DNA from: Actinomycetota bacterium
Lineage (GTDB): Bacteria; Actinomycetota; Actinomycetes; Nanopelagicales; Nanopelagicaceae
Length of the DNA: 46,184 nucleotides
Direction of reading: 5' to 3'
Assembly (NCBI GenBank): GCA_016870835.1
Contig: VGAG01000006.1
Location: 1-46,184 of the forward strand
How positions within the stretch are numbered: the stretch's first letter is position 1; each line of letters begins with the position of its first letter. The position numbers and the translations under genes are program-made. Of the stretch, positions 1 through 46,184 are shown piece by piece. Under the pieces are notes generated by a model that had not been told where the DNA came from, did no database searches, and saw only the letters and a list, made by a program, of their open reading frames with translations.

Positions 1-385
1 CTGAGTTAAAGAGCGCAGATTTCTTCTTATGAGTTCCGGGAGTCAAACGGTTTAGCGCTTCGCAAACTTCGATATAACCCATGTAAGGGGCGATCATGAA
101 GCAGGTATGCGTGAATGCTTCGACTTGAGCTTGGACATTTTTAACTACACGATCAGCGGAGTTTCCAACATTTACGACTGCGATTCCCGCGCCTAGATCG
201 ATGATTGAATTTCCATCGATATCAACAATTACGCCACCGCCAGCTTTTTCAACAACGACCGGGATAGCCATTCCGAGTGCGGCTGAGACCGCTTCACTTC
301 TGCGCTTTAAGAGCTCTTGAGATTTTGGCCCCGGAATTGCGGTAACAACTTTCCGTTCTTGCGGAAGATTTGCCCCAAAACTCAT
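1..385 (-). CDS. gabT: 4-aminobutyrate aminotransferase, 5' part (cut by window edge)
   Basis: The minus strand is open from an ATG at 385 to the window edge, giving about 128 residues. The N-terminus has the GabT-type pattern: VTAIPGPKS near residue 14, a run of RRSEAVS, and IVDIDGNSIIDLGAGIAV, typical of class III PLP-dependent aminotransferases that move the amino group of 4-aminobutyrate to 2-oxoglutarate. The PLP-binding lysine lies beyond the window, so catalytic competence cannot be seen. The start is supported by a TAGAAT hexamer (392-397, minus) ending 6 nt before the ATG and by the absence of a Shine-Dalgarno sequence. It is divergent from dxr. The exact substrate within class III is inferred from N-terminal similarity only. 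Confidence 0.8.
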   Translation of the reverse strand, partial: MSFGANLPQERKVVTAIPGPKSQELLKRRSEAVSAALGMAIPVVVEKAGGGVIVDIDGNSIIDLGAGIAVVNVGNSADRVVKNVQAQVEAFTHTCFMIAPYMGYIEVCEALNRLTPGTHKKKSALFNS

Positions 386-391
386 GGGCGC

Positions 392-397
392 ATTCTA
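392..397 (-). promoter_or_regulatory. -10 element of gabT, leaderless geometry
   Basis: Minus-strand hexamer TAGAAT, then 6 nt (GCGCCC), then the ATG of gabT at 385. With a normal -10 to start-site distance, transcription would begin at or next to the A of ATG. Confidence 0.6.
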
Positions 398-437
398 TCT
401 TTTCAATGAAAGTAGTGATTTCTGAGATGATTACCGC

Positions 438-1574
438 GTGCGCGATGTAGTAATTCTTGGTTCAACTGGATCAATCGGGGTCCAGGCCCTTGAAGTTATC
501 TCAGAAAATCCTGACAAATTTCGAGTCGTAGGACTTGCATCAGGCTCAAATAACATCGAGCGATTAATTGAACAGGCGAAGAAGTTTCAAGTTCCGGTAA
601 TTGGAACAACCGGGGATGGCGTATCAATTCGCGCCGCATTACCAAAGGCGAGCGTCATTGATGGTGTTAACTCGGCACGAGAGGTCGCAGCTCTGCAAGC
701 AGATATTGTTTTAAATGGAATCACCGGGTCTATCGGCCTTGGACCAACGCTTTCAGCACTTGAATCAGGCAATAAGGTCGCGCTCGCAAATAAGGAATCA
801 CTTGTTGCAGGCGGTGAACTGGTACTTAAGTTTGGCCGGGAAAAAATAGTCCCAGTCGACTCGGAGCACTCTGCGCTATTTCAAGCGATGCAGGCCGGGC
901 GTGCGGCAGATGTATCAAAGGTTGTTTTAACAGCAAGCGGCGGGCCTTTTAGAGAGCGTAAAGATTTGAGTGGAGTAACTCCAGCCGAAGCGCTTGCACA
1001 TCCAACTTGGAATATGGGTCAAGTTGTAACAATTAATTCAGCAACGTTGGTTAATAAAGGACTTGAGATTATCGAGGCGCATTATCTATTTGATATCCCT
1101 TATTCAAAGATTGATGCCGTAATTCATCCCCAATCTGTCATTCACTCTATGGTCGAATTTGTGGATGGCTCAACGATCGCAGAGGCATCACCTCCAAATA
1201 TGAGGGGTCCGATTTCTTATGCGCTCGCTTACCCAGAGCGAGTAGCTAAGGCGATGGCGCCGATTGATTGGTCGAGTTCACATACTTGGAGATTCCAGCC
1301 CATTGATGAATCAAGATTTCCTAGCGTTGCCTTAGCACGGAGATGTGGCGCGCTCGGGGGCTCATTTACTGCGATGTATAACGCAGCAAACGAGGTAGCT
1401 GTTGATGCTTTCTTGAGAGAACTCATTCCATTCACAGCAATCGTAGATACCATCGATGCAACAGTTGCCAAACTCAATTCTGGTGCGCCGGAAAGTTTGC
1501 GTGATTTAAGCGATGTCACCGCCATAGAGAATGATGCGCGGCGTGTGGCCAACGAAGTGATGGCCCGGAAATAG
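438..1574 (+). CDS. dxr: 1-deoxy-D-xylulose 5-phosphate reductoisomerase
   Basis: Cytosolic enzyme of the MEP isoprenoid pathway; it converts 1-deoxy-D-xylulose 5-phosphate to 2-C-methyl-D-erythritol 4-phosphate with NADPH and a divalent metal. The N-terminal Rossmann motif GSTGSIG is at residues 8-14, ALANKESLV is near residue 115 and the metal/substrate motif DSEHSALFQ is near residue 140. At 378 residues the length is normal. The start is a GTG; a weak hexamer GATGAT (426-431) ends 6 nt before it and no Shine-Dalgarno sequence is seen. It is followed after 8 nt by the site-2 protease and then ispG, a common actinobacterial order, so the two MEP genes flank the protease. Confidence 0.97.
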   Translation: MRDVVILGSTGSIGVQALEVISENPDKFRVVGLASGSNNIERLIEQAKKFQVPVIGTTGDGVSIRAALPKASVIDGVNSAREVAALQADIVLNGITGSIGLGPTLSALESGNKVALANKESLVAGGELVLKFGREKIVPVDSEHSALFQAMQAGRAADVSKVVLTASGGPFRERKDLSGVTPAEALAHPTWNMGQVVTINSATLVNKGLEIIEAHYLFDIPYSKIDAVIHPQSVIHSMVEFVDGSTIAEASPPNMRGPISYALAYPERVAKAMAPIDWSSSHTWRFQPIDESRFPSVALARRCGALGGSFTAMYNAANEVAVDAFLRELIPFTAIVDTIDATVAKLNSGAPESLRDLSDVTAIENDARRVANEVMARK

Positions 1575-1582
1575 GAGAGTTT

Positions 1583-2767
1583 GTGGGATTACTCGGAGTT
1601 CTCGCCTTCATCTTTGCGCTGCTCTTCTCTGTCATGGTCCACGAGTTTGGCCATTACATAACTGCAAAGAAATTTGGGATGAGGGTTACTGAATTCTTCC
1701 TAGGATTTGGAGCGCTAATCTGGTCGACCCAGCGCGGCGAAACTGAGTTTGGCATCAAGGCAATTCCGGCTGGTGGTTATTGCAAGATCTCCGGAATGAC
1801 CCCCAATGAAGAGTTGCCTGATGAAGTTAAGTCGCGCGCCTTCTATAAAGCCAAGACCTCAGAGAAATTGATAGTTCTTGGAGCCGGCTCCTTCCTTCAT
1901 TTTGTTTTAGGTTTCCTACTTCTATTTACACTCTTCTTCGGTATCGGCGTAAATCGTGTCCTTCCCACGATTACCGAAGTCGTGCCTTGCGTTGCTACAA
2001 CTAATGAGTGCACACCAAATGATCCAGTTTCACCCGCGAAGGGCGCTGGGTTACTCGTGGGCGATGAGATTATCGGGGTCGATGGAAATCGAGATCTTGA
2101 TTGGGAAGAGACGATTGCAATCGTAAGAAAATCAGCTGGCAAAGATTTAACTCTGATTGTTCTTCGTGGCGGTAGCGAACTTGAGATTAAATTAACTCCG
2201 GCAGCGCGAGTTGTAGATGGCCAGACCGTTGGATTTTTAGGTGTGCGAAATGAAATCGGAATAGTTAAAGAAGGGCCGATAGCGGCGCTCACACTCTCAG
2301 CAAGCACTACTTATGAAATTGTTAAGGGTTCGGTGAAAGCGCTAATTGGACTTCCCTCGAAGATTCCAACGCTATTTAGTGAAGCTTTCTTAGGTAGAGA
2401 GCGTGATAGCCAAGGTTTAGTGGGAGTTGTTGGCGTGGCTCGAGTCTCTGGTGAAACCGCATCGAGTGGAAATCTAACTACGAGCGAGAAGTTAGCAACC
2501 TTCATTTTGCTAGTTGCATCACTCAATGTTTTTGTGGGGATCTTTAACTTGTTACCAATACTTCCGTTAGATGGCGGCCATATCGCAGTTGCGATTTATG
2601 AAAATCTAAGAAATAAGGTCTATCGAATTCGTGGCAAGGAAATTCCGGGGCCGGTCGATGTAGAGAAATTGACTCCGATAACTATGGTGGTCTTGGTATT
2701 GCTTGTTGCTTTAACTGTGGTTTTGCTCTTTGCGGATATCTTTAATCCGATTAACTTTAATATCTAA
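1583..2767 (+). CDS. rip1: Site-2 intramembrane metalloprotease (RseP/Rip1 family)
   Basis: Membrane zinc protease of family M50 that cuts transmembrane anchors, typically anti-sigma factors, in the last step of regulated proteolysis. The zinc motif HEFGH is at residues 20-24 in the first membrane helix; a PDZ-like domain covers about 130-220; the second conserved motif NLLPILPLDGGH is near residue 325, followed by a final hydrophobic helix. The length of 394 is normal. The GTG start has an AGGAG sequence a few bases upstream, and the gene follows dxr by 8 nt, so it is probably in the same transcript. The actual substrate cannot be seen here. Confidence 0.93.
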   Translation: MGLLGVLAFIFALLFSVMVHEFGHYITAKKFGMRVTEFFLGFGALIWSTQRGETEFGIKAIPAGGYCKISGMTPNEELPDEVKSRAFYKAKTSEKLIVLGAGSFLHFVLGFLLLFTLFFGIGVNRVLPTITEVVPCVATTNECTPNDPVSPAKGAGLLVGDEIIGVDGNRDLDWEETIAIVRKSAGKDLTLIVLRGGSELEIKLTPAARVVDGQTVGFLGVRNEIGIVKEGPIAALTLSASTTYEIVKGSVKALIGLPSKIPTLFSEAFLGRERDSQGLVGVVGVARVSGETASSGNLTTSEKLATFILLVASLNVFVGIFNLLPILPLDGGHIAVAIYENLRNKVYRIRGKEIPGPVDVEKLTPITMVVLVLLVALTVVLLFADIFNPINFNI

Positions 2768-2771
2768 TCGA

Positions 2772-2843
2772 TTAGAAGCCGTAGACCCAAGTAATTAGGG
2801 CTAGGGCGACTATTAGATAAGTGACCATCATCCAAGGCTTCAT
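2772..2843 (-). CDS. Predicted 23-residue single-span membrane peptide
   Basis: A minus-strand reading frame of 23 codons starts at the ATG at 2843 and ends with TAA at 2772-2774. The peptide is MKPWMM, then a hydrophobic stretch (about residues 7-20), ending WVYGF: one membrane span with a positively charged residue at the N-terminus. A TAAAAT hexamer (2851-2856, minus) ends 7 nt before the ATG, the spacing seen at confident genes here. It fills almost the whole gap between rip1 and ispG and runs convergent to rip1, its stop lying 4 bp past the rip1 stop. I do not recognise a family and no function can be assigned. A 23-codon frame can arise by chance, so this rests on promoter spacing plus hydrophobicity. 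Confidence 0.5.
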   Translation of the reverse strand: MKPWMMVTYLIVALALITWVYGF

Positions 2844-2850
2844 TTGAGAG

Positions 2851-2856
2851 ATTTTA
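2851..2856 (-). promoter_or_regulatory. -10 element of the 23-residue peptide gene
   Basis: Minus-strand TAAAAT followed by 7 nt and an ATG. It lies back to back with the ispG -10 candidate (2867-2872) on the other strand. Confidence 0.45.
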
Positions 2857-2866
2857 GTGCTTGGTA

Positions 2867-2872
2867 CACAAT
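2867..2872 (+). promoter_or_regulatory. -10 candidate of ispG, leaderless geometry
   Basis: CACAAT, then 6 nt (AAGGAC), then ATG at 2879. The AAGGA within the spacer is too close (1 nt) to act as a normal Shine-Dalgarno sequence, which favours the leaderless reading. Confidence 0.45.
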
Positions 2873-2878
2873 AAGGAC

Positions 2879-4030
2879 ATGGTCGACCTAGGAATTCCAC
2901 AAGCTCCACCACCGACCCTCGCTCCTCGCCGTAAAACTAAGCAACTTAAATTAGGTAACGTCCTCGTTGGTGGCGATGCGCCGGTCTCAGTGCAATCAAT
3001 GTGCACGACCGTTACCGCCGATGTGAATTCAACGCTTCAACAAATCGCAGAACTAACCGCATCTGGATGTCAGATTGTTCGCGTTGCTGTTCCTAGTCAA
3101 GATGATGCAGATGCGCTCGCTCAGATTGCAAAGAAATCACAGATCCCAGTCATTGCTGATATTCATTTCCAACCAAAGTACATATTTGCAGCAATCGATG
3201 CTGGCTGCGCAGGTGTCCGCGTTAATCCCGGAAACATTAAGCAATTCGATGACAAGGTAAAAGAAGTCGCAAAGGCTGCCGGTGATGCCGGAATTCCAAT
3301 TCGCATCGGAGTTAATGCTGGCTCACTTGATCCGCGCCTGCTTGCGAAGTACGAAAAGGCAACTCCCGAGGCGTTAGTTGATTCAGCGATGTGGGAGATT
3401 GGGCTTTTTGAAGAGCATGGGTTTACCGATATCAAAATCTCAGTCAAGCACCACGACCCAGTCACTATGGTGAAGGCTTATAGATTGTTAGCCTCAAAGT
3501 GCGATTACCCATTACATCTTGGCGTTACTGAAGCAGGTCCAATATTCCAGGGCACAATTAAGTCCGCAACTGCATTTGCAATTCTTCTTGGTGAGGGAAT
3601 TGGAGACACCATTCGCGTCTCACTTTCTGCTCCTCCGGTTGAAGAGGTAAAAGTCGGCATCTCAATTCTTGAATCGCTAAACCTAAGACAACGTAAATTG
3701 GAAATTGTTTCCTGCCCATCATGTGGAAGAGCGCAAGTAGATGTTTATTCACTCGCCGAAAAAGTACAGGCAGGTCTTGATGGATTAACAGTTCCACTTC
3801 GCGTCGCAGTTATGGGATGTGTTGTGAATGGTCCCGGTGAAGCGCGCGAAGCAGATCTTGGCGTTGCATCAGGAAATGGAAAAGGACAGATATTTGTAAA
3901 GGGCGAGGTAATCAAGACAGTTCCAGAAGCGCAGATTGTCGAGACTCTCATTGAAGAAGCGATGAAGATCGCAGAAGAGATGGAAGCTGCCGGTGTCGCA
4001 TCCGGTGAACCCTCAGTAAGCGTTAAGTAA
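2879..4030 (+). CDS. ispG: 4-hydroxy-3-methylbut-2-en-1-yl diphosphate synthase (flavodoxin)
   Basis: Penultimate MEP-pathway enzyme; a 4Fe-4S protein that reductively opens methylerythritol cyclodiphosphate to HMBPP. Cluster ligands are visible: SCPSCGR (cysteines near 278 and 281) and GCVVNGPGE (cysteine near 314, with the glutamate that completes the set). A TIM-barrel N-terminal half is followed by the Fe-S domain. A longer frame opens with TTG at 2861, but I prefer ATG 2879 (383 residues, normal length) because a -10-like hexamer ends 6 nt before it. Only ispG and dxr of this pathway lie in the window. Confidence 0.95.
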
Positions 4031-4035
4031 TTCGC

Positions 4036-4041
4036 TAGGCT
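4036..4041 (+). promoter_or_regulatory. -10 element of proS, leaderless geometry
   Basis: TAGGCT followed by 7 nt and the ATG at 4049. It starts 6 nt after the ispG stop codon, so proS has its own promoter in an 18-nt gap. Confidence 0.55.
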
Positions 4042-4048
4042 ACGCACC

Positions 4049-5773
4049 ATGTTGCGGATGTCGACGCTTTTTTTGCGCACGTTGCGTGATGATCCATCTG
4101 ATGCCGCTGTCGCAAGTCACAAGTTATTAGTCCGCGCCGGATATATAAGGCCAATTGCTGCCGGAATTTTCTCCTGGTTACCACTTGGCGTAAATGTGCT
4201 GCGCAAAGTTGAGCGGGTAATAAGAGAAGAGATGGATAAGGCGGGCTTTCAAGAAGTTCACTTCCCAGCTCTACTTCCAAAAGATCCATATGAGAAGACA
4301 AATCGTTGGGAAGATTATGGCCCAGCCCTATTTCGACTTCAGGATCGAAAGGGAAGTGATTATCTACTTGGGCCTACCCATGAAGAGATGTTTACTCTTA
4401 TGGTTAAGGGCGAATATTCCTCTTATAAAGATCTGCCTTTAAGTATCTATCAAATTCAGACTAAGTATCGTGATGAAGCGCGCCCCAGAAGCGGAATCAT
4501 CCGCGGCCGTGAATTTGTTATGAAAGATTCATACTCCTTTGATCTTGATGATGCTGGACTTGAAGTTTCTTATGGCAAGCACCGTGATGCATATATATCT
4601 ACCTTTGATCGCCTTGGTTTGAAATACAACATTGTCTCGGCGATGTCGGGCGCTATGGGCGGTTCAAAATCTGAAGAATTCTTAGCTCCTTGCTCAACTG
4701 GTGAAGATACTTATGTACTCTGTAAGAAGTGTGGCTATGCCGTAAATGTTGAAGCAATGAGTACAAAGGTTTCCGCTGGCGAAACAACAGAACATCCCCC
4801 GATTGAAGTTCTAGATACTCCTAATACCCCAACAATCGAGAGCCTAGTTGAGGTAATGAATAAGAAATACAGCGCCAATATTGATGCAAGTAAGACGCTA
4901 AAGAATGTACTTCTAATCGCAGATGGCAACCCCATCTCAGTTCTAGTACCCGGAGATCGCGAAGTTGACTTGAAGCGACTTGAGGCAAATTTGATTGGCG
5001 TCAAAGAGTTGCGATTGTTTGATGATGAGGACTTTGCAAAACGTAAAGACTTTGTAAAAGGTTACGTTGGACCACAAGATGCCAAGCGTCTCGGTGTAAA
5101 ACTCTATGCTGATCCGAGAATCACTATAGGTTCAAGTTGGATCACCGGTGCGAATGTAAGAGATAAGCATGCGCGAAATGTCGTGCATGGAAGAGATTTT
5201 CAGGTTGATGGATTTGTTGAAGCTGCGGAGGTACGTGAAGGTGATGCATGTCCGAAGTGCGATACTCCGGTAATAATTGATCGAGCAATTGAAATCGGTC
5301 ATATCTTCCAACTCGGTAGGAAATATGCCGAAGCGCTTGAATTAACGGTCCTTGATAGCGAAGGTAAGTCGCGCGTTGTAACTATGGGCTCCTACGGCAT
5401 CGGAGTAACTCGTGCAGTCGCTGCAATTGCTGAACAGACTTACGATGAAATCGGACTTGTATGGCCAGCTGAAATAGCGCCTGCGAAAGTTCATATCGTT
5501 GCCACTGGTAAGGATGATCTGCCGTTCACAACCGCCGAAAAGGTAGCGCTAGAACTTGAAGGCAAAGGCATCGAAGTAATGCTCGATGATCGCAGAGAGG
5601 CAAGCCCTGGCGTTAAGTTTAAAGATGCTGAATTAATCGGTAATCCGATTATCTTGATTTTTGGTAAGTCTCTCGCAGATGGAAAAGTGGAACTTCGAAT
5701 TCGTAAGTCAGGGGAGAAGAGCGAAGTTGCACTTGCTGAAGTAGTTTCTAAAGTAGCTGCGCTTCTTAACTAG
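4049..5773 (+). CDS. proS: Prolyl-tRNA synthetase, bacterial type
   Basis: Class II synthetase that charges tRNA-Pro. Motif 2 is clear (YRDEARPRSG then IIRGREF, about residues 140-157) and motif 3 contains MGSYGIGVTR near residue 450, followed by the C-terminal anticodon-binding domain. The 574-residue length and the insertion between motifs 2 and 3 indicate the bacterial form with an editing domain. ATG codons at 4049 and 4058 both fit; I chose 4049 because of the TAGGCT hexamer 7 nt upstream. The stop codon shares one base with the GTG start of the permease. Confidence 0.96.
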   Translation: MLRMSTLFLRTLRDDPSDAAVASHKLLVRAGYIRPIAAGIFSWLPLGVNVLRKVERVIREEMDKAGFQEVHFPALLPKDPYEKTNRWEDYGPALFRLQDRKGSDYLLGPTHEEMFTLMVKGEYSSYKDLPLSIYQIQTKYRDEARPRSGIIRGREFVMKDSYSFDLDDAGLEVSYGKHRDAYISTFDRLGLKYNIVSAMSGAMGGSKSEEFLAPCSTGEDTYVLCKKCGYAVNVEAMSTKVSAGETTEHPPIEVLDTPNTPTIESLVEVMNKKYSANIDASKTLKNVLLIADGNPISVLVPGDREVDLKRLEANLIGVKELRLFDDEDFAKRKDFVKGYVGPQDAKRLGVKLYADPRITIGSSWITGANVRDKHARNVVHGRDFQVDGFVEAAEVREGDACPKCDTPVIIDRAIEIGHIFQLGRKYAEALELTVLDSEGKSRVVTMGSYGIGVTRAVAAIAEQTYDEIGLVWPAEIAPAKVHIVATGKDDLPFTTAEKVALELEGKGIEVMLDDRREASPGVKFKDAELIGNPIILIFGKSLADGKVELRIRKSGEKSEVALAEVVSKVAALLN

Positions 5774-6543
5774 TGGAAATCTCAATAGAGGTAATCCTCT
5801 TTCTGGTTTTAGCTTCTGCACTTGCTGGGCTAGTTGATTCCTTTGCCGGCGGTGGTGGATTAATCCAACTTCCAGCACTTCTCATAGCCCTGCCGAAGAC
5901 CGCCCCAGCTGAACTTCTAGGAACCAACAAACTTCCCTCATTTTTAGGGACTGCTAGCGCTACCGCCTCATATTTAAGAAGGCTTCGACCTGATTTTCGA
6001 ATTGCATTTGCGATGGCTCTGCCGGCTTTTATTGGCGCCGCACTTGGAGCAACTGTTGCAACGCTAATTCCTAAAGATGCCTTCCGTCCGATAATTCTCT
6101 TCGCTTTAGTTGCAGTCTTTATATATACCTGGCGGCGTAAAGAGTTGGGGTTAAGCGACAATAAAGGCGAGCGAACTACTAGAACTTATTTGATAGCAAG
6201 CGCTGCCGGTTTAACAATTGGTTTTTACGATGGAATCTTTGGTCCAGGCACTGGCTCTTTCTTAATGTTAATCCTTGTAGGACTTCTCGGTTTTGCATTT
6301 CTAGAAGCATCTGTCACGGCGAAGATTGCAAACTTAGCTACGAACCTAGGCGCAATTGTGGTCTTTGGAGCAAATGGAAAGATCATTTGGACGCTAGGTC
6401 TTGCTATGGCGGTTGGGAACATAATCGGTGGTTTAGTTGGCGCACGCCTGGCCATAAAGGGCGGCTCGAAGTTGATAAGAAGAGTCTTTCTAATCGTGAC
6501 CTCGCTGTTCATCTTGAGGTTAGCAATCGACACTTTTCTTTAA
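5773..6543 (+). CDS. TSUP-family (TauE/SafE) membrane permease
   Basis: Integral membrane protein of 256 residues with roughly seven or eight hydrophobic segments. The opening ALAGLVDSFAGGGGLIQLPALL with its glycine run, and a second related segment around residue 150 (GFYDGIFGPGTGSF), are the two repeats typical of the TSUP family, which exports sulfite, sulfoacetate or other small organic anions. The GTG start overlaps the proS stop (TAGTG), implying translational coupling. A permease between proS and rimP is not part of the usual translation cluster, and its substrate cannot be deduced from context. Confidence 0.88.
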   Translation: MEISIEVILFLVLASALAGLVDSFAGGGGLIQLPALLIALPKTAPAELLGTNKLPSFLGTASATASYLRRLRPDFRIAFAMALPAFIGAALGATVATLIPKDAFRPIILFALVAVFIYTWRRKELGLSDNKGERTTRTYLIASAAGLTIGFYDGIFGPGTGSFLMLILVGLLGFAFLEASVTAKIANLATNLGAIVVFGANGKIIWTLGLAMAVGNIIGGLVGARLAIKGGSKLIRRVFLIVTSLFILRLAIDTFL

Positions 6544-6607
6544 AGCAAATTCGGGTTATCCTTCCGCTCAACAACTTCACAACAAATAAATAAGTAGGTC
6601 GGTAGAT

Positions 6608-7060
6608 ATGTCACTTGTTTTGAACCTTACTGAGTTACTTACCCCTGCTGTTAGAGATACGGGGTTTGTTTTAGAAGAAGTTAAAGTCACCCCGGCTGGC
6701 AAACGACGCATTATCGCGGTGATTATCGATGGGCTTGAGCGAAATCCTTCACTTGGTGAAGTAACTGTCGTTTCACGTAGAGTTTCAGAGATTCTTGATA
6801 GCTATTCACAACTAGGTGAAATGCCATTCACATTAGAGGTAACAACACCAGGCGTTGATCGCCCGCTTAGCGCACCTCGCCATTGGCGAAAAAACATTGG
6901 CCGCCTTGTAAAAGTGACGCCAATTGAAGGTGAGCCCTACACCTCAAGAATTGTTAGCGCGGGCGAGACATCTGCAACCCTTGAAGATAGAGAAGTTGAT
7001 TATTCAACCGTAAAGCGGGCACAGATCGAGATCGAATTCAATCGTAAGGAGAAGCGATGA
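6608..7060 (+). CDS. rimP: Ribosome maturation factor RimP
   Basis: A 150-residue protein needed for 30S subunit maturation. It has the two-domain RimP layout: an N-terminal alpha/beta domain with the characteristic FVLEEVKVTPAGKRRI, a central TLEVTTPGVDRPLSAPRHW segment (residues about 77-96), and an Sm-like C-terminal domain. It begins the nusA-infB operon, with its stop overlapping the nusA ATG. The 64-nt upstream gap is AT-rich; no convincing -10/start pairing of the type seen at other genes is present, only a weak AGGTCGG near 6596. Confidence 0.93.
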   Translation: MSLVLNLTELLTPAVRDTGFVLEEVKVTPAGKRRIIAVIIDGLERNPSLGEVTVVSRRVSEILDSYSQLGEMPFTLEVTTPGVDRPLSAPRHWRKNIGRLVKVTPIEGEPYTSRIVSAGETSATLEDREVDYSTVKRAQIEIEFNRKEKR

Positions 7061-8031
7061 ATGTCGATTTGAAAGTTCTTGAAGCGCTCACAATAGAGCG
7101 GGACATTCCCCTAGAGAGACTTATAAGCGCGATTGAAGTTGCAGTAAAGATTGCCTACAGTGAAATGGAAGGCGCAAAGCAATACGCCTACGCAAAGCTA
7201 GATCGCGAAAACGGTGAGATAAAAATCATCGTTCCTGACTTTGGCCCCGATGGCGAGAAGATTGGTGAGCATGTTGATGAATTACCAGGTTTCTCACGAA
7301 TTGCATCTAGTACTGCGCGCAAGATAATCAAAGAGAAGATGCGCGCATCTAGAGATGCCGAGATTGTTGGCGAGTTCAGCGCAACAGTTGGCGACATTGT
7401 CTCAGGAGTAATTCAACAAGGGCGCGATCATCGGATGGTTTATGTAGATCTAGGAAGAGTAGAGGGGCGAATTCCTCCTCACGAACAAGTTCCTGGTGAG
7501 ATCTATACACATGGCGAGCGAATAAAGTGTTTTGTAGTTGAAGTAAAACAAGGCATGAAGGGCCCAGAAGTAATGCTTTCGCGGAGCCATCCCGCTTTAG
7601 TTAAACAACTATTTGCCCTTGAAGTTCCTGAGATAAGAGATCAAGTTGTTGAGATTATGGGCGTTGCCCGCGAAGCCGGTCACCGAAGCAAGATTGCAGT
7701 TAGATCGTTGCGCGCTGGAGTTAGTGCAAAGGGAGCGCTAATTGGTCCGATGGGAGCGCGCGCACGTGCAGTAATGGATGAACTACATGGTGAGAAGATC
7801 GATATTGTTGATTGGTCAGAAGATCCAGCCGCTTATGTAGGAAGCGCACTTGCTCCAGCACGAGTTTCAAAGGTAGAAATAGTAAGTAGAGATACTCGAT
7901 CAGCAAAAGTTATTGTTCCGGATTACCAACTTTCGTTAGCTATCGGTAAGGATGGTCAGAACGCTAGATTGGCGGCGCGCTTGACCGGATGGCGAATTGA
8001 TATTCACTCTGATGCGACCCCGAGCGAGTAG
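7057..8031 (+). CDS. nusA: Transcription termination/antitermination factor NusA
   Basis: RNA-polymerase-associated elongation factor. Order of domains: N-terminal polymerase-binding domain (1-105), S1 domain from about residue 110 (VGDIVSGVIQQGRDHRMVYV), then two KH domains (about 200-324), the second with LSLAIGKDGQNARLAARLTGW. At 324 residues it lacks the acidic C-terminal repeats of proteobacterial NusA, as expected for Gram-positive lineages. The ATG overlaps the rimP stop by 4 nt (ATGA) and is preceded by AAGGAG. Confidence 0.96.
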   Translation: MNVDLKVLEALTIERDIPLERLISAIEVAVKIAYSEMEGAKQYAYAKLDRENGEIKIIVPDFGPDGEKIGEHVDELPGFSRIASSTARKIIKEKMRASRDAEIVGEFSATVGDIVSGVIQQGRDHRMVYVDLGRVEGRIPPHEQVPGEIYTHGERIKCFVVEVKQGMKGPEVMLSRSHPALVKQLFALEVPEIRDQVVEIMGVAREAGHRSKIAVRSLRAGVSAKGALIGPMGARARAVMDELHGEKIDIVDWSEDPAAYVGSALAPARVSKVEIVSRDTRSAKVIVPDYQLSLAIGKDGQNARLAARLTGWRIDIHSDATPSE

Positions 8032-8194
8032 CCCCGCCCCCTTTTTCGCGAATTAGCGCCCTTAGGAGTATGGTTGGTCCTCCGAAGCGAAAGTTGGGAA
8101 AAGGCAATGGCACTCAAATGAGCACCGCAAAATCATGAGTAGGTCTATTTAGGCTTCGCGTTCCCGATAAACGTGGAGCCACAGAAGGAGAGAA
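8032..8194 (+). other. 163-nt nusA-infB spacer with a hairpin; ylxR absent
   Basis: This is one of the longest spacers in the window. In many bacteria ylxR (DUF448) lies here, but none of the frames encodes it. An 8-nt inverted repeat with one mismatch, CTTAGGAG (8061-8068) and CTCCGAAG (8080-8087), can form a hairpin that hides an AGGAG sequence. A 22-codon frame (8070-8138) begins inside its loop. The infB Shine-Dalgarno sequence AAGGAG is at 8185-8190. Confidence 0.5.
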
Positions 8195-10843
8195 GTGGCA
8201 AAGGTCCGCGTTTACGAATTAGCAAAAGATTGTGGGATGGATAGCAAGGATGTCCTTGCAAAACTCCAAGAGATGGGCGAGTTCGTCCGTTCTGCATCTT
8301 CAACAGTTGAACCTCCAGTTGTAAGGAAGTTCCTAGAGAAGTTTCCTCCTGTTGGAAAACCAGCTGGTGAAGAGAAGCCTGCGAAAAAGGCGCCAGCAAA
8401 AAAGACCGCCGCTAAGAAGAGTGCTGCAAAGGTTGAAGAAGTAGCCGAAGTGCCAATAGTTCCTCCTGTTGTTCCACCAGTAATTCCTCCAACAGTTCAG
8501 CCCATCACGCCAGCAACTCCATCTGCGCCAGCCGCAGGACCGCGTCCTTCTGCTCCACGTCCACCAGCAGCGCGCGGTGGAAATAATCCATTTGGGACTT
8601 CAGCTGGTCCGCGTCCACCTAGACCACCAGCTCGTCCTGGAAATAATCCATTTGGAACACAAGGTGGTCCGCGTCCACCAAGACCTGCAACACCTGGTGG
8701 AGCGAGACCTCCAATGTCAGGACCAAGACCAGGTTCAGTTCGTCCTGGATTTGCTGCGCGTCCACCACGACCAGATCAGAGAACTGATCAACGCGGTGCG
8801 CGTCCACAACAAGGTGGTCCACGCGGTCCACAAACAACTGGTCCTTATCGTTCACAACCTGGTGGCGGACAACGCCCCGGTGGTTTTGGCGGACCAGGTC
8901 GTCCCGGTGCGCGTCCTGGTGCAGGCGGAGCATTTGGAAAAGGTGGCGGAAAGAAAAAGAGTTACAAGAGTAAGAAAGCGCTTCGTGAAGAGATCGACAA
9001 TATGCAAGCGCCAACAATTGGCGGTGCAATTGTTCCAAGAGGTGATGGAAATACCCCAGTCCGTCTCCGTCGCGGCGCATCGCTCGCTGATTTCGCCGAG
9101 AAAATTGGCGCAGATCCCGCATCACTAGTCTCCGTCCTATTTCATTTAGGCGAAATGGTTACAGCAACACAGACTGTTGATGAGAGCACCCTTGAGATGC
9201 TTGGAAATGAGTTTGGCTACAAGATAACAATCGTCTCTCCCGAGGATGAGGATCGTGAGATTCTCGAGCAGTTCGATATCAACCTTGATCAAGAGATAGC
9301 TGATGTAAATCCAGATGATCTTGATGTTCGCCCACCAGTCGTAACAGTCATGGGCCATGTTGATCATGGAAAGACGAGGCTTCTAGATGCGATTCGCCAG
9401 ACCGAAGTTGTTAAGGGCGAAGCTGGCGGAATCACGCAGCACATCGGTGCATATCAAATTCACCATGACCATAACGGCATAAATCGTGCAATCACATTTA
9501 TCGATACCCCGGGCCATGAAGCTTTTACCGCTATGCGTGCACGTGGTGCGAAAGTAACCGATATTGCTGTGCTCGTTGTCGCTGCAGATGATGGCGTTAT
9601 GCCACAAACAATCGAAGCGTTAAATCACGCCCAAGCTGCCAGCGTCCCCATTGTTGTTGCAGTAAATAAGGTTGATAAAGAGGGCGCAAACTCAGCCAAA
9701 GTCCGCCAACAATTAACTGAGTACAACCTCGTTGCTGAGGAATACGGCGGCGATACATTGTTTGTTGATGTTTCGGCGGTTAAAGGAACTGGCATCTCCG
9801 AATTAATCGACTCGATCTTATTGACTGCTGATGCTGCAATTGACCTTCGCGCAATTCATGAAGATGACGCTCGTGGTGTTGCAATTGAAGCGCACCTTGA
9901 TCGTGGTCGCGGCCCGGTCGCTACCGTTCTAGTGCAACGCGGAACTTTGAAGCAAGGCGATTCAATTGTTGCCGGCTCTGCTTTCGGTCGAGTTCGCGCA
10001 ATGATGGATGAGTTTGGACATGAAGTGGAAATCGCTGGTCCATCAAGACCAGTACAAGTTCTTGGCTTTACCTCGGTCCCAAGCGCTGGCGATAGTTTTA
10101 TCGTCGCTCCTGATGATCGCACCGCTCGCCAAATCGCAGAGAAGCGTCAAGCTGGTGAACGCCATGCAGCTCTAGCAAAGGCACGGAAGAAAGTCTCACT
10201 TGAAGACTTCCTCGAGAAGAGCAAGGTCACAACTCTTAATTTGATTCTTAAGGGCGATGTGAGTGGTTCAGTTGAAGCGCTTGAAGATGCGCTCGTCCAA
10301 TTAGATGTTGGTAGTGAAGTTGATCTTCGAGTTATTCACCGTGGCGTTGGCGCAATCACAAAGAGTGATATCACTCTTGCATCTGCATCCGGCGCAGTTG
10401 TTGTCGGATTCAATGTGAAACCAGAACCGCAAACCGCAACCTTCGCTGATGAAGAAGGAGTTGAAGTTCGCTTCTACTCCGTTATCTACAAGGCGATCGA
10501 AGAGATTGAAGCAGCACTTAAGGGACTTCTTAAGCCTGAGTATGAAGAGGCAACAATTGGTTCTGCTGAAGTGCGCGAAGTCTTTAAGTCGAGCAAATTC
10601 GGGACAATCTCTGGTTCGCTCGTTACCTCCGGAATCATCAGAAGAAACGCAAAAGCGCGTGTACTTCGCGATGGCGTCGTGATTGGCGATAACTTAACGA
10701 TTGAGTCGCTACGACGATTCAAGGATGATGCAACTGAGGTCCGCGAAGGCTTTGAGTGCGGTATCGGCCTTGGTTCATACAAAGATATCCAAATCGGTGA
10801 CATTGTCGAAGTCTTCGAGATGCGCGAGAAGAAGCGTGCGTAA
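8195..10843 (+). CDS. infB: Translation initiation factor IF-2
   Basis: GTPase that places initiator tRNA on the 30S subunit and promotes subunit joining. Visible order: IF2_N-type helix-turn at residues 1-50, an Ala/Lys and then Pro/Arg/Gly-rich disordered linker (about 55-255), a second N-domain near 285-335, and a G domain from about 375 with [16 protein letters not shown] and NKVDK, followed by the beta-barrel and C-terminal fMet-tRNA domains. The GTG start has AAGGAG 4 nt upstream. Length 882. The linker contains two copies of a GNNPFGT unit 60 bp apart. The stop overlaps the rbfA ATG (TAATG). Confidence 0.97.
8578..8720 (+). repeat. Degenerate coding repeat in the IF-2 linker
   Basis: GGAAATAATCCATTTGG occurs at about 8579 and again 60 bp later, each followed by codons for GPRPPRP. 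The region encodes a Pro/Arg/Gly-rich low-complexity linker and produces long spurious frames on both strands. Confidence 0.7.
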
Positions 10844-11277
10844 TGGGGAAATCACATCGCGTCGCTAAGGTGGCCGACCGAATAAAGGTCGTAGTTGCAC
10901 AAGCTCTAGAAACTCGGATCAAAGATCCAAGACTTGGCTTTGTCACTATCACCGATGTCCGAGTAACTGGCGACTTACAACAAGCCTCGATTTTCTACAC
11001 CGTTTTGGGTGATGATGAGGCGAGGGCAAATACTGCAAAAGCGTTAGAGAGCGCTAAAGGCGTGCTTCGGACTGAAGTTGGGCGCGAACTAGGCACAAGA
11101 ATCGTTCCAACCCTTACCTTCTTTGTAGATGCGCTCTCGGAAACTGCGAAGAACTTTGAGGACTTACTAGATCAAGTTAAGAAGCATGATGAGGAGATTG
11201 CTCATCTGCGCGATGAGGCAAAGCCAATTGGTGGAAGCGACCCATATAGAACGCCGCGCGTGCGCGAAGCGGAATGA
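10843..11277 (+). CDS. rbfA: Ribosome-binding factor A
   Basis: Small KH-like protein that binds the free 30S subunit and is needed for 16S 5'-end maturation and cold adaptation. The sequence has the RbfA hallmarks RVAKVADRIK at the N-terminus, IKDPRLGFVTITDVRVTGDL (about 26-46) and LTFFVDALSE near residue 92. Length 144. Its ATG overlaps the infB stop by one base, and its own stop overlaps truB (ATGA), so it lies inside one translationally coupled operon. Confidence 0.95.
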   Translation: MGKSHRVAKVADRIKVVVAQALETRIKDPRLGFVTITDVRVTGDLQQASIFYTVLGDDEARANTAKALESAKGVLRTEVGRELGTRIVPTLTFFVDALSETAKNFEDLLDQVKKHDEEIAHLRDEAKPIGGSDPYRTPRVREAE

Positions 11278-12131
11278 GTAAGGAACATGGCTTTCTAGTA
11301 ATAGATAAGCCGGCTGGGATAACTAGCCATGATGTAGTTGCCCAGCTTCGAAAGCGGTTAGGCACAAAACAAGTTGGCCACGCTGGAACTCTAGATCCAA
11401 TGGCAACTGGCGTACTTGTGATTGGTGTAAATAACGCTACAAAGTTTCTGCAATACATCGTGAATGGAAATAAGCGCTACCAAGCAACAATCAGATTAGG
11501 TATTTCGACAGTGACTGATGATCGAGAAGGTGAAGTAACTAAAGTTAAAGATTGGCAAAAAGTAGAAGACAAAGACATTCATTCTGCCCTTGATAAATCC
11601 CGCGGAACTTTTATGCAAGTCCCAAGTTCCGTTTCGGCCAAGAAAGTGGCTGGCGAGCGAGCTTATGAGATGGTTCGGGATGGAAAAGAAGTTCAGCTCG
11701 CACCAAAGGAAGTAACGGTAAGCAAGCTTGAGGTAATTGCTATCAATAGGGGAGAGCACCTCGATGTTGAGATTGATGTAATCTGTTCTGCCGGAACATA
11801 TATTCGTGCGATTGCTCGTGATCTTGGGGCTGAATTGGCAGTCGGCGGTCATCTGATTGCACTTCGCCGAATTGAAGTTTCACCTTTTAAAATCGAAGCA
11901 GCAGCTCCAATTGAAAGCGCTGAATTATTCGCACTTGCAGCGGCTATATCTAAGGTTATGCCTACCCGAGCTCTTGGATTTGATGAAGTGGCTGAATTGC
12001 GATTCGGAAGACGAATTGAAGCCTCTAGCCAAGATGGGATAGTTGCCGCTCTTGGGCCGAGCGGTGATGTGGTTGCAATCCTTGAGAATCAAGATGGCCG
12101 CGCTCAACCGATAATAGTTTTCAACTCATGA
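11274..12131 (+). CDS. truB: tRNA pseudouridine(55) synthase
   Basis: Forms pseudouridine at position 55 of the tRNA T-loop. The catalytic motif HAGTLDPMATGVL places the nucleophilic aspartate at residue 41; DKPAGITSHDVV (11-22) is the other N-terminal signature, and SAGTYIRAIARDLG (about 168-181) is the third. The length of 285 is typical of the actinobacterial form with a short C-terminal extension. The ATG is inside the rbfA end (ATGA overlap). Confidence 0.95.
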   Translation: MSKEHGFLVIDKPAGITSHDVVAQLRKRLGTKQVGHAGTLDPMATGVLVIGVNNATKFLQYIVNGNKRYQATIRLGISTVTDDREGEVTKVKDWQKVEDKDIHSALDKSRGTFMQVPSSVSAKKVAGERAYEMVRDGKEVQLAPKEVTVSKLEVIAINRGEHLDVEIDVICSAGTYIRAIARDLGAELAVGGHLIALRRIEVSPFKIEAAAPIESAELFALAAAISKVMPTRALGFDEVAELRFGRRIEASSQDGIVAALGPSGDVVAILENQDGRAQPIIVFNS

Positions 12132-12144
12132 AAGAATTCAACTT

Positions 12145-13062
12145 GTGAATAAGAGCGCAGAACTGAATTGGCATGGCGCACCATTAATGGGTGCGACGGT
12201 CATTATCGGTATCTTTGATGGTGTTCATAAAGGCCACCAGGCAATCATCAAAAAAGCCCTCACGCTTAATGCACCAGTTGTCGCACTAACTTTCCATCCC
12301 CATCCGGCCGCTGTGCTATCCAACAACACAGGTCCAAGTGAACTTCTTACCTTAACTGAGCGGGTGCACCAACTAATGGTTCACGGAGTATCTAGCGTCG
12401 CCGTTATTGAATTCACGAGCGAATTCTCAAAATTAACACCAGATGAGTTCATAAAGTTAATTCTTAAAGATCAACTAGGTGCAAAGGAGCTAGTTGTCGG
12501 CGCAAATTTTAGATTTGGCACAAAGGCAAGTGGAGATACCAATTATTTGAAAGAGCACTCAGCTTTACCTGTCTACGCACTTGACTTAGAAAGTGAACTT
12601 GGAACCTCGGTATCTTCTACTCGGATTCGCGAAGCAATTATTGGTGGAAATATTGAGATTGCACGCGAGTTACTAACTCGTCCACACCAACTTATTGGTC
12701 CGGTCATTCACGGCGAGAAACGCGGTCGACAAATTGGATATCCAACTGCAAATATTGAGGTATCGACTAACGCAACTATTCCAAGTGATGGTGTTTATGC
12801 CGGATGGTTAACGGTAGGAACTCATAAGTGGCCAGCCGCAATTTCAATCGGCACTAATCCAACTTTTGATGGAGTGCGCGGAAGGCAGATCGAGGCGTAT
12901 GCGCTAGATCAAACTGATTTGGATTTATATGGCAGCATCGCAAAGGTTGAATTCGGTTGGAGATTGCGGGACACAATTAAGTTCGATGGACTTGATCCAC
13001 TCCTTGCGCAGATGAAGATTGACTGCGATAAAGCGCGCGAATTGACCCGCTATCACGCGTGA
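12145..13062 (+). CDS. ribF: Bifunctional riboflavin kinase / FAD synthetase
   Basis: Makes FMN from riboflavin, then FAD from FMN. The N-terminal adenylyltransferase has GIFDGVHKGHQ (about 22-32) and a later SSTRIREAI; the C-terminal kinase begins near residue 178 with LIGPVIHGEKRGRQIGYPTAN and continues with GVYAGW. The GTG start is 13 nt after truB and has no Shine-Dalgarno sequence, so it is probably read by coupling from truB. FAD made here would serve the flavoenzyme ThyX encoded nearby. Confidence 0.95.
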   Translation: MNKSAELNWHGAPLMGATVIIGIFDGVHKGHQAIIKKALTLNAPVVALTFHPHPAAVLSNNTGPSELLTLTERVHQLMVHGVSSVAVIEFTSEFSKLTPDEFIKLILKDQLGAKELVVGANFRFGTKASGDTNYLKEHSALPVYALDLESELGTSVSSTRIREAIIGGNIEIARELLTRPHQLIGPVIHGEKRGRQIGYPTANIEVSTNATIPSDGVYAGWLTVGTHKWPAAISIGTNPTFDGVRGRQIEAYALDQTDLDLYGSIAKVEFGWRLRDTIKFDGLDPLLAQMKIDCDKARELTRYHA

Positions 13063-13066
13063 TTCT

Positions 13067-13091
13067 CGCTCGATTTCTCACAATTCGAGCG
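13067..13091 (+). terminator. Inverted repeat after ribF, possible terminator or operator
   Basis: Perfect 7-bp inverted repeat CGCTCGA (13067-13073) and TCGAGCG (13085-13091) with an 11-nt loop, 5 nt after the ribF stop. There is no T-run directly after it, so intrinsic termination is doubtful. It overlaps the possible -35 of rpsO. Confidence 0.35.
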
Positions 13092-13103
13092 CGCTGGTAG
13101 ATT
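13075..13103 (+). promoter_or_regulatory. Predicted rpsO promoter
   Basis: TTCTCA (13075-13080), 17 nt, TAGATT (13098-13103). Predicted start near 13110 gives a leader of about 70 nt before the rpsO ATG. Unlike the leaderless promoters, this one has a plausible -35. Confidence 0.45.
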
Positions 13104-13129
13104 TTCCCTTCGCAAGCGAGAAATTGTGA

Positions 13130-13158
13130 CCTCGTGTTTAAGACCGAGGGCCCTCGTG
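13130..13158 (+). promoter_or_regulatory. rpsO leader with two competing hairpins
   Basis: CCTCGTG occurs at 13130-13136 and 13152-13158, flanking CGAGGG (13145-13150). Either copy can pair with CGAGG but not both at once: upstream pairing gives 5 bp with a 10-nt loop, downstream pairing gives 4 bp with a GGCC loop. The DNA at 13145-13156 is a perfect 12-bp palindrome. This suits S15 autoregulation, which is known for rpsO leaders in several phyla, but no S15 binding site is proven. Confidence 0.4.
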
Positions 13159-13180
13159 ATAGATGTAAAGGAAGTTAGAC

Positions 13181-13450
13181 ATGGCACTAACAGCTGCCGA
13201 GAAGAAGGAAGTAATCACAAAGTTTGGCGCCTCTGCATCAGACACAGGAAGCCCTGAGGCACAAGTTGCGCTCCTTTCAAAGCGCATCGACCAACTCACT
13301 ACGCACCTACAGACAAATGCGAACGATCACCACAACCGTCGTGGTCTGCTTCTACTTGTAGGTCGCCGTCGCAGAATTTTGCAATACCTTGCAAAGACCG
13401 ATATCGCTCGTTATCGCGCGATTATCGACAAGCTCGGCATCCGCCGATAG
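13181..13450 (+). CDS. rpsO: 30S ribosomal protein S15
   Basis: An 89-residue primary 16S rRNA-binding protein of the central domain. The sequence is standard for the family: [16 protein letters not shown] (22-37), [16 protein letters not shown] (about 51-66) and [20 protein letters not shown] at the end. The ATG has AAGGA 8 nt upstream. It precedes pnp, the classic rpsO-pnp pair, with a structured RNA in the spacer. Confidence 0.98.
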
Positions 13451-13474
13451 TTTGAAATAACTTAATAAATCTCG

Positions 13475-13561
13475 CCACAGGCCGGACGACTGGTCCTCGG
13501 TGGTGGCCTACGGATGATTGCCGTGGGCTTCGATCGAAGATCCATTCTCTGGTAGCTGTGG
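13475..13561 (+). ncRNA. Actino-pnp-like RNA element upstream of pnp
   Basis: The rpsO-pnp spacer contains a region closed by CCACAG (13475-13480) and CTGTGG (13556-13561), with internal complementary pieces such as GGCC at 13480-13483 against GGCC at 13505-13508 and the TTCGATCGAA palindrome near 13529. The Actino-pnp motif is a described structured RNA found 5' of pnp in actinobacteria, presumably controlling PNPase by processing. Assignment is from position and pairing; no covariance search was run. Confidence 0.65.
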
Positions 13562-13586
13562 TGGGAATAGAGAATAGGAGAGACCC

Positions 13587-15779
13587 ATGGAGGGTCAAGA
13601 CGTTAGTTATGCCGTTGCAAAAATAGACAACGGTAAATTTGGAAAACGAGAGATTCGTTTCGAAACCGGGCGCTTAGCGCGCCAGGCTGCGGGAACCGCA
13701 GTCGTTTATTTAGATGATGAGACGATGCTGCTTTCAGCAACAACTGCATCTAAAAATGCAAAAGATCAATTTGATTTCTTCCCACTCACAGTAGATGTGG
13801 AAGAGCGTATGTATTCGGTGGGTCGAATCCCCGGATCATTCTTCCGTCGTGAAGGTCGCCCATCAGAGGATGCGATTCTTACCTGTCGTTTGATCGATCG
13901 CCCACTTCGCCCATCCTTTATTAAAGGATTGCGTAACGAAGTACAGATCGTTGTAACCGTTATGGCTTTGAATCCCGATCATATGTATGACGTGATCGCT
14001 ATCAACGCAGCATCGATGTCCACTCAACTTGCTGGACTTCCTTTCTCAGGACCAATCGGCGGAGTTCGCGTTGCACTTATCGATGGCCAATGGGTTGCTT
14101 TCCCAAATCACAGTGAATTAGAGCGCGCCGTATTCGATATGGTCGTAGCTGGTCGAATCGCTGGTGATGATGTTGCAATCATGATGGTTGAAGCTGAGGC
14201 AACAACAAAGACCATCTCGCTTATCCAAGGTGGAGCAGGCGCACCAACTGAAGAGATTGTTGGAGCTGGTCTTGAAGCCTCAAAGCCATTCATCCGCATT
14301 CTCTGCGAAGCTCAAATCGAGCTGGCAAAGGTCGCCGCAAAACCAACTGCAGAATTCCCAGTCTTCTTGGATTATCAAGATGATGCATATGCCGCTGTTG
14401 AGAAGGCCGCAAAGGATCGTTTTGCTAAAGCGCTTACGATTGCTGGAAAGCAAGAGCGCGAAACTGAACTTGATGCAATCTCAGCTGAAGTCAAAGAGAA
14501 GCTTGCTCCTGATTTTGAAGGACGCGAGAAGGAAATCTCTGCTGCTCTTCGCTCAGTCACAAAGAAGTTGGTCCGCCAACGCGTACTTCGTGACAAGATC
14601 CGAATTGATGGCCGCGGTCTTAAAGATATCCGGCCACTAACTGCAGAAGTAGAAGTGATTCCTCGAGTACATGGTTCGGCGCTCTTTGAACGCGGAGAGA
14701 CCCAAATCCTCGGTGTAACAACGCTAAATATGCTCAAGATGGAGCAACAGCTAGATACTTTGAACCCTGAAGATCACAAGCGTTACATGCATAACTACAA
14801 CTTCCCGCCTTACTCAACTGGTGAGACTGGTCGAGTTGGCTCGCCAAAGCGCCGCGAAATCGGTCATGGCGCACTTGCAGAACGCGCACTTCTTCCAGTT
14901 CTTCCAACTCGCGAAGAGTTTCCTTATGCAATCCGCCAAGTATCTGAAGCGCTCGGCTCAAATGGATCTACCTCAATGGGATCTGTCTGCGCATCCACGC
15001 TTTCACTACTTAACGCTGGTGTGCCTCTGAAGGCACCTGTCGCAGGTATTGCAATGGGTCTTATCTCTGATGATGTTGATGGCAAAGTTGAATATGTCGC
15101 ACTTACTGACATTCTCGGCGCCGAAGATGCATTCGGAGATATGGATTTCAAGGTAGCTGGCACAAAGGATTTTGTTACCGCGCTACAGCTCGATACGAAA
15201 CTTGATGGAATTCCAGCAAGCGTTCTTGCCGCAGCGTTACTACAAGCCAAAGAGGCTCGCTTAGCAATCCTCAACGTTATGAATGAGGCGATTGATCGTC
15301 CAGATGATATGAATCCACTGGCTCCACGGATCATCAGCATCAAGATTCCAGTCGATCAAATCGGCGCTGTTATCGGCCCTAAGGGTAAGGTCATCAACCA
15401 GATTCAAGAAGAGACTGGCGCTGAGATCACTATCGAAGATGATGGAACGATTTATATCGGTGCGACAAATGGAACTGCAGCTGATGCTGCCAAGGCCCAA
15501 GTCATCGCAATCGCAGATCCAAAGCTTCCTGAAGTTGGTGAGCGTTACAACGGAACTGTTGTGAAGCTTGCAGCTTTCGGTGCTTTCGTAAATCTTCTAC
15601 CCGGGAAAGATGGCCTGCTGCACATCTCACAGATCCGCAAGATGCATGGTGGAAAGCGGATTGAGAATCTAGAGGATGTAATGAAGGTCGGAGATAAGGT
15701 CCATGTTGAGATCGGTGAAATCGATCCAAAGGGCAAGCTCTCACTAGTTCCAGTTCTTGAAGAGACAGCAAGCGAATAA
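13587..15779 (+). CDS. pnp: Polyribonucleotide nucleotidyltransferase (PNPase)
   Basis: 3'-5' phosphorolytic exoribonuclease; in actinobacteria also a guanosine pentaphosphate-linked enzyme. Two RNase PH domains are visible (first from residue 20, second from about 330 with [13 protein letters not shown]), then a KH domain near 585-645 ([17 protein letters not shown]) and a C-terminal S1 domain ([19 protein letters not shown], about 650-725). Length 730. The ATG has AGGAG 6 nt upstream. Codon choice looks more uniform than in neighbouring genes, as in infB and nrdJ, which suggests high expression (impression, not computed). Confidence 0.97.
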
Positions 15780-15785
15780 CTGATT

Positions 15786-17809
<2,024 letters not shown>

Positions 17810-17817
17810 GAGCAATG

Positions 17818-18069
17818 ATGGCTGAGATAACTATGTATGGCGCGGAGTGGTGTGGGGATTGCCGCCGGTCAAAGCGCTTCCTTGATAGCAACAAGGTTTC
17901 TTATAACTACATAGATGTCGAGGCCGACGCTAGCGCATCTGAGAAAGTCATCGAGATCAACGGCGGAATGCGTTCAATTCCGGTCATCCTTTTCCCAGAC
18001 GGAACTCATCTCACTGAGCCATCTGATAACGCTCTCAAAGAGAAGTTAGAGGCGCTCAAAGTTCTTTAG
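17818..18069 (+). CDS. Mycoredoxin/glutaredoxin-like protein
   Basis: Small thioredoxin-fold redox protein of 83 residues with active site WCGDC (cysteines 12 and 15), a cis-proline region RSIPVI, and a short C-terminal helix. This is the actinobacterial glutaredoxin-like group that includes mycoredoxins, which reduce mixed disulfides with mycothiol; whether this organism makes mycothiol cannot be seen. Two ATGs are adjacent (17815 and 17818). AGGAG at 17808-17812 is only 2 nt from the first but 5 nt from the second, so I chose 17818. Its end overlaps azlD, which is convergent, by 4 nt. Confidence 0.85.
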   Translation: MAEITMYGAEWCGDCRRSKRFLDSNKVSYNYIDVEADASASEKVIEINGGMRSIPVILFPDGTHLTEPSDNALKEKLEALKVL

Positions 18070-18380
18070 ATTGAGTTTGAACGGTATAGAAGCGCTGAAA
18101 CCAAAGCCGCAAGTAACATCATCAAGGGAAATGGCGCCTTAAACCTTAGCGCGACGGCTGCCACTAAGACACCAGCGATACGGTGATCAACGATTACCTG
18201 CGAATCCTTAGTCAGAGTTTGAGAAGCAACCAGTGCGCTAAGTAAGACGACCGGGATTAGCGCGTTTATACGTTGCAATCGGGGATTACTAAAAAAACTT
18301 TCTGGAAGTGAATACCCAAGAAGTTTCAGGATAAAGCAGAGTGCGCTAGCCCCGAGTACTGCGATCCAAAGTTGGCTCAT
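18066..18380 (-). CDS. azlD: Branched-chain amino acid exporter, small subunit
   Basis: Small hydrophobic protein of about 104 residues with four predicted spans, the size and pattern of AzlD (family DUF1886-like small partner). It pairs with AzlC to export branched-chain amino acids or related compounds. The frame opens at 18392, but the ATG at 18380 gives the classic ATGA overlap with the azlC stop and is preferred. Assignment relies strongly on the adjacent azlC. Confidence 0.85.
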   Translation of the reverse strand: MSQLWIAVLGASALCFILKLLGYSLPESFFSNPRLQRINALIPVVLLSALVASQTLTKDSQVIVDHRIAGVLVAAVALRFKAPFPLMMLLAALVSALLYRSNSI

Positions 18381-19042
18381 TTCGTACTCCATCCCAGCGC
18401 TATTGCGATAAGAACGGTTGCGATGATTGGAAATCCAGCACCGACAAAAGGTGTTAGTGAAAGTGCAATGATTACTGCAAGAAGTGCGGCGATTCGACTC
18501 TTCTTATCAACCAACCGTGGCCAAACCAAACCTAGGAAAGCTGCCGGAACGGCTGCATCAAGGCCCCAACTTGAAGGATCACCTATTGAATCTGCACTTA
18601 GTGCGCCAATTAAAGTGAAGAGATTCCAGAAGAAAAATATGCCAATTCCAGTTGCAAAGAAGCCATAGCGCATCGCATCTTCGCCCCGATTTTCCTGCGA
18701 AATTGCTACGCCCGTTGATTCATCTATTGTGATTTGCGCACCTAGCGCTCGTTTCAATCCGCGCAGATTTAGTATCGGCGCCATTCTCATTCCATAAAGG
18801 CCATTTCGAATTCCAAGTAGCGCGCCCGTTGCAATTGCACTTAGCGCGCTTCCGCCACCGGTCATAACTCCAACAACTGCAAATTGTGAGGCGCCCGAGA
18901 AAAGCAGTAGCGATAAAGCGCAGGCTTGGGCTACCGAAAAGCCACCAGCAACAGCTGCCGCCCCGAAAGCAGCGCCATAACTGCCGACCGGGATCGCCAC
19001 GCTAAGTGAGTCGCGTAACACGGCGCGGCGGGGAAATGACAC
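18377..19042 (-). CDS. azlC: Branched-chain amino acid exporter, large subunit
   Basis: Integral membrane protein with the AzlC signature near the N-terminus (SVAIPVGSYGAAFGAAAVAGG) and FSGASQFAVVGVM, about seven spans. Exports branched-chain amino acids with AzlD. A longer frame opens at 19075, but a CAAAAT hexamer (19049-19054, minus) ends 6 nt before the GTG at 19042; this start gives 221 residues beginning at SFPRRAVLRDS. It is divergent from thyX with only 60 bp between the starts. Confidence 0.88.
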   Translation of the reverse strand: MSFPRRAVLRDSLSVAIPVGSYGAAFGAAAVAGGFSVAQACALSLLLFSGASQFAVVGVMTGGGSALSAIATGALLGIRNGLYGMRMAPILNLRGLKRALGAQITIDESTGVAISQENRGEDAMRYGFFATGIGIFFFWNLFTLIGALSADSIGDPSSWGLDAAVPAAFLGLVWPRLVDKKSRIAALLAVIIALSLTPFVGAGFPIIATVLIAIALGWSTK

Positions 19043-19048
19043 GCGACT

Positions 19049-19054
19049 ATTTTG
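19049..19054 (-). promoter_or_regulatory. -10 candidate of azlCD, leaderless geometry
   Basis: Minus-strand CAAAAT, 6 nt (AGTCGC), GTG at 19042. It decides the azlC start. Confidence 0.45.
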
Positions 19055-19089
19055 CCTTATCAATCGCGCCGCCATAACCGCCTCAAAGA

Positions 19090-19095
19090 TAGGGT
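19090..19095 (+). promoter_or_regulatory. -10 element of thyX, leaderless geometry
   Basis: TAGGGT, 7 nt (CACGCTC), GTG at 19103. It decides the thyX start, removing 17 codons from the longest frame. Confidence 0.55.
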
Positions 19096-19102
19096 CACGC
19101 TC

Positions 19103-19837
19103 GTGAGTGAAGCCGAGGGATATCCCGAAATAGTCTTTCGCGATGATGTAACTGTCGAATTGGTAAAGGCAAGTGCCAATGATGCTGACGTTATTTGGGC
19201 GGCTCGAGTTTCAACTGCTGGCGAACAATCTCGGGAAGAAATCGAAACTGATCCATCTAGATCCGCAGGATTGATTAACTATCTAGCGCGCGAGCGCCAT
19301 GGCTCTCCCTTTGAACATACCTCGATGACTTTCTTTGTGAGCGCGCCAATATTTGTATTCCGTGAATTTATGCGCCATCGCATCGCTTCTTATAATGAGG
19401 AGAGCGGTAGATATCGAGAGTTAAAACCAGTTTTCTACATCCCCAGCAAAGAGCGGAAACTCGTTCAAACCGGGAAGACTGGTCATTATGTTTTCGTAGA
19501 TGGAACTGATGAACAGTTCAAAGTAACCGTTGATGCCATGAAAGAGACTTATATCTTGGCTTATCAGAACTATAAGAAGATGCTTGATGCCGGGGTTGCT
19601 CGAGAAGTTGCGCGCGCAGTTCTTCCGGTAGCGCTCTACTCATCGATGTATGTCACGATGAATGCAAGAGCTTTGATGAACTTCCTATCGCTTCGCACCA
19701 GCCGCGAGGGATCACATTTCCCAAGCTACCCACAGCGCGAGATAGAGATGGTGGCCGAGAAGATGGAAGAGCATTTTGCACGCTTGATGCCAATTACTTA
19801 TGGCGCATTCCAGAAGTCAGGACGAGTAGCACCGTAG
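19103..19837 (+). CDS. thyX: Flavin-dependent thymidylate synthase
   Basis: Makes dTMP from dUMP using methylene-tetrahydrofolate, FAD and NADPH, yielding tetrahydrofolate directly, so it does not need dihydrofolate reductase to recycle folate. The ThyX motif RHR-X7-S is intact as RHRIASYNEES, residues 91-101, followed by GRY. The longest frame opens at TTG 19052, but GTG 19103 has a well-placed -10 and gives 244 residues, a normal length. Together with NrdJ it shows two oxygen-independent, cofactor-heavy routes for DNA precursors in one window. dapA follows after 12 nt with its own promoter. Confidence 0.96.
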   Translation: MSEAEGYPEIVFRDDVTVELVKASANDADVIWAARVSTAGEQSREEIETDPSRSAGLINYLARERHGSPFEHTSMTFFVSAPIFVFREFMRHRIASYNEESGRYRELKPVFYIPSKERKLVQTGKTGHYVFVDGTDEQFKVTVDAMKETYILAYQNYKKMLDAGVAREVARAVLPVALYSSMYVTMNARALMNFLSLRTSREGSHFPSYPQREIEMVAEKMEEHFARLMPITYGAFQKSGRVAP

Positions 19838-19843
19838 TAGCCT
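19838..19843 (+). promoter_or_regulatory. -10 element of dapA, leaderless geometry
   Basis: TAGCCT, 6 nt (TGGCGC), ATG at 19850; it begins directly after the thyX stop codon. The identical hexamer and spacing occur at alanine dehydrogenase and at the 62-residue gene. Confidence 0.6.
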
Positions 19844-19849
19844 TGGCGC

Positions 19850-20740
19850 ATGTCGACTCCGACGCCTTTTGGCCGCCTCTTAACGGCCATGATTACCCCA
19901 TTCAAAGATGATTTAAGTATTGATTGGGCCGGAGTTGAAAAGTTAGCCTCACATCTTCAGAGCACCGGTCATGATGGAATTGTTGTAAATGGAACTACCG
20001 GTGAGGCTCCAACCACTAGCGATGATGAGAAAGTTGAGATCATCAAGGTTGTTAAGAAGGTAACCGGCGGTAAGTTAAAGATTGTTGCTGGCGCTGGAAA
20101 TAACGAGACAACTCACTCGGTAGAACAAGCGGAGATGGCAGCGAAAGCAGGGGCTGATGGCTTGCTCGTTGTGACTCCTTATTACAACAAGCCGCCACAA
20201 GCTGGAATCGAAGCCCACTTTCGTGCGATTGCAGATAGCACTGATTTACCAGTAATGATGTATGACATTCCTGGGCGGACCGGGATGGCAATCGAACCGG
20301 ACACACTCTGTCGCCTTGCCGAACATAAGAAAATCGTTGCGTTAAAGGATGCAAAGGGCGATGTTGCTTCGACCTCTTGGGTAATAAAGAGATCAGGAAT
20401 TCCCGTTTATTCCGGTGATGACATTTTGAATCTTCCACTTCTATCAGTTGGCGCAGTCGGATTCGTTTCAGTCTGTGGCCACACGGTCGGTGCTCGCCTC
20501 CGTGAGCTGTTAGATAGTTGGTTTGCCGGTGATTCAAAGCGCGCACTTGCGATTCATCAAGAGTTATTATCGGTCTACACCGGAACTTTCCGTACTCAAG
20601 GAGCGATTCTTACAAAAGCTGCGATGAAGTTAATGGGACTTCCCGGCGGGCGTGTTCGCCTGCCACTCGTTGATGCGACTGATGCACAGATTTCACAACT
20701 TCGTGAGGATCTAAAACAAGGTGGAGTGAAACTCAAATAA
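19850..20740 (+). CDS. dapA: 4-hydroxy-tetrahydrodipicolinate synthase
   Basis: Condenses pyruvate with aspartate semialdehyde, the first step of the diaminopimelate/lysine branch. TIM-barrel enzyme of 296 residues with GTTGEAPT near 48, VVTPYYNKPPQ (tyrosine of the triad) near 108-118, and the Schiff-base lysine in VALKDAKGD near residue 166. The ATG has no Shine-Dalgarno sequence but a TAGCCT box 6 nt upstream. The stop shares one base with the RNase J ATG, a dapA-rnj pairing known in actinobacteria. Confidence 0.97.
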   Translation: MSTPTPFGRLLTAMITPFKDDLSIDWAGVEKLASHLQSTGHDGIVVNGTTGEAPTTSDDEKVEIIKVVKKVTGGKLKIVAGAGNNETTHSVEQAEMAAKAGADGLLVVTPYYNKPPQAGIEAHFRAIADSTDLPVMMYDIPGRTGMAIEPDTLCRLAEHKKIVALKDAKGDVASTSWVIKRSGIPVYSGDDILNLPLLSVGAVGFVSVCGHTVGARLRELLDSWFAGDSKRALAIHQELLSVYTGTFRTQGAILTKAAMKLMGLPGGRVRLPLVDATDAQISQLREDLKQGGVKLK

Positions 20741-22422
20741 TGAATCATCCGCATCCCGAACTCGGGTTGCCACCAAGACTTCCTGCAAAGACTCTTCGCA
20801 TAGTCGCACTTGGCGGACTTGCCGAAGTTGGAAGAAATATGACGGTTTTTGAATATGACGGCGAATTACTTGTCGTCGATTGTGGTGTCTTATTCCCAGA
20901 AGATAATCAGCCCGGCGTAGATTTAATCTTGCCGGACTTTTCCTACATTAGAGATCGCCTGCGCGATATCAAAGCAGTTTTTCTTACCCATGGACATGAA
21001 GATCACATCAGCGCACTCGGTTATCTCTTGCGAGAGCGGGAAGATATTCCGGTTATTGGTTCTCAACTAACTCTTGCCTTCTCCAAAGGAAAGTTAAGAG
21101 AACATCGGATCTCACCAATCACAATTGAGGTAAGAGAAGGTCAGCGCCGCAAAGTTGGAAATTTCGAACTTGAATTTGTCGCCGTAAATCACTCAATCCC
21201 AGATGCCCTGGCCGTCGTAATTCGCACTCCTGCTGGAACAGTTCTTCATACTGGCGACTTCAAGATGGACCAACTACCACTTGATGGAAGGATCACGGAT
21301 TTAGCTCGTTTTGCTGAGTTAGGGCGCGAAGGAGTTGACCTCTTTATGGTCGACTCGACAAATGCTGATATCCCCGGATACACAACTTCAGAGCGGGAGA
21401 TCATGCCGGTCTTGGATCGCGTAATTGCGAGCGCAAAGCGGCGCGTGATTGTTGCTTCCTTCGCCTCAAATGTTCATCGCGTCCAGCAAGTTATTGATCT
21501 TGCCTATACCCATAATAAGAAGGTCTCCTTTATTGGCCGCAGCATGGTGCGAAACATGTCACTCGCCTCAGAACTAGGTTTTTTACACATCCCACCAAAC
21601 ACATTGATTAGTGAAGATGAGATTGATGATCATGGTGAAGATGTTGTATTGATATCAACCGGATCTCAAGGTGAACCACTTGCGGCACTTTCAAGAATGG
21701 CAAATGGAGATCATCGGATCAAGGTCGGACCCGAGGACACCGTCATCCTTGCTTCATCTTTAATTCCTGGTAATGAAAATGCGGTTTACCGAGTGATAAA
21801 TGAATTGACGCGTTTTGGAGCCCGGGTTGTGCATAAAGGCAATGCGCTCGTACACGTTTCTGGCCATGCAGCTGCTGGGGAGCTTCTTTATTGCTACAAC
21901 ATAGTTAAGCCCAAGAATGTTATGCCGGTACATGGTGAATGGCGCCATATGAAGGCAAATGCTGAACTCGCTATTTCTACTGGAGTTCGGAGAGAGAATG
22001 TTGTGATTGCTGAAAATGGCGTTGTGGTTGATCTTGCCAATTCAAAAGCCGAGATTGTGGGCGCCGTACCTTGTGGATTCGTTTATGTCGATGGAATGAG
22101 TATCGGAGATATAACCGAGGACTCATTAAAAGATCGACGGATTCTTGGGGAAGAGGGATTCATCTCGGTGATTGTCGTAATTGATTCACAAACCGGAAAG
22201 ATTGTGGCTGGCCCAGATATTCACGCGCGCGGTTTTGCAGAAGATTTAGAGTTATTTGATGAAGTGAAAGTGAAAATTGAGAAAGCTCTCGCAGGTGCGG
22301 TAGCAGCCGGAACAAATGGCACACATCAACTTTCACAAGTGGTTCGAAGAACTGTTGGTAGTTGGGTTGGCGGCGAACATCGTCGACGCCCGATGATCGT
22401 CCCGGTCGTTATCGAAGTCTGA
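20740..22422 (+). CDS. rnj: Ribonuclease J
   Basis: Metallo-beta-lactamase fold RNase with 5'-3' exo- and endonuclease activity for mRNA decay and rRNA processing. The zinc motif THGHEDH is at residues 83-89, HTGDFKMD near 168-175, and the beta-CASP region carries VDSTNAD and later SGHAAAGE with HGEWRH. Length 560, normal. Its ATG overlaps the dapA stop (TAATG). With PNPase in the same window it supplies much of the RNA turnover machinery. Confidence 0.95.
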   Translation: MNHPHPELGLPPRLPAKTLRIVALGGLAEVGRNMTVFEYDGELLVVDCGVLFPEDNQPGVDLILPDFSYIRDRLRDIKAVFLTHGHEDHISALGYLLREREDIPVIGSQLTLAFSKGKLREHRISPITIEVREGQRRKVGNFELEFVAVNHSIPDALAVVIRTPAGTVLHTGDFKMDQLPLDGRITDLARFAELGREGVDLFMVDSTNADIPGYTTSEREIMPVLDRVIASAKRRVIVASFASNVHRVQQVIDLAYTHNKKVSFIGRSMVRNMSLASELGFLHIPPNTLISEDEIDDHGEDVVLISTGSQGEPLAALSRMANGDHRIKVGPEDTVILASSLIPGNENAVYRVINELTRFGARVVHKGNALVHVSGHAAAGELLYCYNIVKPKNVMPVHGEWRHMKANAELAISTGVRRENVVIAENGVVVDLANSKAEIVGAVPCGFVYVDGMSIGDITEDSLKDRRILGEEGFISVIVVIDSQTGKIVAGPDIHARGFAEDLELFDEVKVKIEKALAGAVAAGTNGTHQLSQVVRRTVGSWVGGEHRRRPMIVPVVIEV

Positions 22423-22457
22423 CGGCGCGCCTCACTCTCTAGATTTTTCAATTGCCA

Positions 22458-22463
22458 TACGCT
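22458..22463 (+). promoter_or_regulatory. -10 candidate of ftsK
   Basis: TACGCT, then 8 nt and ATG at 22472. Slightly longer spacing than the best examples; no Shine-Dalgarno sequence is visible. Confidence 0.4.
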
Positions 22464-22471
22464 TTTTCGTT

Positions 22472-24790
22472 ATGGCTACGAAGAGTAGTAAGAAGGCTGC
22501 GAGCGGATTCCTCGCTGGTTTATCGCGCCTGCTTACCTCTATTTGGCGGGGGATAGCAAAGGGGCTCGGCGCAACCATTCGTGCTATTACCAAAGGCGCT
22601 AAAGATTTAGATCCCGAACATCAACGCGATGGAATTGGCTTTCTACTTCTCATTATCGGATTGATTGCCGCTGCTGCATCTTGGTGGCGACTTGATAATT
22701 GGTTTGGCGATGCTTCTTATTCATTCTTCTATGGCGCGGTAGGAAGAGTTGCCATTCTTACGCCAATTCTCTTTGGATATTTTGCATTCCGACTCTTTAG
22801 GGCTCCACAAGATAAGGCCGCAAACGGCAGAGTTTTAATCGGATCAATCTTGATGCTAATTAGCGTTACTGGACTCATACACATTATTAACCCAACTTCA
22901 ATAGATACCGGCGCAACTGCGATGCGTGAGGGGGGTGGATGGATTGGGTACGGAATATCAACACTTCTTGTCGGCTTAGTAACTGATGTAATTGCCATTC
23001 CGATTCTTGCTCTCATCTTCTTGTTTAGTTTGCTAGTTATAACCGCAACTCCGCTCTCAACTGTTTTTGCATTTATAGGTGGGTTATTTAGCGGCGCTAA
23101 GGAGAAAGTTGGCGATGCGCTAGAAGAGCGTCGTGAGCGCAAGATCGAAGAGTTTGAAATCTCAGAAACCCCTCCTTTTGAAACACCGCTAGTGCAACAG
23201 CTACCTGAGGTTGAAGAAGAGATTGATGAAGAGAGTTTTGATGAAGAATTCACCGTTGAAATCCCGAAAGAGCAGGTAGCTGAGCCCGCAAAACCAGAGC
23301 GCCCAGTCCAATTAATTTTGCAGTCCATGGATTCATACATCCTGCCCGCGATGGAGATTCTTCGTGCCGGGCCAGCCTCAAAAGGCAAGAGCAAGGCCAA
23401 CGACTCTGTTGTTCAAGCGTTAACCGAGCTATTTAATGAATTTGAAATAGATTGCGAAGTTACTGGTTTTATGCGGGGACCCACGGTAACTCGCTATGAG
23501 GTTGAACTTGGCTCGGGCGTGAAAGTAGAGGCGATTACCGCCCTCTCGAAGAACATCGCCTACGCCGTAGCGAGTAGCGATGTGCGAATCCTCTCTCCGA
23601 TTCCCGGAAAGTCCGCAGTCGGAATTGAGATCCCGAATTCAGATCGTGAAATCGTCTCACTCGGAGATGTTCTCCGCTCGAGCGTTGCTGGTAATGATCA
23701 CCACCCAATGGTGATTGCACTTGGTAAAGATGTAGAGGGCAATTTCATCTGTGCAAACCTTGCCAAAATGCCACATCTATTGGTTGCCGGAGCTACCGGA
23801 GCTGGTAAGTCCTCAATGATTAACTCGCTAGTCACTTCTATCTTGATGCGCGCAACTCCTAATGATGTCCGACTAATTCTTATAGATCCAAAGCGGGTTG
23901 AGTTAAATGCATACGATGGCATCCCACATCTAATTTCTCCGATTATCACAAATCCAAAGAAGGCAGCTGAAGCTCTAGCCTGGGTAGTACGCGAAATGGA
24001 GTTACGATACGACGATCTCTCGACCTACGGATTTAGACATGTTGATGATTTCAATAAAGCGGTCCGCTCAGGGAAATTAGTAGCGCCTGCAAATGCGGAG
24101 GTTCCGCTACAACCATATCCATATCTATTGATTGTGGTTGATGAGTTAGCTGACTTAATGATGGTGGCAGCTCGCGAAGTTGAAGATAGCATCGTACGAA
24201 TCACCCAACTTGCACGCGCAGCCGGAATTCACCTTGTTATTGCAACCCAGCGGCCGAGCGTAGATATTGTCACTGGATTGATTAAAGCGAATGTCCCATC
24301 ACGACTCTCATTTGCGACATCTTCACTTGCGGATTCACGCGTTATTTTGGATAGTCCCGGAGCTGAGAAATTAGTTGGCCAGGGCGATGGACTCTTCCTT
24401 CCTATGGGCGCAAGTAAACCAATTCGTATTCAAGGAGCATATGTATCAGAGCGCGAAATTGAGCAGGTTGTAAGCCATGTTCGTTCACAATTAAAGCCGG
24501 TATATCGCGAAGATATTCTCAAACCAGTTGTAACTTCGCGTGGTATCGATGACGAAATCGGCGATGATCTAGAACTTCTTATCCAAGCAGTTGAACTAGT
24601 TGTATCAACTCAATTCGGATCAACTTCGATGTTGCAGCGAAAGTTAAGGATTGGTTTTGCTAAAGCGGGAAGGCTGATGGATTTGATGGAGACTCGAGGA
24701 ATCGTTGGACCCTCAGAAGGCTCTAAGGCTCGGGTTGTTCTAGTTAAGCCTGAGGACTTGGCTTCGGTGCTCTCCGTTCTTCAAGGGTGA
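22472..24790 (+). CDS. ftsK: DNA translocase FtsK/SpoIIIE
   Basis: Septal DNA pump that clears chromosome ends during division. Basic N-terminus, about four membrane spans (residues 50-200), an acidic Glu-rich linker (about 215-275), then the motor: alpha domain, Walker A GATGAGKSS near 440, LILIDPKRVELNAYDG near 470, LLIVVDELADLMM (Walker B) near 550, and a C-terminal winged-helix gamma domain (LVVSTQFGSTSMLQRKL onward). At 772 residues it has a shorter linker than many actinobacterial FtsK proteins. It is followed by a terminator-like hairpin. Confidence 0.96.
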   Translation: MATKSSKKAASGFLAGLSRLLTSIWRGIAKGLGATIRAITKGAKDLDPEHQRDGIGFLLLIIGLIAAAASWWRLDNWFGDASYSFFYGAVGRVAILTPILFGYFAFRLFRAPQDKAANGRVLIGSILMLISVTGLIHIINPTSIDTGATAMREGGGWIGYGISTLLVGLVTDVIAIPILALIFLFSLLVITATPLSTVFAFIGGLFSGAKEKVGDALEERRERKIEEFEISETPPFETPLVQQLPEVEEEIDEESFDEEFTVEIPKEQVAEPAKPERPVQLILQSMDSYILPAMEILRAGPASKGKSKANDSVVQALTELFNEFEIDCEVTGFMRGPTVTRYEVELGSGVKVEAITALSKNIAYAVASSDVRILSPIPGKSAVGIEIPNSDREIVSLGDVLRSSVAGNDHHPMVIALGKDVEGNFICANLAKMPHLLVAGATGAGKSSMINSLVTSILMRATPNDVRLILIDPKRVELNAYDGIPHLISPIITNPKKAAEALAWVVREMELRYDDLSTYGFRHVDDFNKAVRSGKLVAPANAEVPLQPYPYLLIVVDELADLMMVAAREVEDSIVRITQLARAAGIHLVIATQRPSVDIVTGLIKANVPSRLSFATSSLADSRVILDSPGAEKLVGQGDGLFLPMGASKPIRIQGAYVSEREIEQVVSHVRSQLKPVYREDILKPVVTSRGIDDEIGDDLELLIQAVELVVSTQFGSTSMLQRKLRIGFAKAGRLMDLMETRGIVGPSEGSKARVVLVKPEDLASVLSVLQG

Positions 24791-24807
24791 AGCCTTAAGG
24801 GTTAGAA

Positions 24808-24837
24808 AGAGATTAGGGGTTGCCCTTCTCTAATTTT
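24808..24837 (+). terminator. Intrinsic terminator after ftsK
   Basis: AGAGA (24808-24812), a 2-nt bulge, AGGG, loop GTTG, CCCT, TCTCT (24827-24831), then AATTTT. It lies 18 nt after the ftsK stop. This is the clearest terminator-like structure in the window. Confidence 0.65.
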
Positions 24838-24843
24838 CGGCGG

Positions 24844-24849
24844 TAAAAT
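24844..24849 (+). promoter_or_regulatory. -10 candidate of the rodZ-like gene (with leader and SD)
   Basis: TAAAAT about 26 nt before the ATG, with GCGAGG (24865-24870) as a Shine-Dalgarno sequence 5 nt before it. This unit is therefore not of the leaderless type. Confidence 0.4.
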
Positions 24850-24875
24850 TCGCGCTCCCAAACCGCGAGGTTTAC

Positions 24876-25589
24876 ATGTCGGTCGGCGCATCTTTAACGG
24901 AAGTTCGCAAGACAGCAAGTCTGTCTACTGGCGAACTATCTAAGCGCACCCGAATTCCAGAGAGCGTAATTGAAGATTTGGAGCGCGATAATTTCACGAC
25001 AAGTGGTGGACCTGCATATGCCCGTGGACATATTAGAAATATTGCACGTGTTTGTGGCGCAGATGCAGATCCAATACTTTCTAAATTTGATTCCCAGACA
25101 ATTCCATTAAATAAATCAATTCGTGAATTACTAAATGATACAAATGCAACAACTGCAAAGAAAGTTCGCAAACCAATTTCTTGGAAAGGCCTCACCGGAG
25201 TTGCCGCGGGTGTCGTTGCGCTTTTTGTATTTGGGGGAGCGCTAATATCTACGAGCAATAACAATGATGTTCTCTCCGAAGAGACCACTCAAGTCGTGGA
25301 GAGCGGCCCGGTAGCGAAGAAAGTTGATGGCGTTGAGGTAATTCTTAAGGGAGTTAATGGACTCTCATGGGTTGCTGTAAATGATAGTTCTGGAGCCACT
25401 CAATACAGCGGACGCATCCGCCAAGGCGAACAGATGACTTTCAGCGATGATCAGCTTTTATATCTTGTGATTGGTAACGCTGGGGCTATTCAACTTATCG
25501 TCAACGGTGAAAATCTGGGCATCCCCGGTAAAGTCGGTGAAGTTGTAAGACTCGAGTTTGGCCCACAAGCCCTCTCTAATCAAGGTTAG
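24876..25589 (+). CDS. RodZ-like helix-turn-helix membrane protein
   Basis: A 237-residue protein with RodZ architecture: N-terminal HTH_25-type domain (residues about 5-75, with LSKRTRIPESVIEDLE and GPAYARGHIRNIARVCG), one membrane span near 105-126, and an extracellular C-terminal DUF4115-like beta domain (about 150-235). RodZ links MreB to the wall-elongation machinery in rods; in actinobacteria without MreB such proteins exist with unclear roles. Here it sits between ftsK and rimO as in many actinobacteria. It is not a classical DNA-binding regulator as far as can be judged. Confidence 0.85.
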   Translation: MSVGASLTEVRKTASLSTGELSKRTRIPESVIEDLERDNFTTSGGPAYARGHIRNIARVCGADADPILSKFDSQTIPLNKSIRELLNDTNATTAKKVRKPISWKGLTGVAAGVVALFVFGGALISTSNNNDVLSEETTQVVESGPVAKKVDGVEVILKGVNGLSWVAVNDSSGATQYSGRIRQGEQMTFSDDQLLYLVIGNAGAIQLIVNGENLGIPGKVGEVVRLEFGPQALSNQG

Positions 25590-25598
25590 ATCGCTCGC

Positions 25599-25604
25599 TA
25601 GAAT
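25599..25604 (+). promoter_or_regulatory. -10 element of rimO, leaderless geometry
   Basis: TAGAAT, 6 nt (CTGCGA), GTG at 25611. Confidence 0.6.
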
Positions 25605-25610
25605 CTGCGA

Positions 25611-27014
25611 GTGTCGCCCACTCGCGCAAATCCTAAGACTGTTGCACTTGTTACTTTGGGATGCGCGCGAAATGAAGTCGACTCGGAAGAACTCGCTGGC
25701 CGCCTCGCAGCCGATGGTTGGGAGTTAATAAGTGATGTGGGTAGCGCAGATATTGCACTCATTAATACCTGTGGCTTCATCGAGTCAGCAAAGAAAGATT
25801 CAGTCGATGCCCTACTTGAGGCTCACTCACTAAAGAATGACGGAACTTTAAGGGCAGTAGTCGCAGTCGGTTGCATGGCCGAGCGTTATGGCGATGAGTT
25901 AGCCGAAGCTCTTCCGGAGGCAGATGCGATCTTAGGTTTTGATGATTATGCCGATATCTCAAATCGACTTCGCTCAATATTGGATGGTCAAAAACTCGAA
26001 GTCCATAAGCCAAAAGATCGCCGTTCGCTCATCCCAATTTCGCCGGCAAAGCGCCAAGAAGAGAGACAAGAATTTAAAGGCTCGATGGGCCAGGCTTCCG
26101 CCTTCTCTAGAAAGCGCCTTGGTGATGCGCCCCTAGCTCCGCTAAAGATTGCTTCGGGATGCGATCGCCGTTGCACTTTCTGTGCCATCCCGCAATTCCG
26201 GGGCGCCTTTATCTCGCGCCGTCCGACTGAAATTCTCGATGAGGCTAAGTGGCTTTCAGAAAACGGAGTCAGTGAGATTTTTCTTGTTAGTGAGAACACC
26301 ACTTCTTACGGGAAGGATTTCGGGGACTTACGAATTCTTGAGCGACTTCTCCCAGATCTTGCCGAAATAGATGGGATTGAGCGGATAAGACTTTCGTATC
26401 TTCAGCCAGCAGAAATTCGTCCCACACTTTTGCAAGCAATAGTTTCAACTCCAAAGGTTGTTCCATATTTTGATATCTCCTTTCAACATGCAGCCGGAAC
26501 ACTTCTTCGTCGGATGCGTCGATTTGGGGATGGGGAGAAATTCCTTCACCTCTTAACCCAGATCCGAGCGCTAAATCCTGAGGCAGGAATCCGTTCCAAC
26601 TTTATCGTTGGATTCCCAGGTGAAACTGAAGATGAATATCAAGTGTTAGTGGATTTCTTAAGTGAAGCGCGCCTTGATGCGATCGGAATATTTCCTTACT
26701 CGGATGAAGATAAGACCGAGGCGGTAACAATGACCGGAAAATTAGAAACTGAATTGATTAACGAGCGGACCGAATCGCTCCGTCGAGTTGCCGAAGAGTT
26801 GATTTACGAGCGGGCAAATGAGCGCATTGGGCAGCAAGTACGCGTTCTAGTTGAAGATAGCGAAACCGGCGAAGGCCGGGCCGAGCACCAAGGCCCAGAA
26901 GTTGATTCCACAACTTTTCTAAATTCTCCTCGCACCAAATTTAAAGTGGGCGAGTATGTAGATGCCATAGTTAGCGATGTGGCAGGAGCAGATTTGGTAG
27001 CTCAACCACTATGA
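25611..27014 (+). CDS. rimO: Ribosomal protein S12 methylthiotransferase RimO
   Basis: Radical SAM enzyme that methylthiolates the conserved aspartate of ribosomal protein S12. N-terminal cluster ligands are in [29 protein letters not shown] and VGCMAERY; the radical SAM cluster motif is CDRRCTFC at about residues 184-191, followed by AIPQFRG. A C-terminal TRAM domain is present. SAKKDS after the second cysteine separates it from its paralogue MiaB, also in the window. Length 467. It starts a four-gene unit rimO-pgsA-cinA-clgR. Confidence 0.95.
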
Positions 27015-27538
27015 ATCTGCCCAACGCGCTAACCGTCTTTCGCATTCTCGCCTTGCCGTTTTGCGCATGGGCGCTCTTTCAAAAAGATGGTCAAGATCCA
27101 ACCTGGCAGATAATTGCTTGGACCATGTTCTTTATCGTAGGCATGACCGATGTTCTTGATGGAAGGATTGCAAGAAAGCGAAATCAGATTTCACATTTTG
27201 GAATCATTCTTGACCCAATCGCTGATAAAGCATTTATCGCAACTGCGCTTATCGGACTCTCGATCCTAGGAAAGATGCCGTGGTGGGTCACGGTATTGAT
27301 CTTGGCGCGCGAGATTGGTGTGACAATCCTGCGCTTTTCAGTAATCAAGCGGGAGGTAATCTCAGCTAATCGTGGCGGAAAACTCAAGTCTCTTCTGCAA
27401 AACTTTTCCGTTGGTTTCTACATCTTGCCTATTCCTACCTCGCTTTACTTACCTAGAGACATTTTGCTTGGAGTCGCCATCGTGCTAACAATTTGGACTG
27501 GCGCTGAATATTTTAGGCAGGTGATCAAACAGAAATGA
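27011..27538 (+). CDS. pgsA: CDP-diacylglycerol-glycerol-3-phosphate 3-phosphatidyltransferase
   Basis: Membrane enzyme of the CDP-alcohol phosphotransferase family making phosphatidylglycerol phosphate. The family motif DG-X2-AR-X8-G-X3-D-X3-D is complete, running from the DG of DVLDGRIAR (about residues 38-46) to [16 protein letters not shown]-like [10 protein letters not shown] is at the N-terminus. Several membrane spans, 175 residues. ATGA overlaps exist with rimO upstream and cinA downstream. Actinobacteria have related paralogues with other alcohol acceptors, so the glycerol phosphate specificity is inferred from the gene neighbourhood. Confidence 0.9.
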
Positions 27539-28008
27539 ACTTGGGCCAGGAAGTAATCAACCTTCTTCGAGAGCGTGGCGAGACTCTCTCGGTAGCGGAG
27601 TCGTTAACTGGTGGTTTACTTGCAAAGACGCTCACGGATTTTGAAGGTGCCTCACATTCATTCTTAGGAGGCGTAATTGCATATTCAATCGAAAGCAAGT
27701 TGCACGACCTCGATGTCCCTAAAGATGTGATTGATACTCGTGGGGCTTACTCACAGCAGGCCGCGATTGCTATGGCTGAAGGTGCAAAACGCAGATTTGG
27801 AAGTGATTGGGCAATCTCAACAACTGGGGTAGCCGGACCCGGTCATTCCCACGGAGTAGCCGCCGGCGAGGTTTGGGTCTCAATAATTGGCGGCCAGGTA
27901 CGAGAAAACATCAAGTTATCGCTATCGGGGGATCGGTCCAGCATCCGCTTCGGCGCGGTAGAGGGCGCGTTATCTGCCTTCACGCGTATCCTTAGAGCCT
28001 CGGATTAA
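27535..28008 (+). CDS. cinA: CinA C-terminal-type nicotinamide-nucleotide amidase
   Basis: Stand-alone 157-residue CinA C-terminal domain (PncC type) that deamidates nicotinamide mononucleotide in NAD recycling. Signatures: SVAESLTGGLLAKTLT near residue 20, SFLGGVIAYS near 43 and STTGVAGPGH near 99. The N-terminal MoaB-like domain of full CinA is absent, the usual state in actinobacteria. It overlaps pgsA by 4 nt. Confidence 0.92.
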   Translation: MNLGQEVINLLRERGETLSVAESLTGGLLAKTLTDFEGASHSFLGGVIAYSIESKLHDLDVPKDVIDTRGAYSQQAAIAMAEGAKRRFGSDWAISTTGVAGPGHSHGVAAGEVWVSIIGGQVRENIKLSLSGDRSSIRFGAVEGALSAFTRILRASD

Positions 28009-28023
28009 TTAGGAAGGATTGTC

Positions 28024-28296
28024 ATGGAGTTAATGCGCACCCATATCGGTAGCGCGCTTCGTGGCGCCCGGACATCTCAAGGCCGGACCCTTCGCGACGT
28101 TGCTAAAGAGGCTCGCGTCTCACTTGGCTACCTCTCTGAAGTTGAAAGAGGCCAGAAAGAGGCATCTTCCGAACTTTTAAATTCGATCTGCATTGCTTTG
28201 AATTTAAATCTCTCATCAGTACTCGTTGAAGTAGCGACTCAAATAAAGCTTCACGAAATCCCAGTACTTACGGTCGTCGACACGAACGCCGCGTAA
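28024..28296 (+). CDS. clgR: XRE-family regulator, ClgR-like
   Basis: A 90-residue helix-turn-helix protein: [45 protein letters not shown] is the Cro/CI fold with the ClgR-type recognition helix. In actinobacteria ClgR, encoded after pgsA and cinA, activates clp protease genes and is itself a Clp substrate. That role is inferred from family and position. AGGAAGG is about 5 nt before the ATG at 28024; a second ATG at 28033 is possible. Confidence 0.85.
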
Positions 28297-28299
28297 GGT
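28294..28299 (+). promoter_or_regulatory. -10 element of the TetR gene, leaderless geometry
   Basis: TAAGGT, 6 nt (TTCGCT), GTG at 28306. The first bases form the clgR stop codon. Confidence 0.55.
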
Positions 28300-28305
28300 T
28301 TCGCT

Positions 28306-28839
28306 GTGGTCGAATCCAGCGCCCGCTCCAACTATCAACACCAATCCACCGTTCATCGCCGCACTCGCGGCGCAATTATGAGCGCCGCCAGAGCGCTGCT
28401 CGGTGAGAGTGGAATAAGCGCAACTAACATGATTGATATTGCAGATCGCGCCCAAGTTTCGCGCGCCTCGCTTTATAACCATTTTAGAGATAAACATGAA
28501 GTTTTTGTCGGACTTGTTGAAACTGAAATCGATCGAATCTCAACCCTCGCCCTCGTTGCCCAATCCCGTTCCGAAGCGCTTCACATGATCTCTCGGGAAA
28601 TTTCGGCGCACGAAGGACTTCGCACTGCGATTGAGCGCGATGGCGATTTGATGGCGGCCGCCCTAACTGCGCGTGATCACAAAGTCTGGGTTGAAATTTA
28701 TGCCCAACTTTCAAAGATATTTGCAACCGATGTTGTTGGCGTTGGACTTGTACTTCGTTGGTTGATGGGACAAGTTACAGCGCCGCTTTCAGAGGAACAC
28801 TCGCGCGAGCAGGCAAATCGCATCTCCTCAATTCTCTAG
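28306..28839 (+). CDS. TetR-family transcriptional regulator
   Basis: A 177-residue protein with an N-terminal TetR DNA-binding domain: TRGAIMSAARALLGESG, then SATNMIDIADRAQVSRASLYNHFRDKHEVF (about residues 20-68), followed by a helical ligand domain with no recognisable specificity. It has its own leaderless-type promoter within the clgR stop and is followed by DUF3046. Its target is unknown; the nearest non-housekeeping gene is the cytochrome P450. Confidence 0.85.
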   Translation: MVESSARSNYQHQSTVHRRTRGAIMSAARALLGESGISATNMIDIADRAQVSRASLYNHFRDKHEVFVGLVETEIDRISTLALVAQSRSEALHMISREISAHEGLRTAIERDGDLMAAALTARDHKVWVEIYAQLSKIFATDVVGVGLVLRWLMGQVTAPLSEEHSREQANRISSIL

Positions 28840-28842
28840 TTT
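28837..28842 (+). promoter_or_regulatory. -10 candidate of the DUF3046 gene
   Basis: TAGTTT followed by 7 nt and ATG at 28850. It overlaps the stop codon of the TetR gene. Confidence 0.4.
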
Positions 28843-28849
28843 TAGTTCT

Positions 28850-29047
28850 ATGCGGATTACCGAACTGCGCCGCAGATTAAATGAACACTTCGGAGCCGAT
28901 TGGGCGCCTTCTTATTCCAAAGACATCATCTTGGCTGAACTCGGTGGCCAAACAATCGAAGCAGCCTTAGCTATGGGTATGGAACCTGCTGATATCTGGC
29001 GCGCAGTCGTCCGCCACAATCCTGAGATTAAGAGCGAACTGCGTTAA
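28850..29047 (+). CDS. DUF3046 family protein
   Basis: A 65-residue cytoplasmic protein of the actinobacterial DUF3046 family, normally encoded just upstream of recA. Recognisable features: MRITELRRRLNEHFG at the start, HDRVLA-like SKDIILAELGGQT in the middle and ADIWRAVVRHNP near the end. No function is known. Here recA is displaced by an intervening P450 gene on the other strand, whose 3' end overlaps this gene by 20 bp. Confidence 0.85.
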   Translation: MRITELRRRLNEHFGADWAPSYSKDIILAELGGQTIEAALAMGMEPADIWRAVVRHNPEIKSELR

Positions 29048-30434
29048 CTCGCATCGGGACGCTGCCCTTTGGCCTGTAGGTAGCGCGTGGTTGGGCTTTG
29101 GGGAATCCAGATTTGAGTTGCAGGCGGAAGCGGCGAGCGATTTCCAAGATGATTATTCGACCTTCAAGGAGCGCGAATTGATCACCGAGGCACTTTCTTG
29201 TACCGGCGCCGAAGGGGAAAAAAGCCCCTTTGGGAAGAGATTTTTCAAAGTCGCCGCTCCATCGTTCTGGTCTAAATTCATCGGGATCTTTGAAGTAGCG
29301 TGAATCTCGATGAGTTACATATTGGCTTACTAAAACGTGAGCGCCTTTAGGAACAAAACGACCTGCTAGTTCAACATCTTCAAGGGCGCGCCTTGGAGCG
29401 ACCCAGACTGGGGGACAGAGGCGTAAAACTTCATTGAAAATCGCTGCTGTAAGTGGGGCGGCGAAGAGTTTTGCTGCGAAATCTTCTGCTCCGCGATGAG
29501 CGAAAACAGTCTCGGCTTCCGTTGCTAATTGATCCCAATATTTTGGATTTTCACTCAAGTAAGAAAATACCCAAGTTAAAACATTTGCAGTTGTCTCATG
29601 CCCGCTCAAAATCAAAGTTAGAGTCTCGTCGCAAACTTCACTCTCGCTTAAGCGCTCGCCTTCAGGTGTTGTTGCCTCAAGCAATATTCCAAGTAAGTCA
29701 TCGCGCTTTATTCCATCTTTGATTCGTTCGCGGATAATCCTTGAAGCGACTTGATTTAAATCATCGGCCGCACTTTGGAACTTTCTAAAGTAAGGAATTG
29801 GCCAACTATCCATCCGGTCAAGACCGGGGAGCATGGTCCGTTCAATTCGATCAATAGCAATATGCATTGACTTTTGAACTCGCTCGGTATCTTCGCTTAT
29901 ATCTGTGCCAAAGAGAATCTCGGCAACGATGTCGAAAGTAAGTGACATCATCTCGGGGCCAAGTTCTACATCGCTTCCGGCGCGCCAATTTGAGATGTGC
30001 TTATCGGTAAGCGCAAGCATCGTTTCTGCGTATGAGGAAATCTTGCTGATATGAAATGGGGATTGCATAAGGCGGCGATGGCGCAGGTGAATCGGCTCCT
30101 CATTTGTGAGTAACCCAGTTCCCAAAACTTTGCGCATCCGTTCAAAACCAACGCCTTTGATAAAACTATGTTGTTTGCTAACCGTGACTTCATGAACCAT
30201 TTCGGGCGCAAAGGCGCCGTAGAAGAGTTGTCCTCCCAAGAAGAATGAGGTGAGGTCGCCGAATTGATCGCGGGCGCTTCGAAGAAAACCTGGGGTGTCC
30301 TTCTGGAATTGCAAAGTTAAAAGTGGCGAGCGCGGCCCTGGGGGAATCTCACTCTTTACCGTTCGGCGTTTAAGCGGCTTAGGAATCGGGGCGTATTCAG
30401 CTGGCCTCGGAGCGGTAAATGGGGTGGTGGCCAT
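29028..30434 (-). CDS. Cytochrome P450
   Basis: Heme monooxygenase of 468 residues. The I-helix oxygen motif is LILSGHETTANVL, the ExxR motif lies in FNEVLRLCPP, and the heme loop is FPFGAGTRKCLGDQFA with the thiolate cysteine near residue 414. No membrane anchor is evident; the N-terminus is Pro-rich with a PPGP motif. Substrate and redox partners are not encoded nearby. It separates DUF3046 from recA, which are usually adjacent, so it may be a later insertion. TACCGT (30440-30445, minus) ends 5 nt before the ATG. A LexA box lies 38 bp upstream of the ATG. Confidence 0.95.
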   Translation of the reverse strand: MATTPFTAPRPAEYAPIPKPLKRRTVKSEIPPGPRSPLLTLQFQKDTPGFLRSARDQFGDLTSFFLGGQLFYGAFAPEMVHEVTVSKQHSFIKGVGFERMRKVLGTGLLTNEEPIHLRHRRLMQSPFHISKISSYAETMLALTDKHISNWRAGSDVELGPEMMSLTFDIVAEILFGTDISEDTERVQKSMHIAIDRIERTMLPGLDRMDSWPIPYFRKFQSAADDLNQVASRIIRERIKDGIKRDDLLGILLEATTPEGERLSESEVCDETLTLILSGHETTANVLTWVFSYLSENPKYWDQLATEAETVFAHRGAEDFAAKLFAAPLTAAIFNEVLRLCPPVWVAPRRALEDVELAGRFVPKGAHVLVSQYVTHRDSRYFKDPDEFRPERWSGDFEKSLPKGAFFPFGAGTRKCLGDQFALLEGRIIILEIARRFRLQLKSGFPKAQPRATYRPKGSVPMRVNAVRS

Positions 30435-30471
30435 GGGGCACGGTAGGGCGGGGCGTGTCTCAAAGTCATTA

Positions 30472-30483
30472 GAACAAATGTTC
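30472..30483 (+). promoter_or_regulatory. LexA (SOS) box of recA
   Basis: GAACAAATGTTC, a perfect GAAC-N4-GTTC actinobacterial SOS operator, ending 2 nt before the recA -10 TAGACT. It also lies 38-49 bp upstream of the divergent P450 start. Confidence 0.85.
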
Positions 30484-30485
30484 GG

Positions 30486-30491
30486 TAGACT
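30486..30491 (+). promoter_or_regulatory. -10 element of recA
   Basis: TAGACT directly after the SOS box. The predicted start near 30498 leaves a leader of about 125 nt. Confidence 0.55.
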
Positions 30492-30500
30492 CTGGGTTAA

Positions 30501-30519
30501 TAACAGCGCCTAGCTGTTA
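30501..30519 (+). other. Hairpin at the 5' end of the recA leader
   Basis: Perfect 7-bp stem TAACAGC (30501-30507) and GCTGTTA (30513-30519) with loop GCCTA, placed a few nt after the predicted transcription start. CTCTGGGTT (30490-30498) and AACCAGAG (30524-30531) form a larger flanking inverted repeat in the DNA. Confidence 0.5.
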
Positions 30520-30622
30520 GTCCAACCAGAGCGGTTCCACACTTCCGCCCGAGATCACTCAGGCCGTCGGTGGTAGTCCGTACCTTCTGGACCAACTAAC
30601 GATAAAGAGAAAGGCAAGACAA

Positions 30623-31714
30623 GTGGCTAAACCCGCTAAAGATCCAACTGAAGAAAATAAGAACCAACCAGCCCCTGAAAAGCAGAAGGCCCTAGATACC
30701 GCGCTTGCCCAGATCGAGCGTCAGTTTGGCAAGGGCTCTGTAATGAAGATGAGCGAGAGAACCTCACAACCAATCGAGGTAATCCCAACCGGCTCAATCG
30801 CTCTCGATGTCGCCCTCGGAATTGGCGGCCTACCACGCGGAAGAATTATTGAAATCTTTGGACCTGAGTCCTCAGGTAAGACAACTCTGACGCTACATGC
30901 GATTGCAAATGCGCAACGCAATGGCGGAATCGCTGCCTTTATTGATGCCGAGCATGCCTTTGATTCTGAGTATGCAAAGAAGCTGGGCGTTGATATCGAT
31001 GCGCTACTTGTCTCTCAACCAGATACTGGTGAACAAGCACTTGAAATTATGGACATGCTAGTTCGCTCCGGCGCACTTGATTTAATTGTGGTCGACTCGG
31101 TTGCGGCTCTTGTTCCACGCGCTGAAATCGAAGGTGAGATGGGTGATTCACATATGGGACTTCAAGCAAGACTTATGTCCCAAGCGCTTCGAAAGATTAC
31201 TGGCGCACTTAGCCAATCTAAGACCACCGCAATCTTCATTAACCAGCTCCGCGACAAGATCGGCGTTTTCTTCGGCTCACCTGAGACAACTACTGGTGGA
31301 AAAGCCCTTAAGTTCTACGCCTCAGTCCGTATGGATATCCGCCGAATTGAGACCTTGAAAGATGGCCAAGAAGCGGTTGGAAATAGAACCCGCGTCAAAG
31401 TTGTGAAGAACAAGATGGCGCCTCCATTTAAGCAAGCAGAATTCGACATCCTCTACGGTGTTGGAATCTCTCGCGAAGGCAGCTTGCTAGATCTTGGCGT
31501 TGATCTTGGAATCGTAAAGAAATCCGGCGCTTGGTTCACCTATGAAGGAGACCAACTCGGCCAAGGAAAAGAGAACTCCCGTCAATTCCTTATCGATAAC
31601 CCAGATCTCGCAAATGAGATCGAGACCAAGATCCGTAACCATTACGCAACTGCCGATATCGATCCTGCTCTAGTTGCAGCGATTGATGAAGCTGCTGCTG
31701 ATGTCGAGTTCTAA
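30623..31714 (+). CDS. recA: Recombinase RecA
   Basis: ATP-dependent strand-exchange protein; as a filament it also triggers LexA self-cleavage. Walker [10 protein letters not shown] is near residue 80, the Walker B strand and loop L1 are in [24 protein letters not shown] and loop L2 follows [15 protein letters not shown]. Length 363, with a short N-terminal extension rich in Lys, Gln and Pro. The GTG start has GAAAGG about 8 nt upstream. A consensus SOS box controls it. The end overlaps recX by 14 nt. Confidence 0.98.
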
Positions 31715-32207
31715 ACAACTCCTTGAAGAAGAAGTAGCGAGCGACCCCTACCAAGTAGGAACGACGATTGCGCTTAGCGCACTTGGTCGTCGTGCGAAAA
31801 GTAGGGGAGAGCTCTTCACTCTTCTCAAGAAGCGAGGTATCGCCGAAGAGGTTGCCAACGCAATTCTCTTTCGCCTCCAAGAACAGGGTTTTGTTAATGA
31901 TTACGAATTTGCTCGATATTGGAGCGAATCCCGGCAACGTACAAAAAAGGTCTCGCGCCGAATAATCATCGGAGAGCTCCGTTCTAAAGGCATAAGCGAT
32001 GAGATCATCGAATGGATCACAAGTGATATCTCAGATGATGCTGAGTATGAAAACGCGCTTAAGTTTGCAGAGAGAAAAGCGCGTTCTTATGCAAAGTTAG
32101 AACCCCAAGTTGCCTACCGGCGACTACATGGAGCGCTCTCAAGACGAGGTTTCTCTGGAAATGTCATCAATAGAGTCATGCTGGAGTTAGGAATCTCCGC
32201 TAGATAA
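31701..32207 (+). CDS. recX: Regulatory protein RecX
   Basis: Caps RecA filaments and limits recombination. Typical RecX helical repeats: [30 protein letters not shown], then [16 protein letters not shown] and [13 protein letters not shown]. The ATG at 31701 lies inside the recA end, giving 168 residues and a 14-nt overlap; an ATG at 31674 would add nine residues with no family support. Coupling to recA keeps the two proteins co-expressed. Confidence 0.93.
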
Positions 32208-32216
32208 TGCGATAGG

Positions 32217-32222
32217 TACGAT
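32217..32222 (+). promoter_or_regulatory. -10 element of miaB, leaderless geometry
   Basis: TACGAT, 6 nt (TCGCTC), GTG at 32229. Confidence 0.6.
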
Positions 32223-32228
32223 TCGCTC

Positions 32229-33650
32229 GTGAACCGTACCTATGTAATTCAGACTCTGGGCTGCCAGATGAATGTCCACGACTCAGAGCGGATCGCAGGT
32301 TCACTTGATGCTGCTGGATACACGCCAGCCCTAGAGGGCCAGGACCCCGATTTAATTGTCTTTAATACCTGCGCTGTTAGAGAGAATGCAGATAACAAGC
32401 TCTATGGACATTTGAGTTTCCTCGCCCCAACAAAGAAAGCCAATCCAGATCTACAGATTGCAATCGGTGGCTGCCTTGCTCAGAAAGATAAGGGCAGCAT
32501 CATTAAACGTGCGCCCTATGTTGATGTTGTATTTGGAACTCATAATGTCGGTTCCCTCCCAGCGCTCCTTGAACGAGCCCGAATTGAGCAACGTTCTCAG
32601 GTTGAGATTAAGGAAGCGCTAGAACATTTCCCATCAACCCTCCCAGCTCGAAGGCATTCAGCATTCTCGGCTTGGGTATCAATCTCAGTTGGCTGTAATA
32701 ACACCTGTACTTTCTGCATAGTTCCACAACTTCGAGGCCGCGAGAAAGACCGGCCGAGCGATGAAATTCTTGGCGAAATCCGCGCCCTCGTTGATGAGGG
32801 AGTAACTGAGGTAACTCTCCTTGGACAGAACGTAAATGCTTACGGCGTTGATTTTGGCGACCGGGAAGCTTTTGCAAAGTTGCTCCGCGAATGTGGCAAG
32901 GTCGATGGGTTAGAGCGAGTGCGCTTTATGTCCCCACATCCACGCGATTTCACAGATGATGTAATAGAAGCGATGGCCCAAACTCATAATGTGATGCCGC
33001 ATCTGCATATGCCCCTTCAATCCGGCTCGGATCGAATCTTGCAATCGATGCGCCGTTCATATCGAGTGGATCGCTATCGGGCAATTATTGAGAAAGTTAG
33101 GGCAGCGATGCCGCACTCAACGATTACTACGGATTTGATTGTGGGCTTTCCCGGTGAGAGTGAGAGCGATTTTCAAGCCAGCCTTGATGTTTGTAGTGAA
33201 TTACGCTTCCTGGCCGCCTATTCCTTTAAGTATTCCAAACGCCCCGGAACACCAGCTGCGCAAATGCCAGATCAAATCGATGAGGATGTAGTCGCAGAAC
33301 GCTATGACCGGTTGCATAAGAAGCTAAACGAAGTCTCACTATCGGTAAATGAAGATGTGATTGGAAGTGAACTCGAGGTTTTGATCACCGATATCGAAGC
33401 CGGCCGGGCCCAAGGCAAGAGTAGAGATTTCCGACTGGTGCACTTTGAAGTATCTGGTGAAGAAGGCGCACGACCAGGAGATGTTGCGAAGGTAAAAATC
33501 ACTAGCGCCAAGCCGCACTTTATCTTTGGTGAGAAGATTGAAATCCGAAAATCTCGCGGCGGAGATGCCTTTGAGCTGCGAAAGATGGAGGCAGAGAAGA
33601 ACGGGGTATTTCTCGGAGTCCCTCAACTAAAGAGCTCTCTCGTTAAATGA
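32229..33650 (+). CDS. miaB: tRNA-2-methylthio-N6-dimethylallyladenosine synthase MiaB
   Basis: Radical SAM enzyme that adds the 2-methylthio group to i6A37 of tRNAs reading U-starting codons. N-terminal cluster cysteines are in [16 protein letters not shown] (C12), [13 protein letters not shown] and GGCLAQK; the radical SAM motif is CNNTCTFC (about 156-163) followed by IVPQLRG. C-terminal TRAM domain. Length 473. It acts after MiaA, whose gene follows with an ATGA overlap. Confidence 0.96.
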
Positions 33651-34549
33651 GTTTGATTTTCATAGTTGGAGCGACTGCGACTGGAAAGAGCGATTTATCA
33701 ATCCAATTGGCTAAGAAATTACAGGCCGAAATCATCAATGCCGATTCGATGCAGCTCTACCGGGGAATGGATATTGGAACTGCAAAATTAAGCCTCGAGC
33801 AGCGTGAGGGAATCCCACACCACTTAGTTGATGTTCTAGATGTAACTCAAGATGCTTCGGTCGCTGAGTACCAAGGATGGGCAAGAGCGAAAATTGATAG
33901 CCTAATAAAACAAGGTAAGAACGTTGTAGTGGTGGGCGGAACTGGGCTCTATATAAAGGCAATTCTCGATGAGTTAAATTTTCCAGATACGGATCCGGTT
34001 GTTAGGGCTCGTTTAAGTATTGAGGCGCAACAAGTTGGGATTGATGAGATGCATGCCCGGCTTGCAAAGTTAGATCCCGCTGCAGCCGCAGCAATTCCAA
34101 AGGAGAATGCAAGAAGAGTAGTGCGCGCCCTCGAAGTTATTGAAATTACTGGCGCTCCCTTTACCGCAAACCTTCCCAAAGCCGGGGCTTCCTACTATCC
34201 AGATGCAAAGCAATTTGGAGTTGTGTTGCAGCGCGATGACTTGAAGGAGCGGATTGATCGGCGGGTAGATGCAATGTGGGAGAGCGGTTTTGTAGAAGAG
34301 GTGCGCTCCTTAATCGATAAGGGAATCACAAGTGCGAAAACAGCAAGAGCTGCTCTCGGTTACAACCAGATAATCACTTTTCTTGAGGGTGCAGTAAGTG
34401 AAGAGGAAGCTCGGGAAGAGACCAAACGTGCTACCCGCGCTTATGCCCGAAGGCAGGAGACCTGGTTCTCGCGCGATGAGCGAATTACGTGGCTGAAGGG
34501 CGGTACCTCAGAGCGCCTAGATGCGATTACCTCATCTACGATTGGCTAA
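33647..34549 (+). CDS. miaA: tRNA dimethylallyltransferase MiaA
   Basis: Transfers dimethylallyl from DMAPP to A37 of tRNA, providing the substrate for MiaB. P-loop GATATGKS at residues 8-15, then [17 protein letters not shown] and GTGLYIKAI. Length 300. It uses the isoprenoid unit that the MEP enzymes Dxr and IspG in this window help make. The start overlaps miaB by 4 nt. Confidence 0.96.
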
Positions 34550-34554
34550 TCACG

Positions 34555-35358
34555 ATGAGTTCACTTCAAGGCACATATGGCCATGGCACTGAGAATGATT
34601 TTGTATTGATTTATGACCCAGCTGGTGAGATTGATTTGAGTGAGACTGCCTGCCGCAAGATGTGTGAGCGCGGTAGCGGGATTGGCGCTGATGGCGTGAT
34701 TCGAATTCTCAAGCGCGAGGGTAAGTGGTTTATGGATTATCGAAATGCTGATGGCTCAATCGCCGAGATGTGCGGAAATGGGATCCGCGTTATGGCGCGC
34801 TACTTAGTTGACCGAGGGCATCAAGGCGCTGGGATTTTTCCGATCCAAACTCGGGATGGGATGAAATATATGAGCGTTCCCGAGAGCGGAGATATCACGG
34901 TGAATATGGGACAGGTCGCCCCAGTCGAAGGTGAAGTCTCAGCGAGTGCGAATGGAAAGAGTTGGAGCGGCTACAACATCAACGTCGGTAACCCACATGC
35001 CGTTGTATTTGTAGATGACCTTAGCGAAGTAGGCGATTTGAAGAGTTCGCCTTCGGTATCACCAAGTGAGTCTTATCCCGATGGCGTAAATGTTGAGTTT
35101 GTTAAGTTTCTAGCAAATGGCGAGTTGGCGATGCGGGTTCATGAGAGAGGTGTTGGCGAGACAAGGTCTTGTGGAACTGGAACTTGCGCCGTTGCGCTTG
35201 CGGCAACAATTGCAAAGAAGAAAAACCTTCCATCTAAATGGGTGATTCACCCACCAGGAGGTCGCCTCGTCGTTGAGATTGATCTACATTCAAATGCGAT
35301 TCTCACCGGTCCTGCGGTGTTGGTAAAAGATGTTGAAATAGGGGCTTTTCTTGGCTAA
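34555..35358 (+). CDS. dapF: Diaminopimelate epimerase
   Basis: Interconverts LL- and meso-diaminopimelate for peptidoglycan and lysine. The two catalytic cysteines are present: EMCGNGIR (C73) and ETRSCGTGTCA (C206). The longest frame opens upstream inside miaA at 34489, but the ATG at 34555, 5 nt after the miaA stop, begins with the family-typical KGHGTENDFVL-like GHGTENDFVLIYD and gives 267 residues. No Shine-Dalgarno sequence; probably coupled to miaA. Confidence 0.95.
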   Translation: MSSLQGTYGHGTENDFVLIYDPAGEIDLSETACRKMCERGSGIGADGVIRILKREGKWFMDYRNADGSIAEMCGNGIRVMARYLVDRGHQGAGIFPIQTRDGMKYMSVPESGDITVNMGQVAPVEGEVSASANGKSWSGYNINVGNPHAVVFVDDLSEVGDLKSSPSVSPSESYPDGVNVEFVKFLANGELAMRVHERGVGETRSCGTGTCAVALAATIAKKKNLPSKWVIHPPGGRLVVEIDLHSNAILTGPAVLVKDVEIGAFLG

Positions 35359-36793
35359 ACGGAGCGAGGAAGAGTACGACCAACTCTTGCAAGAGAGCGC
35401 CGAGGTCGCAGCCCAATTCGATAGCGATATCTTCATTCCAGATTCATTTGACTCAACCCAGCGAGATTTGAGCGATCGACAGGCGCTACGACGAGTTATC
35501 GGGCTCTCTACCGAACTTACAGATATCTCTGAGGCTGAGTATCGAAAGCTTCGCCTTGAGCGAGTGGTCCTAGTTGGAGTTTGGACTGAAGGAACAATTA
35601 AAGATGCCGAAAATTCAATGGCTGAACTTGCCGCTCTTGCCGAGACTGCTGGCTCAGAAGTTTTGGAGGCCTTGATTCAACGGCGGGACAAGCCAGACCC
35701 ATCGACCTTTATCGGTTCTGGAAAAGTTAGCGAGCTAAAGGGCGTTGTAAAAGCGACTGGCGCCGATACCGTGATCTGTGATGGTGAATTGAGCCCAGGA
35801 CAACTTCGCAACTTGGAAGATAAGGTAAAAGTAAAAGTTGTTGATCGCACCGCTTTGATTCTCGATATCTTCGCGCAACATGCAAAGAGTAAAGAAGGTA
35901 AAGCCCAGGTCGAGCTAGCTCAAGGTAGTTATATGTTGCCACGCCTTCGTGGTTGGGGTGATTCACTCTCGCGCCAAGCAGGTGGCATCGGTGGCCGCGG
36001 ACCTGGTGAGACCAAGATAGAAGTTGATCGTCGTCGCATCCGCGACAAGATGGCGAAATTGCGGCGCGAAATCAATGAGATGAAGGTAGCCCGCGATACC
36101 AAGCGCCGAGAGCGAAAGCGCAACTCAATTCCCTCGGTTGCAATCGCTGGTTACACAAATGCCGGAAAGTCCTCGCTCTTAAATCGCCTCACCAACGCGG
36201 GTGTCTTAGTACAGAACGCTCTATTTGCCACCCTTGATCCAACGGTGCGCAAATCCGAAACAAAAGATGGTCGCGTTTACACGCTAAGTGACACGGTCGG
36301 CTTCGTTAAGCACCTTCCTCATGAGCTAATTGATGCCTTTAAATCAACGCTTGAGGAGGTATCGGGATCGGATTTAATCGTCCATGTTGTCGATGGCTCT
36401 CATCAAGATCCACTTGGTCAGATCAAGGCGGTTCGAGAAGTTATTCGAGATATCGGGGGAGAGAAGATCCCCGAAATAATCGCGTTAAATAAGGCCGATA
36501 TTGCAGATCCGGAAGTTATGCGCCTTGTGATGCGCGAAGAGCCTGATGCTTATCCGGTCTCGGTTCATACCGGCGCTGGAATACCGGCGTTAATAGCTGC
36601 GATTGAGGCCTCACTTCCAAGGCCAAAAGTTGAGATTCAAACTCTGATTCCGTACAACCGCGGAGACTTAGTTAGTCGGATTCATGAAGAAGGTGAGATT
36701 CTCCGCGAAGAGCACCTTGAAGATGGGACTGCGTTACGTGCAAGAGTAGATGGGGCTCTTGCTCACCTGCTTGAGAAGTATGTAAGGGTTTAG
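35351..36793 (+). CDS. hflX: GTPase HflX
   Basis: Ribosome-associated GTPase that splits stalled or heat-damaged 70S ribosomes. N-terminal HflX domain with GSGKVSEL near residue 120, a coiled coil ([20 protein letters not shown], about 215-235, leading into basic helices), then the G domain with [14 protein letters not shown] near 265 and [10 protein letters not shown]. Length 480. The TTG start overlaps dapF by 8 nt and has AGGGG about 6 nt upstream. It ends convergent with lexA with overlapping stop codons. Confidence 0.93.
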
Positions 36794-37455
36794 CGGAGCG
36801 AGCGAAGTACAGCGGTAACAATTCCCAAGATCTCGCAATTATCGCCATTTATCGGGGCGTAATTATCGTTTGCTGGGAGTAGCCAGATATGGCCATCTTT
36901 CTTCGAGAAGGTCTTTACAGTCGCCTCACCATCAATCATCGCAGCAACAATCTCGCCCTTATTGCAATCTTTCTGGGAGCGGATGACAACATAATCGCCA
37001 TCGCAGATTGCGGCATCAATCATTGAATCGCCAACTACTTTCAACATAAACAATTCGCCTTCGCCAACAAGTGAGGCGGGAAGTGGAAACAACTCTTCAA
37101 CATTCTGTTCGGCAAGAATCGGGCCACCGGCTGCGATTCGGCCAACGAGTGGGATGTTATGAGTGCGTTCTGGTTTTATATCTTCAAATCTCTCATCGCC
37201 AGGAGTTAGAACTTCAAGGGCGCGACCTCTCGAGGGGTCGCGACGAATCCAGCCCTTTGCTTCGAGGGCTTCAAGTTGGTACTTAACGCTTGAGGGGGAG
37301 GCAAGACCTGCGGCATCTCCAATTTCTCGCATTGAAGGGGGATAGCCCTTCTCTTCCATCGCGCTCTTGATTGCTTCGAGGATCTTGAGTTGGCGGGAGG
37401 TCAGGCCATTCTCATCAACAGGGCCATCTGGGAGCTCAGAGAGTTTTGGGGTCAT
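36790..37455 (-). CDS. lexA: LexA SOS repressor
   Basis: Represses DNA-damage genes until RecA-stimulated self-cleavage. N-terminal winged helix-turn-helix (residues about 20-85), cleavage site Ala109-Gly110 in GRIAAGGP, catalytic Ser144 in GDSM and Lys181 in ATVKTF. Length 221. A TAAACT hexamer (37463-37468, minus) ends 7 nt before the ATG, so its mRNA may be leaderless. Two imperfect SOS boxes lie immediately upstream, consistent with autoregulation. Confidence 0.97.
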
Positions 37456-37462
37456 GGCGGGA

Positions 37463-37468
37463 AGTTTA
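37463..37468 (-). promoter_or_regulatory. -10 element of lexA, leaderless geometry
   Basis: Minus-strand TAAACT, 7 nt (TCCCGCC), ATG at 37455. Confidence 0.55.
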
Positions 37469-37480
37469 GAACAAATTTAC
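37469..37480 (-). promoter_or_regulatory. LexA box 1 of lexA (imperfect)
   Basis: Read on the plus strand GAACAAATTTAC: one perfect half-site and one degenerate. It abuts the lexA -10. Confidence 0.6.
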
Positions 37481-37489
37481 GAGAATTTC

Positions 37490-37501
37490 AAACAAATGTT
37501 C
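37490..37501 (-). promoter_or_regulatory. LexA box 2 of lexA (one mismatch)
   Basis: Plus-strand AAACAAATGTTC, differing from the perfect recA box at one base. Its start is 21 bp from that of box 1, two helical turns, so two dimers could sit on the same face. Confidence 0.65.
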
Positions 37502-37547
37502 TAAAAAAACTTGCCGATGTCAGTGGCGGGGTGTACCTTTTGCTTTA

Positions 37548-37559
37548 GAACAGACGTTC
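37548..37559 (+). promoter_or_regulatory. LexA box 1 of the LysM gene (perfect)
   Basis: GAACAGACGTTC, exact GAAC-N4-GTTC, 62 bp before the LysM gene ATG. Confidence 0.75.
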
Positions 37560-37577
37560 GAAGAGTATCCCCACTCT

Positions 37578-37589
37578 CAACGATCGTTC
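37578..37589 (+). promoter_or_regulatory. LexA box 2 of the LysM gene (one mismatch)
   Basis: CAACGATCGTTC, one mismatch from consensus, starting 30 bp after the perfect box and about where the -35 or spacer of this gene would be. Confidence 0.55.
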
Positions 37590-37621
37590 TAGAAGATAGC
37601 TCGTAGTAGCTGGAGAGAACG

Positions 37622-37972
37622 ATGACGACGATCGCCATCCATCCGTCCCCCTTAAGGAGCAACGCGCAGGTTCGCCTCACCCCCCGAGGTCGCGCAGTTG
37701 CAAGAGTCGCGGTTGTCGCATCACTCTCCATCCTTCTTTTGGCTTGTTTTTCGCTATTTTCTGGGGCTACCGCAGGTTCTAGTGAATCAATCTCCACGAC
37801 TCCCTATGTGAAGATCACTGTAAAGCCGGGTGAGACTCTCTGGTCGATCGCTGCAGGCTTGAGCGGCTCGGGAGATAAACGAGATATGGTCGATGAGTTG
37901 ATAGAGGTAAATCGCCTTAACTCCCCAGAACTTGTTGCGGGGCAGAAGATTTACATCCCGACACGCCCCTAG
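37622..37972 (+). CDS. SOS-controlled LysM membrane protein, probable division suppressor (ChiZ/YneA-like)
   Basis: A 116-residue protein with a basic N-terminus, one membrane span (about 27-49) and a single external LysM domain (about 62-113: VKPGETLWSIA, then VNRLNSPELVAGQKIYIP). It is divergent from lexA and precedes nrdR, the position of mycobacterial ChiZ (Rv2719c) and, in Firmicutes, of YneA; both are LysM proteins that stop division during SOS. A perfect and a near-perfect LexA box lie upstream, and GGAGAG precedes the ATG. The function is inferred from position, domain and operators; it has no visible hydrolase domain. Confidence 0.85.
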   Translation: MTTIAIHPSPLRSNAQVRLTPRGRAVARVAVVASLSILLLACFSLFSGATAGSSESISTTPYVKITVKPGETLWSIAAGLSGSGDKRDMVDELIEVNRLNSPELVAGQKIYIPTRP

Positions 37973-38017
37973 CGGCGCTTAGGTGATTGCCAACTCTCAA
38001 CCCTTGCTTTACTCTTA

Positions 38018-38033
38018 CCCCTAGATATTGGGG
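38018..38033 (+). promoter_or_regulatory. NrdR box 1 upstream of nrdR
   Basis: A 16-bp site with core CTAGATATTG flanked by CCC and GGG, matching the NrdR consensus core CWATATWTWG-like pattern with one core deviation. It sits over the expected -35 of a TATACT promoter (38045-38050). Confidence 0.6.
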
Positions 38034-38044
38034 TGAAAAGGCGC

Positions 38045-38050
38045 TATACT
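38045..38050 (+). promoter_or_regulatory. -10 element of nrdR
   Basis: TATACT between the two NrdR boxes, partly overlapping the second. Confidence 0.5.
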
Positions 38051-38064
38051 TCCATAAGTTGTGG
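38049..38064 (+). promoter_or_regulatory. NrdR box 2 upstream of nrdR
   Basis: A weaker 16-bp match (CTTCCATAAGTTGTGG) placed exactly 31 bp after box 1. Known NrdR sites come in pairs about three helical turns apart, so the spacing supports an otherwise weak site. Confidence 0.5.
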
Positions 38065-38131
38065 TTGGAAAGTTGAATCGCCAATACACCCAAGATCAGA
38101 TTTTTCCCAGCATTGAGAGGAATGACACGCC

Positions 38132-38629
38132 GTGAACTGTCCCTTCTGCCGAAACGAAGAGTCTCGAGTAATCGACTCTCGTCCTGCCGATGAGGGCACA
38201 GCGATCCGTCGTCGCCGTGAATGCACTACCTGTGGCTCTCGCTTCTCCACCCAGGAAACAGCGGTCCTTTCAATCATCAAACGGAGCGGAGCTACCGAAC
38301 CCTTTAGCCGCGAGAAGGTCATTAATGGTGTGCGTAAGGCCTGCCAGAACCGACCTGTCTCTGATGACGATCTAGCACTTCTCGCCCAGCGCGTTGAAGA
38401 GTCGCTCCGTGCGACTGGCCAGGCTGAAATCGAGGCCCAAGAAGTGGGGATGGCGATTCTCTCTCCGCTACGCGAATTAGATGAGGTGGCTTACCTGCGA
38501 TATGCCTCGGTATACCGTAACTTTTCCTCCCTTGAAGATTTCGAAGGTGAGATCGCTCTTCTCCGCGCTATCCCTTCCGAAAAAATCTCGGAGTCGAAAA
38601 ACCAAGTTTCTTCCCCGCAACTCAAATGA
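38132..38629 (+). CDS. nrdR: Transcriptional repressor NrdR
   Basis: Nucleotide-sensing repressor of ribonucleotide reductase genes. Zinc ribbon with cysteines 3, 6, 31 and 34 (CPFC and CTTC), then an ATP-cone domain (about 49-139, beginning [22 protein letters not shown]). Length 165. The GTG start has GAGAGGAA upstream. It precedes the only reductase gene in the window, nrdJ, and its own promoter carries a pair of NrdR boxes, so the repressor is probably autoregulated and may control nrdJ by read-through. Confidence 0.96.
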
Positions 38630-38742
38630 TGTGTCCGATAAGTAGTTGAGAAAACTGAATATCTACCGCATTAAAAAATGAAAAAGCAGTAAAAACAAAA
38701 TTAAAAATAAAATGATTTAAGAGAAGAGTGGAGAAATAGAGA
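38630..38742 (+). promoter_or_regulatory. A-rich leader/spacer before nrdJ
   Basis: From about 38669 to 38722 the plus strand is strikingly A-rich with almost no G or C, unlike any other spacer here. No NrdR box pair and no cobalamin-riboswitch signature was found. A possible -10 is GAATAT (38657-38662); the nrdJ Shine-Dalgarno sequence GGAG is at 38730-38733, 9 nt before the ATG. Confidence 0.45.
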
Positions 38743-41550
38743 ATGTCGGACACCGTCATCAATCGCCCAGGCGCCAAGAACAAGCTTGGAAAAGGCCTAA
38801 AAGTAGAGCGAATCTTCAGCACCCAAGGTGCGCACCCATACGATCAAGTCACATGGGAGCGTCGCGATGTAGTGCAGACAAATTGGAAGACTGGCGAAAC
38901 AGTCTTTGAACAGAAGGGCGTTGAGTTCCCAGATTTCTGGTCGGTAAATGCCTCCACCATCGTCACCACAAAATATTTCCGCGGCGCTGTTGGTCATGAG
39001 AATCGTGAATGGTCGCTAAAGCAGGTTATTGACCGCGTCGTTCTCACATATACAAAAGCTGGCAAAGAACATGGTTATTTTGCAACCCCAGAAGATGCCG
39101 AAATCTTTGAACATGAATTGACTTACATGTTGCTCCACCAGGTCTTCTCATTTAACTCACCTGTCTGGTTTAACGTTGGAACTACAGCCCCACAACAGGT
39201 CTCAGCCTGCTTCATCCTCTCTGTCGATGACACCATGGATTCAATCCTTAACTGGTATCGCGAAGAGGGCATGATCTTCAAAGGCGGCTCTGGCGCAGGT
39301 CTAAACCTCTCCCGAATCCGCTCCTCAAAAGAGCTCCTCCGCTCCGGTGGCACAGCCTCTGGCCCAGTCTCATTTATGCGCGGCGCAGATGCATCTGCCG
39401 GCACCATCAAGTCTGGTGGCGCTACCCGCAGGGCGGCAAAGATGGTTGTTCTAGATGTTGATCATCCAGATGTCGAAGAGTTCATCGACACAAAGGTTCG
39501 TGAAGAAGAGAAGATCCGCGTCCTTCGCGATGCGGGCTTTGATATGGATCTCGGTGGAAAAGATGTCATCTCGGTCCAATACCAAAATGCAAATAACTCA
39601 GTTCGAGTTAACGATGAATTTATGCGCGCATATGAGAGCGGTTTGAAGTTTGGTCTACTCGCTCGTTCTACCGGTGAGGTAATTGAAGAGATTGATGCAA
39701 AGTCGCTCTTCCGCAAAATGGCAGAAGCTGCTTGGGCATGCGCCGACCCAGGAATTCAATACGACACCACAATTAATGATTGGCACACAAACCCAGAAAC
39801 TGGTCGAATCAATGCTTCGAACCCATGCTCTGAGTACATGTCACTCGATAACTCATCTTGCAACCTTGCATCTTTAAATCTAATGAAGTTCTTAAAGAGC
39901 GATGGTTCATTTGATGCAAAGAACTTTGTTAAATCAGTTGAGTTGATTATCACCGCAATGGATATCTCAATCTGCTTCGCTGATTTCCCAACTGAAGCGA
40001 TTGGCGTAACAACTCGCGCATATCGCCAACTAGGAATTGGTTACGCAAACCTTGGAGCGCTCCTTATGGCCTCCGGTCTTGCATACGACTCAGAAGGTGG
40101 CCGCGCACTAGCCGGCGCAATCACCTCACTAATGACAGGTACTTCATATCGCCGCTCTGCAGAAATCGCTGGAATCGTTGGCGCATATGATGGTTATGCA
40201 AGAAATGCCTCTGCGCACACTCGCGTTATGAAGAAGCACCAAGCCGCATCACTTTCAGCTAAAGCGGTCTCAACTCTTGATCGCGATGTCTGGAGCGAGG
40301 CAAACAAGCAATGGGATTCCTGCCTTGCCATCGGCGATAAGAATGGCTGGCGTAACGCCCAAGCCTCAGTTCTTGCCCCAACTGGAACTATCGGCTTGAT
40401 GATGGATTGCGATACAACAGGTATCGAACCTGACTTCTCGCTCGTTAAGTTTAAGAAGTTGGTCGGTGGCGGCTCAATGCAGATCGTCAATCAGACCGTC
40501 CCACAAGCCCTCCGTAAGTTGGGCTATACCGAAGAGACAATTGAAGCAATCGTCGAGTACATCACCGCTAATGGCCATGTTGTAGATGCCCCTGGTTTAA
40601 AGCCAGAGCACTATGACGTATTTGATTGCGCACTTGGCGCTCGCTCGATCGCTCCTATGGGCCATGTTCGAATGATGGCTGCCTGCCAACCATTCCTCTC
40701 TGGCGCGATCTCAAAGACAGTAAACCTTCCTGAGAATGCAACTATCGAAGAGGTTGAAGAGGTTTATTACGAAGGTTGGAAGCTTGGGCTAAAAGCGATT
40801 GCGATTTATCGCGATAACTGCAAAGTCGGACAACCACTTTCGGATGCAAAAGCTACAAAGAAGGAAGATAGCGCAGAAGCGGCAGCCCCATCTCCTGCTA
40901 CTCGCAAGCGCCTTCCAAAGTCACGCCCATCACGCACCACATCATTTGCTGTCGGTGGGGCTGAGGGTTATATGACCGCAGGAACTTATGAAGATGGCCA
41001 ACTTGGTGAGATCTTCTTAAAACTTGGAAAGCAAGGTTCAACTCTTGCTGGAGTCATGGATGCATTCTCAATCGCAGTCTCAATCGGACTTCAATACGGA
41101 GTACCACTTGAGACCTATGTACAGAAGTTCACCAACTCCCGCTTCGAGCCAGCTGGTATGACTGATGATCCAGATATCCGCATGGCCCAATCCATGATGG
41201 ATTACATCTTCCGTCGCCTCGCTCTTGATTATCTACCTGGCGATATCCGCTCTGCTTACGGCATCTACACCGCAACTGAGCGCGCAACCGCCGTTGAAAC
41301 TGGCGAATACGCAACAGCTGGTGAGGTTGCTACACCTTCTGTCGAGCCAGTAATTGAGATGAAGGCAAAGCCAGTAGAGGTAAAGATCGAAACCGCTCCA
41401 ACAAATATCGGTTCATCAACTGAGTTGTTAGAGAAGATTGCGGGCATAAAGTCTGATGCGCCACTCTGTATTACTTGCGGAGTAAAGATGCGCGCATCTG
41501 GAGCTTGCTATGTCTGTGAAGGTTGCGGTTCAACTTCCGGTTGCAGCTAA
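38743..41550 (+). CDS. nrdJ: Vitamin B12-dependent (class II) ribonucleotide reductase
   Basis: Makes deoxyribonucleotides using an adenosylcobalamin-derived thiyl radical, with or without oxygen. Signatures: HQVFSFNSPVWFNVG and QVSACFILSVDDTMDS near residues 130-165, GGSGAGLNLSRIRS near 180, NPCSEYMSLDNSSCNLASLNL near 360-380, APTGTIGLMMDCDTTGIEPDFSL near 545, and a Cys-rich C-terminus (CITCG, CYVCEGCGSTSGC) that carries the redox-active thiols. Length 935 is typical of the long actinobacterial form. It has the most polished codon use in the window by eye, suggesting strong expression. Confidence 0.97.
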   Translation: MSDTVINRPGAKNKLGKGLKVERIFSTQGAHPYDQVTWERRDVVQTNWKTGETVFEQKGVEFPDFWSVNASTIVTTKYFRGAVGHENREWSLKQVIDRVVLTYTKAGKEHGYFATPEDAEIFEHELTYMLLHQVFSFNSPVWFNVGTTAPQQVSACFILSVDDTMDSILNWYREEGMIFKGGSGAGLNLSRIRSSKELLRSGGTASGPVSFMRGADASAGTIKSGGATRRAAKMVVLDVDHPDVEEFIDTKVREEEKIRVLRDAGFDMDLGGKDVISVQYQNANNSVRVNDEFMRAYESGLKFGLLARSTGEVIEEIDAKSLFRKMAEAAWACADPGIQYDTTINDWHTNPETGRINASNPCSEYMSLDNSSCNLASLNLMKFLKSDGSFDAKNFVKSVELIITAMDISICFADFPTEAIGVTTRAYRQLGIGYANLGALLMASGLAYDSEGGRALAGAITSLMTGTSYRRSAEIAGIVGAYDGYARNASAHTRVMKKHQAASLSAKAVSTLDRDVWSEANKQWDSCLAIGDKNGWRNAQASVLAPTGTIGLMMDCDTTGIEPDFSLVKFKKLVGGGSMQIVNQTVPQALRKLGYTEETIEAIVEYITANGHVVDAPGLKPEHYDVFDCALGARSIAPMGHVRMMAACQPFLSGAISKTVNLPENATIEEVEEVYYEGWKLGLKAIAIYRDNCKVGQPLSDAKATKKEDSAEAAAPSPATRKRLPKSRPSRTTSFAVGGAEGYMTAGTYEDGQLGEIFLKLGKQGSTLAGVMDAFSIAVSIGLQYGVPLETYVQKFTNSRFEPAGMTDDPDIRMAQSMMDYIFRRLALDYLPGDIRSAYGIYTATERATAVETGEYATAGEVATPSVEPVIEMKAKPVEVKIETAPTNIGSSTELLEKIAGIKSDAPLCITCGVKMRASGACYVCEGCGSTSGCS

Positions 41551-41558
41551 TCGCAACG

Positions 41559-41578
41559 CTAGAGATTTAATTCTCTAG
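41559..41578 (+). terminator. Short hairpin between nrdJ and the 62-residue gene
   Basis: Perfect 7-bp repeat CTAGAGA and TCTCTAG with loop TTTAAT, 8 nt after the nrdJ stop. It has no long T-run and contains the stop codon of the convergent small gene, so a shared bidirectional terminator is possible but unproven. Confidence 0.4.
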
Positions 41579-41763
41579 ACTGCGTATAGATCAAACGGGC
41601 TAGCAGAGTCACGAACAATCTCTGCTGTCGCCAAAGTTGGAACTGCGACTGCGACTTCACTCTCAATAATTTGAGTAGGAGCGGCGATAAATGTTGGGAT
41701 CTCAACAGTTGGGGCTGGTCCCATCATTGAAGCCATTGCCACTGCCATACAACCAACGCACAT
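41575..41763 (-). CDS. Orphan 62-residue protein with N-terminal CxxC
   Basis: A minus-strand frame encodes 62 residues: MCVGCMAVAMASMMGPAP, then a Pro/Val/Ala/Glu-rich, low-charge middle, ending DLYAV. The CVGC pair near the start and a run of Met, Ala and Gly are its only motifs; I recognise no family. Its reality is supported by a TAGCCT hexamer (41770-41775, minus) ending 6 nt before the ATG, the same hexamer and spacing as at dapA and alanine dehydrogenase. It is convergent with nrdJ and divergent from dinG. It could be a membrane-edge or metal-binding peptide, but no function can be assigned. Confidence 0.6.
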   Translation of the reverse strand: MCVGCMAVAMASMMGPAPTVEIPTFIAAPTQIIESEVAVAVPTLATAEIVRDSASPFDLYAV

Positions 41764-41769
41764 AGTTAA

Positions 41770-41775
41770 AGGCTA
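41770..41775 (-). promoter_or_regulatory. -10 element of the 62-residue gene
   Basis: Minus-strand TAGCCT, 6 nt (TTAACT), ATG at 41763. A plus-strand TATACC (41774-41779) that could serve dinG overlaps it. Confidence 0.55.
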
Positions 41776-41812
41776 TACCCAGAGAACGCCAATTGGGGAG
41801 AGGTAAAGGGAA

Positions 41813-43825
41813 TTGAGCCTAGAAAAAGTCCGCTCTGCCCTAAACGCTGCGGTTTGCGCGATTGATGGCTCTCCTCGCGAGGGCCAGATCGCCATGGCCG
41901 AAGCGGTCGCAAACGCTCTCTCAGATCGCCATCACCTACTCGTACAAGCCGGAACTGGAACCGGTAAATCACTTGCTTATCTAGTCCCAGCTCTGGTTCA
42001 TGGCATAAGAGTTCTAGTAGCAACGGCAACGCTTGCCTTACAACGCCAACTTGTAGAGCGCGACCTTCCACGAGTTAAGGAGGCTCTTGAAAGAGAGTTG
42101 GGTCGAGAGATCACATTTGCGGTTTATAAGGGCGTAGGTAATTACCTCTGTTTAGAGAAAATGAATGCAGATGAGACCAATGCCGATGCCGAAGTTCTAG
42201 TTGATGTTTCAACGCTTGAAAAGGATGCTCGCCGGCTCCGTGAGTGGGCCGAAAAACCAGGAGTTTCGGGGGATCGCGATGATGCCCCAGAAGTTGATCG
42301 CCGAGTCTGGCTTGCAAATTCAACATCTGGGCGCGAATGTGTTGGCGCCGATGAGTGTCGATTTGGAAGTGAGTGCTTCGCCGTAAATGCGAAAGCTAAA
42401 GCCCAGACCGCCGACATTGTCGTTACAAATCACACCCTTCTAGCAATTGAAATTGTTGATTCCCACCCAATCCTTCCTGAGCGAGATGCGATAGTTCTAG
42501 ATGAAGCGCATGAGTTTATGGACCGCACCACCCAAGCTGTAACTGAAGAGTTAACCGCAGGGCGAATTTCGCGCGCTGCTGCCATGACCAAAAAACATAT
42601 GCCCGGAAAACTTGCCAACGCTTTTGAAAAAGCTGCTACCGGTTTTTCCGATGCCCTAGCTGATTACAGTGAGGATTACCGAACTCGAAGCGAAGAGCAA
42701 CGAAGACTTGAGGAGCTACCGGATCAACTCGTTGCTCCAATTCGAAAAGTGAAAGAGGCGGCCGAGGCAGTAATCGGCGCTATAAATGCAGATAGCGAAA
42801 TCATTGACCCAGATTCAATCGCCGAGCGCGCACGGGTAAAAGGCGCGGTAAATGAGGTAAAAACAACCACCCAAAAGTTGCTTCGCATGAGCGAGGGTTC
42901 GGTTCTCTGGTTTGAGCCTAATTTCTCTACGCTTTATCTCGCGCCACTTGATGTCTCATCCGTTTTGCGTGAGAACTTATTTAAGAAATCTCCAGTAATC
43001 GCAACGAGCGCGACGTTATCGGTGGGCAAGAGTTTTGATCCAATCGCGCGCAACTTGGGCATTAGCGATAACTCAAGTGACGATGAAGGCGAAGCAGATG
43101 AAAAAGAGGGAACTGGAATTGATCCTTCAAATGTGAAGATGCTCGATGTCGGCTCACCATTTGATTTCGCTTCACAAGGGATGCTTTACCTGCCGCGCCA
43201 CTTACCCGAGCCCGGTCGCGATGGACCGAGCGTCGAGGCTCTAGTTGAGTTGGGCGAGTTGATCGATGCCGCAGGCGGAAGAACCTTGGCGCTCTTCTCT
43301 TCTTGGCGCGGAGTTGAGATGGCAGATGATCACTTAAGAAGAGTCTTAGCTGAACTTCCAATAAATATCATCACGCAAAAACGGGGCGATAGCGTCGGTT
43401 CTCTTGTTGAGAGATTTGCATCAGATCCAACCTCAATTCTCCTTGGAACCATGAGTCTTTGGCAGGGCGTTGATGTCCCCGGTCCTGCATGCACCCTTGT
43501 CGCAATTGATCGAATTCCGTTTCCGCGCCCCGATGATCCAGTCATGTCTGCCCGCTCCGCCCAAGCTGATCAATCCGGTGGTTCGGGTTTTATGCAGGTC
43601 TCACTACCAAGAGCTGCGCTCTTACTTGCGCAGGGAACTGGAAGGCTGATCCGCTCGGTAGAAGATCGGGGAGTAGTTGCAATTCTCGATTCAAGAATTG
43701 TTAATAAGCGCTATGGCTCAGTCCTACTAAATTCAATGCCGCCGCTATGGCGAACTAGCGAGAGCGCGGTCGTTAAAGATTCGCTAAAGCGACTTAACCT
43801 GCAATATCAAGAAGACGGGCGCTAA
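41813..43825 (+). CDS. dinG: ATP-dependent DNA helicase, DinG/XPD family
   Basis: Superfamily 2 5'-3' helicase that clears R-loops, G-quadruplexes and similar obstacles. Walker A QAGTGTGKS is at residues 45-53, the DEAH box begins at D230 (VLDEAHEF), and four cysteines between them (one in NYLCLEK near 113; three in ECVGADECRFGSECF near 180-193) match the Fe-S cluster of the family. C-terminal motifs include GTMSLWQGVDVPG and QGTGRLIRS. Length 670. The start is TTG with GGAGAGG 9 nt upstream. No SOS box was seen near it, unlike E. coli dinG. The 3' end overlaps the convergent Nudix gene by 32 nt. Confidence 0.92.
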   Translation: MSLEKVRSALNAAVCAIDGSPREGQIAMAEAVANALSDRHHLLVQAGTGTGKSLAYLVPALVHGIRVLVATATLALQRQLVERDLPRVKEALERELGREITFAVYKGVGNYLCLEKMNADETNADAEVLVDVSTLEKDARRLREWAEKPGVSGDRDDAPEVDRRVWLANSTSGRECVGADECRFGSECFAVNAKAKAQTADIVVTNHTLLAIEIVDSHPILPERDAIVLDEAHEFMDRTTQAVTEELTAGRISRAAAMTKKHMPGKLANAFEKAATGFSDALADYSEDYRTRSEEQRRLEELPDQLVAPIRKVKEAAEAVIGAINADSEIIDPDSIAERARVKGAVNEVKTTTQKLLRMSEGSVLWFEPNFSTLYLAPLDVSSVLRENLFKKSPVIATSATLSVGKSFDPIARNLGISDNSSDDEGEADEKEGTGIDPSNVKMLDVGSPFDFASQGMLYLPRHLPEPGRDGPSVEALVELGELIDAAGGRTLALFSSWRGVEMADDHLRRVLAELPINIITQKRGDSVGSLVERFASDPTSILLGTMSLWQGVDVPGPACTLVAIDRIPFPRPDDPVMSARSAQADQSGGSGFMQVSLPRAALLLAQGTGRLIRSVEDRGVVAILDSRIVNKRYGSVLLNSMPPLWRTSESAVVKDSLKRLNLQYQEDGR

Positions 43826-44297
43826 TTAGGGGCCAGCTCCGCGCAAAACTTGGATGCAGATTCGCCTTTCCAACCTCGCTAATTGCAAACCACTTTAAAT
43901 CAATGGTTTCGTGATTATTTTCAAAGGCAAAAGCCTCAACTTCAAGTGAGGCGACAATCGTCTCGTAGCGCCAATCAATGTGGTCATCAAGGTGGGTAAA
44001 TCTTGCGCTCACTAACTTTGAATCAATGCCGATCTCTTCATTACTCTCGCGCAGAGCTGCTTCCAATGCGCTCTCATGAGAGTCGCGCGCACCGCCGGGA
44101 ATTCCCCAGGTATCTCCGTTATGTACCCAGGGCGCGCGATGTTGAAGCAATACTTTTCCTGCTCTAAACAAAAGTAGCCCGGCAGCACCATTTAAGCCCC
44201 AATGCCTGGAGCCACAACGACATTGAATCCAGCCATCACCATCACGTACCGCCATATCCGCTAGTTTTCCACAGCTTTCAGACTCTTTCTCTTTCAT
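43794..44297 (-). CDS. Nudix hydrolase
   Basis: Hydrolyses nucleoside diphosphates linked to another moiety; exact substrate unknown. The Nudix box is complete (GGARDSHESALEAALRES then NEEIG, about residues 70-93). Upstream lies the WIQCRCGSRHWGLNGAAGLLLF segment common in actinobacterial Nudix proteins. The frame opens at 44297 (167 residues); an ATG at 44255 (MAVRDGDGW) would remove 14 weakly conserved residues and is a real alternative. Neither start has a clear promoter signal. The 3' end overlaps dinG. Confidence 0.9.
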   Translation of the reverse strand: MKEKESESCGKLADMAVRDGDGWIQCRCGSRHWGLNGAAGLLLFRAGKVLLQHRAPWVHNGDTWGIPGGARDSHESALEAALRESNEEIGIDSKLVSARFTHLDDHIDWRYETIVASLEVEAFAFENNHETIDLKWFAISEVGKANLHPSFARSWPLISARLLDIAG

Positions 44298-44312
44298 CGC
44301 CTAACAACCCTC

Positions 44313-44318
44313 TAATTT
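44313..44318 (+). promoter_or_regulatory. -10 candidate of the PKD protein gene
   Basis: TAATTT, 6 nt (CTGCAG), ATG at 44325. Confidence 0.45.
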
Positions 44319-44324
44319 CTGCAG

Positions 44325-45050
44325 ATGCGCGGCTTAGTTGGGATCATCTTTTTTGCCTTATTCATCAACGCAACTGCTACTTACGCGCAAGAGTGCGATA
44401 GCGAGAAGTGCATCAGTGTTACCGCCGATGATGAGAATCATGTAGTTATCACCGTTAAGAAAGGTGAACCCGGCTCATCAGCCACATCGTCCCCATCGCC
44501 AAAACCAATACCTAGCAAAACGAATGTCGAGACCTGGATACCGTGGCTTCCTAAACCTGTTGTAACTAAAAAGCCGGCGGTTAAGCGAAGCTACAAACCG
44601 CGGCCGCGCAAACCTAAAGTAAAGCGAATTAGCGCAACAGAATTGGCCGATCAAGTTAAAAAAATGTTGCCCAGCGGAGTCATACTTACTCAACCAACTA
44701 GCGCTGCGCTCCTTCGAGAGCCGGTTAACTTCATGACAACAGTTCCCGCAACTTTTCAAACTGTAATAGTAGTTTTGGAAGTACCGATTCTCATAACCCT
44801 TAAGGCGAGCTATGAGTGGGATTTTGGAGATGGTGAAGAGTTAACGACAACCGTTCCCGGAGCGCCATATCCTGCAATGCTTATAAAGCATCGCTACCTA
44901 GAACCGGGGGAGTACGAGGTCGAGCTTAAAGTTAGTTGGAGTGGAACATGGAGGGCTGGCGCACTTCAAGGTCCCATAAACGGCACAATAAATCAGAGTT
45001 TTAATCGCGATTTGAAGATCTATACCGCAGATACGATCTTCACGAAATAG
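44325..45050 (+). CDS. Secreted PKD-fold protein with Pro/Lys-rich linker
   Basis: A 241-residue exported protein. Signal peptide about 1-22 (hydrophobic core GIIFFALFI, cleavage after TYA-Q). Then an acidic stretch with CDSEKC, a Ser/Pro/Thr spacer (50-65), a very basic Pro/Lys/Arg region (75-105), and a PKD/Ig-like beta domain (about 125-235) with YEWDFGDGEE and KHRYLEPGEYEVELKVSW. No anchor follows, so it may be free or bound to the wall through the basic region. Cell-surface role inferred. TAATTT ends 6 nt before the ATG. Function unknown. Confidence 0.75.
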   Translation: MRGLVGIIFFALFINATATYAQECDSEKCISVTADDENHVVITVKKGEPGSSATSSPSPKPIPSKTNVETWIPWLPKPVVTKKPAVKRSYKPRPRKPKVKRISATELADQVKKMLPSGVILTQPTSAALLREPVNFMTTVPATFQTVIVVLEVPILITLKASYEWDFGDGEELTTTVPGAPYPAMLIKHRYLEPGEYEVELKVSWSGTWRAGALQGPINGTINQSFNRDLKIYTADTIFTK

Positions 45051-45118
45051 AAATCCACAACGAAATCAACTTTTCCACACATTCACATTTTTCTTCCCCA
45101 CGAACCTTTCTTTCCACC

Positions 45119-45124
45119 GATGCT
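45119..45124 (+). promoter_or_regulatory. -10 candidate of the DUF4192 gene
   Basis: GATGCT, 6 nt (TCGCCC), ATG at 45131. The preceding 80-nt spacer is pyrimidine-rich and holds nothing else recognisable. Confidence 0.4.
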
Positions 45125-45130
45125 TCGCCC

Positions 45131-46120
45131 ATGACAACAGTTACCTCACCTAGTGATCTTCTTGCTGCAGTCCCATTTTTAATCGGATACCAACCTAGCG
45201 ACGCCATCGTCTTAATGGCTTTAAACGATGAGTCGATAACGATGGCGATCCGAGTCGACTTTCCACAGTCGATCTCCGATGACGAAGCGAGCGCGCTTGC
45301 TAAAAAATTCGAGGGTAGCGATGGCGCGCTCCTTGTCTTCTACATCCCAGACTCCTGCGATGATGCTGAATTAGTTATAAGGCCCCTTAGCGAAGCTCTA
45401 GTTGCCCAGGGCATCCCACTTCGCGAATCAATAATCATCGTAAGAGATCGTTGGCGCTCACTCATTTGTAGTGATGAGAGTTGTTGTCCAATTGAAGGCT
45501 CGCCGCTTCAAGAGCTATGTGATTCAAGGATTACTGCTGAGGAGATATCGCGCGGAAAGCCGCTTCCTTTCCGCGATCTCGCTGAAATGACCCGCTCGCT
45601 AAGTCCACGCATTGACGATGTGATCGTAGAGATGATGGGCCGGATCCCAGCAATTGATTATGACAATGATCCAACTAGCCAACAGCGTGATGGCGCAAAC
45701 TCAATCCTTGATTTTCTCCATGATTTCCAAGTTGATCGGATCTGTCGTGACAAACGACTTGTTGCAACAGTTTTAGTAAGACTTAAAGATCTACAGGTCC
45801 GTGATTTCGCTTTAGGCAGTATGGACCAAGAAAGCGATCTCTATTTTGATGCCTGGCGCTGGTTGTTAACAAAAGCCCCAACCGGCTACATAGCCGCCCC
45901 CGCGACTTTGCTTGCAGTCGCTGCGTATGAAAGGGGAGATGGCGCTCTTGCAAATGTGGCGTTAAAAAGGGCCAAGGATGATCAACCTAACTACTCGCTG
46001 ATTGACCTACTTGAACAACTCTTCCGCAGCGGTAAACCACCCAGCATTTTCCAAGAGTTACGCGCAGAGCTTCACCCAAAGGTTTGCGCTGCGCTCTTCT
46101 CCGGTAGCCTTTCGGCGTGA
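45131..46120 (+). CDS. DUF4192 family protein
   Basis: A 329-residue protein of the actinobacterial DUF4192 family, recognised from its N-terminus (SPSDLLAAVPFLIGYQPSDAIVLMAL) and a C-terminal WRWLLTKAPTGYIAAPATLLAVAAYERGDGALANVAL segment resembling the family end. No catalytic motif or membrane span is evident, and its function is unknown. It ends in a GTGA overlap with alanine dehydrogenase, but that gene has its own -10 inside this frame, so co-transcription is not required. Confidence 0.85.
   Translation: MTTVTSPSDLLAAVPFLIGYQPSDAIVLMALNDESITMAIRVDFPQSISDDEASALAKKFEGSDGALLVFYIPDSCDDAELVIRPLSEALVAQGIPLRESIIIVRDRWRSLICSDESCCPIEGSPLQELCDSRITAEEISRGKPLPFRDLAEMTRSLSPRIDDVIVEMMGRIPAIDYDNDPTSQQRDGANSILDFLHDFQVDRICRDKRLVATVLVRLKDLQVRDFALGSMDQESDLYFDAWRWLLTKAPTGYIAAPATLLAVAAYERGDGALANVALKRAKDDQPNYSLIDLLEQLFRSGKPPSIFQELRAELHPKVCAALFSGSLSA
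46105..46110 (+). promoter_or_regulatory. -10 element of alanine dehydrogenase, leaderless geometry
   Basis: TAGCCT, 6 nt (TTCGGC), GTG at 46117, located inside the end of the DUF4192 gene. Confidence 0.55.
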
Positions 46121-46184
46121 ACATCGGTGTTCCCAAAGAGATAAAGAACAATGAATTTCGGGTAGCAATCACCCCCGCAGGCGT
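46117..46184 (+). CDS. ald: Alanine dehydrogenase, N-terminal fragment (cut by window edge)
   Basis: The last 68 nt encode MNIGVPKEIKNNEFRVAITP and two further residues, the invariant start of NAD-dependent alanine dehydrogenases, which interconvert alanine and pyruvate plus ammonia. The GTG start overlaps the DUF4192 stop. Related N-termini occur in NAD(P) transhydrogenase alpha subunits, but GVPKEIKNNEFRV fits Ald best. The remainder is outside the window. Confidence 0.85.
   Translation, partial: MNIGVPKEIKNNEFRVAITPAG

Follow-up and report, generated by a model that had tools for sequence, protein, structure and literature searches.

CxxC proteins of the NrdH-type redoxin and thioredoxin kinds are reductants of ribonucleotide reductases. 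The small gene described here resembles them insofar as it encodes a small protein with a CxxC motif and adjoins a ribonucleotide reductase gene; it differs in that the CxxC lies at residues 2-5 of a protein with no room for a thioredoxin fold, and in that the gene is rare. For the actinobacterial ribonucleotide reductase NrdJd, none of the thioredoxins or glutaredoxins tested served as electron donor (PMC5704485).

Mycobacteria have many leaderless small-protein genes (Shell et al. 2015, PMC4633059). A minority of these small ORFs lie on transcripts separate from other genes and some are enriched in cysteine, the cysteine-enriched ones being uORFs coupled to downstream genes (PMC4633059). Judged from sequence alone, the gene described here is another instance of such leaderless small-protein genes, in a freshwater lineage: like the mycobacterial genes, it has its start codon where a leaderless mRNA would begin. 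It differs from the mycobacterial uORFs in that it is stand-alone, convergent with nrdJ, and has no gene downstream on its strand. A literature search for leaderless expression in the freshwater lineage found no paper. The features of the locus within the window (the whole stretch of 46,184 nucleotides analysed) are as follows.

38743 to 41550, plus strand: nrdJ, class II ribonucleotide reductase (Pfam PF02867, PF08471, PF12637), convergent neighbour
41560 to 41579: perfect inverted repeat CTAGAGA-TTTAAT-TCTCTAG with 7-bp arms, over the small-gene stop, where nrdJ and the small gene converge
41575 to 41763, minus strand: small-protein gene, 62 aa, translation beginning MCVGCMAVAMASMMG...
41770 to 41775, minus strand: TAGCCT, putative leaderless-type -10 box, with a spacer of 6 to the ATG
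41774 to 41779, plus strand: TATACC, proposed dinG -10, a weak candidate that is not TANNNT (it lacks the T at position 6)
41793 to 41798, plus strand: AGAGGT, seemingly a decayed form of the TAAGGT box that relatives have at dinG, position read by eye
41813 to 43825, plus strand: dinG-type helicase (Pfam PF13307, PF00270), divergent neighbour, TTG start

The 62-residue frame and its leaderless-type promoter

The first-pass annotation, made from the letters and open reading frames of this DNA, had described a 62-residue minus-strand frame with the N-terminus MCVGC. The sequence contains exactly this frame, from an ATG at 41763 to a TAG at 41575; the range originally given extended to 41812, and 49 bp of it is intergenic DNA beyond the frame. 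The codon score of the frame is 0.235 per codon, at the 61st percentile of real gene pieces (mean 0.217), while the 152 spurious small ORFs of the window average -0.051 and none of them reaches 0.235. The chance that a random 262-nt stretch with matching dinucleotide composition contains an ATG frame of at least 58 aa on the minus strand, with TANNNT at a spacer of 6, is 0.18%. We consider the 62-aa frame very probably a real gene.

That this is intergenic DNA left open by chance is very unlikely. Such a reading would fit the short spacing in most relatives that keep nrdJ near dinG, where just 37-184 nt lie between the two genes and hold no such frame, as well as the lack of a match in Pfam, NCBIfam or PDB and the failure of the C-terminal part of the window protein to be conserved with its relatives. 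Against it stand the codon usage, which is like that of real genes, the TANNNT leaderless box at the right spacing, and the existence of relatives that are under purifying selection and found at the same locus.

The gene was also said to carry a TAGCCT box at the spacing seen at dapA and ald, and this is what we find: TAGCCT, six nucleotides and a start codon occur here, at 19838 (putative dapA, ATG 19850) and at 46105 (putative ald, GTG 46117), the names dapA and ald being putative assignments from reading of the sequence and of gene order in a related genome, G003. Across the 41 gene starts of the window, TANNNT stands at a spacer of 6 in six cases against 0.22 expected, an enrichment of about 27-fold, and is near zero at most other spacers, so that TANNNT-N6-start can be regarded as the window's leaderless promoter signature. 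In this lineage the signature is marked enough to be of use in calling starts and small genes. At the small gene, the -10 box lies at a distance that fits transcription starting at the ATG, with no Shine-Dalgarno leader, and its mRNA probably begins at the start codon, i.e., is leaderless.

Relatives of the small protein and their distribution

The protein had been called an orphan, and BLAST-type searches of 100 and 296 genomes with the window protein did indeed find no true homologue. At the DNA level, a search with the entire intergenic region returned chance pieces only, except for an N-terminus in G021 that later proved real. When a DNA pattern composed of the box and MCxxCMA was run over 296 genomes of the family, there were exactly three matches, the window, G021 and G003, and none with the reversed control. 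A single-protein search with the G003 protein then found G021, G195 and a fragment at a contig end in G014. G003 and G021 belong to the genus of the window and G195 to another genus of the family; the N-terminus was partly built into the DNA search pattern, whereas G195 was found without that pattern, through the G003 protein. A profile of the four intact proteins placed members in five of the 296 family genomes (the window, G003, G021, G195 and the G014 fragment), with no further convincing member among them; in 227 class-level genomes it gave one weak match, inside a 427-aa frame, which we take as chance. The protein is thus not an orphan. The accompanying statement that it has no recognisable family stands for Pfam, NCBIfam and PDB, which together with PHROGs returned nothing convincing, but not for the family genomes, where sequence relatives exist.

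Several candidates were set aside. Matches of the small protein to phrog_2329 (E 0.015) and DUF1823 (E 0.11) were taken as chance, and pattern matches in G193 and G027 were rejected as 7-codon frames. Searches of viral contigs, phages, plasmids and Rfam for the small gene gave nothing convincing. A protein in G192 beginning MCVGCAAVYAAVAASS has a similar N-terminal look, but it is 82 aa long and has a Shine-Dalgarno site, and was not counted as a member; it is encoded at 495-740 of locus L215 (G192:C1), beside polyamine-type transport permease genes.

The window protein has 62 aa and its intact relatives 58-60 aa; the latter begin MC[VI]GCM. Values of dN/dS are 0.10 for G003-G021, 0.24 for G003-G195 and 0.21 for G021-G195, so the relatives are constrained as proteins; this purifying selection is seen among these three, pairs with the window being saturated at synonymous sites. 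The window protein shares with the family the MC[VI]GCM start, a hydrophobic stretch at residues 1-16, a length of 58-62 aa and TANNNT-N6-ATG, which each of the four members whose 5’ end is intact retains (window, G003, G021, G195), and in two of the relatives the gene likewise adjoins nrdJ. It differs in its C-terminal part, which in the relatives is basic and well conserved (KP[TS]AA[EQ]LVRAAFK, KPTAAQLVRAAFKEN...NRAI) and in the window is acidic and does not match. The net charge of the window protein is -5, against +3 to +5 in the other members, and when its residues 17-62 are compared with the other members, 410 of 2000 shuffles score as well. The homology of the window protein therefore rests on about 16 N-terminal residues, the locus, the promoter and the inverted repeat, and the protein is a probable relative of the G003/G021/G195 family that has diverged or had its C-terminal part replaced.

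The inverted repeat at 41560 to 41579 has fold z values of -2.8 (minus strand) and -3.8 (plus strand), and in G003 and G195 a comparable repeat made of different bases spans the stop codon; G021 has none. There is no T run at the window repeat, which could possibly act as a weak two-way terminator or a 3’ hairpin.

The small gene is convergent with nrdJ in the window, G003 and G195. In G014, nrdJ and dinG stand together without it and the small gene lies elsewhere; the copies in G021 and G014 have other positions or sit where a contig stops. There are 29 loci in which nrdJ and dinG are no more than 500 nt apart, and the small gene is present in two of them (window, G195) and absent from 27. 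Loss of the frame from relatives that keep the nrdJ-dinG order, which the first-pass annotation had named as telling against the gene, is thus literally observed, but its codon usage, together with the constraint on the protein seen among relatives, indicates a gene that is real though patchy. Its patchy presence and differing locations suggest that it has been gained, lost or moved often. The nrdJ of G195 shares 95-97% identity with its counterpart in a lineage that lacks the small gene (L075-L077, L080) and 83-84% with those of the window and G003. We therefore rejected contamination from the window's genus as the origin of the G195 copy.

At L193 (G003:C9, about 4864-5235), dinG and most of a nudix gene have apparently been deleted between nrdJ and a PKD-type gene; the small gene is followed there by an apparent nudix C-terminal remnant and then the PKD-type gene. 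No dinG was found in G003 (96% complete) at E<=1e-20. The contigs of L191 (G021:C49) and L192 (G014:C77) both break off inside the small gene or shortly upstream of it, and the two share similar DNA downstream of it, which together suggest a variable or repeated region. The locus very probably holds a real, patchily inherited 62-aa gene, missed by family databases, in a streamlined freshwater actinobacterium.

The promoter of dinG

The minus-strand -10 had been proposed to overlap a plus-strand TATACC suited to dinG, so that the two divergent genes might exclude each other's transcription: polymerase at the -10 of the small gene would exclude use of the TATACC by dinG, and vice versa. The plus-strand hexamer does exist and shares two bases with the TAGCCT box, but its fit as a dinG promoter is weak, since it lacks the final T of TANNNT, and a sigma-70 consensus scan found no site at 41774-41779. 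The shared bases arise because TATA is palindromic, and a two-way match is therefore cheap. In favour of competing promoters, the ancestral TAAGGT box of dinG is degenerate in the window, so that dinG may have come to use a different promoter, and a Shine-Dalgarno site in a dinG 5’ leader of about 27 nt could be provided by GGGGAGAGG.

The relatives argue the other way. In most of them (L061-L080) a strongly conserved TAAGGT box, or another TANNNT, stands 6-7 nt ahead of the dinG start. The dinG box of G195, TAGGGT, lies 7 nt from the dinG ATG and about 100 bp from the box of the small gene, while G003 keeps the small gene and its TANNNT box though dinG is lost, and mutual exclusion is consequently not a conserved property. 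We regard overlapping, mutually exclusive promoters as quite unlikely and do not retain the proposal; exclusion in the window's species alone is possible but unsupported. The promoter of the small gene appears not to be built to compete with dinG. The dinG start or box is shifted in the window (41798-41813) and in L063, L064, L066 and L067.

The N-terminal cysteine pair and candidate functions

The N-terminal CxxC noted at first pass is present, and it is conserved as Met-Cys-x-Gly-Cys-Met (MCxGCM) in all four members whose 5’ end is intact. Residues 1-16 are the most hydrophobic stretch in each of the four and are short for a transmembrane helix. A structure model from the single sequence places a helix at residues 3-11 and leaves the rest unstructured, at poor confidence (pLDDT 68.5, pTM 0.22). 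Our best guess is a peripheral protein with a short N-terminal helix, an exposed cysteine pair and a flexible tail. With Cys as residue 2, the initiator Met would be cleaved off. The first 14-16 residues would fold into a short hydrophobic helix lying on a membrane or against a partner protein and exposing the CxxC pair to thiol or metal chemistry; the Pro/Ala-rich region and the C-terminal part would make up a flexible, fast-evolving tail.

Such a pair might serve NrdJ as redox partner: when exposed, the CxxC would reduce, or be reduced by, the cysteine-rich C-terminal tail of the enzyme. The small gene adjoins nrdJ in three genomes, the NrdJ tail has six Cys, and no tested thioredoxin or glutaredoxin donated electrons to the related actinobacterial NrdJd (PMC5704485). 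The two genes are convergent, however, and not co-transcribed, and the G014 copy lies away from nrdJ. No thioredoxin fold with an internal CxxC is predicted for the small protein, which has no Pfam match and is modelled as one short helix. The small gene occurs in just five of 296 family genomes and nrdJ in most loci examined; such rarity argues strongly against any general role as NrdJ reductant, and we hold the redox-partner reading to be highly improbable. Its narrower form, a strain-variable redox mini-protein whose target is the cysteine-rich tail of the class II ribonucleotide reductase encoded next door, is extremely improbable; a CxxC that did serve NrdJ would bear on the question of what reduces the actinobacterial class II ribonucleotide reductases.

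A small cytoplasmic peptide that binds a metal such as Cu(I) through MCxGCM would account for a motif common to all four intact members. It is an unlikely reading, given that no metal genes adjoin the small gene at any locus seen, that the protein has no family match, and that it contains two Cys only.

We favour, as somewhat probable, a genuine, lineage-restricted small gene with its own TANNNT box and a leaderless mRNA, converging on nrdJ and diverging from dinG. That grade is a joint one, covering the gene, the leaderless mRNA, the helix and CxxC mechanism, the accessory role and the lack of cis-regulation of dinG together: the gene would be accessory and non-essential, often gained and lost, and not a cis-regulator of dinG.

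Elsewhere in the window, an Actino-pnp RNA (Rfam RF01688) lies at 13489-13545, just before a 730-aa gene at 13587.
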